IMG/VR virus record: IMGVR_UViG_3300034170_000026 | Span: 1-46,909 of that record | DNA from: a virus | DNA length: 46,909 nt | Strand: one strand, 5' to 3' | Shown: in pieces, positions 1 to 46,909 of the stretch | How the letters are laid out: each line of letters starts with the position of its first letter | How positions within the stretch are numbered: the first letter of the stretch is position 1 | Notes under the pieces: generated by a model | The model's input: only the letters and a program-made list of their open reading frames with translations | What the model was told of the DNA's origin: nothing | Databases searched by the model: none | Translations under genes and position numbers: made by a program

Positions 1-320
1 TGTAATCCTTGGATGAATTGGCTCAGCGCCTCGTTTTCAGCCTTGAACCGATCAAGATCCACCAGCACAGCAGCCCAGCTGTCGAAGCCATTGGCCTCGC
101 GAAGGGAAACCATGTGAGCCTTGAACTCGGCCATAGCTTCGTTCTCGGCGATCAGGGCCAAGACCGCGCCAGGATCACAGGCCGCAATGAACTCAGCATC
201 CGGAATGCTGAAATAGGGCCGATTGAAGCACTCAGCGGTGTACCACCGCCCTTCTCCCACTTCGCGGCCCCAGTTCTTCGCCTCGGAGGCGGATCGCTTC
301 AGTTCGGTGTAGTCGCTCAT
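1..320 (-). CDS. Ead/Ea22-like protein, 5' part (cut by left edge)
   Basis: The start codon at 320-318 overlaps the upstream stop (ATGA). The product begins MSDYTELKRSASEAKNW and carries the Ead/Ea22-type motif FIAACDPGAVLALIAENEAM near residues 40-60, followed by a helical segment. Ea22-like proteins are non-essential early phage proteins of unknown biochemical role. The reading frame leaves the window at base 1. Using the terminal repeat it continues at 46909 and stops at 46720, giving about 126 residues in total. Confidence 0.75.
   Translation of the reverse strand, partial: MSDYTELKRSASEAKNWGREVGEGRWYTAECFNRPYFSIPDAEFIAACDPGAVLALIAENEAMAEFKAHMVSLREANGFDSWAAVLVDLDRFKAENEALSQFIQGL
4..129. 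repeat. Left copy of 126-bp terminal direct repeat
   Basis: Bases 4-129 are identical to 46784-46909. The three bases before each copy differ (1-3 versus 46781-46783). The repeat lies inside the Ea22-like gene, whose frame is preserved across the join. It is either the overlap of a circular assembly or a short terminal redundancy. A coding location with no gene boundary favours an assembly overlap of a circularly permuted (headful) genome, but this cannot be settled from one sequence. Confidence 0.9.
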
Positions 321-523
321 GTCCGCATCCCCGGATTACCCTGCCGCTTGATCTCAATTCCAAACGTGCGCAGACGACGCAAAACCGTCTGCTGACTGAC
401 GCCGAAGACCTCGGCAATCCGGCGCGACGGCGTGTTGGTCTCGTACATCAGAATCATCCGCTGATGCTGATCATCTGTGAATGGGATCAGGTTTTCATGA
501 TCCATGTTTACGGTATCGCTCAT
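317..523 (-). CDS. Small helix-turn-helix DNA-binding protein
   Basis: A 68-aa protein with a clear HTH: residues about 28-55 read IAEVFGVSQQTVLRRLRTFGI, resembling the helix pair of resolvase or MarR-type HTHs (R-I-A-x-x-F-G-V-S-x-x-T-V). The leader AAGGGGTG lies just upstream of the ATG. It is the first gene leftward from the 562-590 promoter and is coupled by ATGA to the Ea22-like gene, so it heads the leftward operon that runs through the circular junction. It may be a regulator of that operon. The operator is not known. Confidence 0.7.
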   Translation of the reverse strand: MSDTVNMDHENLIPFTDDQHQRMILMYETNTPSRRIAEVFGVSQQTVLRRLRTFGIEIKRQGNPGMRT

Positions 524-536
524 AGCGCCACACCCC

Positions 537-566
537 TTGTAGTGGTCGGTCAGGTGGGACTATAAT
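537..566 (+). promoter_or_regulatory. Rightward promoter for regulator-primase operon
   Basis: TTGTAG at 537-542, 18-base spacer, perfect TATAAT at 561-566. The expected start near 573 gives a leader of about 30 bases before the ATG at 603, with no strong Shine-Dalgarno sequence. It overlaps the leftward promoter on the other strand. Confidence 0.5.
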
Positions 567-590
567 CGCGACAAATAATCGTTATGTCAA
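562..590 (-). promoter_or_regulatory. Leftward early promoter of the divergent switch
   Basis: Read leftward: TTGACA (590-585), 17-base spacer, GATTAT (567-562). A second GATTAT lies in the spacer. The -10 almost completely overlaps the -10 of the rightward promoter (561-566), so polymerase can occupy only one of the two at a time. It matches the promoter pattern repeated elsewhere in the window. Confidence 0.7.
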
Positions 591-602
591 CCGGATAAAT
601 CT

Positions 603-1097
603 ATGAAGAAGAGTATTGAGCAAAAGCGCTCGCTGGCGAAGAAGAAAACCATCTCGCAAGAAACGGCCAGTCGTCTGTCAAAAACCCCGTGGGGCGAGGC
701 ATTGCGCAAACTGGTATTGGCCGCTGGCAACCCTACCGAGCTAGCCAGTAAACTGGGCGTCGACCCTCAATCGGTTCGCAACTGGATTTACATGGGCGCA
801 ATCCCGAAAGTATGGGCCATCAAGGCGGCAGAGGTTTTTGGTGGCAGCCCGCAAGATCTTCGCCCCGACTTAGCTCCTGACGCCTGGATCATCAAGGAAA
901 TAGAGCCAAAGCCAGCACGCCAACCGGTAGCCCGCTCCGAAGATGCCCGCCTACTCCTGACACTGGCCGAAAAATACGGCAGCGTGAAAGCCCTGTGCGC
1001 CGCAGCATTCTGCACTCCTGGCGATTTCCACACCTGGAAAACTCGCGGTCGCATTCCGGCGATTAAGCTGCCTACGTTTTTGGCGTTGCAGCGGTGA
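603..1097 (+). CDS. Tandem-HTH (YdaS/Cro-like) regulator
   Basis: A 164-aa basic protein. Residues about 33-75 form a YdaS/Cro-like HTH (NPTELASKLGVDPQSVRNW, then GAIP and ending in DLRPDL), the arrangement known from phage and prophage Cro-like regulators. A second region, about residues 125-162, repeats the pattern G-[NS]-x3-L-[AC]-x6-P-x2-[VF]-x2-W-x3-G-x-IP, suggesting an internal duplication. It sits beside overlapping divergent promoters and is probably their regulator (inference). It is coupled to the next gene by a GTGA overlap. Confidence 0.75.
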   Translation: MKKSIEQKRSLAKKKTISQETASRLSKTPWGEALRKLVLAAGNPTELASKLGVDPQSVRNWIYMGAIPKVWAIKAAEVFGGSPQDLRPDLAPDAWIIKEIEPKPARQPVARSEDARLLLTLAEKYGSVKALCAAAFCTPGDFHTWKTRGRIPAIKLPTFLALQR

Positions 1098-1234
1098 GTA
1101 TCGTCGGAGCGGTGATTTTCCTTTGGGGGTTTGCCACGTCAGCCAGCGCTTTTGGCTCGCTGGATAAACCACTATGGGCAATGACGCTTGCGCTAGGCGG
1201 AGGCGTTATTATGTTTTGGGGGCTTGCGCCATGA
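1094..1234 (+). CDS. Tiny membrane protein, GTG start
   Basis: A 46-aa ORF starting GTG at 1094, overlapping the regulator's stop codon, and ending in an ATGA overlap with the primase start at 1231. The sequence is almost wholly hydrophobic: a first segment begins MSIVGAVIFLWGFATSASAF, then a short polar turn, then a second segment LWAMTLALGGGVIMFWGLAP, consistent with two transmembrane helices. Exact coupling on both sides supports it as a real gene. Function unknown. Confidence 0.6.
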   Translation: MSIVGAVIFLWGFATSASAFGSLDKPLWAMTLALGGGVIMFWGLAP

Positions 1235-2094
1235 GCGGACAACTCGTCCCGAAATCAGTAGTCGACGATGCCAACCGCGATATCGTCGACGTGGTACGCG
1301 GCTACCTTCCGGAGCTAAAGAAGGCTGGCAAGGACTGGGTGGCGTGCTGCCCATTCCATAATGAGAAGTCGCCCAGCTTCTCCGTCTGTGAATCCAAGGA
1401 CTTCTTCTACTGCTACGGTTGCGGCGCGTCAGGTGACGCCGTGAAGTTCGTCATGATGCATCAGGGGCTGTCGTTCCGCGATGCTGTGAAATCCATCTTG
1501 GGCGAGCTTAAACTTGAGGGCGCCAGCGTTGCGCGGCGAGCGCGCACCATCAAGGCCATCCGCTGCGACCTCCCCGCAAGCGCCGAAGACCGCGAAAAAT
1601 CCGCCGACGTGATGTCGCGCACCCATCTTGTAGAGCAGCATATCTATCTCATGCGAAACAACACAGCTTCCAATACTCCATGCGCCGTGAATGGAAAAGG
1701 TATCCTTATGGTTCCAATGATTAACAACATCGGCGAAACGGTGAACGTGGCCGCAATCTTGGCTAACGGGTCGGTCAACTACGCCGCTGGTAAGCCATCA
1801 TTCGGCACCACAGCAATCCTTGAGCCAGAAGGCGAGCATGACGGCAAAACGATCATCTGCACCGACTACGCGCACGCCTGGCGCATCTGGTGGGCTCAGC
1901 GTGGAAAGTCCCGCGTCTTGGCTTGCATGGATGTCGATAACTTCCGCTGGATGCTGATCAGTTGCAAGGACCGGTACACGCACGTCGGCTGTGATCCGTC
2001 CGAAGCCGACGAGCATATTGAATATGGTCGCGGCGTTGTCGCTCTGCCAATCGAACCGTATGCCAAACTTGACAGGATTACAGCAACCGCATAG
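1231..2094 (+). CDS. DnaG-type CHC2 zinc-finger primase, short
   Basis: A 287-aa protein if the ATG at 1231 is used; this start is coupled to the preceding stop, and the upstream extension overlaps another gene. The N-terminal CHC2 zinc finger reads CCPFHNEKSPSFSV...FYCYGCGASGD with C-x2-H and C-x2-C pairs, followed by the usual helix region (SFRDAVKSIL). The C-terminal half resembles a shortened Toprim core (TIICTDYAHAW, HVGCDPSEADEH) but lacks the textbook EGxxD and DxD signatures, so catalysis may differ from DnaG. It presumably primes replication with host polymerase. Confidence 0.8.
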   Translation: MSGQLVPKSVVDDANRDIVDVVRGYLPELKKAGKDWVACCPFHNEKSPSFSVCESKDFFYCYGCGASGDAVKFVMMHQGLSFRDAVKSILGELKLEGASVARRARTIKAIRCDLPASAEDREKSADVMSRTHLVEQHIYLMRNNTASNTPCAVNGKGILMVPMINNIGETVNVAAILANGSVNYAAGKPSFGTTAILEPEGEHDGKTIICTDYAHAWRIWWAQRGKSRVLACMDVDNFRWMLISCKDRYTHVGCDPSEADEHIEYGRGVVALPIEPYAKLDRITATA

Positions 2095-2189
2095 CCTCGC
2101 AAATACCGGAACGCTCCTGTCAAGCTGCAAAACCGGCACCCTGTCTTCGGATGGGGTTTTTTGTGGGTGCGAGAAAGTGCGGGCGTAAA

Positions 2190-2211
2190 AAAGCCCCAAT
2201 CAAGGGGCTTT
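2190..2211. terminator. Bidirectional terminator between converging operons
   Basis: An 8-bp stem AAAGCCCC (2190-2197) and GGGGCTTT (2204-2211) with a 6-base loop separates the rightward primase operon from the leftward gene at 2226. A-rich and T-rich flanks serve both directions. Confidence 0.75.
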
Positions 2212-2225
2212 AAATATCTTCGAGT

Positions 2226-2390
2226 TTAAGCATGCCATTTATTAATTTTTTCATACTCACCCACTACATCTCCATAGCCAAGTGACTCAAGCAGATCACA
2301 AAGAACGTCATCTGCATTGATATGCGCTATCTCGGTATCGCCATTTTCTTGCTCATCTTTCAAACGCTGAATTGCTTCTTCTCTGGTCAT
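2226..2390 (-). CDS. Conserved small phage protein, 54 aa
   Basis: A short ORF (54 aa), MTREEAIQRLKDEQENG then HINADDVLCDLLESLGYGDVV and a C-terminal EYEKINKWHA. The pattern [HN]xDAD[DE]ILCxLLxxLGYxDVVxxYxxIxKWYA is familiar from many small phage proteins of unknown function. AAGGG precedes the ATG, and promoter 2424-2452 lies directly upstream. It is likely the last gene before the terminator at 2190-2211. Confidence 0.75.
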   Translation of the reverse strand: MTREEAIQRLKDEQENGDTEIAHINADDVLCDLLESLGYGDVVGEYEKINKWHA

Positions 2391-2423
2391 TCTGCCCTTA
2401 CCTCTGTTCGTTTCGATGGCTCA

Positions 2424-2452
2424 ATAATCGCACCACATAATAATTATGTCAA
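2424..2452 (-). promoter_or_regulatory. Leftward promoter for the 54-aa gene
   Basis: TTGACA (452-447 side of 2400), 17-base spacer, GATTAT (2429-2424), read leftward. The spacer contains a further ATTATTAT element. It matches the other early promoters of this genome. Confidence 0.7.
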
Positions 2453-2469
2453 CCATCAAAATAGAAAAA

Positions 2470-2487
2470 AGGCCGAATTAACGGCCT
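2470..2487 (-). terminator. Leftward rho-independent terminator
   Basis: Stem AGGCCG/CGGCCT with a 6-base loop, followed in the leftward direction by a run of six or more T. It lies just after the stop of the zinc-ribbon gene at 2494 and ahead of promoter 2424-2452. Confidence 0.75.
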
Positions 2488-2493
2488 CTATCT

Positions 2494-2703
2494 TCACTCT
2501 GGATCTTCGTTTGGTTCGCCTGGGTCGCTCATGTCTGGAGAGTGGCAGGCAAAGCCAGTACCGAAGCATTCCGGACATTGATCGCCAAGCGGATCTGACC
2601 ATGTCGGATTTGTAGAGCCATTGCCATCGCAATATTCGCATGACTCGCGCTCGTCAGGCTCATCATCCGGCTCAAGCTGCCGATCGCCGATGTACGGGTT
2701 CAT
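2494..2703 (-). CDS. Small acidic zinc-ribbon protein
   Basis: A 69-aa acidic protein with two DnaJ-like zinc motifs, CEYCDGNG and CPECFGTG, spaced about 20 residues apart. The N-terminus is very acidic (EPDDEPDERE). The start overlaps the upstream gene's stop (ATGA), and a terminator follows. Such rubredoxin-like proteins are common in phage early regions. The partner is unknown. Confidence 0.65.
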   Translation of the reverse strand: MNPYIGDRQLEPDDEPDERESCEYCDGNGSTNPTWSDPLGDQCPECFGTGFACHSPDMSDPGEPNEDPE

Positions 2704-2888
2704 TTTCCATCCCCTTCAAAGTGCCGGTCACATTCAGCCTTTGCCGCATCCAGATCGGTAAACGGGCGACTGATAAAATCACCCTTAAGGCTTGGCCGGT
2801 AAAAGGTTTCCTCGCCAGCTCGATACTTGCCGATCTTGTAGCCTTCATCGCTGACTAGCAGATGGGGCGTTTCACGGCGCCAGATCAT
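2700..2888 (-). CDS. Small phage protein, 62 aa
   Basis: The product begins MIWRRETPHLLVSDEGYKIGKY and ends DLDAAKAECDRHFEGDGK. The layout suggests a small beta sheet (a strand-rich front carrying FYRPSLKG) followed by a helix. It is coupled by ATGA-type overlaps to CsrA upstream and the zinc-ribbon gene downstream. Function unknown. Confidence 0.65.
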   Translation of the reverse strand: MIWRRETPHLLVSDEGYKIGKYRAGEETFYRPSLKGDFISRPFTDLDAAKAECDRHFEGDGK

Positions 2889-3151
2889 TTAAGCAGCTCC
2901 GTCCGAACGATCTTGACCGACTTGTCAGCATCGAATGCCAGTCGGACTTGGCGACCGCTGATGCCGGTTACGTTGACCTTTACGATGTCGCCATGGATGT
3001 CGCCGTACAAATTCGCCCAATGCGGATACTGAACGCCGTCATCCTCGAAAACCACATAGATCTTCTTCGGATGAACCTCGCGAACAGTCATTGTCACGTT
3101 GTCGCCGATCTTCACTGATTCGCCTGCGCGGCGGGTTAGGATTACTGCCAT
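2885..3151 (-). CDS. CsrA/RsmA-like RNA-binding protein with large insertion
   Basis: An 88-aa protein. The N-terminus ILTRRAGESVKIGDNVTMTV matches CsrA strands beta-1 and beta-2 (LTRRxGExLxIGDxVxVxV). The C-terminus GISGRQVRLAFDADKSVKIVRTEL matches beta-3 to beta-5 (xGxQVRxGxxAPKxVxVxRxEI), including the conserved Arg in V-x-R-x-E. Normal CsrA is about 60 aa. Here about 35-38 extra residues (REVHPKKIYVVF to DIVKVNV) sit between beta-2 and beta-3. CsrA proteins bind GGA-containing RNA near ribosome binding sites. The leader is AAGGAGATCC. This is plausibly a phage modulator of host Csr/Rsm regulation or of phage mRNAs. Confidence 0.8.
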   Translation of the reverse strand: MAVILTRRAGESVKIGDNVTMTVREVHPKKIYVVFEDDGVQYPHWANLYGDIHGDIVKVNVTGISGRQVRLAFDADKSVKIVRTELLK

Positions 3152-3175
3152 GGTGGATCTCCTTGAAAATAATGG

Positions 3176-3511
3176 TTATTTACTTAAATTTGCGCGTTCA
3201 AACCACGCTTCTTGAGCGATCTGGATTTTCTGCTTGCGGAGAATTGGCGTAGACATCCACCATTTATCAAACTCGACGTTGTCGTCCACCGCTACCGGTG
3301 CGGGCTGCTCGGCGTAGAGCGGTATTAGCGTTCCTTTTGGGTTCTGACTTCCAAAGGCGTAGCAACACTCGTCCTTAGTGAGCGTCTTGGCGACATCCGC
3401 CTTAATCCACGCCACCGGCTCGCCCTGGGGCTGGGCGGCGGGTTCTCCATTCCATTGTTCAGCTGCCGATGCAGCTTTGTCGTATCCGGCGGTTTTTGCG
3501 CCGCAGCTAGT
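3176..3511 (-). CDS. Downstream half of a gene split by in-frame TGA
   Basis: The frame directly continues that of 3512-3760 after one TGA. It reads through a Gln/Ala/Pro-rich linker (GEPAAQPQGEPVAW) typical of small Pseudomonas phage proteins, then KADVAKTLTKDECCYAFGSQNP and a C-terminal FDKWW...IAQEAWFERAN segment. If translated alone, the first usable start is GTG at 3415 (79 aa) with no clear Shine-Dalgarno sequence. Either a separate gene from 3415, or the 3' part of a roughly 194-aa protein interrupted or recoded at 3512-3514. Confidence 0.5.
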   Translation of the reverse strand, partial: TSCGAKTAGYDKAASAAEQWNGEPAAQPQGEPVAWIKADVAKTLTKDECCYAFGSQNPKGTLIPLYAEQPAPVAVDDNVEFDKWWMSTPILRKQKIQIAQEAWFERANLSK

Positions 3512-3760
3512 TCATTCAACGTAATACGCCTTAGCCAGTAGGGCGTTTGAAGAATTTTTAAGCTCAGAAAATCTTCCGCTGCAACTAGCGCAGGCATTCA
3601 GATGTGGTACTTCATACCCGCCGATAGCTGCCTTTACAGGAACTTCCAGCAGGGTGCGCAGCTTTTCAAGGGCCGTCAGCCGCCCGCCCCTTTCGATGTC
3701 AGAGATGATTTCTTGAATGCGCTCACGCGGCACGCCGTCAATCGTTTGGTTGGTGGTCAT
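3512..3760 (-). CDS. Small phage protein, upstream half of split gene
   Basis: An 82-aa protein, MTTNQTIDGVPRERIQEIISDIERGG then a helical LTALEKLRTLLEVPVK and a C-terminal CASC pair. It ends at a TGA that is in frame with the next ORF. The ATG follows closely the stop of 3765-3941. Function unknown. The start pattern resembles early proteins with a helical N-terminus. Confidence 0.6.
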   Translation of the reverse strand: MTTNQTIDGVPRERIQEIISDIERGGRLTALEKLRTLLEVPVKAAIGGYEVPHLNACASCSGRFSELKNSSNALLAKAYYVE

Positions 3761-3764
3761 GGCT

Positions 3765-3941
3765 TCACCGTTTCGTCAGTTTAGCGTCCCACTCACTGCC
3801 TGATTGAAGGTCTCTTGTAAGCTCCTCCAGCTCCGAGATGCTTAGATGATCGCGGATCAGAAGGTATAAATTTGCATGCGTCAATGCTTCTTCAAGCATG
3901 CCGGAGCGCACAAGGATCATTTCATTTGGATCAATGCTCAT
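3765..3941 (-). CDS. Small helical protein, 58 aa
   Basis: MSIDPNEMILVRSGMLEEALTH is followed by ISELEELTRDLQSGSEWDAKL. It is predicted to be mostly helical and acidic. The Shine-Dalgarno sequence GAGGTGATTC overlaps the end of the preceding micro-ORF (3950-4012). Function unknown. Confidence 0.6.
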   Translation of the reverse strand: MSIDPNEMILVRSGMLEEALTHANLYLLIRDHLSISELEELTRDLQSGSEWDAKLTKR

Positions 3942-3949
3942 GAATCACC

Positions 3950-4012
3950 TCAGCAAATCAGTTGTGCCAGTGCCAGCAGGCACCAGCAGTAGGCGGGGAG
4001 TTGGGTTTTCAT
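3950..4012 (-). CDS. Possible 20-aa hydrophobic micropeptide
   Basis: ATG overlaps the stop of 4009-4410 (ATGA). The ORF encodes MKTQLPAYCWCLLALAQLIC and stops just before the Shine-Dalgarno sequence of the next gene. It could be a membrane micropeptide or a translational bridge between two genes separated by about 70 bases. Supported only by position and hydrophobicity. Confidence 0.3.
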   Translation of the reverse strand: MKTQLPAYCWCLLALAQLIC

Positions 4013-4410
4013 CGTGCACACTTCGGGCAAGACGGCTTGCCACCAATCCCGAACAACTCTTCCGGCGTGTAATCGCCAGCGTCCAGCAAAGCCTGTTCTT
4101 CGGCTGAAACCGTGCAGCACTCTGCTGGCTTGAGTGCGGCACTGGCAATCATCTGGCAGACCTCAACGGATGGCTCTGGTATTTCCCGCTCAGCCTCGAT
4201 GTAGGCCACGCAGCGAGCGCTGATCTTCTTTAGTGCGGTCTCCAGCACATCCGCCCGCTCATCCGCTGCGGTCAGTAGCACCTGTAGTGCGTCACGCTCG
4301 GCAGTGACCCGGTCGAAGTCTTCGGAAGTAACCCAGTTACCCTCGGGATTTGGCTTCATCATCGTGCCGATTGGGGTTTTCTGAATCAGATATCGCTTCG
4401 CTTCACTCAT
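4009..4410 (-). CDS. Coiled-coil early phage protein, 133 aa
   Basis: The start at 4410 has a strong GGGGAGGTGGGTC leader; an upstream extension lies inside the neighbour. The centre is a coiled coil (SEDFDRVTAERDALQVLL to VLETALKKI), common in Pseudomonas phage hypothetical proteins. The C-terminus carries CPKC. Function unknown. Confidence 0.65.
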   Translation of the reverse strand: MSEAKRYLIQKTPIGTMMKPNPEGNWVTSEDFDRVTAERDALQVLLTAADERADVLETALKKISARCVAYIEAEREIPEPSVEVCQMIASAALKPAECCTVSAEEQALLDAGDYTPEELFGIGGKPSCPKCAR

Positions 4411-4777
4411 GACCCACCTCCCCAGCTTTGGCGCTGGACTGGGCGCAGGCAGACCAATATTTCCATCCGTCCTGAGCCATACAATAAATATATTCTCCGT
4501 CACTATCGCGATGAAATTCGCTCTCTAGGTCTCGACCCTCAAGACCACAACTATTGCGATGGTAATCTTCAAACAACTCCCGCTCCTTAGCCTCGTCGTA
4601 GATGGGTTGCGGCGGGGATGGGGCGGCCAGAATTACGCGCAAATCCTCACGCACAAGGTCGCTGTCATTTTCAGAAGGCGGAACCTGCATTGGTGCGTGT
4701 TGCGAAAGGTGCCTGGTCAGCGCCTCAATTGCGCGAGCAACCAGGGTTGCCGGCACCAGCTTGAATTCAGTAGTCAT
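4403..4777 (-). CDS. Early phage protein with aromatic repeat motif
   Basis: A 124-aa protein. The N-terminal helix is PATLVARAIEALTRHLSQ. A central segment EAKERELFEDYHRN leads into a C-terminal motif GEYIYCMAQDGWKYWSACAQS. The W-x2-W-x-A-x-x ending recurs in neighbouring genes (WIAWQAS, AFEAWQASR), suggesting a family of related small early proteins in this operon. Function unknown. Confidence 0.65.
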   Translation of the reverse strand: MTTEFKLVPATLVARAIEALTRHLSQHAPMQVPPSENDSDLVREDLRVILAAPSPPQPIYDEAKERELFEDYHRNSCGLEGRDLESEFHRDSDGEYIYCMAQDGWKYWSACAQSSAKAGEVGHE

Positions 4778-4980
4778 TTGCCTTCTCCCGGCCGCCCATC
4801 TTCAAAAATCCGACCAGCCGCAATCGGCTGATACGAAATCTGAAAATCCAGGCAGCTGTTGTCTTCGAAGTGAAAACGCAGGACATCTTTTGACGGATGA
4901 CCCATGTAGCCTTGGTTAGCGCGAGCCCTGGCTAACGGGTCTTCGGCCTCAAGGCATTGTTGAGCGATTGAGCGGATCAT
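4774..4980 (-). CDS. Small early protein, 68 aa
   Basis: The start is set at ATG 4980, because AAGGAGTG precedes it and an upstream in-frame GTG lies inside the promoter -10. The product MIRSIAQQCLEAEDPLARARANQ...GHPSKDVLRFHFEDNSCLDFQISYQP looks like a small alpha/beta fold. It is the first gene downstream of promoter 5009-5037. Function unknown. Confidence 0.65.
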   Translation of the reverse strand: MIRSIAQQCLEAEDPLARARANQGYMGHPSKDVLRFHFEDNSCLDFQISYQPIAAGRIFEDGRPGEGK

Positions 4981-5008
4981 TTCGGCACTCCTTGTTGGGT
5001 GTAATCGA

Positions 5009-5037
5009 ATAATAGACACGCATATCTATTATGTCAA
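5009..5037 (-). promoter_or_regulatory. Leftward early promoter with inverted-repeat operator
   Basis: TTGACA (5037-5032), 17-base spacer, TATTAT (5014-5009), read leftward. The spacer and -10 contain the inverted repeat AATAGA...TCTATT (about 5011-5030), a likely repressor site. Transcription would begin about 20 bases upstream of the ATG at 4980. Confidence 0.75.
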
Positions 5038-5199
5038 CTACAGTTTCCACAATACCACGCCGATTAGGTACGGCCAGATTAGGCATAGGCCGACGATGCC
5101 GACCCACTCCCAGGCTGAGTATTTCTGGCTTCCGCTGACGATTCCAGATGAGATCCAGCCCAGGATTAGGCTGCCGATCATTAGGTAGAGGGTTAGCAT
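5038..5199 (-). CDS. Two-helix membrane protein, 53 aa
   Basis: Start ATG 5199 overlaps the preceding stop codon. Two hydrophobic segments (LYLMIGSLILGWISSGIV and WVGIVGLCLIWPYLIGVVLW) flank a short polar loop, a hairpin topology seen in small phage inner-membrane proteins. Its stop codon directly abuts the -35 of the next promoter. Function unknown; a superinfection or membrane-stress role would be guesswork. Confidence 0.6.
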   Translation of the reverse strand: MLTLYLMIGSLILGWISSGIVSGSQKYSAWEWVGIVGLCLIWPYLIGVVLWKL

Positions 5200-5468
5200 G
5201 GCTTCACCTTCAGGCCGAGTGACTCAATGGCTTTCTCACAGTCAGCCGCATATTGGCATTCGTCAAAGTGGTCGCCGCCGTAAAACGGGCTTGTGTAATC
5301 AGGAAGCTCCACCTCAATGGCTGCGCGGGAGGCTTGCCAGGCCTCAAATGCAAGTAGAGTCCTTGGGCATTCGTAAAACTGTCCGACCCCGGGGATGTTC
5401 CGGTACTCAAGATCCATGGACATTTTCCGCGCCCACGCTTCAAACTGGACATCCATTGCCTTATTCAT
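5193..5468 (-). CDS. Early protein with FEAW repeat motif, 91 aa
   Basis: The start is placed at ATG 5468, which overlaps the upstream stop. The product MNKAMDVQFEAWARKMSMDLE...LLAFEAWQASRAAIEVELP contains two FEAW segments. The same F-x-x-W...WxAWQASR layout occurs in the next gene (5461-5724), so the pair look like diverged duplicates. The C-terminal CEKAIESLGLKVK is probably helical. Function unknown. Confidence 0.65.
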   Translation of the reverse strand: MNKAMDVQFEAWARKMSMDLEYRNIPGVGQFYECPRTLLAFEAWQASRAAIEVELPDYTSPFYGGDHFDECQYAADCEKAIESLGLKVKPC

Positions 5469-5724
5469 TAGCAACTCCCAGACCTTTTTCTTTTACAGCC
5501 TCGATTGCCATATCTCGGATTTCGTACGAGGTGGTCCCTCCGCAGCAGTCGTACTCTGTGGGAAGGTCAATAACTATGGTTTTCCTCGAGGCCTGCCATG
5601 CTATCCAGCAGAAATTCAGCGTATGTCCGCAGTAATCCCCATTCGCGAACCTAGATAGACTTTCTTCCGCCCATCCTTCGAGAGCCCACGCCTCAAACTC
5701 TTCCCGTATTTGCTCAGTGCTCAT
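5461..5724 (-). CDS. Early protein, FEAW paralogue, 87 aa
   Basis: ATG 5724 is chosen because GACAGGAGCAA precedes it. MSTEQIREEFEAWALEGW...FCWIAWQASRKTIVIDLP is similar in plan to 5193-5468, and its C-terminus also ends with a helix (IRDMAIEAVKEKG). A CCGG turn sits mid-protein. Function unknown. Confidence 0.65.
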   Translation of the reverse strand: MSTEQIREEFEAWALEGWAEESLSRFANGDYCGHTLNFCWIAWQASRKTIVIDLPTEYDCCGGTTSYEIRDMAIEAVKEKGLGVANE

Positions 5725-5747
5725 TTTTGTTGCTCCTGTCGTATCAA

Positions 5748-5900
5748 TTATGCTTCGTAAAGGTCGCTGATTTTGCGCCACTCTTTGACCAGTTCGGAAA
5801 TCTCCCGCTGATATTCCCACCAGCATTCCGTGTAGCGAGCTGTGTAGCGAAATTTTCCGTGGATTTGCTTGATCTTTGCTTCGATTTGCTCTTTGGTCAT
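5748..5900 (-). CDS. Small helical protein, 50 aa
   Basis: MTKEQIEAKIKQIHGKF followed by RYTECWWEYQREISELVKEW is a basic, amphipathic, helical product. ATG 5900 overlaps the upstream stop. Function unknown. Confidence 0.6.
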   Translation of the reverse strand: MTKEQIEAKIKQIHGKFRYTARYTECWWEYQREISELVKEWRKISDLYEA

Positions 5901-6241
5901 AACCACACCTCCAATCTCTGCACGGCCAGCGCCAATCGCTCGCCATCTTCTCGACTCAACCGATCGCCACGCTCAAGCATCGACCTGGCAGCCTCCCAGA
6001 TCAGCCACTCGTGACGAATATCTTTGCTCTCTTTGTGCTCCTGCTCATGTCTGGTGATGCGATTTTCTGTCCAAACGAACGTTTCTCCGTCGATAAACGA
6101 GCCAAAAACACCGGTTTTCTGCATTTTCATCAAAAAACCATTACGCAGCTCATCGATCCGAAACTTCCGAAACTTGAGGTCTTCGGCGGTGATCGGAACC
6201 TTGATCCCGTACTGGGCGCGAATGGCTTCTTCGAATGTCAT
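5897..6241 (-). CDS. Early phage protein, 114 aa
   Basis: MTFEEAIRAQYGIKVPITAEDLKF precedes KTGVFGSFIDGETFVWTENR and a C-terminal IRHEWLIWEAARSMLERGD. The HEWLIWEAA motif is related to the W-x-A-W/W-x-A-A endings of neighbours. It is coupled by ATGA overlaps to the DUF3987 gene and to 5748-5900. Function unknown. Confidence 0.65.
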   Translation of the reverse strand: MTFEEAIRAQYGIKVPITAEDLKFRKFRIDELRNGFLMKMQKTGVFGSFIDGETFVWTENRITRHEQEHKESKDIRHEWLIWEAARSMLERGDRLSREDGERLALAVQRLEVWL

Positions 6242-7803
6242 GCGATGGCTACCTTCCCGGCTGCGTTGAGGATCAGTTGCCCGTTGAGCAGCATCGAGTC
6301 AATGCGTGCGCTCGCCATCTTGAACGAGGCTGGCATTGCCTTGAATGGCTTCCTGTTCTTCGCCTGGAGCGCCGCCGCACGTTTCTCCATCGGCGCCCTG
6401 GTCAGCACCTCGATAATGGTTTCTTCCTCGGCCTGAGTACCTGACTCGCCTGCGCTGTTCAGGATGCCCTTGATGTGATCGGCTAGGCCCAGCACCAGAT
6501 CAATCGATTCCTCAATGATCCACGTAGGAATTATCTCGGACACCTTGCAATCGTTCGACAGGCACTCGATCACGTAAATGTTTCCGGCGATCTTCATAAC
6601 GTGCGTTTCGATCTTTGCCAGCCACCCCATCATCACCATCTCGCCAGCCATCTTCAGGTCATAGAGATATGACTCAGTCGAGTTCTTGGCTTCGCGCAGG
6701 ATCCGATATCCCTCATCAGATGCTCTGATGCGAATAAGGTTTTCCGGATCCATGATCACCCTGGCGTCATCGTCAGCCGCGTATTGCTTCAGCACGCTAT
6801 CCGAGTACATGTCGACACACGCCGCACATGCACGCTCAAACGATTCCTTCTCGCTGCGCGTCGGGAAATGCCCCTCGTTGCGACGAAAGCCAATCGGATC
6901 GGGCTCGGCCAGGTAGATAAATCGCTCGGCCATCCCAGAGCCGCCAGAAGCCGCCAGGACGCGCTTGCTACTGCCAGGCTGGGCGATTATCACCACGCAG
7001 CCCTGAACCATCCCAGTGAACGCCTTACGACCAGCTCGCATGCCAGACACGTACTCGCTGGCGTAACCCTTCAGGATCAGCTCGTTGGTGCTGGAGAATG
7101 ACCCGGACTCAGGGAACAGCGATTGCAGACCAGACTGCTCGGCGCTGGACACGACAAAACGACCTTCGGAGCACCCGGAAAGGAAGCCGTCAATCGAAGC
7201 CGACGTACCATCAGATGTCTCGCTGAACGTGCGCTTAATGTGCTGCTCAGCCGGTATGTCCTTTTCCTTTAGTTCACGGTTAATCCCGCCGACTTTCTTG
7301 TTGTGCTGCGCCACGCCCAGGCGATAAGGCTTCATGCCGACATCGAGCAAGTAGCTCTTCATCATGGCGGGAGGCTGTTCGATGATCGTGTACATTCCCA
7401 GCGACACGCATGAATCCGTCGAGTACTGAGTGGCAAACGCCGTCGACACCGAGCAACTTGCTGACGCCAGCAAAGCAAAGAACGAACTCACTTCAGGGAA
7501 TTCAATCTTGTTATGCACGACCCGCGCCAACTTGCCTACCGTCGTGTTTGCGATTCGGTCACTCAGCTCAAGCAATGTCGGAATAAACTCGGCGTCATCA
7601 ACAACTTCCTTTTTCACACGCGGCTTATATTCGCGGCGCGGCTTAACGTCGACAGGAACAGGAATATCTTTTGTCGGCGCAACTTCAATGACGCCAATAT
7701 CAAACGATGATATTGAAAAGTCGTCGTCGTCCGGCATCACTGTCGAATACAACTCGACAGGAGGCATATCTATTGTTGGCGGATTGCTAATATCGATATC
7801 CAT
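6238..7803 (-). CDS. DUF3987 primase/helicase-associated protein
   Basis: About 521 aa from ATG 7803, which overlaps the upstream stop (TAATG). The body has the DUF3987 layout: a core starting near FFALLASASC, a conserved DGTSASIDGFLSG region, SSAEQSGLQSLF in the Walker-B-like position, and GMAERFIYLAEP. These proteins are linked to phage and plasmid replication. The expected P-loop near TIIEQPPAMMKSYLLDVG lacks a classical GK[ST], so ATP hydrolysis is uncertain. It is the largest gene of the leftward operon started at 8054-8082, consistent with a replication role alongside the primase. Confidence 0.7.
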   Translation of the reverse strand: MDIDISNPPTIDMPPVELYSTVMPDDDDFSISSFDIGVIEVAPTKDIPVPVDVKPRREYKPRVKKEVVDDAEFIPTLLELSDRIANTTVGKLARVVHNKIEFPEVSSFFALLASASCSVSTAFATQYSTDSCVSLGMYTIIEQPPAMMKSYLLDVGMKPYRLGVAQHNKKVGGINRELKEKDIPAEQHIKRTFSETSDGTSASIDGFLSGCSEGRFVVSSAEQSGLQSLFPESGSFSSTNELILKGYASEYVSGMRAGRKAFTGMVQGCVVIIAQPGSSKRVLAASGGSGMAERFIYLAEPDPIGFRRNEGHFPTRSEKESFERACAACVDMYSDSVLKQYAADDDARVIMDPENLIRIRASDEGYRILREAKNSTESYLYDLKMAGEMVMMGWLAKIETHVMKIAGNIYVIECLSNDCKVSEIIPTWIIEESIDLVLGLADHIKGILNSAGESGTQAEEETIIEVLTRAPMEKRAAALQAKNRKPFKAMPASFKMASARIDSMLLNGQLILNAAGKVAIA

Positions 7804-8012
7804 TATTCGATCCGCCAAATGCGATAGCCATCACCCTCTTTGCGGCGCGTCATACGAAAGCCGTTTTGATGCCATTTTGCGAAGGAGTAGGCCGCGCTCG
7901 CGCAGCATTCTACCTCGGCAAGCGAATCAAAATACCGGCTGCCACCAATCGGCCAGTCCTCAAATCGGTAGCGGTTCACCTTCGGAATTGGAACGCCTTC
8001 TTGTAAATCCAT
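7803..8012 (-). CDS. Small conserved phage protein (DUF7303-like)
   Basis: The start is placed at ATG 8012, preceded by GGAGAG; upstream in-frame codons are unlikely. The product MDLQEGVPIPKVNRYRFEDWPIGGSRYF...ASAAYSFAKWHQNGFRMTRRK ending in GYRIWRIE matches a common small phage family (P-x-x-R-Y-x-F...G-S-x-x-F...A-Y-x-x-x-K...R-x-W-R). First gene of the leftward replication operon. Function unknown. Confidence 0.65.
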   Translation of the reverse strand: MDLQEGVPIPKVNRYRFEDWPIGGSRYFDSLAEVECCASAAYSFAKWHQNGFRMTRRKEGDGYRIWRIE

Positions 8013-8053
8013 AGCAAATCTCTCCGGAGTCTTATGTTTCTTACGCAAACCGG

Positions 8054-8082
8054 ATTATGAGCACACAAGATGCGCAAGTCAA
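8054..8082 (-). promoter_or_regulatory. Leftward promoter of replication operon
   Basis: TTGACT (8082-8077), 17-base spacer, CATAAT (8059-8054), read leftward. A GAGCACA repeat (8059-8065) abuts the -10, so a protein binding these repeats could control this promoter. It drives the gene at 8012 and DUF3987. Confidence 0.6.
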
Positions 8083-8410
8083 ACTCTTTGTTCCCTTAGA
8101 GCCCTTAGATCTCTCCAGACTCTTTGCTCTCTTTGTGGTCCCCCTGTGCCCGTAAAAAGAGCACAGGTCTAGCCCACGGAATACGTGGCCTGTAGCGATT
8201 CTGTGCTCTTGTGCTCCTTTTTTTAAAAAAACACCCTTTTTCTATATGAATGATTTCCATTACCAATAACTACCCACTTTTTTGGATTTGCGAATGTGCG
8301 AATGACGGGCACAGGAGCACAATTTGATAGAAATCGTCTGGAGGCCACGTAATACAAGGCCTGGAGCTGTGCTCTTTGGACGGGCACAGCGAGAGCACAG
8401 CCGAGCACAG
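8059..8410. repeat. GAGCACA repeat array within imperfect inverted repeat
   Basis: Eight GAGCACA copies on either strand: 8059, 8159, 8202(-), 8210(-), 8315, 8368(-), 8393 and 8403. GGGCACAG variants lie near 8308 and 8382, with its complement near 8144. Segments 8118-8217 and 8314-8410 are imperfect inverted copies: both hold the repeats, a GGCCACGTA core and an ACGGGCACAG element. About 95 AT-rich bases separate them, including runs of T and A (8218-8231). Array, AT-rich spacer and position between divergent operons suggest a replication origin or master operator. No experiment or search supports this here. Confidence 0.6.
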
Positions 8411-8471
8411 CAATTCCTTACTCAGAAGTCAGGTTTTAGATTTAGGGCTGAAATCTATTTACTAGCGGGTG

Positions 8472-8500
8472 TTGACATGAATCAGTTTGTGGGCGATTAT
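8472..8500 (+). promoter_or_regulatory. Rightward promoter toward late/ncRNA region
   Basis: TTGACA (8472-8477), 17-base spacer ending GGGC, GATTAT (8495-8500). The GGGCGATTAT end is the same as in promoter 15649-15677. It points to the 45-aa gene and the long gene-free segment. Confidence 0.6.
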
Positions 8501-8788
8501 GGATTCGTGGTGAATGAGCAGGTCGATTTCTAGAGTCGCCCTGTCCATATCCGATGACTGCAAGGAACCAGATTTGCCGCGACATTGGATGAACTGGCAC
8601 GGCCCACCAATCAAAAGGGGTGCCAAACTTTAAACGCTCTTTAAATCTGAAGTTGTTATTCGCATGGTCATTGTTTCGAATTAGTTCGCCATAGAGTGCT
8701 AGGCTCTTAACGTGATCAATGGTAGATAAGTCTGCAGACAGCAGTGACCAGCCGAATAACAATTACACCAACCGACAGGAACAAGACC
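8501..8788. other. Gene-free stretch with hairpin potential
   Basis: No convincing gene on the plus strand. A minus-strand open frame across 8442-8762 lacks a normal start and ribosome site and runs back over the promoter. A hairpin pairs TGGCAC (near 8598) with GTGCCA (near 8627) around an internal CCC/GGG. It may be leader sequence of the rightward transcript. Confidence 0.4.
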
Positions 8789-8926
8789 ATGCACGAATCT
8801 GCAAAGTGTTATAACGGTGACATGCTTGTTGATGTGATGGATATGGGCGACCACTACTTGGTCAAATGCACAAACTCACTTTATCGCATCGACATCGCCA
8901 CAAATTCAGTAACTAGAATCCTGTAA
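8789..8926 (+). CDS. Small protein, 45 aa
   Basis: ATG 8789 is preceded by GACAGGAACAA, one base different from the shared leader of other genes. MHESAKCYNGDMLVDVMDMGDHYLVKCTNSLYR... ends IDIATNSVTRIL. It looks like a short all-beta protein. It stands alone between promoter 8472-8500 and the noncoding segment. Function unknown. Confidence 0.55.
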   Translation: MHESAKCYNGDMLVDVMDMGDHYLVKCTNSLYRIDIATNSVTRIL

Positions 8927-8929
8927 CCG

Positions 8930-9726
8930 AATAACCAACGCCGCCGCTACACCGTCAGCACATCGGTAAAACCTGCAAAGTTTGCTATGACTCCGCTCCA
9001 GCGGATAGCGCAATGTAGGAAATGTGTCAGCCAGACATATCATGTCCATTTATCAGTAGTCGCGCTGATGGCGAAAGAGCGATAGACTTGAGATGCGTGA
9101 TGTAGGACGCCAGCCCGCAGATGCGGAAATCGTCTTTATCGGAAAGACTGCCGGCATGAAAAAATACACCGTCTCCCCTTGCAATTTCGAAAGCCGGGAC
9201 GAAGCGGAGATAAGCGGTGGTAGTCTTTACCGATGCAGATGAATGCGCAGGCTGATGCGATAATCATGAGATGGAGAGATCACCCGGTGTAGCGATACGG
9301 TGCGGGTGTAGGGGCCGAGATGGGTATGGTTAGGTCCACGGTGATTTATAAAACGAGGCGACACCACCAGCGCGCCTATCCACTCGATGCCGGAGATCAG
9401 CACCGGCCATCTACATCACCCACCATCGACAATGCCAGCGCAGGACCTGAAATCCTGTTAGCTTGTGGTGGTAGCCATTAGGCGTCACGTGGGGAATGCA
9501 TACCGAAGTTCCACGCAAAGCTACAGGGTATGTCAGACGGCAGGGATCAGTTACCGCCGAGGGCTCGGAGCCTCGATAAAAATTCCGAGGCTGATTCGCC
9601 GCAAGGCAAAAAGAGCAGGATGGTTCAATTCCATCTCGTTGGCCGAGATCTGGTGAAGGATCCATGGTTCGAATCCATGGCGCGAGCAATCGTGATGACA
9701 GTACTCCAGTCGGTATGGAGAGGCCA
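8930..9726 (+). ncRNA. Candidate large structured noncoding RNA (~800 nt)
   Basis: No protein frame with a plausible start spans this segment; the open frames near its right end are short and poor. It is dense in self-complementary pieces: a compound stem at 8981-9012 (TCCGCT/AGCGGA plus GCTA/TAGC), hairpins 9034-9046, 9052-9069, 9132-9148 (GTCTTT/AAAGAC), 9281-9308 (CACCCG/CGGGTG with an internal GCGA loop), 9389-9407, 9443-9459 and 9569-9592. It includes tRNA-like T arms and ends in a strong terminator. Size, phage location, and tRNA association recall GOLLD or ROOL giant RNAs, but I cannot match a specific family. Confidence 0.45.
9595..9686 (+). tRNA. Degenerate tRNA-like element
   Basis: A perfect T arm (CATGG, loop TTCGAAT, CCATG at 9663-9679) follows a GATC hairpin like a long variable arm (9647-9662). 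A 5-bp stem with loop TTCAATT at 9619-9635 could be an anticodon arm (CAA). The acceptor pairs only partly (TTCGCCG with GCGCGAG), the D arm is poor, and base 37 would be T. It is not a standard tRNA; it may be decayed or part of the surrounding structured RNA. Confidence 0.3.
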
Positions 9727-9728
9727 CT

Positions 9729-9760
9729 AAGCCCGCAACCTCACGGAAGCGGGCTTTTTC
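9729..9760 (+). terminator. Strong rho-independent terminator
   Basis: Stem AAGCCCGC/GCGGGCTT with a 12-base loop followed by TTTT. It closes the gene-free segment and separates it from the terminase operon. Confidence 0.85.
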
Positions 9761-9819
9761 ATTTCCTAGGGCGTGATATAGTTCTGGCATCTATCCACTT
9801 TCGTGACAGGCGAAAAATC

Positions 9820-9993
9820 ATGGGCCGAAAAACACAGATAACCTTGAAGTCGCCACTGATGATCCTATGGGCATCGCAGTGCTTCGACTCAGGCCAAATC
9901 CTTTGGAGAGGCGGATATCCGCAGGTCGTAGATCGCGTTTATCACAGCGGTGGGTATGGGATCGCTACGCTTTCCGAGGTCGCATACAGATGA
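9820..9993 (+). CDS. Small protein before terminase, 57 aa
   Basis: ATG 9820 follows GACAGGCGAA. The product MGRKTQITLKSPLMILWASQCF... ends GYGIATLSEVAYR. Its stop overlaps the start of the small terminase (ATGA), the coupling seen throughout the genome. Function unknown. Confidence 0.5.
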   Translation: MGRKTQITLKSPLMILWASQCFDSGQILWRGGYPQVVDRVYHSGGYGIATLSEVAYR

Positions 9994-10598
9994 CTCCTGA
10001 GCAGCAATTACTCTTTGATCAGCTGACTGCTCTCCAGAAGAAGCTGTGCACCATCCTGATTGGCAATCCAGCATTGAGCCAGAGAGAGGCTTACTACGCT
10101 GCTGGCGGCAAGGCAAAAAGCGATGATGTGGCAGATGCGTCGGCAAGCGAGATCCTAGCCAATCCCAAGGTAAAGCCATTCATGGAATCCATGAGATTGC
10201 AAGCAATAGATGATGCAATCATGACCCGTGAAGAAGCGCTTAAAACCCTGTCCATGATTGGCCGCACGCACCTAAAAGACATCGTTAAATTCAGCACCGT
10301 CAACATCGGCAAAGATCTGGAGACTGGCGCCGACCTGAGCCAAACAGCCTGGGAGATCAATGCCGACCTGCAAGAGACTGACAGCGACAAGCTAATCATT
10401 ATCTCCGAGCTTGAGGTTGGTAAGTTCGGCCCGAAGATCAAAACCCATTCGCCGGTTGCTGCCATCAAGCAGCTTGCTGAAATGCAAGGCTGGAATGCTG
10501 CGACCAAGCATGAGATCACCGGCAAGAATGGGGGCCCTATTATGACCAGCCACAGCGACTTCTACGCGGACGACGATGATGGCGAAGGCGAGTCTTAA
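9990..10598 (+). CDS. terS: Terminase small subunit
   Basis: A 202-aa protein from ATG 9990. It shows the Terminase_2 pattern: an N-terminal HTH-like region (KLCTILIGNPALSQREAYYAAG), SASEILANPKVKPFMESM, and REEALKTLSMIGRTHLKDIVKF. The tail is acidic (YADDDDGEGES). TerS recognises the packaging site and loads the large subunit. The in-frame extension to 9867 is rejected because it overlaps a better gene and has no leader. Confidence 0.85.
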   Translation: MTPEQQLLFDQLTALQKKLCTILIGNPALSQREAYYAAGGKAKSDDVADASASEILANPKVKPFMESMRLQAIDDAIMTREEALKTLSMIGRTHLKDIVKFSTVNIGKDLETGADLSQTAWEINADLQETDSDKLIIISELEVGKFGPKIKTHSPVAAIKQLAEMQGWNAATKHEITGKNGGPIMTSHSDFYADDDDGEGES

Positions 10599-12036
10599 TC
10601 CGGCGCTGCGCTCGTTCTGGCGGCGCAAGACAGCTCCTGACGGCCACCCTGTACGCATTCGTGTGCTTCCAGGTGGTCGTGCCAGTTCGAAGTCACACGA
10701 CGCCGCAGGGCAGGCAACGTTCCTGTCGCACAACTACACGACCAAGTTCCTTTGCGCCCGCCAGTTCCAAAACCGGATAGCCGACTCTGTTTACGCGCTG
10801 CTGGTGTCAAAGATTGATGGCTTTGGCCTGACCGAGCATTACAAGATCGGCGAGTCATCAATCATGCACCGCGAGACCAATTCTGAATTCCTGTTCTATG
10901 GCCTGGCGCGCAACCTGAACGAGATCAAGTCCATTGAGGGTGTCGACATCCTTTGGCTTGAAGAGGCGCACGCACTCACTAAAGCGCAATGGGAGATCCT
11001 TGAGCCGACCATTCGTAAGGAGGGTTCGCAGATTTGGGTGATTTTCAACCCGAACTTGGCTACCGACTTCGCCTGGCAGTTCTTTGTAGTCAATCCGCCA
11101 CCTGGCACGATCATTCGCCACATCAACTACGACGAGAACCCATTCCTGTCGCAGACCATGCTCAACGTGATCAATGCGGCCAAAGAGCGCAGCGAGCGTG
11201 AGGGTTCCGACGACTTCAATCACATCTATCTTGGTCAGCCAAGATCTGATGATGCTCGCGTGGTTATCAAGCGGTCTTGGATTGAGGCGGCGATTGATGC
11301 GCACCTAAAGTTGGGCTTCTCTGATGATGGCGCCAGCGTGCTGGGCTTCGACGTTGCAGACAGCGGCGCAGACAAGTGCGCCAACGTCCACGCCAAGGGC
11401 TCTGTAGTCTATTGGGCCGATGAGTGGCATGGTGGCGAGGATCAGCTGCTGAAGTCCTGTGCGCGCACCTACAAGGCCGCAGAAGAGCGTGGTGCGATGA
11501 TCCGTTATGACTCCATCGGCGTAGGCGCTGGCTCTGGTGCCAAGTTTGACGAGATGAATGATGATCCTGGCCGCAGTCGTCATCAGCGCATCAAGTACGA
11601 CAAGTTCAACGCTGGCGCCGGAGTGTTTGAGCCCGATAAGAATTATCTCGCAGACCGTATGGCCTCCGTGAAGAACAAAGACCACTTCAGCAACCTGAAG
11701 GCGCAGACGTGGTGGCTGGTGGCCGACCGCTTCCGCAACACCTATGATGCCGTGCACAACGGCACCGTCTACCCCGTTGACGAACTGATCAGCCTGAGCA
11801 GCGACATGCCATTCCTCGAAAAGCTCAAGACTGAGCTGAGTACGCCTCGTCGCGACTTCGACAAGAACGGTCGCGTCAAGGTGGAGAGCAAGGAGGATCT
11901 GGCTAAGTCGAACCGCGAAGGTGGCCCGCAGCCCTCCCCCAACATCGCCGATGCATTCGTTATGTGTTTCGCTCCGCATGTCGCTCCAATGAAGATCAAC
12001 AAGGAAGCACTCGCCAAAGCCGCGATGCGCCGATAG
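10576..12036 (+). CDS. terL: Terminase large subunit
   Basis: A 486-aa packaging ATPase/nuclease of the PBSX/Terminase_3 type. The P-loop is GGRASSKS (residues about 34-41) with an atypical A-S-S instead of G-S-G. The Walker B is DILWLEEAHAL. The C-terminal nuclease has FDVADSGADKC, IRYDSIGVG and an Asp in NIADAFVMCF. It translocates DNA into the prohead and cuts concatemers. It overlaps the end of TerS by 23 bases. Confidence 0.95.
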   Translation: MMAKASLNPALRSFWRRKTAPDGHPVRIRVLPGGRASSKSHDAAGQATFLSHNYTTKFLCARQFQNRIADSVYALLVSKIDGFGLTEHYKIGESSIMHRETNSEFLFYGLARNLNEIKSIEGVDILWLEEAHALTKAQWEILEPTIRKEGSQIWVIFNPNLATDFAWQFFVVNPPPGTIIRHINYDENPFLSQTMLNVINAAKERSEREGSDDFNHIYLGQPRSDDARVVIKRSWIEAAIDAHLKLGFSDDGASVLGFDVADSGADKCANVHAKGSVVYWADEWHGGEDQLLKSCARTYKAAEERGAMIRYDSIGVGAGSGAKFDEMNDDPGRSRHQRIKYDKFNAGAGVFEPDKNYLADRMASVKNKDHFSNLKAQTWWLVADRFRNTYDAVHNGTVYPVDELISLSSDMPFLEKLKTELSTPRRDFDKNGRVKVESKEDLAKSNREGGPQPSPNIADAFVMCFAPHVAPMKINKEALAKAAMRR

Positions 12037-12069
12037 ACTCTCACTAACAAACCTGGCAGGAGAATTGCA

Positions 12070-12234
12070 ATGGCTGATAAAGAACAAGCACCAATCGCGG
12101 AAGAATCGCAGGCAGTGAAGAATCTGCTGTCCGTTATCGAGACTCTTGGCGACTCGCTGAGCAATGCTGATCGCGCCAAATTTGAAGGCTTGCTTGAGCG
12201 CGCCCGTGCTGCTGATGCCATTCAATCCAAATAA
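12070..12234 (+). CDS. Small protein between terminase and portal, 54 aa
   Basis: MADKEQAPIAEESQAVKNLL is followed by GDSLSNADRAKFEGLLERARAAD. Predicted helical and acidic, with a GGCAGGAG leader. It could be a small head accessory. No family recognised. Confidence 0.6.
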   Translation: MADKEQAPIAEESQAVKNLLSVIETLGDSLSNADRAKFEGLLERARAADAIQSK

Positions 12235-12239
12235 CCAAT

Positions 12240-12581
12240 ATGCTGGGGTTCCCTATGGTCGAATTGTCTACCACGATGCCTAACAAGCTAGGTCTTGACT
12301 GCTCAGAGGAAAATATTGAGCGCGCCGAGAAGCGTCTTGATGCTTACCGGGTTCAGTTGCACGTAACGACCTTGGGCATTCTAGAGCTGGAACACCTGCT
12401 GGCGATGCTGAATGCCAACGTGGAGAATCTGCCGACCATCGTGGTTAAGGCAATGACTGCGCTGGCCGAGTCCGTTGGTGTTGAGCCGCAAAAGCATGAA
12501 GTAACTGTTGTCCCAGCCGAGACCATCATTGGCGCCGATGGCGTCATTGGCAACTGGCCTCGCCATAGCGGGATCTACTAA
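12240..12581 (+). CDS. Head-operon hypothetical protein
   Basis: The longest frame starts ATG 12240. ATG 12255 has a CTGGGG-like leader and may be the true start (113 or 108 aa). A long helical segment follows (EENIERAEKRLDAYRVQLHV to LLAMLNANVENL), then a short loop ending with GNWPRHSGIY. The stop overlaps the portal start (TAATG). Function unknown. Confidence 0.65.
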   Translation: MLGFPMVELSTTMPNKLGLDCSEENIERAEKRLDAYRVQLHVTTLGILELEHLLAMLNANVENLPTIVVKAMTALAESVGVEPQKHEVTVVPAETIIGADGVIGNWPRHSGIY

Positions 12582-14158
12582 TGGCTAAGCGCGACAAAGA
12601 AAAGCCAGCCAAGAAGGTCAAGCCGAAGATCAAGGCCAAGCCGCTGCCTGTTGCTGCCAATGCGCAAGTAAAACCAACAGCCGCCGACCGCTCGCGCAAC
12701 CTGGCTATCGCTCGCTCCAAGGCTGCCGAAAAGCCAGTCACCCCGCGCTTTGCGGTCAAGCCGCCTGACCTGATGCCTGGCGTGGTTCCTGCTGGCAAGA
12801 CCTCGGCCATCGCGATGGACTACGCGCCTGGCGTGTACGACTTCGCGTCGTTGTCGCTGGGTGCCGACTTCCAGGGCTTCCCTGGCTACCCCTACCTGGC
12901 GAACCTGGCAACCCGTGCCGAGTACCGGGCATTCGCGTCGACCATGGCATCCGAGCTGTTCCGCGAAGGCATCAAGTTTTCCAGCAAGGCCGTCGACTCT
13001 CGCGGAACTGCCGAGGACAACCCTCGCATCGCTGAACTCGAAAAGGCCGTCAAAGAATTCAACCTGCTGGGCGTATTCCAAACTGCTGCCGCTCAAGAGT
13101 GCTTCTTTGGTCGCGGCCAGATCAGCATCAACATCAAGGGCGCAAATGATTCCCTGCCGCTGATCATCGCGCCGCAGACCATCAAGCAAGGCAAGCTGAC
13201 CAGCTTCACCGCTATCGAAGCCATGTGGACCACGCCGAACGCCTACAATGCGATTGATCCGACGGCGACTGACTTCTATAAGCCGCGCAGCTGGTTCCTG
13301 CTGGGCAAAGAGGTTCATGCATCTCGCCTGCTGACCATCATCACGCGCCCGCTGCCTGACATGCTCAAGCCTGCCTACAACTTCAGCGGCATGTCGTTGA
13401 GCCAACTGGCTGAGCCGTATGTGAACAACTGGCTGCGTACTCGTCAGGCTGTGTCAGATCTGATAAACAACTTCTCGATCACCGCGCTCAAGACCAACAT
13501 GGGTCAGATGCTCCAGGGTGATTGCGACGGCGGCGATATCCTGGCCCGAGCTGACTTCTTCACGCTTACTCGCGCCAACCGTGGTCTTATGCTGCTGGAC
13601 AACGAAGGCGAAGAGCTGGTGCAACTGAACACCCCACTTTCCGGCCTGCACGAACTCCAGGCTCAGGCTCAGGAGCATCAGTGCAGCGTCACGCGCATTC
13701 CCGCCATGATCTTGACCGGCATCAGCCCTACCGGCATGAACGCATCCAGCGAGGGCGAGATTCGTTCGTTCTATGACTGGATCAGCTCTCAACAGGAATC
13801 GTTCTACTATCACCCGCTCGAGATCTGCATTCAAGTTCTCCAGTTGCACTTATGGGGCGAGATCGATGAGACCATCACGTTCGAATTCAATCCATTGTGG
13901 CAAGTGAGCGCGCTTGATGCCGCAAACATCCGGGTAGCCAACGCTAACGCAGACGCCGTGTATCTTGATCGCTCCGTGGTCAGTCCTGAAGAAACTCGCG
14001 AGCGCCTGGCCGCCGATCCAGATAGTGGTTATGCGGGGATCGATGTTGAGGATTTGCCGGAAGTGATCGAGAGTGAAGATCCGGCGATGTTCGGCGATAA
14101 CCCAGACGACGTAGCGCCAGGCGGGGAACATGGGAGCCAAGATGATCAGAATTCTTGA
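12581..14158 (+). CDS. Portal protein (DUF1073 family)
   Basis: A 525-aa protein. A Lys/Ala-rich N-terminus precedes the conserved body: YPYLANLATRAEYRAFASTM, NINIKGANDSLPLII, SWFLLGKEVHASRLLTII, TGISPTGMNASSEGEIRSFYDWIS and an acidic C-terminus. This is the DUF1073/anti-CBASS-like portal group. The dodecameric portal is the DNA gateway at one head vertex and docks terminase. Confidence 0.9.
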   Translation: MAKRDKEKPAKKVKPKIKAKPLPVAANAQVKPTAADRSRNLAIARSKAAEKPVTPRFAVKPPDLMPGVVPAGKTSAIAMDYAPGVYDFASLSLGADFQGFPGYPYLANLATRAEYRAFASTMASELFREGIKFSSKAVDSRGTAEDNPRIAELEKAVKEFNLLGVFQTAAAQECFFGRGQISINIKGANDSLPLIIAPQTIKQGKLTSFTAIEAMWTTPNAYNAIDPTATDFYKPRSWFLLGKEVHASRLLTIITRPLPDMLKPAYNFSGMSLSQLAEPYVNNWLRTRQAVSDLINNFSITALKTNMGQMLQGDCDGGDILARADFFTLTRANRGLMLLDNEGEELVQLNTPLSGLHELQAQAQEHQCSVTRIPAMILTGISPTGMNASSEGEIRSFYDWISSQQESFYYHPLEICIQVLQLHLWGEIDETITFEFNPLWQVSALDAANIRVANANADAVYLDRSVVSPEETRERLAADPDSGYAGIDVEDLPEVIESEDPAMFGDNPDDVAPGGEHGSQDDQNS

Positions 14159-14297
14159 CCTAATCTGTTCAGCACTGCATCGGCACAAGTTTTTCAAAGC
14201 GGACAACCACGACCTGATTTGCAGTTGTGGAAAGCGCGTTGAGTTTCGATGCCCGCCGCCGCCAACCACCTCGACTCGGTTTGCGAGACGCAACTGA
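14142..14297 (+). CDS. Small zinc-ribbon-like protein, 51 aa
   Basis: ATG 14142 sits in the 3' end of the portal with GGGAG just upstream. Product MIRILDLICSALHRHKFFK...HDLICSCGKRVEFRCPPPP; Cys/His residues (C-x-C, H-x-H) suggest metal binding. The stop overlaps the next start (TGATG). Unknown function, but perfectly coupled between portal and minor head genes. Confidence 0.6.
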   Translation: MIRILDLICSALHRHKFFKADNHDLICSCGKRVEFRCPPPPTTSTRFARRN

Positions 14298-15088
14298 TGG
14301 CAACCGCTAAGCGTAAAACCGCCCGCGCAGTCCTGCCAAACGTAGGCGTTCAAATGGCCTACAAGCGCGCCATGGAAAAGCTGATCGATGAGATGTCGAA
14401 CAGCTTTGAGTACTGGCTTGCGGCTGCGTATAAGGCTAATCCTCCGCGCATGGAGGTAGCGATGGATGCGCTGCCCTCTGCCGAGCTGAGCAAGAAGATC
14501 CGCGACCTGGGTAAGCGCTGGATCAAGAAGTTTGACGACATGGCCGCTGCAATCGCGCAGAAGTTCACCGAGTCAGGCCGCAAAGCAACCGACAGCTCGT
14601 TTCAGCAGGCGCTCAAGGATGCAGGGTTTGCCGTCGAGTTCAAGGTGACGCCGGTTATGCGGGATGCCATGAATGCGACGATTGCGGAGAATGTGTCGCT
14701 GATCAAGTCGATCCCTCGGCAGTACTCCATGGAGGTCGAGGGCATCGTTATGCGCGGTTTCACTCAGGGTCGTGACCTGAAGTCGATCACGGATGACCTG
14801 CAATCGCGGTATGGCATCACTCATCGTCGCGCCGCCAACATAGCCAGGGATCAGTCCAACAAGCTGACCGCCACTGTCACGCAGACTCGTCGCATTGAGC
14901 TGGGCCTGTTCGAAGCCGAATGGATCCACTCAGGCGGCGGCAAAGAGCCCCGCCAATCGCACGTCAAGGCTGGCAAAGATCGCAAGAAGTTTGACGTGCG
15001 CGTCGGGTGCCTCATAGATGGGGTTTATATTTTGCCTGGAACTTTGATCAATTGCAGATGCAGTAGCCGCACGATCCTCCCCTTCTGA
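14297..15088 (+). CDS. Minor head protein (Mu gpF-like)
   Basis: A 263-aa protein from ATG 14297; an upstream frame is rejected for lack of coupling. The C-terminus has the phage Mu F-like signature: WIHSGGGKEPRQSHVKAG, then LPGTLINCRCSSRTILPF. The middle is helical with HRRAANIARDQSNKL. Mu F-like proteins are minor capsid components at the portal vertex, and may be internal or ejected. Confidence 0.85.
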   Translation: MATAKRKTARAVLPNVGVQMAYKRAMEKLIDEMSNSFEYWLAAAYKANPPRMEVAMDALPSAELSKKIRDLGKRWIKKFDDMAAAIAQKFTESGRKATDSSFQQALKDAGFAVEFKVTPVMRDAMNATIAENVSLIKSIPRQYSMEVEGIVMRGFTQGRDLKSITDDLQSRYGITHRRAANIARDQSNKLTATVTQTRRIELGLFEAEWIHSGGGKEPRQSHVKAGKDRKKFDVRVGCLIDGVYILPGTLINCRCSSRTILPF

Positions 15089-15091
15089 TAT

Positions 15092-15128
15092 CATGGCTGG
15101 AATATCCACATGAGTATTCCAGCCCATG
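15092..15128 (+). promoter_or_regulatory. RNA hairpin occluding the HNH start codon
   Basis: CATGGCTGGAATA (15092-15104) pairs with TATTCCAGCCCATG (15115-15128) through 13 base pairs and one bulged C (paired-side G missing), with a 10-base loop. The ATG of the HNH gene (15126-15128) is inside the stem, so translation from read-through late mRNA should be repressed. Confidence 0.65.
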
Positions 15129-15635
15129 GACGATTCAAAAAAATGCAACAGATGCCTTGAAATCAAGCCGCTTGACCTGTTCTTTAGGTGCAAGAGGTCT
15201 CCTGATGGTCGCGAGAATGCCTGTAAGGCCTGCGATAAAGCTAGAAAATCAACACCGGAACAGGCGGCAAGAATTAAGCAATACTGGGCCGACAGGTACA
15301 AGGCTACAAAAGATAGCCGGACCCCGGCACAAGTAGAGAGCGCAAAGAGATCTGTTCGCCTTTACGCAAGGCGCTGGAGGGAAAGCAATAGGGCCGCAAT
15401 ATTCAAAATTTACGGCGGGAAATGCAATGCTTGCGGCGAGTCCGACCCAATCGTTCTTGATGTCGATCATGTGAATGATGATGGCGCCTCGCATCGCGCA
15501 GAGAGGGGATTCGGGCAAATGCTGATGAAGGATATCCTTGATTCCGGGTATTGCCCCGAGAGATTCCAGCTCCTATGCAAGAACTGTAACTGGAGGAAGG
15601 AATACGCCAGGAGGATTGCTAATAGAACTGAATAA
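15126..15635 (+). CDS. HNH homing-type endonuclease
   Basis: A 169-aa protein. An N-terminal zinc finger (CNRCLEIKPLDLFFRCKRSPDG, C-x2-C) and basic linker precede an HNH core: CNACGESDPIVLDVDHVNDDG, then LCKNCNWRKEYARR. HNH enzymes cut DNA, and freestanding ones spread into related phages. It sits alone inside the head operon, has no good Shine-Dalgarno sequence and lies beneath a hairpin. Treat as a mobile insertion. Confidence 0.85.
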   Translation: MDDSKKCNRCLEIKPLDLFFRCKRSPDGRENACKACDKARKSTPEQAARIKQYWADRYKATKDSRTPAQVESAKRSVRLYARRWRESNRAAIFKIYGGKCNACGESDPIVLDVDHVNDDGASHRAERGFGQMLMKDILDSGYCPERFQLLCKNCNWRKEYARRIANRTE

Positions 15636-15648
15636 TCCCCCTTTTAAG

Positions 15649-15677
15649 TTGACATACTGATTATCTTGGGCGATTAT
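15649..15677 (+). promoter_or_regulatory. Early-type promoter inside the late operon
   Basis: TTGACA (15649-15654), 17-base spacer ending GGGC, GATTAT (15672-15677), with another GATTATC in the spacer and an inverted copy GATAATCG near 15707. Same pattern as the leftward early promoters. It reads into the accessory cassette at 15717. Confidence 0.75.
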
Positions 15678-15716
15678 CTCTTGGCGCAATGGTGCGTATG
15701 ACGGGAGATAATCGTT

Positions 15717-15980
15717 ATGAGCTGGCAAGATGATGAGCGGAAAAAGATCAGCGAAGAGGCTTGCGGCGGCCCAGCCTTCCCAAATTCCGAGCAGGTCGGC
15801 GATATGAGCGTCACCTATGGCGGCATGTCCCTGCGCGACTACTTTGCGGCGAAGGCGATGCAGGGCCTAGCGACAACATTCGAAGGTATGACTCTTGAGA
15901 CTATCGAAGAGTCGATACCGGTTGTTGCGAAAATATCAATGGCTATGGCCGACGCCATGCTTGCGGAGCGTGCGAAATGA
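15717..15980 (+). CDS. Conserved early-type phage protein, 87 aa
   Basis: Product MSWQDDERKKISEEACGG... has the widespread small-phage motif GGPAFP...GMSLRDYFAAKAMQGL and a C-terminal AMADAMLAER. GGGAG precedes ATG. This family is normally encoded in early accessory regions, not within head genes. Function unknown. Confidence 0.75.
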   Translation: MSWQDDERKKISEEACGGPAFPNSEQVGDMSVTYGGMSLRDYFAAKAMQGLATTFEGMTLETIEESIPVVAKISMAMADAMLAERAK

Positions 15981-16195
15981 ACGAAGCTCTGTATTCGCAA
16001 ATTCAGGTGATCGGCAGAACTAATGCGACGGTTCATCAGGCACTGCGTATGGCTGAGCACGGACAATGCTCATACGAAGAAGCGCTACAGATGGCTGTCG
16101 TTCAACTGGTGGCAATCACTGATTCGCAGCAGAAAACTCTGCTTGACTTCGCAATGCGTCAGCCGGCTCCAATCATGATGGTAGGTGCGAAATGA
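15977..16195 (+). CDS. Small helical accessory protein, 72 aa
   Basis: MNEALYSQIQVIGRTNATVHQ then EHGQCSYEEALQMAVVQLVAITDSQQ. Mostly helical. Coupled by ATGA on both sides. Function unknown. Confidence 0.65.
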   Translation: MNEALYSQIQVIGRTNATVHQALRMAEHGQCSYEEALQMAVVQLVAITDSQQKTLLDFAMRQPAPIMMVGAK

Positions 16196-16464
16196 GCAAG
16201 CATACGCCTGGTCAGTGGTATTGGGATTTTGATCGTGATGGCAAAGCAAGCCTTCGATCTGACACATCTGGCGAGCCAATCATGGATGAAGGCCAATGCC
16301 CGAGTATTGAAGATCGATGCCTAATCGCCGCCGCGCCGGATCTGCTTGAGGCGCTGGAGTCATTAGCTGATGACTACCTTCGCAAAGATGGTCTTGGTTT
16401 CGACCTTTTAGCCTCAACCAAAATGTTTGCAGCAATCCGCAAAGCAAAAGGAGAATCCCAATGA
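16192..16464 (+). CDS. Accessory phage protein with TPGQW motif, 90 aa
   Basis: MSKHTPGQWYWDFDRDGKA...CLIAAAPDLLEALESLADDYLRK. The TPGxW start and IAAAPxLLEAL segment are typical of a common phage early family of unknown function. Coupled ATGA to both neighbours. Confidence 0.75.
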   Translation: MSKHTPGQWYWDFDRDGKASLRSDTSGEPIMDEGQCPSIEDRCLIAAAPDLLEALESLADDYLRKDGLGFDLLASTKMFAAIRKAKGESQ

Positions 16465-17078
16465 AACTGGTTGATATTTTGGCGCGGGAGTTGAAGGTTT
16501 GGCCGGAAGGCGTCCGAGCTATCACGCAGGGTGGCGGATCAGGTGTTTTGCGAGATGAGTCATTCAGGGAGATCCAGCCATCTACCTATCTCATGATTGC
16601 TGATGATTCTGGAGATCCAACAGTAAAACGCAATGGAAACTTATCATCATCGGTCACCCGAGCCCAATGGCAAGCCGCTGTCGATGCGCTGAAGGCTGAG
16701 GTACATCCAGCTGAGTCGATGGCGCTGCACCATCAGGAAGTCGGTCGGATTACTCGCCAGTGGAATGGCGAGGGGTTGCCGCCTGTTGGGGTTGATGTGC
16801 AGATGAGTCATGGGATTGCGCAAGTAACCTCATATTCTCCAGATAATAAATGGGCGTTTCTTTGGGTCGCAGAGTCAAATTTGCCGAGCCTTATCAAGAT
16901 TGATAATCCGGCAATGTTCCGCCCAATCCGCACCCCCGATCAGATTGCGGCGGAACAACGTAATCTCTCAATTGGTGAAATGCGAGAGATCTGGAACTTT
17001 TCCGCAAGCTCAGGCGCAGACCCTTTCATTGCCCTGTATGCAGCTGGCTACCGCAAATTCGAAATAGTGGATAATTGA
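16461..17078 (+). CDS. Multi-repeat accessory phage protein, 205 aa
   Basis: A modular protein: MKLVDILARELKVWPEGV at the N-terminus, a middle RAQWQAAVDALK, then EGLPPVGVDVQMSHG and FRPIRTPDQIAAEQR...EMREIWN and a C-terminal PFIALYAAGYRKFEI. These segments recur in many mosaic early proteins of Pseudomonas and enterobacterial phages. Function unknown. Confidence 0.7.
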   Translation: MKLVDILARELKVWPEGVRAITQGGGSGVLRDESFREIQPSTYLMIADDSGDPTVKRNGNLSSSVTRAQWQAAVDALKAEVHPAESMALHHQEVGRITRQWNGEGLPPVGVDVQMSHGIAQVTSYSPDNKWAFLWVAESNLPSLIKIDNPAMFRPIRTPDQIAAEQRNLSIGEMREIWNFSASSGADPFIALYAAGYRKFEIVDN

Positions 17079-17079
17079 T

Positions 17080-17337
17080 ATGTCTAGATCCGATGACTCA
17101 ATCCGAAATCAGCAAGTAACCACCTTTCATTGCGCCGTATGTGGTGAGCACTTGAAAGTCGCATACACACCTGATGCTAGGCCAAAAGATGGTGATGAAC
17201 GCGACATGCCCACTGGGGCCGCTATGCTGAGAACCAAGTTATCCATCTGGCCCTGTCAAAAATGCATGCAGCCAGCTAAGGATGTTTCCGCTGCGCTTGG
17301 TGTCCTGGCTAAAATCGCAAGTCAATCAAAGGGCTAA
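17080..17337 (+). CDS. Zinc-ribbon accessory protein, 85 aa
   Basis: Two C-x2-C pairs (FHCAVCGEHLK and WPCQKCMQPA) about 45 residues apart, with a basic middle. The start lies one base after the preceding stop. It may bind DNA or RNA through a zinc ribbon; the family is not recognised. Confidence 0.65.
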   Translation: MSRSDDSIRNQQVTTFHCAVCGEHLKVAYTPDARPKDGDERDMPTGAAMLRTKLSIWPCQKCMQPAKDVSAALGVLAKIASQSKG

Positions 17338-17342
17338 CCGAT

Positions 17343-17411
17343 ATGACCCTCTACCTGCTATGGCTCTTAATGGCCTGGATCGAGCTTCTGTTTATTCTGG
17401 CGGGGAAGTGA
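17343..17411 (+). CDS. Possible 22-aa membrane micropeptide
   Basis: MTLYLLWLLMAWIELLFILAGK is a single perfect hydrophobic helix ended by Lys. The TGA overlaps a GTG of the next gene (GTGAGTATG). Too short for most gene callers. Support is its position between coupled genes and its transmembrane character. Confidence 0.4.
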   Translation: MTLYLLWLLMAWIELLFILAGK

Positions 17412-17413
17412 GT

Positions 17414-17566
17414 ATGGATAATCTGCAATGGATCGGTATTTGTCTCGCCTTCCTTTCGGCGAATACAGTCAAAGGAATGCCAGGAAGAACTCAGCTAGCC
17501 AAAAAGACTCGCGCGCTCGTTGAGCATGATCGCGCATTAAACAACTGGCCCAGGCCGAATACATGA
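17414..17566 (+). CDS. Small accessory protein, 50 aa
   Basis: ATG 17414 (GTG 17408 is an alternative). MDNLQWIGICLAFLSANTVKG may be one membrane helix; the remainder is basic (RTQLAKKTRALVEHDRALNNW). Last gene of the accessory cassette. Function unknown. Confidence 0.5.
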   Translation: MDNLQWIGICLAFLSANTVKGMPGRTQLAKKTRALVEHDRALNNWPRPNT

Positions 17567-17614
17567 TCGCGCAGGGTATTGAAACCCAACAAAACGTCGC
17601 GCATACTGCACGGC

Positions 17615-18919
17615 ATGAAGACACCTGGCCCTGTTCTTGCATTTGATCGCGCATCTGTCCGTCGATACGACGATGACGGACGATTGCACGTTGCGATAAC
17701 TAATATCTCCAAGGCCAACGTCTGCCAGTATTACGGCGCCGAGATTCCTAAGTGGCAATCGCTCGGCCTGGATGCGCAGAAGGTCTACCGCCTGTTGCGC
17801 GACCCTGCGGCCCTTGAGGCTGCCGCGCCAACGTTCAACAACGTCCCTCTCCAGATCAAGCACGTTCACCAGAAAGCCAATGACCCGCAAGCAGATCTAA
17901 TCGTTGGTTCGGTCAGTGGTGCCGTGTTCGTCCATCCCTACCTGTCTGCATCGCTTTGCGTCTGGCACGAAGAAGGCATTGCCGCCATTGAGACCGAGAC
18001 GATGGTTGAGCTGTCGTCGTCCTACCATTACGATGCAGTCATGGAGCCTGGCGAGTTTGAGGGAGAAGCCTACGACGGCAAGATGACCAACATCAGGGGC
18101 AACCATGTCGCCCTGGTAGAAGAAGGTCGTGCAGGCCCTGACGTTATCGTTGCAGACTCAAACCCGTTCACCAACAAACAGGAAACCCCTGCTATGAAAA
18201 CCAAACTGGGCCGAGCCCTGATTGCTGCGCTGTCTGCGGTATCCCCGAAAATCGCTCAGGACTCCAGTCTTGGCGCTCTCGTTGGGGAAGCCAAAAAGAA
18301 AACCTTCAAGAAGACTGAAGTGGTTGCCGCTCTGGTAGCCATGGACTCAGAGATCGATACCAACTCGCTCGACGAAATCATCGACGCGATCTTGGGCGTA
18401 CAGGAGAATCCTGAGCCTGAGAAGCCAACCGCTCTGGCTGGCGACGAAGATGACGACGGCGCCAAATCCAAGCATGCCGAAATCATCGACTTTCTGAAAT
18501 CCAAAGGCCTGGACGCATCCGATCTGGAAGCTGTCGGCAATATGCTGACCCGCATGGACGGCCCTGAAAAACCAGCTGCTACCGACGCCGATCCGTCGAC
18601 CGAGGGCTACATGAAGGAAGATGACGTAAACACCGCCATGGACTCCATGCGCAAATCACTGACCAAGCAGTTCCGCGATCTGGAGCAGGCCAAGGCAGAT
18701 GTGCGCCCTACTGTCGGCGATGTCATCGGCATGGACTCGGCGCCAAGCGTGTATCGCTTCGCACTGGATCAGATGAAGGTTGATCACAAAGATCTTCATG
18801 ACTCCGCTCTGGGCAAGTTCTACGCGCTGGCTGCTGGTCGTCCATTCGTCAAGTCTCCAACCATTGCTAGTGATTCTGCCGCTGTAGCAGACATCCCTGG
18901 CCTCTCTCGTTATAGCTAA
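17615..18919 (+). CDS. Head maturation protease/scaffold (DUF2213)
   Basis: About 434 aa from ATG 17615; the family normally starts near FDRASVRRYDDDGRLHVA. The protease-like N-half continues with NISKANVCQYYGAEIP, TFNNVPLQIKHVHQ, SSSYHYDAVMEPGEFEG and GNHVALVEEGRAGPDV. The C-half is acidic, helical and scaffold-like. ATG 18194 (MKTKLGRALIAAL, preceded by CAGGAAA) could start a separate scaffold protein in frame, as known for other phage protease/scaffold pairs. Confidence 0.8.
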   Translation: MKTPGPVLAFDRASVRRYDDDGRLHVAITNISKANVCQYYGAEIPKWQSLGLDAQKVYRLLRDPAALEAAAPTFNNVPLQIKHVHQKANDPQADLIVGSVSGAVFVHPYLSASLCVWHEEGIAAIETETMVELSSSYHYDAVMEPGEFEGEAYDGKMTNIRGNHVALVEEGRAGPDVIVADSNPFTNKQETPAMKTKLGRALIAALSAVSPKIAQDSSLGALVGEAKKKTFKKTEVVAALVAMDSEIDTNSLDEIIDAILGVQENPEPEKPTALAGDEDDDGAKSKHAEIIDFLKSKGLDASDLEAVGNMLTRMDGPEKPAATDADPSTEGYMKEDDVNTAMDSMRKSLTKQFRDLEQAKADVRPTVGDVIGMDSAPSVYRFALDQMKVDHKDLHDSALGKFYALAAGRPFVKSPTIASDSAAVADIPGLSRYS

Positions 18920-18931
18920 GGAGACGTCATC

Positions 18932-19438
18932 ATGACTGCTGGCTTCCAACAAACTGTAAACCTTCAACAAGCTGCGGCTGTTGCTGGTGACTTCGCATCT
19001 GCCAACCCGCGCAGCTCCGTCGTGTCGCATGAGGGCACTTTGGTTGCTGGCGCTACCGGCGTAATCGTCGGTCGATTTGCCTGGGCTACCGGTGCAGGCA
19101 TCGTGTCTAACGCAGGTTCTGGCGTGCCGACTGGCTTCGTGCATCGTCGCCAGGGTTCGGCACTGATCACCACCTACCTTGCTGAAACCTCGAATACCAT
19201 CCCGCAGGGCTTCGAAGTCACGCTGATGAAAGATGGTGACTACTGGGTTGCCCCAATTGTCAACGCCGTGACTGTGGGCCAGAAGGTGTTCGCATCGCTG
19301 ACCACTGGCGAAATCCAGGGCGCCGCAGCTGGTGCAACTGTTGCTGGCTACATCGAGACCCAATACACCATTTCCGGCTTCCCGGTTGGCGGCACTGGTG
19401 CCGTTGGCGAGTTGGCCGTAATGTCCCGTCCGTATTAA
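18932..19438 (+). CDS. Capsid cement/decoration protein
   Basis: A 168-aa protein, MTAGFQQTVNLQQAAAVAGDF, then HEGTLVAGATGVIVGRFAW and a C-terminal TQYTISGF...GAVGELAVMSRPY. This matches the structural cement Gp24-like pattern, beta-rich trimers at capsid three-fold or quasi three-fold positions. Leader AAGGAGACG. Directly before the major capsid gene. Confidence 0.8.
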   Translation: MTAGFQQTVNLQQAAAVAGDFASANPRSSVVSHEGTLVAGATGVIVGRFAWATGAGIVSNAGSGVPTGFVHRRQGSALITTYLAETSNTIPQGFEVTLMKDGDYWVAPIVNAVTVGQKVFASLTTGEIQGAAAGATVAGYIETQYTISGFPVGGTGAVGELAVMSRPY

Positions 19439-19449
19439 GGAGCCTGAAA

Positions 19450-20535
19450 ATGGACCCAATCATGCAAGCACTCCTTGAGCGAGCCGGTATCGCGTTTGAC
19501 TCAAGTTTCGGCACTACCCGCATGCTGCCGAAAGGCAAAAGCTATCGTGACATCATCGGCGTTGATCGCGATGGCGCTCTGATCGCGATGGACGCCGCGT
19601 TCCCGCTGGTGACAAACGCCAACAGCGGCATCCCTGCGATGCTGTCTACCTTCATCGATCCCAAGTTGATCGAAGTTCTGAACGCTCCGATGAATGCCGT
19701 GGAAGCGGCTGGTAGCGAGAAGAAAACCGGTGACTGGACCACTCGCACCGCAATGTTCCCCGTGATCGAATCGACTGGTGAAGTTACCAGCTACGGCGAT
19801 TACAACAACAGCGGCTCGACCGGCTCCAACTTCCAGTTCCCGCAACGCCAGTCGTATCACTACCAGACTGTTACCCAGTGGGGCGAGCGTGAGCTTGCTG
19901 ATGCTGGCCTGGCTAAGATCGACTACGCTGCACGCCTGAACATCGCATCGGCCTTGGCTCTGAACAAGTTCCAGAACAAGACCTACCTGTTCGGCGTTTC
20001 CGGCCTGCAAAACTACGGCATGCTGAACGATCCGGCGCTGCCTGCCGACATCACGCCAAACACCAAAGCCGCTGGTGGTACTGCGTGGATCCTGCCGACC
20101 GGCCAGATCAATGCGACCAACCTGGAAATTTATCAGGACGTGCAGAAGCTGTTTTATGCACAACTGGCCCGCAACAAAGGCTTGGTTAACGCCAAGACTC
20201 CGATGACCCTGATCATGTCGCCTCAGTCCGAACTGGCAATGACCGTGGCAAATGGCACCGTGACCACCGTGGTTGCATGGGATCTGATCACCAAGGCCTT
20301 CCCTAATATGAAGGTCGTGTCGGTTCCTGAGTACGCCACCGCTTCCGGTCAGAAGGTGCAATTGGTTGTTGATACCTACGAAGGCCAGCGTACCTGGGAT
20401 CCTTCGTTCACTGAAAAAATGCGTGCGCATCCGATCATCATCGAGATGTCCGCGTTCAAGCAGAAGAAGTCGGCTGGCACCTGGGGCACCGTGGTCTACA
20501 TGCCTACGTTTGTGCAAGGTGGCATCGGTTACTGA
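19450..20535 (+). CDS. Major capsid protein (DUF2184)
   Basis: A 361-aa protein of the DUF2184 capsid family (HK97-type fold): N-terminal ERAGIAFDSSFGTTRMLPKG, a DAAFPLVTNANSGIPAMLSTFIDP region, WTTRTAMFPVIESTGEVTSYGDY, and C-terminal KMRAHPIIIEMSAFKQKKSAGTWG. It forms the icosahedral shell. AAGGAG precedes ATG and a strong terminator follows, fitting high expression. Confidence 0.9.
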   Translation: MDPIMQALLERAGIAFDSSFGTTRMLPKGKSYRDIIGVDRDGALIAMDAAFPLVTNANSGIPAMLSTFIDPKLIEVLNAPMNAVEAAGSEKKTGDWTTRTAMFPVIESTGEVTSYGDYNNSGSTGSNFQFPQRQSYHYQTVTQWGERELADAGLAKIDYAARLNIASALALNKFQNKTYLFGVSGLQNYGMLNDPALPADITPNTKAAGGTAWILPTGQINATNLEIYQDVQKLFYAQLARNKGLVNAKTPMTLIMSPQSELAMTVANGTVTTVVAWDLITKAFPNMKVVSVPEYATASGQKVQLVVDTYEGQRTWDPSFTEKMRAHPIIIEMSAFKQKKSAGTWGTVVYMPTFVQGGIGY

Positions 20536-20551
20536 TGCCTGAGTAATGAAA

Positions 20552-20577
20552 ACGCCCAGCTAACCCTGGGCGTTTTT
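20552..20577 (+). terminator. Terminator after major capsid gene
   Basis: Stem ACGCCCAG/CTGGGCGT with a 6-base loop and a T run. It probably limits transcription into the neck genes, giving higher capsid mRNA. Confidence 0.85.
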
Positions 20578-20588
20578 GTATGCGCGAT

Positions 20589-20617
20589 TTGCCGAACCGG
20601 GATGCCCGTAGTATGCT
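20589..20617 (+). promoter_or_regulatory. Possible promoter for neck/tail genes
   Basis: TTGCCG, 17-base spacer, TATGCT between the capsid terminator and the next gene. Weak and unlike the early promoters; proposed mainly because a promoter should follow such a strong terminator. Confidence 0.3.
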
Positions 20618-20668
20618 CAGGCTTTAGCACTTGACTGAGCAATCCCACCAAATTCAGGAATAACTAGT

Positions 20669-21019
20669 ATGTCAAAAGTAATCGTGATCGGCTGCCGACT
20701 TCCAAGCGGTATCGTGCTGGACCTGATCGATAAGTCTGGCAAACATGTACATGTACGACTGAACGGCCAGAACTCCGCTCAGGAAGACAGCCCAATCATC
20801 TTGTTGAGCGAGCGCGACTACGGTGAGACCATCGTCGACGCTGAATTCTGGGGAGCCTGGAAAGCCAAGTACGCCGACTTCGAGCCTCTGGTAAGCAAAG
20901 CCATCTTCGAAGCCAAGGATGAGCGTGATGCCAAGGCTATCCACAAGGAAGTAAAAGGCATCAAGACCGGCCTGGAACCTGCGCCGCAAGAAGACGGCAC
21001 CATCAAAAAGGCTGATTAA
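20669..21019 (+). CDS. Head-tail region hypothetical protein, 116 aa
   Basis: MSKVIVIGCRLPSGIVLDLIDKSG..., a strand-rich front, then DAEFWGAWKAKYADFEPLVSKAIFEAKDERDAKAIH and an acidic/basic tail. Familiar next to Gp49-like genes in other phages. May be a head-completion accessory. Leader AGGAAT. Confidence 0.65.
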   Translation: MSKVIVIGCRLPSGIVLDLIDKSGKHVHVRLNGQNSAQEDSPIILLSERDYGETIVDAEFWGAWKAKYADFEPLVSKAIFEAKDERDAKAIHKEVKGIKTGLEPAPQEDGTIKKAD

Positions 21020-21022
21020 CCC

Positions 21023-21376
21023 ATGATTAATATCGAGCAAGAAATCATTGATAAAGGCCTGACTGCGCCACGCGTAACCCCTGGCGATGTAGAGCGCAAC
21101 ATCCGCAGCGAGTTCTACTTTACTGCCGGTGAAGGTGTATTGGGTCAAAGCCAAATGGGCGCCAAGCCTGCTGGCAACGCCGACAGCCTGAACCGCCTGA
21201 CTTTCTGCGTTCTGGTGTTGGCTAACGGATTTACCGTGACCGGTGAGAGCGCTTGTGTAGCTAAGGCAAACTTCGACGCCGAGATTGGCAAGAAGGTAGC
21301 TCGGCAGAATGCGATCACTAAGATTTGGCCTTTGATGGGCTACGAACTTACCCAGCGCCTTCACGTCGAGTCCTAA
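21023..21376 (+). CDS. Gp49-like phage protein (N4 gp49/Sf6 gp66 family)
   Basis: A 117-aa protein, MINIEQEIIDKGLTAPRVTPGDVE...LTFCVLVLANGFTVTGESACV...NFDAEIGKKVARQNAITKIWPLMGYEL. The signature is clear and widespread. Its biochemical role is not established. Here it sits among neck genes. Confidence 0.85.
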   Translation: MINIEQEIIDKGLTAPRVTPGDVERNIRSEFYFTAGEGVLGQSQMGAKPAGNADSLNRLTFCVLVLANGFTVTGESACVAKANFDAEIGKKVARQNAITKIWPLMGYELTQRLHVES

Positions 21377-21379
21377 CCC

Positions 21380-21811
21380 ATGGCCGTCGTCATCTTCGAT
21401 CCAACAGCATTCAAGCTCGCTTATCCGCAGTTCGCTGCGGTTAGCGATGGCATGCTGACGAATTACTTCAACTTGGCAACGCTGTACCTGTCGAACACCG
21501 ATTGCAGCATTGTCCAAGATATCCCGAAGAGGACGACGCTGCTTTGGCTGCTGACCGCGCACATTGCCTACCTGAGTGGCGCCCTTAACCCTGACGGCCA
21601 GCCTGGCTTGGTCGGGCGCATCTCCAGTGCGACAGAGGGCAGCGTTTCGGTTTCGACTGAAATGCCAATGACTCCAAGTTCAGCTTGGTTTTTGCAGTCA
21701 GCCTGGGGAAGTATGTTCTGGCAGTCCACGCTGTCGTTGCGCAGCTTCCGTTATCGCGCTCGCCCTACAGTTGTGGAGGGGCAAAATGGCCGTGCTTTCT
21801 GGGGGCGATAG
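21380..21811 (+). CDS. Head-tail connector (DUF4054)
   Basis: A 143-aa protein: FDPTAFKLAYPQFAAVSDGMLTNYFNLA, then LLTAHIAYLSG and a C-terminal SSATEGSVSVS...SAWFLQSAWGSMFWQ. This is the DUF4054 adaptor pattern, similar in placement to gp6-type connectors that bind beneath the portal. Confidence 0.85.
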   Translation: MAVVIFDPTAFKLAYPQFAAVSDGMLTNYFNLATLYLSNTDCSIVQDIPKRTTLLWLLTAHIAYLSGALNPDGQPGLVGRISSATEGSVSVSTEMPMTPSSAWFLQSAWGSMFWQSTLSLRSFRYRARPTVVEGQNGRAFWGR

Positions 21812-22220
21812 CATCGCCAAGGCGCTTTCGGCTATCGGCCAAAAGATGTCTGGTTCGCTGACCGTCGGCTTTATGAATGGTGCCACCTACCCGGATGGCG
21901 TCAAGGTTGCCCAGGTCGCATTCTGGAACGAATTCGGCACCACCACGTCCCCTTCCAGGCCATTCTTTCGCAAGATGATTGCAGATGAGTCGCCAGGCTG
22001 GGGGGCGCTGGTTGCTCGTGCGGCCGCATACTACAACTACGATGGCGCGACAATCCTGAATTTCATGGGTGAGAAGATAGCCGAAGATCTTCAGCAGTCC
22101 ATCGTTGGCTGGCAGGATCCGCGTAACGCAGCCTCCACTATCGCCAAGAAGGGCTTCGACAAGCCGCTGATTGATACCGGAGATATGTCGCGCTCAATCA
22201 CGTATGAGGTGATACTTTGA
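21786..22220 (+). CDS. Neck/tail completion protein, HK97 gp10-like
   Basis: 144 aa from ATG 21786, preceded by GGAGGGGCAAA. It has GFMNGATYPDGVKVAQVAFWNEFGTTTSPSRPFFRKMI and DTGDMSRSITYEVI, typical of phage neck proteins resembling HK97 gp10. Overlaps the DUF4054 gene by 26 bases. Confidence 0.75.
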   Translation: MAVLSGGDSIAKALSAIGQKMSGSLTVGFMNGATYPDGVKVAQVAFWNEFGTTTSPSRPFFRKMIADESPGWGALVARAAAYYNYDGATILNFMGEKIAEDLQQSIVGWQDPRNAASTIAKKGFDKPLIDTGDMSRSITYEVIL

Positions 22221-22615
22221 ACCTGCGCGGCATAGCCAACAACGCAATCCAGGGCATCAACCCCAATATTTCTGTCGTGGTACGGCTGCCTGCTGGTTAC
22301 ACCATCGATCCAGCCACGCGCAAGCAAGTACCTGCGTACACCAATACTTCGGCCCAGGGGCAGCTACAGGCTCTTGACGGTGATGACCTAAAGCAGGTGG
22401 CTGGCCTAAATATCCAAGGCACAATCCGCGCCATGTACCTCTATGGCAGCCTGGCTGGCGTGATCCGCCCCGATGGCAGTCCTCAGTCTCACGTCATCTT
22501 CACCAGTAACGAAGCTGGCGTCGTAAAGTCTCGCGAATGGGGCGTCTTCAAGGTGCTTGAGTCCTGGCAGACGTGGTGCAAAGTGGCGATTGTTTATCAG
22601 GATACTGCGCCATGA
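22217..22615 (+). CDS. Neck protein, TTG start
   Basis: 132 aa, starting TTG in the overlap TTGA with the previous stop. NISVVVRLPAGYTIDPATRKQVP...LQALDGDDLKQVAGLNIQGTIRAMYLYG resembles structural neck proteins with a small beta barrel. Placement implies a role in head-tail joining. Confidence 0.65.
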   Translation: MNLRGIANNAIQGINPNISVVVRLPAGYTIDPATRKQVPAYTNTSAQGQLQALDGDDLKQVAGLNIQGTIRAMYLYGSLAGVIRPDGSPQSHVIFTSNEAGVVKSREWGVFKVLESWQTWCKVAIVYQDTAP

Positions 22616-23118
22616 ATATTGATGCCGCAGTAGTCGCCGTCGCTGACTTCCTCCAGCCACTGATGCCTGCTGGCACGCAGATCGTGCGCGGCCAGGTCAA
22701 TGATGTGCCAGCCCCGCTCCCGCCCAGCATAGTTATTACGGAAATCGGCCAGCCCCAGTACACCACGACCCGCACTAAACTTGATGGAGTTGCTGGCACT
22801 CAGTCCTATGTAATGCCCGTGCAACTGCGCTTCCAGCTCGACTTCTACGGCTGGTCTGGCGGCGAGATGTCCAGCATCACGACAACCATGATCCGCAGCA
22901 TCTATCCGGAAGGTCGATTCCCTGAAGGCGTCAAGCCGCTCTACTGCACCGACGCATTCCAGTCACCCCTAATGACCGGCGAAAAGCAGTTTGAAGCACG
23001 TTGGACCCAAGAGCTATATGTGCAGTACAATGCGCCAGTAACTGTGGCGCAAGAATCCTTTAACGCTGTCGGCGAAACCTCTGTGGAGCCAGCCAACATC
23101 ACTAACCCTGTGGAGTAA
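22612..23118 (+). CDS. Neck/tail terminator-like protein
   Basis: 168 aa from ATG 22612 (ATGA overlap). Pattern MNIDAAVVAVADFLQPLMPAGTQIVRGQ..., VITEIGQPQYTTTRT and QLRFQLDFYGWSGGEM matches the gp12-like LIC_12616 neck terminator group. It probably closes the tail end at the neck in contractile tails. Confidence 0.7.
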   Translation: MNIDAAVVAVADFLQPLMPAGTQIVRGQVNDVPAPLPPSIVITEIGQPQYTTTRTKLDGVAGTQSYVMPVQLRFQLDFYGWSGGEMSSITTTMIRSIYPEGRFPEGVKPLYCTDAFQSPLMTGEKQFEARWTQELYVQYNAPVTVAQESFNAVGETSVEPANITNPVE

Positions 23119-23123
23119 TATGC

Positions 23124-24611
23124 ATGGCCCAGACAATCCCGGTGTCGCAAGTTGTCACCATTAACCCCGCAGTGGTTGGCGCTGGTGGCAATCCACTTGC
23201 ACTCAACGCGATCATGCTGGACCAGAGCCTTACGGTTCCTATTACATCGCTGCTGAGCTTTCCTAGCGCTGACGATGTTGGCCTGTACTTTGGCACCAAC
23301 TCCACACAGAAAGCGCTGGCAGACAACTACTTCCTCGGCTTCGATAACAGCACCAAGAAGCCTGGCACCCTGTTTTTCGGCGGTTATGCTGTTGTTGCTC
23401 GTGCGGCCTGGCTTCGCGGCCAATCGCTGGCAGGCACCACGCTTACCCAGATCCAAGGCGTAAGCGGCACCCTGATTGTGACTGTTGATGGCGTAGTAAA
23501 GACCGCCGCCAGCGTCAACCTGAGTGCGGCTAGCAGCTTCAGCAACGCGGCGACCCTGCTGACTACCGCGCTCGGCTTAACCGGACCTGCCGCCGTAACC
23601 TGGGACGCCACCAGCTCACGCTTCGTGATCACCTCCGGCACGACTGGCTCCACGTCGACCATGACCCAGGCAACTGGCGCCGCTGCTGCATCACTGGGCC
23701 TGTCTGCTGGCATCCTTTCGCAAGGTGCCGAAATCGATACGCCTGCTACCGCCGCTGACCGCATTAAAAGCCTGGAGCAGAACTGGGCCACTTTCATGAC
23801 CACGTTTGAGCCGATCCTTGCGGACAAGACTGCCTTTGCGGTCTGGGCAAACGCACAGAATAACCGTTATGCGTACATCGCGTGGGACTCGGATGCGGGC
23901 TATGCGACCCCTGGCAACGCCGCAGTTTTCGGCACTATCGTCGACACCCTGAACTATGAAGGTACTGTCGTCGTTTACAACACCGTCAACATCGCCGCAT
24001 TCCTGTGCGGTTTCTCGGCATCGATTGATTGGGCTGCCGTAAATGGCCGCGCAACTCCAGCTTTCAAAACCCAGTCCGGCCTGGCTACCTCGGTCAACAC
24101 CCTGGCACTTGCCACTGCTGTACTGAGCAACAACGCCAGCTACTTCGGCCTGTATCAGGCTCCAGGCCAAGGCAACGTCTACAGCATCATGTATGACGGT
24201 CGCATGAACGGCTCCAAGTTCCGCTGGCTGGATACCTACCTGAACCAGATCTACCTGAACGCCCAGCTTCAACTGGCGATGTTTGTAGGTTTGCAGGCGG
24301 TAAATACGGCGCCATACACCAGCCAGGGCGAAACTTTCATCCGCTCGTGGTGTGCAGATCCAATCACCGAGGCGCTGAATAACGGCACCATCCGTGTTGG
24401 CGTTCCGTTGAGCATGTCGCAAAAAGCAACGATTGCTTCGCAGGCTGGGTTTGATATCTCCAGCCAGATCGAGACCCAGGGCTACTACCTGCAGATCCTT
24501 CCAGCTACCGCACAGGTTCGTCAGGCGCGCCAATCGCCACCGATTAAACTTTTTTACGCGGACGGCGGCGCAATTCAGCAAATCACCCTCGCATCCATCG
24601 CGGTCCTCTAA
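23124..24611 (+). CDS. Contractile tail sheath (DUF3383)
   Basis: A 495-aa protein with the DUF3383 layout: IPVSQVVTINPAVVGAGGNPLALNA, an Ala/Thr/Ser-rich inserted domain (QIQGVSGTLIVTVDGV), and the conserved C-part FSASIDWAAVNGRATPAFKTQSG and SFI-like ETFIRSWCADPITEALNNG. The sheath surrounds the tube and contracts on infection. It defines this phage as myovirus-like. Confidence 0.9.
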   Translation: MAQTIPVSQVVTINPAVVGAGGNPLALNAIMLDQSLTVPITSLLSFPSADDVGLYFGTNSTQKALADNYFLGFDNSTKKPGTLFFGGYAVVARAAWLRGQSLAGTTLTQIQGVSGTLIVTVDGVVKTAASVNLSAASSFSNAATLLTTALGLTGPAAVTWDATSSRFVITSGTTGSTSTMTQATGAAAASLGLSAGILSQGAEIDTPATAADRIKSLEQNWATFMTTFEPILADKTAFAVWANAQNNRYAYIAWDSDAGYATPGNAAVFGTIVDTLNYEGTVVVYNTVNIAAFLCGFSASIDWAAVNGRATPAFKTQSGLATSVNTLALATAVLSNNASYFGLYQAPGQGNVYSIMYDGRMNGSKFRWLDTYLNQIYLNAQLQLAMFVGLQAVNTAPYTSQGETFIRSWCADPITEALNNGTIRVGVPLSMSQKATIASQAGFDISSQIETQGYYLQILPATAQVRQARQSPPIKLFYADGGAIQQITLASIAVL

Positions 24612-24623
24612 GGAGCCTATCAA

Positions 24624-25064
24624 ATGGCTGAACGTACAATTACCAGTGCCGATAGCACATTCGTCCTTAGCTCGGCTGACTTTGCGCTGGCTGCGACTAT
24701 CCTTGAGGGCTACGCGGCAGATGCCTCGTTCGCCATGGAAAGCGTGCAGACAGCCGAGACCGTCATGGGTGTTGACGGCAAGCTGTCTGCTGGCTGGACC
24801 CCTCGTCCTTATCCGCAGACGATTACCTTACAGCCGGATAGCCCATCGCGCCCGATCTTCGACCTGATCGCTGCCGGTCAGGATGCTGGGCGCACTGTCT
24901 ACCGTCTGAGTGGCGTGATCACGTTGCCAGGCAACCAGTACAGCCACGCACTGTCTCGCGGCGTGCTTGTCGGTTACACTGCGATCCCAGCAGGCCAGAA
25001 GGTTTTGCAGCCTATGACCTTCCAGATCGTCTGGGAAAAAGTCCTGACAATTCCGCTAGGCTGA
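24624..25064 (+). CDS. Tail tube protein (DUF3277)
   Basis: A 146-aa protein: an N-terminal ITSADSTFVLSSADFALAATI, then DASFAMESVQTAETVMGVDGKLSAGWTPRPYPQTI and RGVLVGYTAIPAGQKVLQPMTFQI. This is DUF3277, the inner tube of DUF3383-sheath phages. AAGGAG leader. Confidence 0.85.
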   Translation: MAERTITSADSTFVLSSADFALAATILEGYAADASFAMESVQTAETVMGVDGKLSAGWTPRPYPQTITLQPDSPSRPIFDLIAAGQDAGRTVYRLSGVITLPGNQYSHALSRGVLVGYTAIPAGQKVLQPMTFQIVWEKVLTIPLG

Positions 25065-25087
25065 TCTAACTGACAGGAGCAATACAG

Positions 25088-25489
25088 ATGGCACGTCGTA
25101 CCAAGGTAGTAACGATTGATAGCGAGAAAAGCCGCGACCACGGCAAGACGTTTCTGATTACCGAGATGTCTGCCGATGCCGCTGAATGGTGGGCTATCCG
25201 TGTAACTCAGGGCATTGTTGGCTCTAACCCGGATGCAGATTTCGACATCTTCAGCGGTTCTCTTCCTCGCCTGGCTAACTTCGCATTCGTCGGCCTGGCA
25301 AAGATTCCTGCTGATCAGCTCAAGCCTCTCATGGATGAAATGAAATCGTGCGTGAGCGTCCTGCTGCCAGATGGCAAGACTAGCCGTGCATTACTCCAGG
25401 GTGACGTTGAAGACATCATGACCTGGCTGGAGCTGCGCAAAGAGGTATTCGAAATCCTCACGGGTTTTTCCGTGGGTGGCGGCGAATAG
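25088..25489 (+). CDS. Tail assembly chaperone (G-like, zero-frame product)
   Basis: A 133-aa zero-frame product, MARRTKVVTIDSEKSRDHGKTFLITEMSADAAEWWAIR... and GDVEDIMTWLELRKEVFEILTGFSVGGGE. The leader is the shared GACAGGAGCAA. Near the end is the slippery site GGGTTTT (25462-25468). A minus-one shift gives a longer 203-aa GT-like product ending at 25698. These chaperones coat the tape measure during tail assembly. Confidence 0.85.
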   Translation: MARRTKVVTIDSEKSRDHGKTFLITEMSADAAEWWAIRVTQGIVGSNPDADFDIFSGSLPRLANFAFVGLAKIPADQLKPLMDEMKSCVSVLLPDGKTSRALLQGDVEDIMTWLELRKEVFEILTGFSVGGGE

Positions 25490-25698
25490 ATTTCGGGATT
25501 CAGGCTCCAAACAAGAATGCCGGGGATTTTATCAAGTACCGCAATACCCCCGGCATAATTGCTACGCTTGTTTCTTCTCGGCTCGCCACCCTCAACGAGC
25601 TTCAGACCGTCTATGGTGCATACGACGCCTATCAGATGCTCGAAATCCACCTCATCGACCAGCACAACAGGGGCGTCGTGAATGGCCACAATAATTGA
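25468..25698 (+). CDS. Minus-one-frame extension of tail chaperone (T-like)
   Basis: From the slip at 25468 the frame continues TTC CGT GGG, then DFGIQAPNKNAGDFIKYRN, LATLNELQTVYGAYDAYQML and stops at TGA 25696-25698. Seventy-six residues are added. It has no own start or ribosome site, reads as protein throughout, and overlaps the tape measure start, exactly as in lambda G/T and related systems. Confidence 0.8.
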   Translation, partial: FRGWRRIDFGIQAPNKNAGDFIKYRNTPGIIATLVSSRLATLNELQTVYGAYDAYQMLEIHLIDQHNRGVVNGHNN

Positions 25699-27364
25699 CC
25701 AACTTGTCGTCCAAGTCACAATGGATGATAAGCCGTTTGTAGCTGGCGAAAAGCGTATTGTCTCAGGCCTGGATAACACCAAAAAGAAAACCGAAGGCAT
25801 CGGTAAGAGTATTTCCGCCGACGGCAAGAAAGGTGCTGAGTTCTTCGGCCAGCTTGAAAAGGCTGCGCTGAAGTTTTTTGCTGTGCTGACTACTGGTCGC
25901 GGCTTGGCGGACTTTACTCGGACGGTTATCGGCACTGGCGCCCAGCTTGATCGCGTATCTGCCCGCATGGGTATAAGTGCTGATACGCTGTCCAGATGGC
26001 AGGGCGCAGTTAGGCAGTCTGGCGGCACGGCTGAAGGGTTCTTGGCGACCATCCAAGGCCTTAGCCAAGAGATGACCAATCTAGCCGTCACAGGTCAATC
26101 CCCTATCAGCAAATGGCTGGGATTCCTGGGCGTAAGCCTAAGAGATGCCGACGGCAAGATTAAGACAACCGAAAAGCTGTTGGCTGATCTTCTTGATGCG
26201 GCCAATTCAAAAATATCCGACCCGTCACAGCGGTTCAACATCCTCAAAGAGATCGGCCTTGATGAGGGCACGATAAACCTAGGGATGAAGGGTAAAGCGG
26301 AAAGGGAAAGACTGCTTGCCGCCCAAACTGCATACTCAGACAAAGACGCCGAATCAGCCCGTAAAGCCCAAGAGCGCTGGGAAGGCGTACAGCTTCGTAT
26401 TGAGCGCATCACTCAGAAGCTGGTCATTGACCTGATTCCAGCCTTCGAACGCCTCAGCGACAAGATGGAAGAGCTGGCAAACACATCCGTGCCAGTCCTG
26501 CGCGAGATCTTCGACTGGATCGACAAGATCGACAAGATCACGTCCAAGTGGACCAGAAGCATTGATGATCTGCTGCCAAAATTCAGCAATCCGACACTAC
26601 AGAAACTGTTTGGCGGGTATGGCGGCACCGCAGCCAAGTTAAACCCATTGACCAATATGGTTGGTGGAGTTGCTGCTGGCGGTCAAAAGCTAACAGAATT
26701 CGTCAACTCTGATGCTGTCAGCAAGGAAGATCGCGGCGCCATCAAGGGCTGGTCTGAAAAGCTGCTTGGTATTTTTGGCCTCAAGCCGAAGAATGGCGCG
26801 CAATCCACTACGCCCTCTTCTTCTGGTGGAGGATCAACCCGGGCTGAACGTAACAATAATCCTGGAAATCTTGAGTTTGCCAGGCAGAAAGGCGCAGTCA
26901 GGGAGGATGGTGAAGGTAGATTCGCAAAATTTGCCAGCAAGTCAGAAGGCGTTAGGGCTTTAGCTAGACAGCTTCAGCTTTACGCTTCCCGCGGTATGGA
27001 CTCCGTAGAAAAAATAATTAGTACGTTTGCGCCAAAGGGAGAGAATGACACTCGAGCATATATTGCTGCCGTATCCAAGCGCTTGGGTGTAAGCGGTGAT
27101 CAAAAGCTAGACCTGAATGACTCCAGCACGCTGACCGGCTTGATCAAGGGAATCGCACGGCACGAGGCTGGCAGCGACTACCTCAGTGATAGCGACCTGA
27201 TGACCGGCCTGAGCATGGCTGGCGTCAAAGGCGGTGGCGCACAACAAGCGCCAAACGTGAGCATTGGCGAAGTGAAAGTGTATACTCAGGCCACTGATGC
27301 AAACGGCATTGCTCGCGATATGCGAGGCGCCATCATCCAACAGGCAAACACGGGCGTTCGTTAA
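25682..27364 (+). CDS. Tape measure protein with muralytic-like domain
   Basis: A 560-aa protein. The N-terminus is helical and contains FVAGEKRIVSGLDNTKKK and ISADTLSRWQGAVRQSGGTAEGF. A Ser/Gly linker (about residue 380) leads to a RAERNNNPGNLEFARQKGA domain with FAKFASKSEGVRALARQLQLY and FAPKGENDTRAYIAAV, the NNPGN layout of P5-like/transglycosylase peptidoglycan hydrolases. It sets tail length and probably helps penetrate peptidoglycan. Confidence 0.85.
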   Translation: MATIIDQLVVQVTMDDKPFVAGEKRIVSGLDNTKKKTEGIGKSISADGKKGAEFFGQLEKAALKFFAVLTTGRGLADFTRTVIGTGAQLDRVSARMGISADTLSRWQGAVRQSGGTAEGFLATIQGLSQEMTNLAVTGQSPISKWLGFLGVSLRDADGKIKTTEKLLADLLDAANSKISDPSQRFNILKEIGLDEGTINLGMKGKAERERLLAAQTAYSDKDAESARKAQERWEGVQLRIERITQKLVIDLIPAFERLSDKMEELANTSVPVLREIFDWIDKIDKITSKWTRSIDDLLPKFSNPTLQKLFGGYGGTAAKLNPLTNMVGGVAAGGQKLTEFVNSDAVSKEDRGAIKGWSEKLLGIFGLKPKNGAQSTTPSSSGGGSTRAERNNNPGNLEFARQKGAVREDGEGRFAKFASKSEGVRALARQLQLYASRGMDSVEKIISTFAPKGENDTRAYIAAVSKRLGVSGDQKLDLNDSSTLTGLIKGIARHEAGSDYLSDSDLMTGLSMAGVKGGGAQQAPNVSIGEVKVYTQATDANGIARDMRGAIIQQANTGVR

Positions 27365-27969
27365 TGGCGATTCCAGGCGTACCAAACCTGCTTAAGAATG
27401 CCCCCAAGGCTATTGGCATCACGTTGCTGGGGAATCTCGCGACCAAGCTGTGGGATTACTTGTTTCCAGGGCCGACCTGGGGCGTGTTCAATGTCGGCAC
27501 GTCCGACCCGTCCATTGAGGTCAGCAGCGTTCTTGAGCTAGACGTTGCTGCCGAAGCTCGGGTTTCGGACTACTTCATTCAGACCGGCAGCTTCACCAGT
27601 TACAACAAGGTGCGGATGCCGGACATCATTCCGATCAGCTTGGTCAAGGATGGCGGGGAAACGAGCAGGCTTCAGTTGCTTTACTGGCTGGACGACAACG
27701 CAACCAAGACAACCCTGTTCGATATCCTTTCTCCTGAGTGGCGCCATCACAACATGACATTGGTTGGCTATCGGCTTAGGCGTACAGCTCGCTCTGGTGC
27801 CGCCATGATCGTAGCTGACTGCCTATTCAAGCAGGTCCGCGAAAAGGCCGTAGTCTTCAGCTCGTCAACGATTGCCAACCCAGAGGATCAGCCAGCCACC
27901 CCAACGGCACGCGTAAACCTCCAGGCTGGAGAGCCGTCTTCTGCTGGCGGAGATGTCGCATGGGCGTAA
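27364..27969 (+). CDS. Dit-like baseplate protein
   Basis: A 201-aa protein. PTWGVFNVGTSDPSIEVSSVLELDVAAEARVSDY is typical of Dit-like N-terminal domains that form a ring at the tail end. A front hydrophobic helix lies in the first 30 residues. TAATG overlap with the tape measure. Confidence 0.75.
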   Translation: MAIPGVPNLLKNAPKAIGITLLGNLATKLWDYLFPGPTWGVFNVGTSDPSIEVSSVLELDVAAEARVSDYFIQTGSFTSYNKVRMPDIIPISLVKDGGETSRLQLLYWLDDNATKTTLFDILSPEWRHHNMTLVGYRLRRTARSGAAMIVADCLFKQVREKAVVFSSSTIANPEDQPATPTARVNLQAGEPSSAGGDVAWA

Positions 27970-28259
27970 GCACTGTTCCACTCAAGGCCGTACCGTCGCA
28001 GTCGGTTAACGTCATCCTTGCTGGTCAGCCATGCGCCGTAGCCCTAAATGAGATGGGTGGTCGCCAGTATTTGAGCCTGAGCAATAACGGGGTGGTGATC
28101 TGCCGCAATGTGTTAGTGGTCAACCGGTCAGCCATCGTCCGAGCTGCCTACACGGGATTCATCGGCGAACTGGCAGCAATCGACACTCAAGGCGATGATG
28201 CCCCTCAATACAGCGGCTGGGGAACGAGATGGCTTCTAGCTTTCAACGACGCAATCTAA
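27960..28259 (+). CDS. Baseplate plug protein
   Basis: A 99-aa protein, VPLKAVPSQSVNVILAGQPCAVALNEMGGRQYLSL...ICRNVLVVNRSAIVRAAYTGF...PQYSGWGTRWLLAF. The pattern corresponds to the plug protein of simple myovirus baseplates, which closes the tube above the spike. Overlaps both neighbours. Confidence 0.75.
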   Translation: MGVSTVPLKAVPSQSVNVILAGQPCAVALNEMGGRQYLSLSNNGVVICRNVLVVNRSAIVRAAYTGFIGELAAIDTQGDDAPQYSGWGTRWLLAFNDAI

Positions 28260-29116
28260 GGTTTACCTTCAAGCTGGCAACCGGGACTTTCACGGAGGAA
28301 GGTAGTCCTGACACGCTTGAGTTTGAGGGTTTTCGCGCCACTGCCGAGATTGACGCGCCTGGTGGTTATGAGTTCTCCACTTGCCGTCTGCGCCTGTATG
28401 GCCTTGACCGCCTGGTAATGGAACGCCTGACGGTGATCAACTACCAGAACCTCGACTTCATGCGCAACTCGGTGCTCGTTGAGGCGACCGATGATGATGG
28501 CCAATTCACCTCAATATTCTTTGGCGAGATCTACATTGCTCAGCCAGATTACGCTGGCGTACCTGATGTTGCTTTCGTGGTTGAGGCCAGATCAGGCCTG
28601 ATCGGCTCCCTGGCTCCAGCAGCGGCTAATTCGTACCCAGGCCCGCAAAAGGTATCCGCCATTATGTCCAGGCTCGCCAAAGAGCTTGGAGTTGCGCTTG
28701 AGGACAATGGTGTAACGTCGACAGTCACGGACATGTACTTATCTGGCAGCCCACTCAAGAAGGTACAAGCGCTGGCGCAAGCCGCGCATATCCAGTTCTG
28801 GTATCTGCCAGAGCAGGGAGTTCTTGCGATTGCGCCAATGGGCGTGGCGCGTAACAGCGAGGCCGTGTTGGTGGACTTCACCAATGGTCTAGTCGGCTGG
28901 CCGCAGAAAACCCACGTCGGAATCATGTACACCGCTCAGTTCAACGCGGCCATCTTCCACGGTTGCAAGATCCTCATGGAGCAGGACGTTTCATCCTGTA
29001 ATGGCGAATGGTACATTGTCAGCATGTCGCACCGCCTTGAGTCAGAAATGCCTGGCGGCGCATGGTTTACGTTCTTCGTTGCCACCCCGCAAAATACCAC
29101 GATCAGGTCGAGATAA
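28229..29116 (+). CDS. Baseplate hub protein
   Basis: A 295-aa protein with LEFEGFRATAEIDAPGGYEFSTCRLRLYGL, FGEIYIAQPDYAGVPDVAFVVEA and KVQALAQAAHIQFWYLPEQGVLAIAP, the gp27/gpD-like hub arrangement of beta barrels. It forms the trimeric adaptor between tube and spike. Confidence 0.8.
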   Translation: MASSFQRRNLRFTFKLATGTFTEEGSPDTLEFEGFRATAEIDAPGGYEFSTCRLRLYGLDRLVMERLTVINYQNLDFMRNSVLVEATDDDGQFTSIFFGEIYIAQPDYAGVPDVAFVVEARSGLIGSLAPAAANSYPGPQKVSAIMSRLAKELGVALEDNGVTSTVTDMYLSGSPLKKVQALAQAAHIQFWYLPEQGVLAIAPMGVARNSEAVLVDFTNGLVGWPQKTHVGIMYTAQFNAAIFHGCKILMEQDVSSCNGEWYIVSMSHRLESEMPGGAWFTFFVATPQNTTIRSR

Positions 29117-29808
29117 TGACTACGGACACCGGTCAGTACTTTGGGTTCACAGATCCGACCACAACTCAAGGTGAGTGGAACAAGTTGCGCTTTGCGATTC
29201 AGCAGGAGCTGTCTGAGCTTAATACCAGCCTGCCAGTTCAGGTTGTGTCGGTGACTGGCGTCGGTGTTAGTCCGGTCGGGTTTGTCAGCCTGAGAATCCT
29301 TGTTGATCAAGTCACCGGCAATGACATGACGATCCCTCACGATGTGATCGCCAACGTCCCATACGTTCGCATCCAGGGCGGATCTAATGCGGTAATCATC
29401 GACCCAGAAATTGGTGATATCGGCATGGCCCTGTTCTGTAGTCGCGACATCAGCGCCGTCAAGAGTGCACGCCAATCCGCACCACCAGGCAGTCGACGCA
29501 TGTATAGCTTCAGTGATTGCGCCTATCTTGGCGGGATTCTGAATGGCGCCCCAACCCAGTACATCCAATTTACGGCCGGAGGAATCATTGTGCACAGCCC
29601 GACATCCGTTAAGGTCGAGGCACCGATTGCTCAATTATCGTCAGCCGATGTCCAGCTTGGGAATATCGGCGGCGCACTGTTGAGGCTGATCGATGAGCGC
29701 TTGATTGCCCTATTCAACGCGCACACGCACGCATCTGGCGGAGCTGGCGTACCGAACTCCCCATTAACCCTAGCTGGTGTAGCCACCACGATCACGAAGG
29801 CCAACTGA
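29116..29808 (+). CDS. Baseplate spike (Gp138-like)
   Basis: A 230-aa protein from ATG 29116 (TAATG overlap). It has the Gp138 N-terminal OB-like pattern PVQVVSVTGVGVSPVGFVSLR...IPHDVIANVPYVRIQGGSNAVIIDPEIGDIGMALF, a beta-helix part, and a C-terminal HTH motif (NAHTHASGGAG) like metal-binding spike tips. It pierces the outer membrane. Confidence 0.85.
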   Translation: MTTDTGQYFGFTDPTTTQGEWNKLRFAIQQELSELNTSLPVQVVSVTGVGVSPVGFVSLRILVDQVTGNDMTIPHDVIANVPYVRIQGGSNAVIIDPEIGDIGMALFCSRDISAVKSARQSAPPGSRRMYSFSDCAYLGGILNGAPTQYIQFTAGGIIVHSPTSVKVEAPIAQLSSADVQLGNIGGALLRLIDERLIALFNAHTHASGGAGVPNSPLTLAGVATTITKAN

Positions 29809-30149
29809 TGGCGACTCTATATCTCGACCCCGATAGTTGGGACTTGGTCTTGGACGCGTCACGCAGCATCGCGGTGGCGACCTATCCTTATGAGCAGGCG
29901 CAATCAGTGGCTAATGCGTGCCGCCTATGGCGCGGAGAGGCGCCATATAACACTAATCGCGGCATGCCATACGACACAGAAATCCTTGGCAAACAATTGC
30001 CACAGCGCGTCCTGGCCGGATGGTACGAAACAGAGGCCGCCACAGTTCCAGGCGTAGTATCTGCAATTGCGGTGTTACAATATGCGGACCGCGCCCTATC
30101 AGGCCAAATCCAATGCACTCTTGATGATGGAACCGTGATCAATGTCTAA
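29808..30149 (+). CDS. Baseplate wedge protein, gp25/gpW-like
   Basis: A 113-aa protein: LYLDPDSWDLVLDASRSIAVATYPYEQAQSVANACRLWRGEAPYNTNRGMPYD. By size and gene order (before the J-like gene) it is the gp25-equivalent wedge that nucleates sheath assembly. Confidence 0.75.
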   Translation: MATLYLDPDSWDLVLDASRSIAVATYPYEQAQSVANACRLWRGEAPYNTNRGMPYDTEILGKQLPQRVLAGWYETEAATVPGVVSAIAVLQYADRALSGQIQCTLDDGTVINV

Positions 30150-31353
30150 CGTCCCGGCTTTGCAGATAACCCCAGAAGGCGTAACAACACCCGACTCGGT
30201 GACTATCCGCAATGGCGTCCTGGCTGACGAAAACATTGCCTTTGGCGGCGACCTGGATATTGTCACGCCATCTACACCTCAGGCGTATTTGGCTGATCAG
30301 CTCACCAGAAATATTTCCGACGCCAACGCTGCGGTAACTTACTTCGTTTCCCAGGTTGACCCAGCTACCGCCGAATGCCGGATGCAAGATGCCATTGCGC
30401 GGATCTACTTCCTGAGTCGCAACGGTGCAACCTCAAGCGTGGTTCAGGCCCAGTGTACTGGTCAGCCTGGCGCGAAATTACCCGCAGGGTCACTGGCTGA
30501 GGATGACGCTAAAAACCTCTGGCAGTCCACAGGTGACGTGACATTCTCTGGCGGAGGCATTGCCAGCGTTCAATTTGTCTGCCTTGTAACCGGACCAATC
30601 CTTCTCGGCATTGGCGCGCTAACCCGTATCGCTCAGGCCGTACCTGGCTGGGATGCGGTCACAAACCTTGGCGCGGCAACTGTCGGCACAAACGTTGAGA
30701 CTCGAGCAGCATTTGAGCGTCGACGTCAAGAAAGCGTTGCAAAGAATGCTAGGGGTTCTGCTCCGGCAATCCGCTCGGCAGTGTGGGGAGTCGCAGGGGT
30801 TCTAGATGTATTCGCCTATGACAATTTTAAAAACGTAGTGCTGCCGTATGGGGCTACAAGCTACCCGATAGCCCAACATAGCGTCTATGTTGGAGTGGTA
30901 GGTGGTGATGACGACGAGGTTGCGCAAGCAATTTGGAAGGCCAAAGATGGTGGATGCGACCTCAACGGTAATACCACGGTCGTGGTTAGCGATACCGATG
31001 GTTACAGCTACCCATATCCGACCTACGACATTCTATTCAACCGCCCTACCGCCCTACCAATCAAGTTTGCAATCCAGATCGCCAACAGCTCTGCATTGCC
31101 CGCTGACATTGTTGCACTGACAAAGTCGGCTATCATTGCCACCTTCAATGGCACCAATGGCTCCCAGCGCGCACGAATGGGCGGACAGATATTCGCTTCC
31201 AACTTCTACGCCCCTGTAGCCGCCGTCGGCACAGTTGTATCGATCATCCAAATCAAGATTGGCACCACTACCGCCACCCTTGACACCGTTAACGTCGGCA
31301 TCGATCAGACTCCTACCATTGACGCGGCAGACATCACGGTAACGCTGGTATGA
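30142..31353 (+). CDS. Baseplate J-like wedge protein
   Basis: A 403-aa protein with the baseplate J pattern: TPDSVTIRNGVLADENIAFGGDLD at the front, GAKLPAGSLAEDDAKNLW and GATVGTNVETRAAFERRRQESVAKNARGSAPAIRSAVWGVAGV. It forms the wedges that hold fibres and trigger contraction. Confidence 0.9.
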   Translation: MSNVPALQITPEGVTTPDSVTIRNGVLADENIAFGGDLDIVTPSTPQAYLADQLTRNISDANAAVTYFVSQVDPATAECRMQDAIARIYFLSRNGATSSVVQAQCTGQPGAKLPAGSLAEDDAKNLWQSTGDVTFSGGGIASVQFVCLVTGPILLGIGALTRIAQAVPGWDAVTNLGAATVGTNVETRAAFERRRQESVAKNARGSAPAIRSAVWGVAGVLDVFAYDNFKNVVLPYGATSYPIAQHSVYVGVVGGDDDEVAQAIWKAKDGGCDLNGNTTVVVSDTDGYSYPYPTYDILFNRPTALPIKFAIQIANSSALPADIVALTKSAIIATFNGTNGSQRARMGGQIFASNFYAPVAAVGTVVSIIQIKIGTTTATLDTVNVGIDQTPTIDAADITVTLV

Positions 31354-31985
31354 AGCAATACGCCGCCTCTCCGGTAATTCAGCAGCTTGTCACGGATCGG
31401 AAGACATATTTTCCAACTGACTGGCAAAACCAATTTTATGATAACTACTGGAATGTTGATACAGCGCAGAAAAAAGGCCTGGATGTATGGGGCCGCATAG
31501 TTGTTATTGGTCGAGAGATCCAGATTCCGGCCGTCGATTATTTTGGCTTCAATGCACCGCCAACTCAGTCGTGGGCACCGTTCGGGCAGGAATCGTTTTA
31601 TACCGGCCCAACTGTCACCACGACGTACAGCCTTGCCGATAACGCTTATCGAGTCCTGATCCTGGCGAAGGCGCTCGCCAACATTGCATCGACAGACAGC
31701 GGATCACTCAATCGAGTTCTAAACCAGCTATTCCCAAATCGTGGGCGGGCCTGGGTAAATGACCTCGGCAGCATGTCAATCCGCTACGTATTTGAATTTC
31801 CCCTTGAGCCATGGGAAAGATCAGTGCTTATCGGCGGGGGCGCCATTCCCCGTCCAGCAGGAGTTGGTGCTACAATCGCTGAAATTCCGGTTATGACCTT
31901 TGGGTTTGCCGAAGCGGGCGATGGCTCGCAACCATTCAATCAGGCGCCATTCCTGAACAACGGAGCCGTAAACAATGCCAATTAG
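31350..31985 (+). CDS. Baseplate protein (DUF2612)
   Basis: A 211-aa protein: QFYDNYWNVDTAQKKGLDVWGRIVVIGREIQIP and NRVLNQLFPNRGRAWVNDLGSMSIRYVFEFPLEPWE, the DUF2612 pattern placed after J-like genes; an equivalent of the P2 gpI wedge tip that connects fibres. Confidence 0.85.
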   Translation: MKQYAASPVIQQLVTDRKTYFPTDWQNQFYDNYWNVDTAQKKGLDVWGRIVVIGREIQIPAVDYFGFNAPPTQSWAPFGQESFYTGPTVTTTYSLADNAYRVLILAKALANIASTDSGSLNRVLNQLFPNRGRAWVNDLGSMSIRYVFEFPLEPWERSVLIGGGAIPRPAGVGATIAEIPVMTFGFAEAGDGSQPFNQAPFLNNGAVNNAN

Positions 31986-33393
31986 CACGCCGAGCCAGAT
32001 TACGGTTCCATTTGCGACTTCCGGCTTAAAGAATGCCATTCCGTCGACATCCAATCCAGTTACGGGTAATGCTGGTTACGATGCAGGCTTTCCAGCAACG
32101 AACATGACGCCAAAGGAAGCTGGCGGCATCCCTCCGTTCGGCCAGGACTTCAACGGCATTCTGTTCGATATCACCACGGCAATTCGCTATCTTGAAGCGG
32201 GAATGCAATTCCCTTACAGCTCTACATTTGCTACGGCTGTCGGTGGCTACCCGCTTGGTGCAATTGTCACTCGCACGGACGGCACCGGCTTTTGGCGAAA
32301 CACCGTAGCCAACAACATGACCGACCCGGAAACGTTCGGGGCTGGTTGGTCTCCAGAGGGATCCGGAATCTCGACTGTAGCAATGAGCAATGCCAACGTC
32401 ACATTGACAGCGCTTCAGTCTGCGCGCCCAATCATCATCATTACCGGCGCTCTCACTGCAAGCCTTAACCTGATCTTCCCCACCTATCAGCGTCAATGGC
32501 TTGTCGTTAACAATGCCACCGGGGCATTTTCTGTTACGTGCAAAACGTCTTCGGGTAGCGGCATCTCAATTGCTACAGGTATAAGCCAGTCGATCTATGG
32601 CGACGGGACTAATATCGGGAGTGCGTCAGCCACTCAGACGCAGCAGTCCTCTGTGGGGTCATTCTCTAATCTAAGATCTAGTGCAACCGGACTTAGCGCT
32701 ATCGTGACTATCACGGCTGACGAGGTGGTTCTTGAGGCTGCTTCCGGTAACTACCTTACAGCTAGATCCGTATCGATTACCACTTTAAGCCTGGCCGGGT
32801 CTGGCGCTAACGGTCTGGATACCGGGACATCAACGGGGTCAACGTGGTACAGCGTATGGATCATATCGAATGGTACAACTACCTCTGGCCTTCTCTCTCT
32901 AAGCGCTACTGCACCAACAATGCCATCAGGATTCACATTCAAGGCAAGGATTGGGTGGGTCAGATCTGACGCCACAGTCAACAAGTTTCCCTTCTCATAT
33001 ATCCAGCGCGGAAGATCATTCCAATACGTTGTGGTATCGGGGTCAAACCTGGCATCTCCAAGACAGATAGCCGTGGGCGTCGCTGGCAACCCAACCTCTA
33101 ACTCATGGGCGGCAATCGATACCTCGGCATATGTGCCAACAACTGCCGCCAGAATACTTGGGGCTGCATCTTCAAGTAACGGCGGCGGGATTACCGTTGC
33201 GCCGAATAATAATTACGTGACGAATATCCCCGCGCTTACTGATACCGGTTCTCCGCTTGCGATGGCTGGACAGGCAACGACATTTCTTATCAGTCAGGGA
33301 TTTAATTTTATCCTTGAGTCGACAAATATTTACTGGGCATCTAACTTGGCTATCGCTAGAGTATGGTGCATTGGATGGGAGGATAATCTGTGA
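31975..33393 (+). CDS. Tail fibre protein
   Basis: A 472-aa protein. The conserved virion-attachment start is MPISTPSQITVPFATSG...NMTPKEAGGIPPFGQDFNGILFDITTAIRY. The remainder is Ser/Thr-rich beta structure with little conservation expected, and the C-terminal part probably binds the host receptor. Overlaps DUF2612 by 11 bases. Confidence 0.85.
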   Translation: MPISTPSQITVPFATSGLKNAIPSTSNPVTGNAGYDAGFPATNMTPKEAGGIPPFGQDFNGILFDITTAIRYLEAGMQFPYSSTFATAVGGYPLGAIVTRTDGTGFWRNTVANNMTDPETFGAGWSPEGSGISTVAMSNANVTLTALQSARPIIIITGALTASLNLIFPTYQRQWLVVNNATGAFSVTCKTSSGSGISIATGISQSIYGDGTNIGSASATQTQQSSVGSFSNLRSSATGLSAIVTITADEVVLEAASGNYLTARSVSITTLSLAGSGANGLDTGTSTGSTWYSVWIISNGTTTSGLLSLSATAPTMPSGFTFKARIGWVRSDATVNKFPFSYIQRGRSFQYVVVSGSNLASPRQIAVGVAGNPTSNSWAAIDTSAYVPTTAARILGAASSSNGGGITVAPNNNYVTNIPALTDTGSPLAMAGQATTFLISQGFNFILESTNIYWASNLAIARVWCIGWEDNL

Positions 33394-33794
33394 AAATATG
33401 TATTTGGGATCTTGGGTTTCAGGCAAGATGGGTTGAGGACGACTATGTTCCGGTTGAGGGCGAAAAGGTCTTCGATGACTTCCTGACTGAAGAAGGGCTT
33501 GTTGCAGCATTTCCAGGGAGGGCTGAAAGAATTGCGGATATGGAAGTCCAAAGAATTGCGTCGATAGCCAGGGCTGATAGAGACGCGAGGATGAGAAACA
33601 TCTATGACGCTGGCACGCAAATGATCCGTCGAGAGCTTGAGACTTTGCCACTTGATCCAGTGTACGAGGCTAAGTTGATCGCTAAGCGAGATGAGTTGCA
33701 CGCCTATGCCAGGCTGTTACAAGCCGTACCAGATCAGACTGGCTTCCCCGATGTAATTGCCTGGCCCACCCCGCCAACGGAAGAGCTGGAATGA
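33390..33794 (+). CDS. Probable tail fibre assembly protein, GTG start
   Basis: 134 aa, starting GTG in the GTGA overlap with the fibre stop. MKICIWDLGFQARWVEDDYVP..., a central helical region (IADMEVQRIASIARADRDARM) and DPVYEAKLIAKRDELHAYA. Position immediately after the fibre and the helical content suggest a chaperone; the sequence family is only loosely recognised. Confidence 0.6.
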   Translation: MKICIWDLGFQARWVEDDYVPVEGEKVFDDFLTEEGLVAAFPGRAERIADMEVQRIASIARADRDARMRNIYDAGTQMIRRELETLPLDPVYEAKLIAKRDELHAYARLLQAVPDQTGFPDVIAWPTPPTEELE

Positions 33795-33934
33795 CCGAAA
33801 AAACCATCAAGACGAAAAAATATGAAATCACGATCAGATCGCCAAAGCCGGACGCTAAGCCTGCTCGTGTTGCTCGTGATGGTCCAATTGGTTTGCCGAC
33901 ACCTCCTTCCTTTCCTGCCGGATCAGGCAGCTAA
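33791..33934 (+). CDS. Small basic protein overlapping next gene out of frame
   Basis: ATGA overlap with 33390-33794. The 47-aa product MTEKTIKTKKYEITIRSPKPD ends PTPPSFPAGSGS. It covers the first 113 bases of the 33822 frame in another frame. Coupling supports translation. Function unknown. Confidence 0.45.
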   Translation: MTEKTIKTKKYEITIRSPKPDAKPARVARDGPIGLPTPPSFPAGSGS

Positions 33935-34523
33935 GGCAGCTTGGTATATGGCGGATATCCTGCGAGCTGTTGGGATGTCCGCCAGTTTGAGCCTGTGCGC
34001 CGCGCTAACCCCGTGGCGCAATCTTCGTCTCAAGTGTCTACTCGCGGCTATCTGCGGCTACTACCTGTCTGATATCGTCTTGTGCGTGCTCTGGTACTGG
34101 TTGCGGATCCCGTCGCCAATCATCTCGGGTATCATCCAGGGCGCCAGCTTTTCAGCGGCAGGTTTGTTCTACTGGTATCGTTCCTACCAGCAGCCATCAG
34201 ACCAGCTTGAGCCAGGACGGCTATTCTGCGTTCGCCACATCCCCTGCAACCCGCAAGACTTCCTAATCTCCCTTTTCGGCATCTATGGCCCAGACGGCGG
34301 ATACTCATTATTCGCTGATGGCTACCTGTACAAGTTCGCCAACGGCCAGCTCGTCCGAAGAAAGGTTACAGCGCTACCAGCAATTAGCTATCATGTGATC
34401 CGAGGGTCTAGAACAACTCCTGAGATGATCGGCGAGCTGGATTCGATGATTGGCATGCGCTGGACTTGGCGCAAGAACTGCCTAACCACTCTTGCGCCGA
34501 TATGGAGAAAGCACCGTGGATGA
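33822..34523 (+). CDS. Membrane-anchored protein with unknown C-terminal domain
   Basis: Up to 233 aa. Three or four hydrophobic segments in residues about 12-125 (TLSLLVLLVMVQLVCRHLL, YYLSDIVLCVLWYWL, SPIISGIIQGASFSAAGLFYW) are followed by a roughly 95-residue soluble domain: CVRHIPCNPQDFLISLFG, GGYSLFADGYLYKFANGQL, then YHVIRG and RKNCLTTL. Conserved His and Cys residues loosely recall NlpC/P60 or LRAT-like folds, but this is a guess. There is no good leader at 33822. Confidence 0.55.
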   Translation: MKSRSDRQSRTLSLLVLLVMVQLVCRHLLPFLPDQAAKAAWYMADILRAVGMSASLSLCAALTPWRNLRLKCLLAAICGYYLSDIVLCVLWYWLRIPSPIISGIIQGASFSAAGLFYWYRSYQQPSDQLEPGRLFCVRHIPCNPQDFLISLFGIYGPDGGYSLFADGYLYKFANGQLVRRKVTALPAISYHVIRGSRTTPEMIGELDSMIGMRWTWRKNCLTTLAPIWRKHRG

Positions 34524-34848
34524 CCCGGCGAAGAACATAGCTTCACTATTAAGGGCTGACCTGCTGGCCCTGGCATTTCTTGGGGCTTTGGTCGCGCTTT
34601 CGTTTTGGCCCCCACAAGACCGCAGACGAGCCATTATCAACGTGGCGGCGGGAACCTCTATCAGCGCAGCAAGCGCTCCAGCTATTTACTTTGCCTTGCT
34701 TTGGCAATGGCCTTCATTCCCCATCGAAACCGCAATTCTCGGCGCCTTGTACTTCTGGATTGGACTGCTAGGCATGAAACTTGTTCCCGTGATTCTGGGT
34801 CTGGTAGATAGGCTTACCAAAAACAAATCGGAGGGAGTCGGCCAATGA
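34516..34848 (+). CDS. Holin-like membrane protein, GTG start
   Basis: About 110 aa from GTG 34516, preceded by GGAGAAAG. Three likely membrane segments (LALAFLGALVALSFW, SAASAPAIYFALLW, AILGALYFWIGLLGMKLVPVIL) and a basic C-terminus. Holin-like topology and position ahead of the endolysin suggest a lysis role. Confidence 0.65.
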   Translation: MDDPAKNIASLLRADLLALAFLGALVALSFWPPQDRRRAIINVAAGTSISAASAPAIYFALLWQWPSFPIETAILGALYFWIGLLGMKLVPVILGLVDRLTKNKSEGVGQ

Positions 34849-35120
34849 CTATTTTAGTTATTCCAACCCTGGTATCGGCATTTTACTGCTTGATGGTTTG
34901 TGTGTGCGTGGCTGGGCGCATGTCCAGGGACACGAAGGGCGTGATTCGTTGGCCTGTTGTGGCGATGGGCGCCGTAGCTGCCTGGGCCATCCTGAGAACA
35001 CTCGAGGGCGGATGGCAGGTAAATTTGGCGTCCGTAGCTCATGCCGTAATCGTTATCGTCGGCGCCATCGTGCTAGCGGCATCACCAAGGATCAAGACCA
35101 CACCTAAGGAGCTTATATGA
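34845..35120 (+). CDS. Second holin-like membrane protein, 91 aa
   Basis: MTILVIPTLVSAFYCLMVCVCVAG, VVAMGAVAAWAILRTLEGGW and AHAVIVIVGAIVLAASP give three hydrophobic stretches. Coupled ATGA to both sides. Could pair with 34516-34848 as holin and antiholin (inference). Confidence 0.6.
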   Translation: MTILVIPTLVSAFYCLMVCVCVAGRMSRDTKGVIRWPVVAMGAVAAWAILRTLEGGWQVNLASVAHAVIVIVGAIVLAASPRIKTTPKELI

Positions 35121-35986
35121 TTTCCATTTTTCAACTGGCGGCTGGTAGTGACCCGCAAATATTCCCGATCACTGGCGGCGCCTCCGGATCGCTTAATGTC
35201 TATTTGCAATTCCCATCGACGCCAACGGCTGGGTTCATGGCGGTTGAGCGTAGGCGTCCAGGCTCTGATGTCTGGGAATCGCTGCACGGAAACATTGTTA
35301 TCACGCTTAACTCCACTTCGGTATCACTAAAGACAGACGGTGGAGTTTCAGCAATTCGCGTAACGGTTGTCGCCCTTAGCGGAAGCCTCCCGCCAGTCCT
35401 CGCGGTTGTCAGCAACGAAACAGCTACACCACCAAGCGACATTCTTACCGATGGCGGCTTTGGACAGAATCGTCGGCTGCGCGTTGATCCAGGGCAGACC
35501 GGCTTCTTTGCGGGCAAGTTCTTCCGCTCATATATCGAGTCGGTCATTCCAGTTGCAGGCCCAAGCGTGCAATTTCGCTTTACTAGTCCGATTGATTTTA
35601 TCCTATGGTCACAAGTCATGGAGCTGACCCAGGGCGCGCTGGAGCTTCGTGTGTACACAGGCGCAACATCGTCTGGCTCGTGGGTCGCTCGCCCCATCAT
35701 CGGCGTCAACCGCATGGTCGAGCGCCCGCAGCCTCCATATGCATCGCAGATCACGCTAGAGACCGGTGGCAACTTCACTGGCGGCACAGAAGTTGATCTG
35801 CTGAAACTTAGGACGGCGGCAGCAAATAACAGCGCGCAAAGCGCTAATATTCAGGCAAGCGAGCGCGGATTGCCTGCTGGCGTATACCACGGACGATTCC
35901 AGACACTTACTGGCGGCTTGACCGTCAACGATGCGGCTCAACTGCTTTATTCCCTGCTTTGGGAAGAAAGACCGGTTGCGACGTGA
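35117..35986 (+). CDS. Putative virion or surface protein, 289 aa
   Basis: MISIFQLAAGSDPQIFPITGGASGSLNVYLQFPS..., strand-rich front with two Ig-like-looking blocks, then DGGFGQNRRLRVDPGQTGFFAGKFFRSYIES and a C-terminal GLPAGVYHGRFQTLTGGLTVNDAAQLLYSLLWEERP. Looks like a structural beta protein. Placement in the membrane/lysis cassette is odd. No firm family. Confidence 0.55.
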   Translation: MISIFQLAAGSDPQIFPITGGASGSLNVYLQFPSTPTAGFMAVERRRPGSDVWESLHGNIVITLNSTSVSLKTDGGVSAIRVTVVALSGSLPPVLAVVSNETATPPSDILTDGGFGQNRRLRVDPGQTGFFAGKFFRSYIESVIPVAGPSVQFRFTSPIDFILWSQVMELTQGALELRVYTGATSSGSWVARPIIGVNRMVERPQPPYASQITLETGGNFTGGTEVDLLKLRTAAANNSAQSANIQASERGLPAGVYHGRFQTLTGGLTVNDAAQLLYSLLWEERPVAT

Positions 35987-35996
35987 GGAAAAGTAA

Positions 35997-36203
35997 ATGG
36001 TACTCGTTCCCCAGTGGCGAAGATGGTACAAACGCTGGTCGACTTGGCTGCTGGCCTTATCGGGATGCCTAAGTACCGCGATGGGCTTTATGCCTTCCGT
36101 GCAGGAGTACATCCAGCCTGATACCTACAAAATGATTATGTTGGGGCTGAGCGTTGCGACGTTCATTGCCCTGCAAATCAAGCAGCCATCGGTGACTAAA
36201 TGA
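35997..36203 (+). CDS. Small holin candidate, 68 aa
   Basis: Two hydrophobic segments (WSTWLLALSGCLSTAMGFMPS and YKMIMLGLSVATFIALQI) with basic ends. GAGGAAAAG leader. Stop overlaps the endolysin start (ATGA). This size, topology and adjacency fit a DUF7940-type class II holin that releases or activates the endolysin. Confidence 0.7.
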   Translation: MVLVPQWRRWYKRWSTWLLALSGCLSTAMGFMPSVQEYIQPDTYKMIMLGLSVATFIALQIKQPSVTK

Positions 36204-36655
36204 GCAACCTTACTGCGTTCCTCGACACGATTGCGTACAGCGAAGGCACTGACAAACCCGGGCAGCCAAGCCTAGACCATGGTTACGATGTGCTTGTTGG
36301 CGGCACTCTGTTCAGCGGCTACACGGACCATCCGCGCAAGGTTGTCGATCTTCCAAGACTCGGCATCAAGTCGACTGCCGCTGGCCGCTATCAGATCTTG
36401 GCGCGTTTCTACGACGCATACAAAAAACAACTTGGGCTGCCTGACTTCTCTCCGGTTAGCCAAGACAAGATCGCCATCCAGCTAATCCGCGAATGCAAGG
36501 CGCTGGACGATGTGAATGCCGGTCGAGTAGCTAGCGCCCTGAATAAGTGCCGGTCTCGCTGGGCATCGCTTCCTGGCGCCGGATACGGCCAGCACGAACA
36601 CAAGGTCGAGACGCTGGTTTCGATCTTTAAACAAAAAGGCGGAGTGGCAGCATGA
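36200..36655 (+). CDS. Endolysin, lambda R-like transglycosylase
   Basis: A 151-aa soluble enzyme: FLDTIAYSEGTDKPGQPSLDHGYDVLVGGTLFSGYTDHPRKVVDLPRLGIKSTAAGRYQIL. The Glu of AYSEGT, DHPR and STAAGRYQ match lambda R (GH104 lytic transglycosylase). There is no signal peptide, so it needs a holin. It degrades peptidoglycan at lysis. Confidence 0.92.
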   Translation: MSNLTAFLDTIAYSEGTDKPGQPSLDHGYDVLVGGTLFSGYTDHPRKVVDLPRLGIKSTAAGRYQILARFYDAYKKQLGLPDFSPVSQDKIAIQLIRECKALDDVNAGRVASALNKCRSRWASLPGAGYGQHEHKVETLVSIFKQKGGVAA

Positions 36656-37221
36656 AGACTGCAATCGAATGGCTTTGGCTGATCAGTGTAACCATTACGA
36701 CAACCCTTTTGGGCCTGATGGTGGTCGGCGTGGCGGTGTTCTCCCCAGTTCCTGGCGTATCGCTTAGCGATGGTCGCGTCATCGTCAACGTCAGGAAGTG
36801 GGCGTGGCTATGGGGTAACGATTTTGACGGCCTGGATGGCGATAAGCGCGGCTGGTGGGCGGAAAACACGCCATTCGGCTGGCCCGTACAAAGTAAGCGC
36901 GCCAGGTGGTGGTGGGCAGCGGTGCGCAACCCAGTCAACAACCTTCGCTTTCTCAAGCCGTTCAGTTGCCCAGTGTCTAAATGCATCATCACATTCAAGG
37001 GCAAGGAGGTCGTGGAAGACAAGCCCGGTCTGGGCGGCTGGCAATACGTCACCGCTACCCTTGAGGGCAAGGAGTGGTCAGGCTTTTACTGGGTGCGGGA
37101 GATCAGCAAAACCCGCGCATTCGTCGTGCGTACTGGCTTCAAGATCAAGCCAGAACATCAGGGCTCCGATGAGCCTAACAAGGGCTACACGTTCAAGGTC
37201 AACCTCTGGAAAGCGATATGA
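36652..37221 (+). CDS. Membrane-anchored protein in lysis cassette (DUF7338-like)
   Basis: 189 aa. One N-terminal membrane helix (WLWLISVTITTTLLGLMVVGVAVF), then a Trp-rich soluble part (WAWLWGNDFDGLDGDKRGWW, RARWWWAAVRNPVNNLRF) and a beta-rich C-terminus (GGWQYVTATLEG). DUF7338-like proteins commonly lie in phage lysis regions. Function unknown. Confidence 0.7.
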   Translation: MKTAIEWLWLISVTITTTLLGLMVVGVAVFSPVPGVSLSDGRVIVNVRKWAWLWGNDFDGLDGDKRGWWAENTPFGWPVQSKRARWWWAAVRNPVNNLRFLKPFSCPVSKCIITFKGKEVVEDKPGLGGWQYVTATLEGKEWSGFYWVREISKTRAFVVRTGFKIKPEHQGSDEPNKGYTFKVNLWKAI

Positions 37222-37658
37222 ATACAACCCTAGTCGCAATACTGGCGGCGCTCATTGTAGGCTTTGGCTGCGCCTGGTACGTTCAGGTTGAGCGCTGGGA
37301 TAATGACGTGGCTCAGCTTAAACTGTCCCAGGTGTCGGCGCTAGCCAAGCTGCAAAGTGAGGCCGATGCCAAGTCAGAGTTAGCCGAAAACCAGAAAGAG
37401 GCCGTGCAAAATGAATTCAATGCATTCAAACAGTCTGAAGGCGTGCGCAATGCTGCTGTCAGCGCTTCTGTTAAGCGCGTGTACGTCCGCGCAACTTGCC
37501 CCGCAGTGTCCGAAACCTCGACCGGTGCCAGCGGAGTTGCGAGCGGATCAGCCGAGCTTGATCCCGCTTATCGACAAACTCTTTCCGACCTCAGAGTAGG
37601 CGTGGAAGAGCAGCGCAGGTTGCTGAATGTTTGTCGGGCTGAGCTGATGATTCGGTGA
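37218..37658 (+). CDS. Rz: Inner-membrane spanin Rz
   Basis: A 146-aa protein: N-terminal membrane anchor (LVAILAALIVGFGCAWYVQ), a long coiled coil (LKLSQVSALAKLQSEADAKSELAENQ), and the Rz-type C-terminus. It pairs with the outer-membrane lipoprotein encoded inside it (37411-37599) to disrupt the outer membrane at lysis. Confidence 0.85.
   Translation: MNTTLVAILAALIVGFGCAWYVQVERWDNDVAQLKLSQVSALAKLQSEADAKSELAENQKEAVQNEFNAFKQSEGVRNAAVSASVKRVYVRATCPAVSETSTGASGVASGSAELDPAYRQTLSDLRVGVEEQRRLLNVCRAELMIR
37411..37599 (+). CDS. Rz1: Outer-membrane spanin Rz1 (lipoprotein)
   Basis: A 62-aa protein nested in Rz in another frame. Signal MHSNSLKACAMLLSALLLSAC with lipobox LLSAC, then a Pro-rich mature part (CPKPRPVPAELRADQPSLIPL). 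GAGG precedes ATG 37411. Classic nested Rz1 arrangement. Confidence 0.88.
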   Translation: MNSMHSNSLKACAMLLSALLLSACTSAQLAPQCPKPRPVPAELRADQPSLIPLIDKLFPTSE

Positions 37659-37665
37659 ATGAATA

Positions 37666-37690
37666 AAGCGCCCCTTGAGGCGCTTTTTTA
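37666..37690. terminator. Terminator between lysis and leftward modules
   Basis: Stem AAAGCGCC/GGCGCTTT with a 6-base loop, then a T run; A-rich on the other side. It serves the late rightward operon and possibly the leftward genes that begin at 37691. Confidence 0.85.
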
Positions 37691-37942
37691 TTAATCCCCC
37701 CATGCATATGTCGCAGGCCACGCACCCCTGGTTCCAACCTCAACAAATACGTGGCGCATGCTGAATTCTCCGCTTCTGTCCGGGGTTGATTTAACCCATT
37801 TGTGAGCGGGATTGCCGCACTTCCAATCCCCATAATCCTTATTAACTGCTTGCATGAACACGTCGAGATCATGGTGACCCTTGCTCATAACGATGTAAGT
37901 GTCACTGCCAACACTCTCAACCTCTAATGGATATTCTTTCAC
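37691..37942 (-). CDS. Small early phage protein, 83 aa
   Basis: MKEYPLEVESVGSDTYIVMSKGHHDLDVFMQAVNKDYG...KHKWVK-like NPAHKWVKSTPDRSGEF and SMRHVFVEVGTRGAWPATYAW. Strand-rich, with a conserved-looking His/Asp cluster. The family appears in other phages. Function unknown. Confidence 0.65.
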   Translation of the reverse strand: MKEYPLEVESVGSDTYIVMSKGHHDLDVFMQAVNKDYGDWKCGNPAHKWVKSTPDRSGEFSMRHVFVEVGTRGAWPATYAWGD

Positions 37943-38133
37943 TTCCGCATACTCCTAAGAATCGCTGCAGTTGCTTTGGTGGCGGCGTATTTGGCCCTGC
38001 TATCGTCACTTAGATCGCAGATTTGCTGCTCGGTATCGCTTAACCAGTGATAGAAAACCCCGGTACCAATTACGATAAGCCTTCCGCCAACCCAGCAGGT
38101 CGGCTTCCAGGGTTGGTGAGCTACAGTTGCCAT
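37939..38133 (-). CDS. Small membrane-associated protein, 64 aa
   Basis: ATG 38133 (MATVAHQPWKP) is chosen because the longer frame lies in the neighbour. A single hydrophobic stretch (TCWVGGRLIVIGTGVFYHWL) precedes a soluble helical tail (ICDLSDDSRAKYAATKAT). ATGA overlap downstream. Function unknown. Confidence 0.5.
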   Translation of the reverse strand: MATVAHQPWKPTCWVGGRLIVIGTGVFYHWLSDTEQQICDLSDDSRAKYAATKATAAILRSMRK

Positions 38134-38414
38134 GCTGGCATACTCATTATTGCCCAACCAAACAGATAGGCAGCAGCAACACCAAACAGCCCGCACTTGA
38201 TCAAAAACCAAGTGGTAAAGGTGCGTCCCATGGCGGAATCCATACTCACCACGCCGGACGGGCTGCGCTCGCGCATTTCTTGCTGGGTGAATTTGGTGGC
38301 TTGCGGCTTGATGAATGGCCTAGCCGGTCCGGGAGTGCATTCGCTGCAATCACCATTGCCCATGCACGAGCAAGGCAAGCGGCCCTGATTGCAATCACAC
38401 ATTTTGGCTGCCAT
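38121..38414 (-). CDS. Cys-rich protein with C-terminal membrane helix, 97 aa
   Basis: ATG 38414 with leader AAGGGGAATTGAG. The N-terminus is a compact metal-site candidate (MCDCNQGRLPCSCMGNGDCSEC). The C-terminus is a membrane helix (FLIKCGLFGVAAAYLFGWAIM). Likely an inner-membrane protein with cytoplasmic zinc site. Function unknown. Confidence 0.6.
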   Translation of the reverse strand: MAAKMCDCNQGRLPCSCMGNGDCSECTPGPARPFIKPQATKFTQQEMRERSPSGVVSMDSAMGRTFTTWFLIKCGLFGVAAAYLFGWAIMSMPAWQL

Positions 38415-38415
38415 C

Positions 38416-38700
38416 TCAATTCCCCTTATACCCTTCGAAGTTGACCTTGTAGCCCTTGGCCTCAAGGAACGAAACCGACCGAGTGACTACGGCAGAGTAT
38501 TTGTCCTGCGGAAAGCAAACACCAGTCGCCCAGCCTTCTTTGCCGCTCTCCAGCAAGATATCGTTGATTTTGGCGTCGGCCATGCGGGTGCACATTTCGA
38601 CGTTGTTGGTGGTCGGCAAATTGTACATGGCCGAAACATTGCACTCGGCAGAGCCGTCTTTCATCGCAAAGCAGATTGCCATCATTACGGAAATGCTCAT
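38416..38700 (-). CDS. Possibly exported small protein, 94 aa
   Basis: ATG 38700 is preceded by GACAGGAGCAA. MSISVMMAICFAMKDGSAECN could be a weak signal peptide, and the mature part ADAKINDILLESGKEGWATGVCFPQDKYSAVV...KGYKVNFEGYK has two or three Cys. Periplasmic placement is inference. Confidence 0.55.
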   Translation of the reverse strand: MSISVMMAICFAMKDGSAECNVSAMYNLPTTNNVEMCTRMADAKINDILLESGKEGWATGVCFPQDKYSAVVTRSVSFLEAKGYKVNFEGYKGN

Positions 38701-38735
38701 GGGTGTTGCTCCTGTCGGGGATTTGGTACTGGCAA

Positions 38736-38755
38736 AGCCCCAGTTAAGGGGCTTG
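38736..38755 (-). terminator. Possible weak terminator hairpin
   Basis: Stem AAGCCCC/GGGGCTT with a 6-base loop, after the gene at 38772. The T run on the leftward side is poor, so attenuation rather than full termination is likely. Confidence 0.45.
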
Positions 38756-38771
38756 AGGTGGGTGGGGTTGG

Positions 38772-38960
38772 TTAGCAAGGCACGTATCGGTCACCGTTCC
38801 AAACTTCAAGATTTTCGCGCTTGGCAAAATTGCTGCTACGCGCAGCCTCTTTCATTGCGTCATTGGGATCGCGAGCGCCAATCATTACCCAGCCATACGG
38901 CGATTTGCATCGGTAGGAAATAAAACCCTTTGCGGCGTATGGGCGGTCATGGCTTTTCAT
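38772..38960 (-). CDS. Small conserved phage protein, 62 aa
   Basis: MKSHDRPYAAKGFISYRCKSPYGWVMIGARDPNDAMKEAARSSNF...LEVWNGDRYVPC. The pattern FxSYRxxxxYGWxMIGAxxxxDAxxEAxRS is widespread among phages. Transcribed from promoter 39008-39036. Function unknown. Confidence 0.75.
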   Translation of the reverse strand: MKSHDRPYAAKGFISYRCKSPYGWVMIGARDPNDAMKEAARSSNFAKRENLEVWNGDRYVPC

Positions 38961-39007
38961 CTCGTCTTGCTCCGTTGTTCGTTTCGTTTGCGTTCCCGTT
39001 GAATCAA

Positions 39008-39036
39008 ATAATAGTTATGCACAGCCACTATGTCAA
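39008..39036 (-). promoter_or_regulatory. Leftward early promoter
   Basis: TTGACA (39036-39031), 17-base spacer, TATTAT (39013-39008). The spacer holds the part-palindrome TAGTGG...CATAAC. Drives 38772-38960 and probably genes to 37691. Confidence 0.75.
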
Positions 39037-39056
39037 CTATCCAGACAAAATAATCT

Positions 39057-39089
39057 GCACAAAAAAAGACCTGCGGGTTAGGCGGGTCT
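39057..39089 (-). terminator. Leftward terminator after candidate SSB gene
   Basis: AGACC/GGTCT outer stem (39067-39071 with 39085-39089) followed leftward by a run of seven T. It closes the operon whose last gene is 39096-39758, right before promoter 39008-39036. Confidence 0.7.
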
Positions 39090-39095
39090 CTTTGG

Positions 39096-39758
39096 TCACT
39101 CATCCATCGGCGGCGGATCGCCAAACGGGTCTTCATCCTCCTGCGAGAATTCCTGCTCAGGCTCAGCCTGTGGTGGCGTAGGCTTAACGCGAGCCTTCTG
39201 GCCTACCGTGAGTGGCGCTTTCTTCTCCAGGCGCGCTACGAACGCATCAGCGGTGATCTCGCCACTATCGATCCTGGTCTGTGCTGCCGACAGTTGTTTG
39301 GCGAAGGCTTCGTCGGGCCAGAAGACTGGCTCCACATTGACCGGCGCTGATTCTTCCTGCGGGTAATACGGCTCGATAGTCTGGATACCCTTCTTGCCGC
39401 GAGTCGTGTTGACGGCCACCTTCTTGGTTCCAGTGATGTGGCTCAGGTGGCTGGTACGGATGCCGCCGATAGCCTCACCGCCGAACTTAACGGTCTCGTC
39501 GCAGAACAGGACTGCATAGCGACCGATCCAGTTCTGAGGCTCATTACCCCAGCACGCGCACAGAACGCGCAGGGAAGTCTTCGATGGCTTCCACGGCTGC
39601 GGCCAGGAGTCGATAACGATGATCACCGGCTGCTCGCTGCTGCCAGACTTCACGTCTAGGATCTTGGCTACCAGCGAGCCGCCAAGGATGTCGCAGCTGT
39701 TGAGCTGGTCGGATTTTGCCTGCGTGGCACGTTGCAGGTCTTCGGCTGTGAGTGTCAT
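39096..39758 (-). CDS. Candidate single-stranded DNA-binding protein
   Basis: A 220-aa protein. A mixed front domain (VIIVIDSWPQPWKPSKTSLRVLCACWG, GRYAVLFCDETVKFGGE, GGIRTSHLSHITGTK) looks like an OB-type core, and the C-terminus is strongly acidic (EQEFSQEDEDPFGDPPPMDE), like the acidic tips of SSBs. It sits beside a RecE-like exonuclease. Family assignment is inference. Confidence 0.5.
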   Translation of the reverse strand: MTLTAEDLQRATQAKSDQLNSCDILGGSLVAKILDVKSGSSEQPVIIVIDSWPQPWKPSKTSLRVLCACWGNEPQNWIGRYAVLFCDETVKFGGEAIGGIRTSHLSHITGTKKVAVNTTRGKKGIQTIEPYYPQEESAPVNVEPVFWPDEAFAKQLSAAQTRIDSGEITADAFVARLEKKAPLTVGQKARVKPTPPQAEPEQEFSQEDEDPFGDPPPMDE

Positions 39759-39946
39759 TTTATAGCCCTCCAGCCGAATGACCGGCCTTTGAATTCGATA
39801 TGCCCAGCCTTACGCAGGGCCTGAAGTCTGCGGTCAATTAGGCGGGAATCAATGTGGCAGTGAGCGCAAAGCTGGTGATAGAAAGCACACCCAGCCTTCA
39901 GCATGCCAATAATCTCTTCGTCTTCTTTCCAATACTTGCCGTTCAT
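39755..39946 (-). CDS. Small winged-helix-like protein, 63 aa
   Basis: Start ATG 39946 has GGAGGTGTGTG upstream. MNGKYWKEDEEIIGMLKAGCAFYHQLCAHCHIDSRLIDRRLQALRKAGHIEFKGRSFGWRAI reads as a winged-helix DNA-binding domain: helix-turn-helix then a beta wing. Might regulate or aid replication. Coupled to exonuclease. Confidence 0.6.
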   Translation of the reverse strand: MNGKYWKEDEEIIGMLKAGCAFYHQLCAHCHIDSRLIDRRLQALRKAGHIEFKGRSFGWRAIK

Positions 39947-40758
39947 CACACACCTCCAAAATCAACACCACCAAGCAGCTCATTAGCCGCCCAGCTCGTC
40001 ACGCTAGTGACTTCCGATTCATCTGCATACGCAGGCCAGATTCCAGAATCCAGGCATCGCGCATAAGTATTAAGCGCCTCACGATAATGCAGGCGCCCCA
40101 GCTCAAGCGCGACTTCATCCAGATCGTGAAACATGGTGCCATGCGGCGATTCTTCTTCGATGGCGAACAGCGGAAATTCCTTCAGCCGCTCGCCAGTCGC
40201 CCAGAACCACACGTCGCTGTAGAAAGCGACTTGCTGGTAGTAGCCGTAGTTCGTGATCGGCTTGGTAAATTCCACGCCGCGAGCGTCTTGGCACTTTTTA
40301 ACGTCCAGCGCGAAAGTGGAGTCGCCAATGCGGTCGAATCGGCACTTCACTTGAACGCCGGTTTCTGGATCGTTAGCGACTACCGATAGCTCGTTGCGGC
40401 CTGGCGCCTTCATATAGGCGGCAAAGCGCTTGTTTCGATAGGCGGCATCCTGCATGCCTATCAGCTTGCGGTGATCGGTCAATGTCAGCACTCGATCAGC
40501 GCCAACGTCTTTCACGAGGCCTTTGTAGTAGGCGCTGCGCTTATCCAGGGCTTCAGTCGCAACCACGTAATGCGTGGCGAACCGCTCAGGCTCCAGCAGC
40601 GCCATGTGCAGATGAGTTCCCATCGCCATTGCTGGCGTAGGCTCCTTTTCTTCCTTGTACTTGAAGTGCGCAGGACTACGGCGCACCAGCTTGAGGCCTG
40701 AGTTGCTGGCCGCTTCGATGGCGAAGTATTCGTCGGCTGGGAGGTTTTCGTAGATCAT
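39946..40758 (-). CDS. RecE/YqaJ-like exonuclease (PD-(D/E)XK)
   Basis: A 270-aa nuclease: SNSGLKLVRRSPAHFKY at the front, MAMGTHLHMALLEPERF, then the active-site block VKCRFDRIGDSTFALDVKKCQDA (Asp of FDR and D-x-K) and NYGYYQQVAFYSDVW. This is the DUF3799/PF12684 group of 5'-3' exonucleases used in recombination and for replication of phages. With the SSB candidate it may form a single-strand annealing module, though no annealase is visible. Confidence 0.85.
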   Translation of the reverse strand: MIYENLPADEYFAIEAASNSGLKLVRRSPAHFKYKEEKEPTPAMAMGTHLHMALLEPERFATHYVVATEALDKRSAYYKGLVKDVGADRVLTLTDHRKLIGMQDAAYRNKRFAAYMKAPGRNELSVVANDPETGVQVKCRFDRIGDSTFALDVKKCQDARGVEFTKPITNYGYYQQVAFYSDVWFWATGERLKEFPLFAIEEESPHGTMFHDLDEVALELGRLHYREALNTYARCLDSGIWPAYADESEVTSVTSWAANELLGGVDFGGV

Positions 40759-41057
40759 ACCGGCACCCCGTCAGCGTCGTGACCGACAGCCTTGAGCTTG
40801 GCAATGCTCTCTTCGATCTGGTTGATCGAAGACTGGAACTTGGCGCGGATACTTTGTGCTTCAGCCTCAAGCGCATCAATCTGAGCTTGGCGCGTGTCGA
40901 TCACGGGATAATCAATATCCACCTCGACCTCGCCAAGGAGGACAATGGAGCCTTTAAGGTGATCCATTTCGTGTTCGGCGTATGCGCTGACGTAGCGATC
41001 CGGTGCGCGATAGTTGATGTACTCGAACATGAACAGTTTTTCTTTTTTGATAGTCAT
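40755..41057 (-). CDS. Small early protein with coiled coil, 100 aa
   Basis: MTIKKEKLFMFEYINYRAPDRYVSAYAEHEMDHLKGSIVLLGEVEVDIDYP is strand-rich; the rest IDTRQAQIDALEAEAQSIRAKFQSSINQIEESIAKLKAV is a coiled coil. Leader GACAGGAGCAA. It may be a nuclease accessory since it is translationally coupled to it. Confidence 0.65.
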   Translation of the reverse strand: MTIKKEKLFMFEYINYRAPDRYVSAYAEHEMDHLKGSIVLLGEVEVDIDYPVIDTRQAQIDALEAEAQSIRAKFQSSINQIEESIAKLKAVGHDADGVPV

Positions 41058-41072
41058 GGTGTATTGCTCCTG

Positions 41073-41396
41073 TCAGGAATATGCGAAAAGTGATTTGTTG
41101 GTTTGCAGCTCATACAGAATGAAAAAACGATATTCATCTGTGAGCTGACGCAACCAATACAGCATGTTGCCTCGACATTCGACGGCGAACTTTTCTGCCA
41201 GATGGCAACCAGGGTGATCGCCAAAAAGATAAACCATCATGTTGGTATTGACATTGCTCTGCAGCTTGCTAAGCGCTTTTACCTGCTCAGAGAACTGGAA
41301 CATGCCGACAGCTTGCATGCGCTCCATGTGACCATCGCGGTCTCTCTCAAAGCCCTCCTTGAACTGATCAAAACGACTCTTCTGTTGGTCACTCAT
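41073..41396 (-). CDS. Helical early protein, 107 aa
   Basis: MSDQQKSRFDQFKEGFERDRDGHMERMQAVGMFQFSEQVKALSKLQSNVNTNMMVYLFG is helical and charged. The C-terminus WLRQLTDEYRFFILYELQTNK is also helical. Leader GACAGGGGCAA, one change from the shared motif. First gene after promoter 41436-41465. Function unknown. Confidence 0.6.
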   Translation of the reverse strand: MSDQQKSRFDQFKEGFERDRDGHMERMQAVGMFQFSEQVKALSKLQSNVNTNMMVYLFGDHPGCHLAEKFAVECRGNMLYWLRQLTDEYRFFILYELQTNKSLFAYS

Positions 41397-41435
41397 GTCT
41401 TGCCCCTGTCATTGGGTTGCGTGTTTGGTTGCCAG

Positions 41436-41465
41436 ATAATAGTTATCCGATGCCAGCTATGTCAA
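41436..41465 (-). promoter_or_regulatory. Leftward early promoter
   Basis: TTGACA (41465-41460), 18-base spacer, TATTAT (41441-41436). It overlaps the final codons of the VRR-NUC gene. Drives the exonuclease/SSB operon. Confidence 0.75.
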
Positions 41466-41875
41466 CTATTATTCTCGACGAAGATTAGGTAGTCGGCGTA
41501 GGCCAGCTTGAATTGTTCGAAGCCGTACACGATGGCAGCGAAGCCGCCTGAGACATCCGTAGCCTTGAGGAAGTCGCGCTGCTCCTTTGTGACTTTGCAT
41601 TGTGTTCGGTCCAGGCGCTTAAGCTCAAATGCACCACGAATAGCTCCAAAGTCAATGATGTCAGACACGCCATTCTTCACCCCCATTTTTTGCCGCTTAG
41701 CCAGGTGCTGAGCCCATCCAGGCTTCTTCTTGTCGACGGTAAGCTCGTTAGGCACGTGCCATATCAGCGGCCATCGATCCGGGTGGTTGTATTGCAGCCA
41801 CGAAGCGCAATCGATCTGCTCGTACTCTTCGCGGCGGCATTCGCCTCGGTAGTGGCTGTCGTAGGTGCGGATCAT
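41462..41875 (-). CDS. VRR-NUC domain nuclease
   Basis: A 137-aa protein: REEYEQIDCASWLQYNHPDRWPLIWHVPNELTVDKKKPGWAQHLAKRQKMGVKNGVSDIIDFGAIRGAFELKRLDRTQCKVTKEQRDFL. Active site pattern (N-E/E-x-Q, SD-x5-E-L-K) fits VRR-NUC, the structure-specific nuclease family often Holliday-junction resolving in phages. Useful in resolving concatemers or recombination intermediates. Confidence 0.85.
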   Translation of the reverse strand: MIRTYDSHYRGECRREEYEQIDCASWLQYNHPDRWPLIWHVPNELTVDKKKPGWAQHLAKRQKMGVKNGVSDIIDFGAIRGAFELKRLDRTQCKVTKEQRDFLKATDVSGGFAAIVYGFEQFKLAYADYLIFVENNS

Positions 41876-42084
41876 CCCTGAAACTCTTCAGCCGTCATTC
41901 GCCCAAGGTAACTGCAATTGAGCAGCACGGATGATTCGTGCGCGCCACAATTCTCCTTTGCCCATGCAATCCTTGGGCATGTGACCTTGTTTGTGTCAAA
42001 ACCAAAGCTCCTCGAGCTATAGCTTGTCACTCCGCCAACATGCGACATAAACGTGAAGTGATACCAATATCGTTTGCCCATCAT
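41872..42084 (-). CDS. Conserved small phage protein, 70 aa
   Basis: MGKRYWYHFTFMSHVGGVTSYSSRSFGFDTNKVTCPRIAWAKENCGAHESSVLLNCSYLGRMTAEEF matches a widely conserved phage family by its pattern of FTFxxxxGGVxSYSSRSF and SYLGxMT. Sandwiched between helicase and nuclease. Function unknown. Confidence 0.75.
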   Translation of the reverse strand: MMGKRYWYHFTFMSHVGGVTSYSSRSFGFDTNKVTCPRIAWAKENCGAHESSVLLNCSYLGRMTAEEFQG

Positions 42085-44147
42085 ACCGCCATCTCCACTG
42101 CCTGATATTTACGCCGACCAATCGTGTACTTCGAACCCTTCTTGCGAGCCGAGATTTCCATCGGAACCGGTATCAAATCCACATTCTCAATCACCGTCGA
42201 AGCCTTCATAGCCCGCAAGCGAATCTTAGACCGCTGATCAATTGGCAACGCATCCACGAACTTGGCCCATATGATGTTATTGACCTTCTTGTTGGCGCCT
42301 GCGTGCGGGTAGAAGATCTCCATCGGGGTTTCTCCCGTGCTTAGCTCATAGCGGAACCACAGCTTGCCGCCAGCGCCGTGACCGGCTTTCATTGAGCGGA
42401 CCGGGATGGATTCGCCGTCGACATAATGCTTATTGTTCAGCGCGGCATTCGGGTCGATCAGCATGCGCTTGCAGGAGCGGCACTCGCGGGCAACCTGATC
42501 GTTTTGCGTCATGCAGCCAGGGCACAGCCGGAAGTGCCAAAAGTGGTCGCAGCGTTGTGCGGCCCCCGTCAGCGGATCGCGGCCAGTCATGCCAATGCAG
42601 CGGCGTGCGGTCGGGCTGTTCATGGTTTGAATGCCGTGGTCAGCCATGCATTTCGGGCACTCGATCAGCTCTTTTTTCTCCTTCTTGGCTTTCTCCAGCT
42701 CGGCCTGATCAAGGATCTGGTTTTCGTAAAGATGGCCCATGGTGTCCATGACGCCCGCGTAATCCAGAACCAGCGCATCGGGCTTCGTACTGGCTGCGAT
42801 CAGTTCCAGGCGATCCTGCGCAGTCTTGCCGAACAGGTTGGATCGCTCAAACATCGGCACTTCGTCGTCGACAATCAGCAGGCGCAGCACGCGGCCAATG
42901 GCCTGAATCAGCAGCACCAGCGAACCAATTGGCCGCATGAATACCAGCGTGTCCCAATACGGGACATTGACCCCGGTAGTCAGCACCGCCACGTTGATGG
43001 TGTATTTGATTTTCCCGGTCTTGGCATCGGCCAGGATACGGCGGCGATCCTTGTCCTTGGTCTTATCCGTGATCACGCCAATGGTTTCTGGGTCTACTCC
43101 CAGATCCTTCATTGCTGCCGCGATCTGCCTGGCGTGCCGCTGCGTGGCAGCAAAGATCAGCACACCCTTGCGACTAGCGGACTTATCAATTACGTCTTGA
43201 CATACCGCCAACAGCTTCTGGTGGTCACTGACTACGGCGTCCATCTCAGCCTCGTCATACTCCCAGCCACTAGGATGCAAATGACTGAAATCGTATTGTT
43301 TATCGCTGTCATCTGGATAGCCGAATGTAGGCGGCACGACCCAGCCCTGCTCCACCATCATCTCAGTAGTGATAATGCCGTCACCTACGCCGCCTTCTGG
43401 GTAGTCAGGGTCATCAGGAGTGATGCTGGCGAACTTCTTCCAAAGGTGCTGCGGCGTGTCGCCAACTATTGATTCGGTCCCACGAAAGCATGAGCCACTG
43501 AAGCATGCCAGTCTCAGATTAGGTTTGCAGTCGTAGAAATGGTTGAGAATCTTCACAGCCATGCTGTCAGGGTTTTCGTAGGGGATCTGGTGCCCTTCAT
43601 CCCACTCAATTAAATCAGGGTGAAACTTACCTAAGCGGGCGCGCTTGTCGGAGGGCAGCGCCAGTTCGTCCAGGGTGTACGGCGAAAACCGATACTGGCA
43701 GTTGCGCGGCGCATCCTCTTCGCCTTCCTTTGCCTTGACGCCAAACCCAAGGGCGCGTGAAAGCGTGCCTTCGGTGGCGTAAACAACCTGAAAATGAGTC
43801 GATTTGACCCTGCCGCAGCTCGCCGAGAACAGCGAGTTGTTGAGCAGCTTTTCGTCATCGTTGAACTGCCACGCCGCCTCACTGTTTTGCATGCACAGCT
43901 CGCCTTGTCGTTGAATTACAAGGACCTGTAGCATTAATTTCTTGTTGGCTGCCTTTGCCTTGATGTTTGCGGCCTGACGGACTGCCAGGGCCAGCGCGGC
44001 AATCAGGATGCTCTTGCCGCTCGATACCGATGCGTTGCAGACGATGGGAGGATGAATGTCACGCTTGCCCCATTTGGCCGTCACGCGTTCGCGGAAGTGC
44101 TTTTGCATGGCGGCAATTACGGGGAGCTGGTGCTCTAATAGGGGCAT
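42081..44147 (-). CDS. Large DEAD-like superfamily 2 helicase
   Basis: A 688-aa protein. Motif I NASVSSGKSILIAA, DExH-like LIEWDEGHQIPY, motif III-like RLACFSGSCFRGT, and the C-terminal helicase motif QAIGRVLRL. After that, about residues 485-565 hold a Cys-rich block (CPKCMADHG, CDHFWHFRLCPGC, CRSCKRML), likely zinc binding. SF2 helicases of this type unwind or remodel DNA/RNA in phage replication. Good leader is not obvious; coupled at its 3' end. Confidence 0.85.
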   Translation of the reverse strand: MPLLEHQLPVIAAMQKHFRERVTAKWGKRDIHPPIVCNASVSSGKSILIAALALAVRQAANIKAKAANKKLMLQVLVIQRQGELCMQNSEAAWQFNDDEKLLNNSLFSASCGRVKSTHFQVVYATEGTLSRALGFGVKAKEGEEDAPRNCQYRFSPYTLDELALPSDKRARLGKFHPDLIEWDEGHQIPYENPDSMAVKILNHFYDCKPNLRLACFSGSCFRGTESIVGDTPQHLWKKFASITPDDPDYPEGGVGDGIITTEMMVEQGWVVPPTFGYPDDSDKQYDFSHLHPSGWEYDEAEMDAVVSDHQKLLAVCQDVIDKSASRKGVLIFAATQRHARQIAAAMKDLGVDPETIGVITDKTKDKDRRRILADAKTGKIKYTINVAVLTTGVNVPYWDTLVFMRPIGSLVLLIQAIGRVLRLLIVDDEVPMFERSNLFGKTAQDRLELIAASTKPDALVLDYAGVMDTMGHLYENQILDQAELEKAKKEKKELIECPKCMADHGIQTMNSPTARRCIGMTGRDPLTGAAQRCDHFWHFRLCPGCMTQNDQVARECRSCKRMLIDPNAALNNKHYVDGESIPVRSMKAGHGAGGKLWFRYELSTGETPMEIFYPHAGANKKVNNIIWAKFVDALPIDQRSKIRLRAMKASTVIENVDLIPVPMEISARKKGSKYTIGRRKYQAVEMAV

Positions 44148-44150
44148 CCG

Positions 44151-44513
44151 TCAACCCTCAATAATGAAGCTGTCTGGATTCTGTTTTGCATACCAAGGAT
44201 CTGGAGCGCTCAAGAAATATTCATGGGCAATGCGATAAACCTCAATCAGGGCTAACCCATGGCGGCGAATATCATTTACTCCGCAGAAATGCGCATAACC
44301 TCCACTGTCGAACATAATGTTTGCGCAGCCGTCCCACTTTACAAAGCCAGCCGCGCTAAGTTCCGACTCGTCAATAATGGGTGTATTGGCCTCATCAACC
44401 TCCCAGCTAGAAATTTGACGAAGCTCAAACTCAAATGAATGCGAGGCAGAGCTGACAACTTGCAACTGGTAGTGATAAAGACCACCCTCTTCAATCAGAT
44501 AATGAATATCCAT
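44151..44513 (-). CDS. Early protein, 120 aa
   Basis: ATG 44513 has GGGAGTGCGAATA upstream inside the ParB gene's end. MDIHYLIEEGGLYHYQLQVVSSASHSFEFELRQISSWEVDEAN..., strand-rich, with FCGVNDIRRHGLALIEVYRIAHEYFL. Function unknown. Confidence 0.65.
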   Translation of the reverse strand: MDIHYLIEEGGLYHYQLQVVSSASHSFEFELRQISSWEVDEANTPIIDESELSAAGFVKWDGCANIMFDSGGYAHFCGVNDIRRHGLALIEVYRIAHEYFLSAPDPWYAKQNPDSFIIEG

Positions 44514-45414
44514 TATTCGCACTCCCGATCAGCTCAAGTTGTTTGTCAGCATCCAACGCCTTGCCAGCCTGCTGCATCTCGCGAACGGCCATGATTAGGT
44601 CGGCGAGTGCGTGAGAATTGACAGAAACCGATGCGGTATACGGTTGCTCGCAAGCCTCAATTATTACTGGATCAAGGCCATTAACCAGCACCACCGCATT
44701 CGAAACCACCATATCCACACGCGGGCGACTCGGAGCCTTGGGCGCCACAACCTTAGCAGTCACCTTGGCCTTACCCTGCTCAGCAGCCACTTCAATGCGG
44801 CGCTCAAGTTCTTTGGGGGCTTCGGTGCCGAACTCGCGAATCAGCTTGACGGCCTCTGTCGGCGAGATGGTTTTGTTTTCAATTGCATCGTGAACTTCAG
44901 GGCTGCCACCAGCGAGAAGAATAGACTGATCGACGTGCGCAAGAGACATGCCAGCTTCGGCGGCGATCTCTTGACGAGTAGCTCCGATCACGTCACGCGC
45001 ATGGATATAGAGGCGCCCAAGCTCAATCTGACTCAGCTTCAGCTGCTTGTTCGAACTAGCAATCCGCATCTTCCGCTGAAACGGTGTCCCCTCGAACTTG
45101 ACAGCCGAGATGTAGTTGTAGAATTCAGGCTCAATGTCAGCGTATTGAAGATATGCAGCAAACCGGCAATGACCGTCTACAAGCTCGATGTCGCCGGTTT
45201 CAGGGTTAACCCAGACCTCGATAGCTGGAATAGGCAGATTCGCCACCAGCGCCCCAAGCAGGCTGGCAATGTGTTCGCGCAGCTCGTCGTCCTGGGTGCG
45301 AACGTTGAAGCCGTCCACGATCTTGATATTGCGGATGTTGACGCGGATCGAGTCGCCGCGTTTGGCTGCCTGGTTGTTTTTGTCGGATGCAATATTATTC
45401 AAAGTGTAAGCCAT
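44491..45414 (-). CDS. ParB/sulfiredoxin-like protein
   Basis: A 307-aa protein. ParB-like N-domain: FNVRTQDDELREHIASLL...IPAIEVWVNPETGDIELVDGHCRFAAY (the GHxRF box). Then an HTH region: TRQEIAAEAGMSLAHVDQSILLA. Tail is Val/Ala/Lys-rich. Such phage proteins may have nucleases or DNA-binding roles, not necessarily partition; no ParA partner is visible. Leader GACAGGAGCT. Confidence 0.8.
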   Translation of the reverse strand: MAYTLNNIASDKNNQAAKRGDSIRVNIRNIKIVDGFNVRTQDDELREHIASLLGALVANLPIPAIEVWVNPETGDIELVDGHCRFAAYLQYADIEPEFYNYISAVKFEGTPFQRKMRIASSNKQLKLSQIELGRLYIHARDVIGATRQEIAAEAGMSLAHVDQSILLAGGSPEVHDAIENKTISPTEAVKLIREFGTEAPKELERRIEVAAEQGKAKVTAKVVAPKAPSRPRVDMVVSNAVVLVNGLDPVIIEACEQPYTASVSVNSHALADLIMAVREMQQAGKALDADKQLELIGSANNGYSLSD

Positions 45415-45445
45415 GGCTGTGCAGCTCCTGTCGAGGAATTATTGA

Positions 45446-46027
45446 TTATGCTTCGCTTGGCAGGCCAACGAGAGCATTAAGGTCGGCAACCTGGATTGCT
45501 GGCAGCTGAACTTTTGCTTCTTCAACATGCTCCGGCAGCAGCTCCTTACATTCAGGCCACGCTTTGAGAAGAGCTTTAACGGTGGTCACGGCGTTGGTTG
45601 CCGCATTGACGCTAGCCTTTACTTTTTCCCACGATTCGTTGTTCGCCTTTTCTTCGGCGCAAATGTCGTGGAATTGCTGAGCAAGTGGGTTGTCAGCGGT
45701 GATAGTGAAACAGCTTGGTGCGACCTTATATCCCTCCCAGCCACTTACATAAAGAGCAAGGCCGGCGCAATTAATGGTGATCGAGCCTCTACGAGCAATG
45801 GGGCTGTCGTCAGAGCGAAAAGACTCCGGTACCTGCTGACGAATCTTCTCCACTTTCGCATCGAGCGACGTCAGTATTTCGGCGTGTTCGCCAAGGGATG
45901 CAATGCGTACAGATTCATCCCAGTCTTTGCGCTTTTGCTTGGTCGCATCTCGTGCGGCGCGATTGCCGGATTTGGTCTGCGCGCTAGCAAGGATTTGTTC
46001 GCGGATATGCTTGGTCAGTCGAGTCAT
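45446..46027 (-). CDS. Nmad5-like putative nucleotide modification protein
   Basis: 193 aa from ATG 46027 (leader GACAGGAGCAA). MTRLTKHIREQILASAQTKSG..., then ARRGSITINCAGLALYVSGWEG, a helical C-terminus and TVKALLKAWPECKELLPEH. The start MTRLTKxIREx and end TVKxLLxAWPE fit Nmad5, a group found near nucleotide-modification genes; its exact reaction is not established. Assigned from memory of the pattern. Confidence 0.6.
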   Translation of the reverse strand: MTRLTKHIREQILASAQTKSGNRAARDATKQKRKDWDESVRIASLGEHAEILTSLDAKVEKIRQQVPESFRSDDSPIARRGSITINCAGLALYVSGWEGYKVAPSCFTITADNPLAQQFHDICAEEKANNESWEKVKASVNAATNAVTTVKALLKAWPECKELLPEHVEEAKVQLPAIQVADLNALVGLPSEA

Positions 46028-46049
46028 GATGTTGCTCCTGTCAGTTGAG

Positions 46050-46077
46050 ATAATAAATATACCACAGATAATGTCGA
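46050..46077 (-). promoter_or_regulatory. Possible leftward promoter
   Basis: TCGACA (46077-46072), 16-base spacer, TATTAT (46055-46050), a variant of the shared promoter; drives Nmad5-like/ParB-like genes. One mismatch in the -35. Confidence 0.5.
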
Positions 46078-46347
46078 TTACTGCAATGGTTCTTTGTATT
46101 CGCCGGAAAGCAGGATTTTGCAGTTCCCGAAACCGGCGCGATGGGCAAAGTGATAACCATCGCAGTGGCATGATTTATAGCGGCCAGTCTTGGCGATCAT
46201 CTGCGGCAACTCAACCCGGTGCCGGTATTCATCCTTTCGCCAGGATCTGGCGCCGCACACGCAGCGTGGCTGGATCTGGTAGGAATCCGGGTGCATCTTG
46301 AGTTTGCGGCGAGCGTTGCAGGATCGGCAGCGGCAGTGGGTTTTCAT
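46078..46347 (-). CDS. Zinc-finger-like early protein, 89 aa
   Basis: MKTHCRCRSCNARRKLKMHPDSYQIQPRCVCGARSW...YKSCHCDGYHFAHRAGFGNCK. The Cys/His pattern (C-x-C-x2-C, C-x-C, C-x-C and HR) matches a common small phage metal-binding protein. Function unknown. Confidence 0.7.
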   Translation of the reverse strand: MKTHCRCRSCNARRKLKMHPDSYQIQPRCVCGARSWRKDEYRHRVELPQMIAKTGRYKSCHCDGYHFAHRAGFGNCKILLSGEYKEPLQ

Positions 46348-46349
46348 CC

Positions 46350-46589
46350 TTAATAATTCCTATATGCGCTGATTGCTGCCTTGATTGTATCGCCAACAAA
46401 GAACCAGATTATGGCCGCGATAATTAATACAATCCACGCCCAGTCGGGCAGCTGTTCAGCAATGAAAATAATGGGGATTGCTACGACCAAGGCAGCCAGG
46501 CTGAAAACAATCATAAAGGCATGGAAGCCAAGCTCTCGCTTAAATGACTTTTTAGCCTTGGTGAATACGTGTCGAAATTTTGCGTTCAT
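46350..46589 (-). CDS. Two-helix membrane protein, 79 aa
   Basis: A basic start (KAKKSFKREL), two membrane helices (FMIVFSLAALVVAIPIIFIA and WAWIVLIIAAIIWFFVG) and a short basic end. ATGA overlap with 46586-46723. Function unknown. Confidence 0.65.
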   Translation of the reverse strand: MNAKFRHVFTKAKKSFKRELGFHAFMIVFSLAALVVAIPIIFIAEQLPDWAWIVLIIAAIIWFFVGDTIKAAISAYRNY

Positions 46590-46723
46590 AAGTCAACCTC
46601 GCAAGCAGGCCAAATCGCGTGCGCCTCGATAACCGCAGCAGCATGATCAATTGCACCATCCAGAACAACCATCTGGAATGGTGGGTAGCCGGTTACGCGG
46701 ATTGTCCAGGTGGATTTAGTCAT
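46586..46723 (-). CDS. Small early protein, 45 aa
   Basis: ATG at 46723 is in an ATGA overlap with the Ea22-like stop, and its own stop overlaps the next start. MTKSTWTIRVTGYPPFQMVV then DHAAAVIEAHAIWPACEVDL, a strand then helix. Function unknown. Confidence 0.6.
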   Translation of the reverse strand: MTKSTWTIRVTGYPPFQMVVLDGAIDHAAAVIEAHAIWPACEVDL

Positions 46724-46909
46724 GGCTGATCTCCCTTGCCCATGGCGGCGTAGGCGAAAGCCATCTCTGCGTCGTACTCAGCAAATCCTTGGATGAATTG
46801 GCTCAGCGCCTCGTTTTCAGCCTTGAACCGATCAAGATCCACCAGCACAGCAGCCCAGCTGTCGAAGCCATTGGCCTCGCGAAGGGAAACCATGTGAGCC
46901 TTGAACTCG
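46720..46909 (-). CDS. Ead/Ea22-like protein, 3' part (continues at left edge)
   Basis: Continuation of the gene at 1-320 through the terminal repeat. After the repeat the product ends SQFIQGFAEYDAEMAFAYAAMGKGDQP with TGA at 46722-46720. At the left edge the last two bases before the repeat differ, so this right copy gives the complete tail. Confidence 0.75.
   Translation of the reverse strand, partial: EFKAHMVSLREANGFDSWAAVLVDLDRFKAENEALSQFIQGFAEYDAEMAFAYAAMGKGDQP
46784..46909. repeat. Right copy of 126-bp terminal direct repeat
   Basis: Identical to 4-129. See left copy. Confidence 0.9.

Follow-up and report, generated by a model that had tools for sequence, protein, structure and literature searches.

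The stretch of DNA analysed here (the window; 46,909 nucleotides, IMG/VR record IMGVR_UViG_3300034170_000026) is a complete, circularly permuted phage map with 126 identical bases at both ends, and it carries genes for terminase, portal and tail proteins. The terminase large subunit shares 92% identity with that of the Pseudomonas syringae phages Orimi01 and Orisa01-03, so the host is likely Pseudomonas-like. A non-coding region rich in the word GAGCACA separates a leftward replication operon, including the gene of a DUF3987 helicase, from the terminase and structural genes, which point rightward; elsewhere the window also encodes a CHC2-zinc-finger primase-like protein. No known RNA family was found in the window, and when the array region was searched as DNA against the phage collection, only two short unrelated matches came back. 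The features of the locus are as follows.

6238 to 7818, minus strand: DUF3987 helicase, 526 aa, proposed initiator (PF13148 3e-13, phrog_2373 3e-36), with a putative MCM-like AAA+ core
6241 to 6456, minus strand: C-terminal winged-helix-like tail of the helicase, residues 455-526, proposed A-word reader (low-confidence prediction)
7803 to 8012, minus strand: small DUF7303-like protein, 69 aa from ATG, overlapping the helicase gene start
8054 to 8082, minus strand: leftward promoter-like site, TTGACT-17-CATAAT
8059 to 8065, plus strand: separate A site, sharing one base with the leftward -10; may serve as an autoregulatory operator
8145 to 8216: half-array 1, with A words at 8145 (minus, GGGCACA), 8159 (plus), 8202 (minus) and 8210 (minus) and a B box between the converging words
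8166 to 8201: B box of half-array 1, partial dyad CAGGCCACG...CGTGGGCT
8217 to 8306: AT-rich core, proposed melting site, 69% AT, the 2 kb around it having 50%
8307 to 8409: half-array 2, mirror of half-array 1, with A words at 8307 (plus, GGGCACA), 8315 (plus), 8368 (minus), 8382 (plus, GGGCACA), 8393 (plus) and 8403 (plus); converging words 53 bases apart
8322 to 8367: B box of half-array 2, CTGGAGGCCACGTAATACAAGGCCTGGAG, its spacer one helical turn longer
8472 to 8500, plus strand: rightward promoter-like site, TTGACA-17-GATTAT

A reading made from the sequence alone had described an eightfold GAGCACA motif on both strands here, and had suggested computing its enrichment over the genome. 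The motif is clustered rather than evenly spread: eight of its nine genome copies fall inside 8059-8409, on the plus strand at 8059, 8159, 8315, 8393 and 8403 and on the minus strand at 8202, 8210 and 8368, the ninth (6034) being the sole copy outside. The variant GGGCACA, missed by that reading, has three of its four genome copies in the array (8145 minus, 8307 plus and 8382 plus), so that 11 of 13 GRGCACA words lie there. Since the genome holds nine GAGCACA copies against a mean of 8.3 by chance, and the GRGCACA total is not above chance either, the signal is the clustering and not the total. Among 300 simulated genomes that keep the window's dinucleotide steps, the largest number of GRGCACA words within 400 bases was 4, compared with 11 observed. 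The outlying copy sits in the coding stretch 6021-6041, whose 21 bases are 95% identical to 8121-8141 at the array edge.

The two imperfect inverted copies claimed around an AT-rich core are real, and so is the core between them: 8134-8218 matches 8313-8399 with 76% identity, and the ungapped 58-base arms reach 79%. The two half-arrays are mirror images of each other. Along the leftward operon the order is three leftward words, one rightward, the B box, two leftward and the AT-rich core, followed by two rightward, the B box, one leftward, one rightward and a last one at the promoter. In half-array 1, diverging words are 14 bases apart and converging words 43, and its B box keeps its position and part of its sequence even in relatives with another A word. 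The idea that the B box forms a hairpin whose stems are kept by compensatory changes was considered and rejected: a few genomes have perfect stems (L196, L087 and L197) and in most the stems are weak, the mean stem being 4.9 against 3.9 in shuffles with related rows counted repeatedly. The B box is therefore kept only as a conserved partial dyad.

This layout departs from that of a classical iteron-plasmid origin; the earlier proposal had been an iteron-type one. Iteron-plasmid origins have tandem direct repeats of about 17-22 bases and a DnaA box beside the iterons. The window shares with iteron plasmids and the lambda origin repeated putative initiator sites and an AT-rich region near an initiator gene; they have longer direct repeats (in lambda inside the O gene), whereas the window has intergenic 7-base words in both orientations and in mirror order. 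Direct repeat families with units of at least 12 bases are absent from 7900-8600, and there is no DnaA box (TTWTNCACA) between 7619 and 20153; the region is not an origin of the classical iteron-plasmid kind.

The array is found in relatives, where it follows the helicase. In nine IMG/VR contigs whose DUF3987 protein is 81-99% identical, the array is in place and the A sites form conserved alignment blocks. Pseudomonas phage Amjad_SA, with a DUF3987 protein only 41% identical, carries 11 GAGCACA copies at the same place in mirrored order, its array lying at about 6.8 kb. Orimi01 shares the terminase, carries another replication module and has no array. An array was scored where one 7-mer occurred six times or more in a span of 450 bases no further than about 1.1 kb from the DUF3987 gene. 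Arrays were found at 30 of 37 viral loci (the other seven were below the threshold) versus 6 of 743 background windows, and at 6 of 12 chromosomal loci versus 1 of 213; these loci are phylogenetically non-independent, several coming from one lineage. By the same rule, none of 36 T1-like relatives has an array. The array is retained where the terminase or ParB differ. It lies 3' of a prim-pol-DUF3987 gene in L195 and 3' of DUF3987 in L196, L160 and others, which indicates that it moves with the helicase; as judged from these linkages, it belongs to the replication module and not to the late genes. On the helicase tree, GAGCACA carriers occupy three separate places, a spread suggesting either an old word that was retained or one gained repeatedly. 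As an observation apart, Amjad_SA (L028) also holds seventeen AGGTTGGC copies in 450 bases at about 1650-2100, within an annotated gene.

Across these elements the word is replaced while the geometry is kept. Other IMG/VR DUF3987 phages use GGGAACA, GCMCGYA, GCACTCA, AGACTCA or CCCCTCA, and Vibrio and Escherichia DUF3987 phages ATTACAC, ATGACAC or CCCCACG. In 18 arrays measured, wherever diverging words form pairs their starts are 14 (13-15) bases apart, and the 28 converging spacings are 43 in 16 cases, 53 in 6, 44 in 2 and 52-56 in 4. The same 14- and 43/53-base geometry recurs in the Halomonas chromosomal element L160. Because 43 and 53 differ by ten bases, one helical turn, the values suggest that a protein assembly sits along one face of the helix. 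The cores exceed their own loci in AT content, clearly in most and slightly in L195 (48 versus 46%).

As the factor common to array carriers, the DUF3987 protein is the best candidate reader of the words, most likely through its C-terminal winged-helix-like tail. A low-confidence prediction gives helix-helix-helix-strand-strand for the last 65 residues. The AF2 model of the protein is poor (pLDDT 53), with the tail worse and too poor to be placed; with this model as query, the 50 best VIA-align rows are MCM only (Z 11.5-13.1, residues 90-456), and Foldseek gave E 0.03. In the third helix, residue 503 tracks the word class; it was picked afterwards as the best of 520 columns and is thus a lead, not proof. 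According to PMC5862659, DUF3987 ATPases sit between primase domains and C-terminal winged-helix domains in PrimQH primases.

The strongest competitor for the role of reader is the small DUF7303-like protein encoded upstream of the helicase, which would bind the words and recruit the helicase in a division of labour like that of lambda O and P. Its gene adjoins and overlaps the helicase gene in the window family and in other phage relatives, and its AF2 model is a confident small fold (beta-alpha-beta-beta, pLDDT 82) with a basic beta hairpin, for which fold searches returned nothing above background. Residues 47-48 tend to track the word, being W/H/Y-H with GAGCACA, even in the distant Amjad_SA and L087, and T-H, R-H, K-K, R-R or R-T with other words. 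This apparent residue code looked strong and was weakened by two observations: L192 has GAGCACA (mixed with GAGAACA) yet T-H, and in L195 and L160 DUF3987 lies within one long reading frame (in L195 with Prim-Pol and PriCT_2 domains, the array being 3' of the frame), with no small gene between, yet arrays are present. Moreover, pYD38-A has, as read from its sequence, an AP2-like protein at the place of the small gene beside a degenerate array. DUF7303 matches were obtained for 7 of 18 relatives of the small protein (best 6e-5) and none for the window's own copy; since the family model overlooks the Vibrio small proteins too, a failure to match counts as weak evidence of absence. We regard this division of labour as unlikely. 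Even less probable is that the array is a centromere-like site bound by ParB (parS), or a switch run by that protein. ParB identity at first tracked the word, at 58% or more with the same word and 34% with another, but contigs with AGACTCA or GCCCGCA carry a ParB 70-73% identical to the window's. Vibrio array phages lack a phrog_1033 ParB, and FoX1 and Persinger have ParB without DUF3987 and show no array over the scanned part, about four fifths, of their genomes. With arrays occurring without ParB and ParB without arrays, neither the presence nor the word of the array follows this protein, and ParB was rejected as reader. Of the binders put forward by the sequence-only reading, ParB thus drops out and DUF3987 stands as the best candidate. 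The window does encode a full-length ParB-like protein (44491-45414).

Two further explanations place the array outside replication. A packaging site (pac/cos) read by the terminase small subunit would suit its position, since the array separates the replication genes from the terminase genes both in the window family and in Amjad_SA, and yet this explanation is hardly credible: G001, with a DUF3987 protein 99% identical and the same array, has no detectable relative of the window's terminase small subunit, and Orimi01, with its 92% identical terminase large subunit, is without the array. The small subunit is not conserved among array carriers, and it was discarded as reader. An operator array that controls two divergent promoters in an early-late switch, with no part in replication start, is somewhat better placed and still improbable. 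The array does lie between two divergent promoter-like sites, one of its sites overlaps a -10 and is kept, with shifts, in most relatives, and Vibrio phage 191E37-1 has a second array of its own word at 9.2 kb beside winged-helix genes. On the other hand, the array tracks DUF3987 whatever its other neighbour, and two mirrored sets with an AT-rich core would seem to exceed what an operator needs. The master early-late operator proposed earlier is not supported as a general function, because in other elements the array is 3' of the helicase and off the early-late divergence point. Promoter-like sites of such score are as frequent as chance (2 found, 2.1 expected in the region), so it is the conservation of both TTGAC elements in relatives that speaks for them. 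The GAGCACA copy assigned to the -10 of the leftward replication promoter does overlap it; this site is shifted in L008-L010 and absent in L011-L012. It fits autoregulation of the replication operon within the window family, with a position that shifts and a site missing in two relatives.

Taken together, we consider the region to be a phage replication origin that works like the rep-ori of PICI/SaPI elements, with a probability of about 0.72. The origin part of the earlier proposal is well backed by comparison, through the DUF3987 linkage, the two site sets round an AT-rich core and the fixed geometry. The sequence comparisons show the clustering, the mirrored layout, the AT-rich core, the tie to the DUF3987 gene and the exchange of words under constant geometry; the origin function itself and the mechanism that follows are inferred. 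The DUF3987 helicase would bind the 7-base A words, most likely via its winged-helix-like tail, and in each half-array the converging A sites, separated by 43 or 53 bases with the B box between them, would place one helicase assembly. Two hexamers would thus be loaded in opposite orientation, facing each other across the AT-rich core; the core would melt and forks would depart both ways, giving bidirectional replication. The A site at the leftward promoter may let the initiator repress its own operon in a feedback loop.

In the window the detrended GC-skew minimum is 10 bases away from the array centre; in G001, G003, G005, G007 and Vibrio phage P23 (array at about 30.7 kb) the distance is no more than 270 bases. 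Of eight genomes, six thus agree, while Amjad_SA and 191E37-1 do not. The agreement is confounded by divergent transcription, gene direction switching at the same place. In 191E37-1 (L077) the minimum falls on the second ATGACAC array (9192-9528), which on the circular map lies about 11 kb away from the other one; lying beside two winged-helix genes, it could be either a second origin or a regulatory copy.

The likeness to PICI/SaPI rep-ori (PMC6092414, PMC7581432) consists in words that differ between elements and in the placing of the array, which in L195, L196 and chromosomal relatives comes right after the 3' end of the (primase-)helicase gene. SaPI Rep reads iterons with its C-terminal domain (PMC7581432). 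The differences lie in position, setting and proteins. In the window the array is 5' of DUF3987, with the small DUF7303-like gene between, whereas the PICI origin is immediately 3' of its initiator gene; the window is a whole phage with its own structural genes and not an integrated satellite; and it has DUF3987 in place of a DUF927 or D5-type Rep, together with its separate CHC2-zinc-finger primase-like protein. The fixed 14/43/53 spacing and the B box, seen in the window and its relatives, may be a further difference. Being a whole phage with its array 5' of the helicase, the window is not a PICI, although by analogy it probably works like one.

A parallel exists in satellite P4, whose alpha protein is a helicase initiator; the short repeats that it reads occur in both orientations, close to AT-rich DNA. 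Alpha combines primase and helicase and comes from another family, and P4 replication requires two separated sites (ori/crr). At the level of description, the window resembles P4 in its putative helicase initiator and its short two-orientation repeats beside an AT-rich stretch; alpha and its ori site are named in PMC6092414.

DUF3987 is a poorly characterised domain present in several hundred sequenced phages; it serves as a primase marker of Vibrio satellites (PICMIs). Within the open-access literature we found no description of a DUF3987 origin, and those DUF3987 papers whose text was searched do not mention iterons. One study held that the PICI origin layout occurs in no other known bacterial replicon (PMC6092414). 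If the rep-ori-like reading is right, this layout would extend to whole phages, the non-T1-like part of the DUF3987 group would gain a testable origin, and about ten natural word-protein pairs with constant geometry would be available for decoding DNA recognition by initiator-helicases.

More tentatively, and at somewhat less than even odds, DUF3987 elements may share one origin chassis (mirrored half-arrays, 14/43/53 spacing, B box and AT-rich core) in which the word and the recognition residues are exchanged, yielding mutually incompatible origins. Such a chassis would cover phages, satellites and chromosomal elements. If this code were true, origin and initiator specificity could be read from sequence, and relatives or satellites in one cell could escape or steal each other's initiators.

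One element found by its pattern, L023, was set aside as unrelated and not counted: it has a GGGGCACAT array beside a CHC2-type primase. At 6766-6985 it holds about twelve ATGTGCCCC words just 3' of the CHC2-type primase-helicase gene, by an integrase-like gene, and may be a parallel origin of the same style.

Beyond the rightward promoter-like site, about 1.1 kb of the window (8505-9660) is sparsely coding. The matching stretch carries tRNA genes for Trp in L007, Ser and Asp in L010 and Thr in L011, each with a conserved GTAATTGTTATTCG block nearby, and none in the window, a pattern that suggests a spot where tRNA genes are exchanged.

Follow-up and report, generated by a model that had tools for sequence, protein, structure and literature searches.

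A putative kissing-loop RNA clamp with exchangeable inserts, found ahead of a phage late operon and in many other phages

Introduction

In the pRNA of phage phi29, a hairpin loop of one molecule pairs with a hairpin loop of another, and there is no exchangeable insert. The GOLLD and ROOL RNAs contain conserved kissing loops and are found near tRNA islands (PMC12286853). STnc100 (Rfam RF02076) is a gammaproteobacterial prophage sRNA whose copies are expressed in E. coli O157:H7, where one of them was confirmed by Northern blot (PMC5331693), and copies in Stx phages are known from the literature. PasD from enteropathogenic E. coli is reported to share the structure of STnc100 and probably its ancestry (PMC13192938), and is an Hfq-dependent RNA that interacts with many mRNAs (PMC8550237).

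Here we analyze a stretch of viral DNA of 46,909 nucleotides (IMG/VR record IMGVR_UViG_3300034170_000026), hereafter called the window. A preliminary description, made from the letters of the sequence, had proposed that positions 8930–9760 might specify a giant structured phage RNA.

Results

A non-coding stretch at the junction of early and late genes

Positions 8930–9760 are flanked by leftward early genes, with a helicase gene on the − strand (6238–7818), and by a rightward late operon, with the gene for the terminase small subunit (9993–10598) followed by those for the large subunit and the portal. No protein family match was found between the helicase and terminase genes, the ORFs within 8930–9760 are at most 92 aa long and overlap one another, and the 60-aa ORF at 8744–8926 has no PHROG match, which bears out the earlier view that this early/late junction lacks a convincing gene. 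The preliminary description had also proposed Rfam covariance-model and tRNA searches, and these returned nothing in the window: none of the 4227 families of Rfam 15 matched, ARAGORN found no tRNA, and the RF00005 model gave no complete cloverleaf; tRNA-like elements are limited to isolated T arms. A simple promoter scan counted no more promoters than in shuffles. Between the early genes and the RNA, at 8150–8405, lie repeated GAGCACAG and GGCCACGUAAUAC inverted repeats, which are also present in a close relative, L124.

The + strand of 8925–9765 folds at −296.9 kcal/mol, compared with −277.8 ± 7.2 kcal/mol for dinucleotide shuffles (z −2.66, 0/20), and the − strand has a z of −1.54. The excess on the + strand is due mostly to 8956–9029 (z −2.06) and 9132–9240 (z −3.69); 9479–9600 and 9600–9690 fold no better than shuffles. 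The strong hairpins claimed earlier are therefore real in that the + strand folds better than shuffles, but the one at 9132–9148 is a local alternative only, as L003 and L064 retain its 5′ side and not the partner, and the longer stem 9138–9149/9222–9235 is retained. Chance is ruled out through comparison rather than by energy, that is, by conservation with covariation and by a generic descriptor that recovered 242 modules from fetched loci totaling 3.27 Mb and 0 from shuffled copies. The classic terminator on which the RNA was said to end is clear by eye and in folds at 9729–9759; a simple terminator scan overlooked it because its loop is long.

The predicted parts of the RNA, with the evidence for each, are as follows.

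8958..9027 (+): 5′ hairpin H1, outer stem GCACAU/AUGUGU and inner stem CCUGCA/UGUAGG; five pairs compensatory versus L124, and fold z
9050..9071 (+): hairpin H2, loop UAGUCGCG; loop kept and stem compensatory versus L124
9072..9137 (+): conserved linker, hairpin CCGCAGAUGCGG and CGUCUUUAUC box; in L124, and partly in Touem01, AH02 (L003) and L064
9138..9149 (+): 5′ arm of stem P2 (AUCGGAAAGACU), partner 9222–9235; compensatory pair in L124
9150..9221 (+): cargo 1, inside the P2 loop; unrelated sequence there in L124, tRNA-like in some other phages
9222..9235 (+): 3′ arm of stem P2; its final bases overlap the 5′ arm of stem P1
9232..9241 (+): 5′ arm of outer stem P1 (GAUGCAGAUG); match of covariance model R1 at 9232–9417, and covariation
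9245..9259 (+): hairpin A, loop GGCUGA (9250–9255); conserved motif, covariation
9251..9255 (+): kissing strand GCUGA, partner 9397–9401; loop-loop covariation
9260..9388 (+): cargo 2, an independent domain (AAAACGAGGCG..GCGCCUAU); recurs in L052, L107 and Klebsiella phage phi1_146050
9389..9407 (+): hairpin B, loop AGAUCAGCA (9394–9402); conserved motif, covariation
9397..9401 (+): kissing strand UCAGC; loop-loop covariation with hairpin A
9408..9417 (+): 3′ arm of outer stem P1 (CAUCUACAUC); pairs with GAUGCAGAUG, R1 match
9422..9472 (+): small module GACAAUGCCAGCG..hairpin..AGCUU within an outer stem; homolog with a different outer stem in Pseudomonas phage MR14
9569..9592 (+): hairpin AGCCUCG/CGAGGCU; sequence and fold only
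9604..9680 (+): double T-arm domain, T arm 9619–9635, CUCGUUGGCCGAGAUCUGGUGAAG, T arm 9662–9680; recurs in relatives
9729..9759 (+): intrinsic terminator AAGCCCGC..GCGGGCUUUUU; sequence and fold

Two hairpins closed by an outer stem and paired through their loops

A sensitive blastn search revealed highly conserved short segments within the non-coding gaps of phages that are otherwise unrelated. Two of these segments, motif A (GAUGAAUGCGCAGGCUGAUGCG) and motif B (GCCGGAGAUCAGCACCGGCC), recur everywhere. Scanning viral contigs for motif A alone gave at least 120 matches, and in most of the matches listed motif B lies 31–167 nt downstream. The flanks of A and B are complementary and freely variable among phages (UUGUGGUG/CACCACAA, AUUGGAUG/CAUCCAAU, UGUUGGUG/CACCAACA and GCGGUCUG/CAGACCGC), which implies an outer stem, P1, closing two hairpins around a variable stretch. 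The core in the window, 9138–9417 on the + strand, shows this layout of outer stem P1, hairpin A (loop GGCUGA), variable insert and hairpin B (loop ..UCAGC.). Five bases of one loop are complementary to five of the other, in the window GCUGA at 9251–9255 with UCAGC at 9397–9401.

Because both loops are nearly invariant, we searched for A hairpins with an altered loop base, leaving B unspecified, and 28 contigs were returned. Twenty of them were rejected as chance matches that have no closing B hairpin, while all eight remaining non-canonical modules carry a compensating B loop, namely GGUCGA with UCGAC (L207, L225 and L229), GGCCGA with UCGGC or ACGGC (L213, L218 and L228), GGCCGG with UCGGC (L220), and GUGCGA with UCGCA (L215). 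GACUGA occurs with UCAGU in L146 and L149. UCGGC variants of B in L260, L262 and L268 were set aside, as no A hairpin is present there.

A descriptor fixing stem P1 and both hairpin stems, with the loops free, found 156 cores, and 0 in shuffled sequence. The 112 distinct cores were selected on the pairing of stem P1, the A stem and the B stem, the loops not being a criterion; 96.6% of their loop-loop cells are paired, with double changes at three of the five pairs, versus only 27–47% when the same structure is slid by 1–3 columns. Stem P1 covaries at seven of eight pairs, and the hairpin stems covary strongly as well, but the loop-loop helix is the clean test because the pairing of stem P1 and of the hairpin stems was selected for. 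G-U outnumbers A-C in this helix (18 versus 7), as is expected for an RNA of this strand. Covarying pairs in aligned homologs, another check proposed at the outset, were thus found, those of the loop-loop helix included, and at the level of sequence comparison the predicted clamp, stem P1 with two kissing hairpins, can be regarded as established.

R1, a covariance model, was trained on 50 full modules, among them neither the window nor any of the loci that were first searched with it. It finds the window at 9232–9417 (+) with 64.3 bits (E 8.5e-16) and also detects HK620, HK629, PY54, phage P1, phage Jeremy and Klebsiella phage Magnus. Run over twelve whole motif-carrying phage genomes, one of which (AH02) belonged to the training set, R1 gave 14 matches, all in expected non-coding places or tandem copies. 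Given this conservation in relatives, the suggestion of a structured non-coding RNA with tRNA-like parts is upheld; its core is absent from Rfam.

Modules shared singly among relatives

In L124, the P2 insert is replaced and the remainder kept, with ten compensatory pairs in H1, H2, P2 and elsewhere; the H2 stem is AUCAG/CUGAU in the window versus GCUGG/CCAGU in L124. H2 also has a weak match in Pseudoalteromonas phage H103, where L409 1501–1539 is like the window H2 with its 3′ flank (CGCUGAU.GCGAAAGAGCG), and a T-arm-like stretch lies in the same gap. The perfect tRNA-type T arms of the preliminary description are present at 9619–9635 and 9662–9680. Their double arrangement recurs in Touem01 and in the viral contigs L403, L404 and L406, where the T-arm stems are changed, only the first T arm is retained in L405 and L407, and the domain of the window matches no Rfam family. 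Around CUCGUUGGCCGAGAUCUGGUGAAG, the domain (window 9604–9680; L403, L404 and L406; L004 3001–3080) resembles a tRNA-Ser D arm beside T arms. Pseudomonas phage MR14 (L408, 62–235) has a perfect 25-bp stem around a T arm and, 3′ of that stem, a homolog of window 9422–9472. Because 9422–9472 and the double T-arm domain have different partners in different phages, the most fitting reading of the locus is a chain of modules.

Around modules, T-arm motifs lying outside ARAGORN tRNAs have about seven times the density seen elsewhere in the same loci and, together with the two perfect T arms in the window, would fit a decayed tRNA cluster in which the T arms are functionless relics of phage tRNA genes. 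We consider such decay extremely improbable, since it is already refuted for the core, which has no tRNA likeness and covaries strongly, and since the double T-arm domain is kept with changed stems in other contigs.

The size, T arms, position and loop-loop contacts of the RNA recall GOLLD and ROOL (PMC12286853), a likeness that the preliminary description had noted for position, size and tRNA linkage, and the stretch could accordingly be a single giant ornate RNA with one 800-nt fold, possibly forming a multimeric cage. That possibility appears quite unlikely, because matches to GOLLD and ROOL are absent at any threshold, even at E up to 10, single modules occur in differing order and company among relatives, and parts of the stretch fold no better than shuffles. 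The idea of a possible new class holds in so far as the clamp core, here called the type-1 module, is not among the families of Rfam 15, but one giant 800-nt RNA class is not borne out; the relatives share single modules in varied company instead.

Variable inserts and stem P2

The insert between hairpins A and B is 12–202 nt long (median 74), and its lengths lack a 3-base periodicity, so that it is counted as not coding. Seventy-five insert pairs are at least 75% identical, some of them 100%, despite differing stem P1 arms and unrelated upstream sequence. Such near-identical inserts in scaffolds with different outer stems imply that inserts are exchanged as cassettes, and exchange between scaffolds is, to judge from the sequences, well documented. 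The cargo 2 domain, which has conserved ends of its own, occupies this scaffold in L052 and L107 and is found in Klebsiella phage phi1_146050 without it.

This movement of inserts between scaffolds could also be expected of a DNA-level element, whose hairpins would be folded single-stranded DNA or recombination sites promoting cassette exchange, and compensatory pairing alone would fit a DNA cruciform equally well. The excess of G-U over A-C in the loop-loop helix, the terminators, and the expressed STnc100-type relatives, however, indicate RNA, and make a DNA element very improbable.

A stem P2 of at least 10 bp was found in 84 of 192 modules versus 12 of 192 shuffled ones. A wider search for the P2 3′ arm gave 91 modules, 40 of which share bases with the stem P1 5′ arm. 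In phages Jeremy and P1, a tRNA-like structure lies within the P2 loop.

Distribution and genomic settings

Matches were found in 261 named phage records, and the hosts of these phages are Pseudomonas, Klebsiella, Escherichia, Enterobacter, Salmonella, Erwinia, Aeromonas, Cronobacter, Edwardsiella and others. Phages with the core module span Pseudomonas, Enterobacterales, Aeromonas, Acidovorax and others, and include P1, HK620, HK629 and PY54. Any match is present in 1384 of 5426 complete E. coli genomes, and a match over at least 80% of the query in 940; matching loci in GTDB, mainly from Gamma- and Betaproteobacteria, contain a full module in 72 of 118 cases. These counts point firmly to a wide distribution of the predicted clamp.

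In lambdoid phages (HK620, HK629), the module sits between Q and the lysis genes, and according to the HK620 annotation it comes after pR′ and qut and before tQ. It is located in tRNA clusters in ZC08 and the lytic Klebsiella phages KP591P3 and SCNJ1-C, and adjoins an endonuclease gene in PS-1. In phage P1, the module comes after the ban-operon tRNA genes, on the strand opposite to the annotated plp frame, and a second module (70077–70202 +) lies in the same non-coding stretch. There, plp runs antisense over the RNA module (L130 2155–2724, record 69472–70041; R1 match 69816–69919 +) with upl beside it, and both are probably not genes.

Some loci are more elaborate. A 3.2-kb stretch of Klebsiella phage Magnus (L133, 1650–4868) with tiny ORFs only, ahead of two tRNAs, contains a type-1 module, an STnc100 copy and several 15–20 bp long-range stems, and constitutes a very large module array. 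Aeromonas phage 2_D05 (L137) has two module copies (record 17561–17727 and 20310–20476) within a duplicated gene block in which a methylase, NinG and small ORFs are annotated twice. In enterobacterial phages (L131 2200–2300, L133 2190–2330 and L007 2745–2830), a conserved GCGACUUUGCGG-UUUUUUAGAAAC..CACAAAGAUAAAUGCAAACGAUGAUG lies upstream of or near modules.

The position of the module, in the Q-to-lysis leader, at the head of the late operon in the window and in tRNA islands of lytic phages, suggests a late non-coding transcript. The main rival explanation starts from the same positions and takes the module as a cis-acting late-leader element that controls antitermination, attenuation or processing of the downstream late transcript. 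The places of the HK620 and HK629 modules agree with this, as do the termination of the window RNA directly ahead of terminase and the bases shared by stems P2 and P1 in the 40 of 91 long-P2 modules, as in a switch. Nevertheless, a cis-acting leader seems rather unlikely, because the modules in tRNA clusters, by the PS-1 endonuclease gene and in the P1 ban operon have no common downstream gene, early-region settings fit poorly, and variable inserts in one to three copies per phage are unlike a fixed cis element.

Discussion

The explanation that we favor, and hold to be probable although by no means secure, is that the stretch specifies a non-coding RNA ahead of the late operon, with its own terminator and composed of a chain of modules, in which the clamp presents a trans-acting insert. 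A closed three-way clamp would arise from stem P1 together with hairpins A and B paired through their loops; the variable insert, cargo 2, would project from its base, and P2, just upstream, would hold cargo 1, which is sometimes tRNA-like. The module would be transcribed late, and the clamp might stabilize and present the insert. The insert may in turn be what does the work, in trans, whether as a regulatory RNA, a decoy or a tRNA-like RNA. Inserts could be swapped between phages via recombination in the conserved hairpins. Several observations weigh against this explanation. The inserts as a group are weakly structured (mean z −0.59), and cargo 1 and cargo 2 of the window match the phage's own genome in antisense no more than chance predicts. 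A tRNA is found within 1 kb of only 27 of 203 modules (13%), versus 38 of 1015 random positions, and co-direction with downstream ORFs is moderate (109 of 177), weaker than a pure late-operon leader predicts.

A broader picture, which we put forward tentatively as a possibility less likely than its negation, is of a plug-in RNA chassis common to phages, in which a kissing-loop clamp takes almost any insert and displays exchangeable effectors, be they tRNA-like, decoy or regulatory RNAs, late in infection. Inserts would be traded between unrelated phages, and P1, like many lytic and temperate phages, would carry a member of a superfamily much larger than what would be its two named offshoots, STnc100 and PasD. 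In the open-access portion of PMC, we found the motif described neither for phage P1 nor as a family of late-leader RNAs. If the favored explanation is correct, an unrecognized structured RNA is carried by many well-studied phages, including P1 and HK620, a copy of the scaffold is present in about one-sixth to one-quarter of complete E. coli genomes, and scattered prophage sRNAs are united under one architecture. A covariance model and precise loop mutations would then be at hand, as well as a natural chassis able to accommodate inserts between 12 and about 200 nt long.

Among the known systems, GOLLD (RF01998) and ROOL resemble the window RNA in being large non-coding phage RNAs with tRNA parts and kissing loops, but they have one conserved fold, in contrast to a modular chain with swapped inserts; the conserved 3′ half and single continuous molecule of at least 800 nt that define GOLLD are not seen, as the relatives share separate short modules only. 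The Proteo-phage-1 RNA (RF03044), found in phage PS-1 some 160 nt 5′ of the type-1 module, is a motif separate from the clamp and has zero matches in the window. The phi29 pRNA is likewise a phage RNA with pairing loops, and the window RNA adjoins terminase genes, but there is no sequence or model match between them. svsR, a prophage sRNA limiting phage infection, was considered and rejected as unrelated; it is located at the cI gene. PasD is, like clamp modules, prophage-encoded, a likeness drawn here from published descriptions, and is not known to contain a type-1 core.

The nearest known relative by architecture is STnc100. It shares with the clamp an outer stem ending GGUGAAU, a hairpin A, a variable middle, a hairpin B and a CACC strand of the outer stem, and with lambdoid clamp modules the position from Q to holin. 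STnc100 copies lie between Q and the lysis genes in Fels-1, HK639 and KPP5665-2, and Fels-1 has three of them between Q and holin. Unlike the clamp, STnc100 has CUGUGCGG as its A loop and AGGCA as its B loop, without type-1 loop pairing; a check of these two loops for pairing gave 3-bp options only. R1 does not detect the STnc100 copies of Fels-1 and Klebsiella. Since the STnc100 model, whose gathering cut-off is 47 bits, fails to detect the window even at E up to 10, the window is not filed as STnc100. The terminator in the window lies about 310 nt 3′ of the core. The last module of phage P1 and the SfV module score 31 and 30 bits with R1, and 33 and 40 bits, below the gathering score, with the STnc100 model, and this dual recognition links the clamp and STnc100 groups. 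By analogy, the mode of action of the window RNA would be most like that of STnc100, to which it is architecturally related without being a member.
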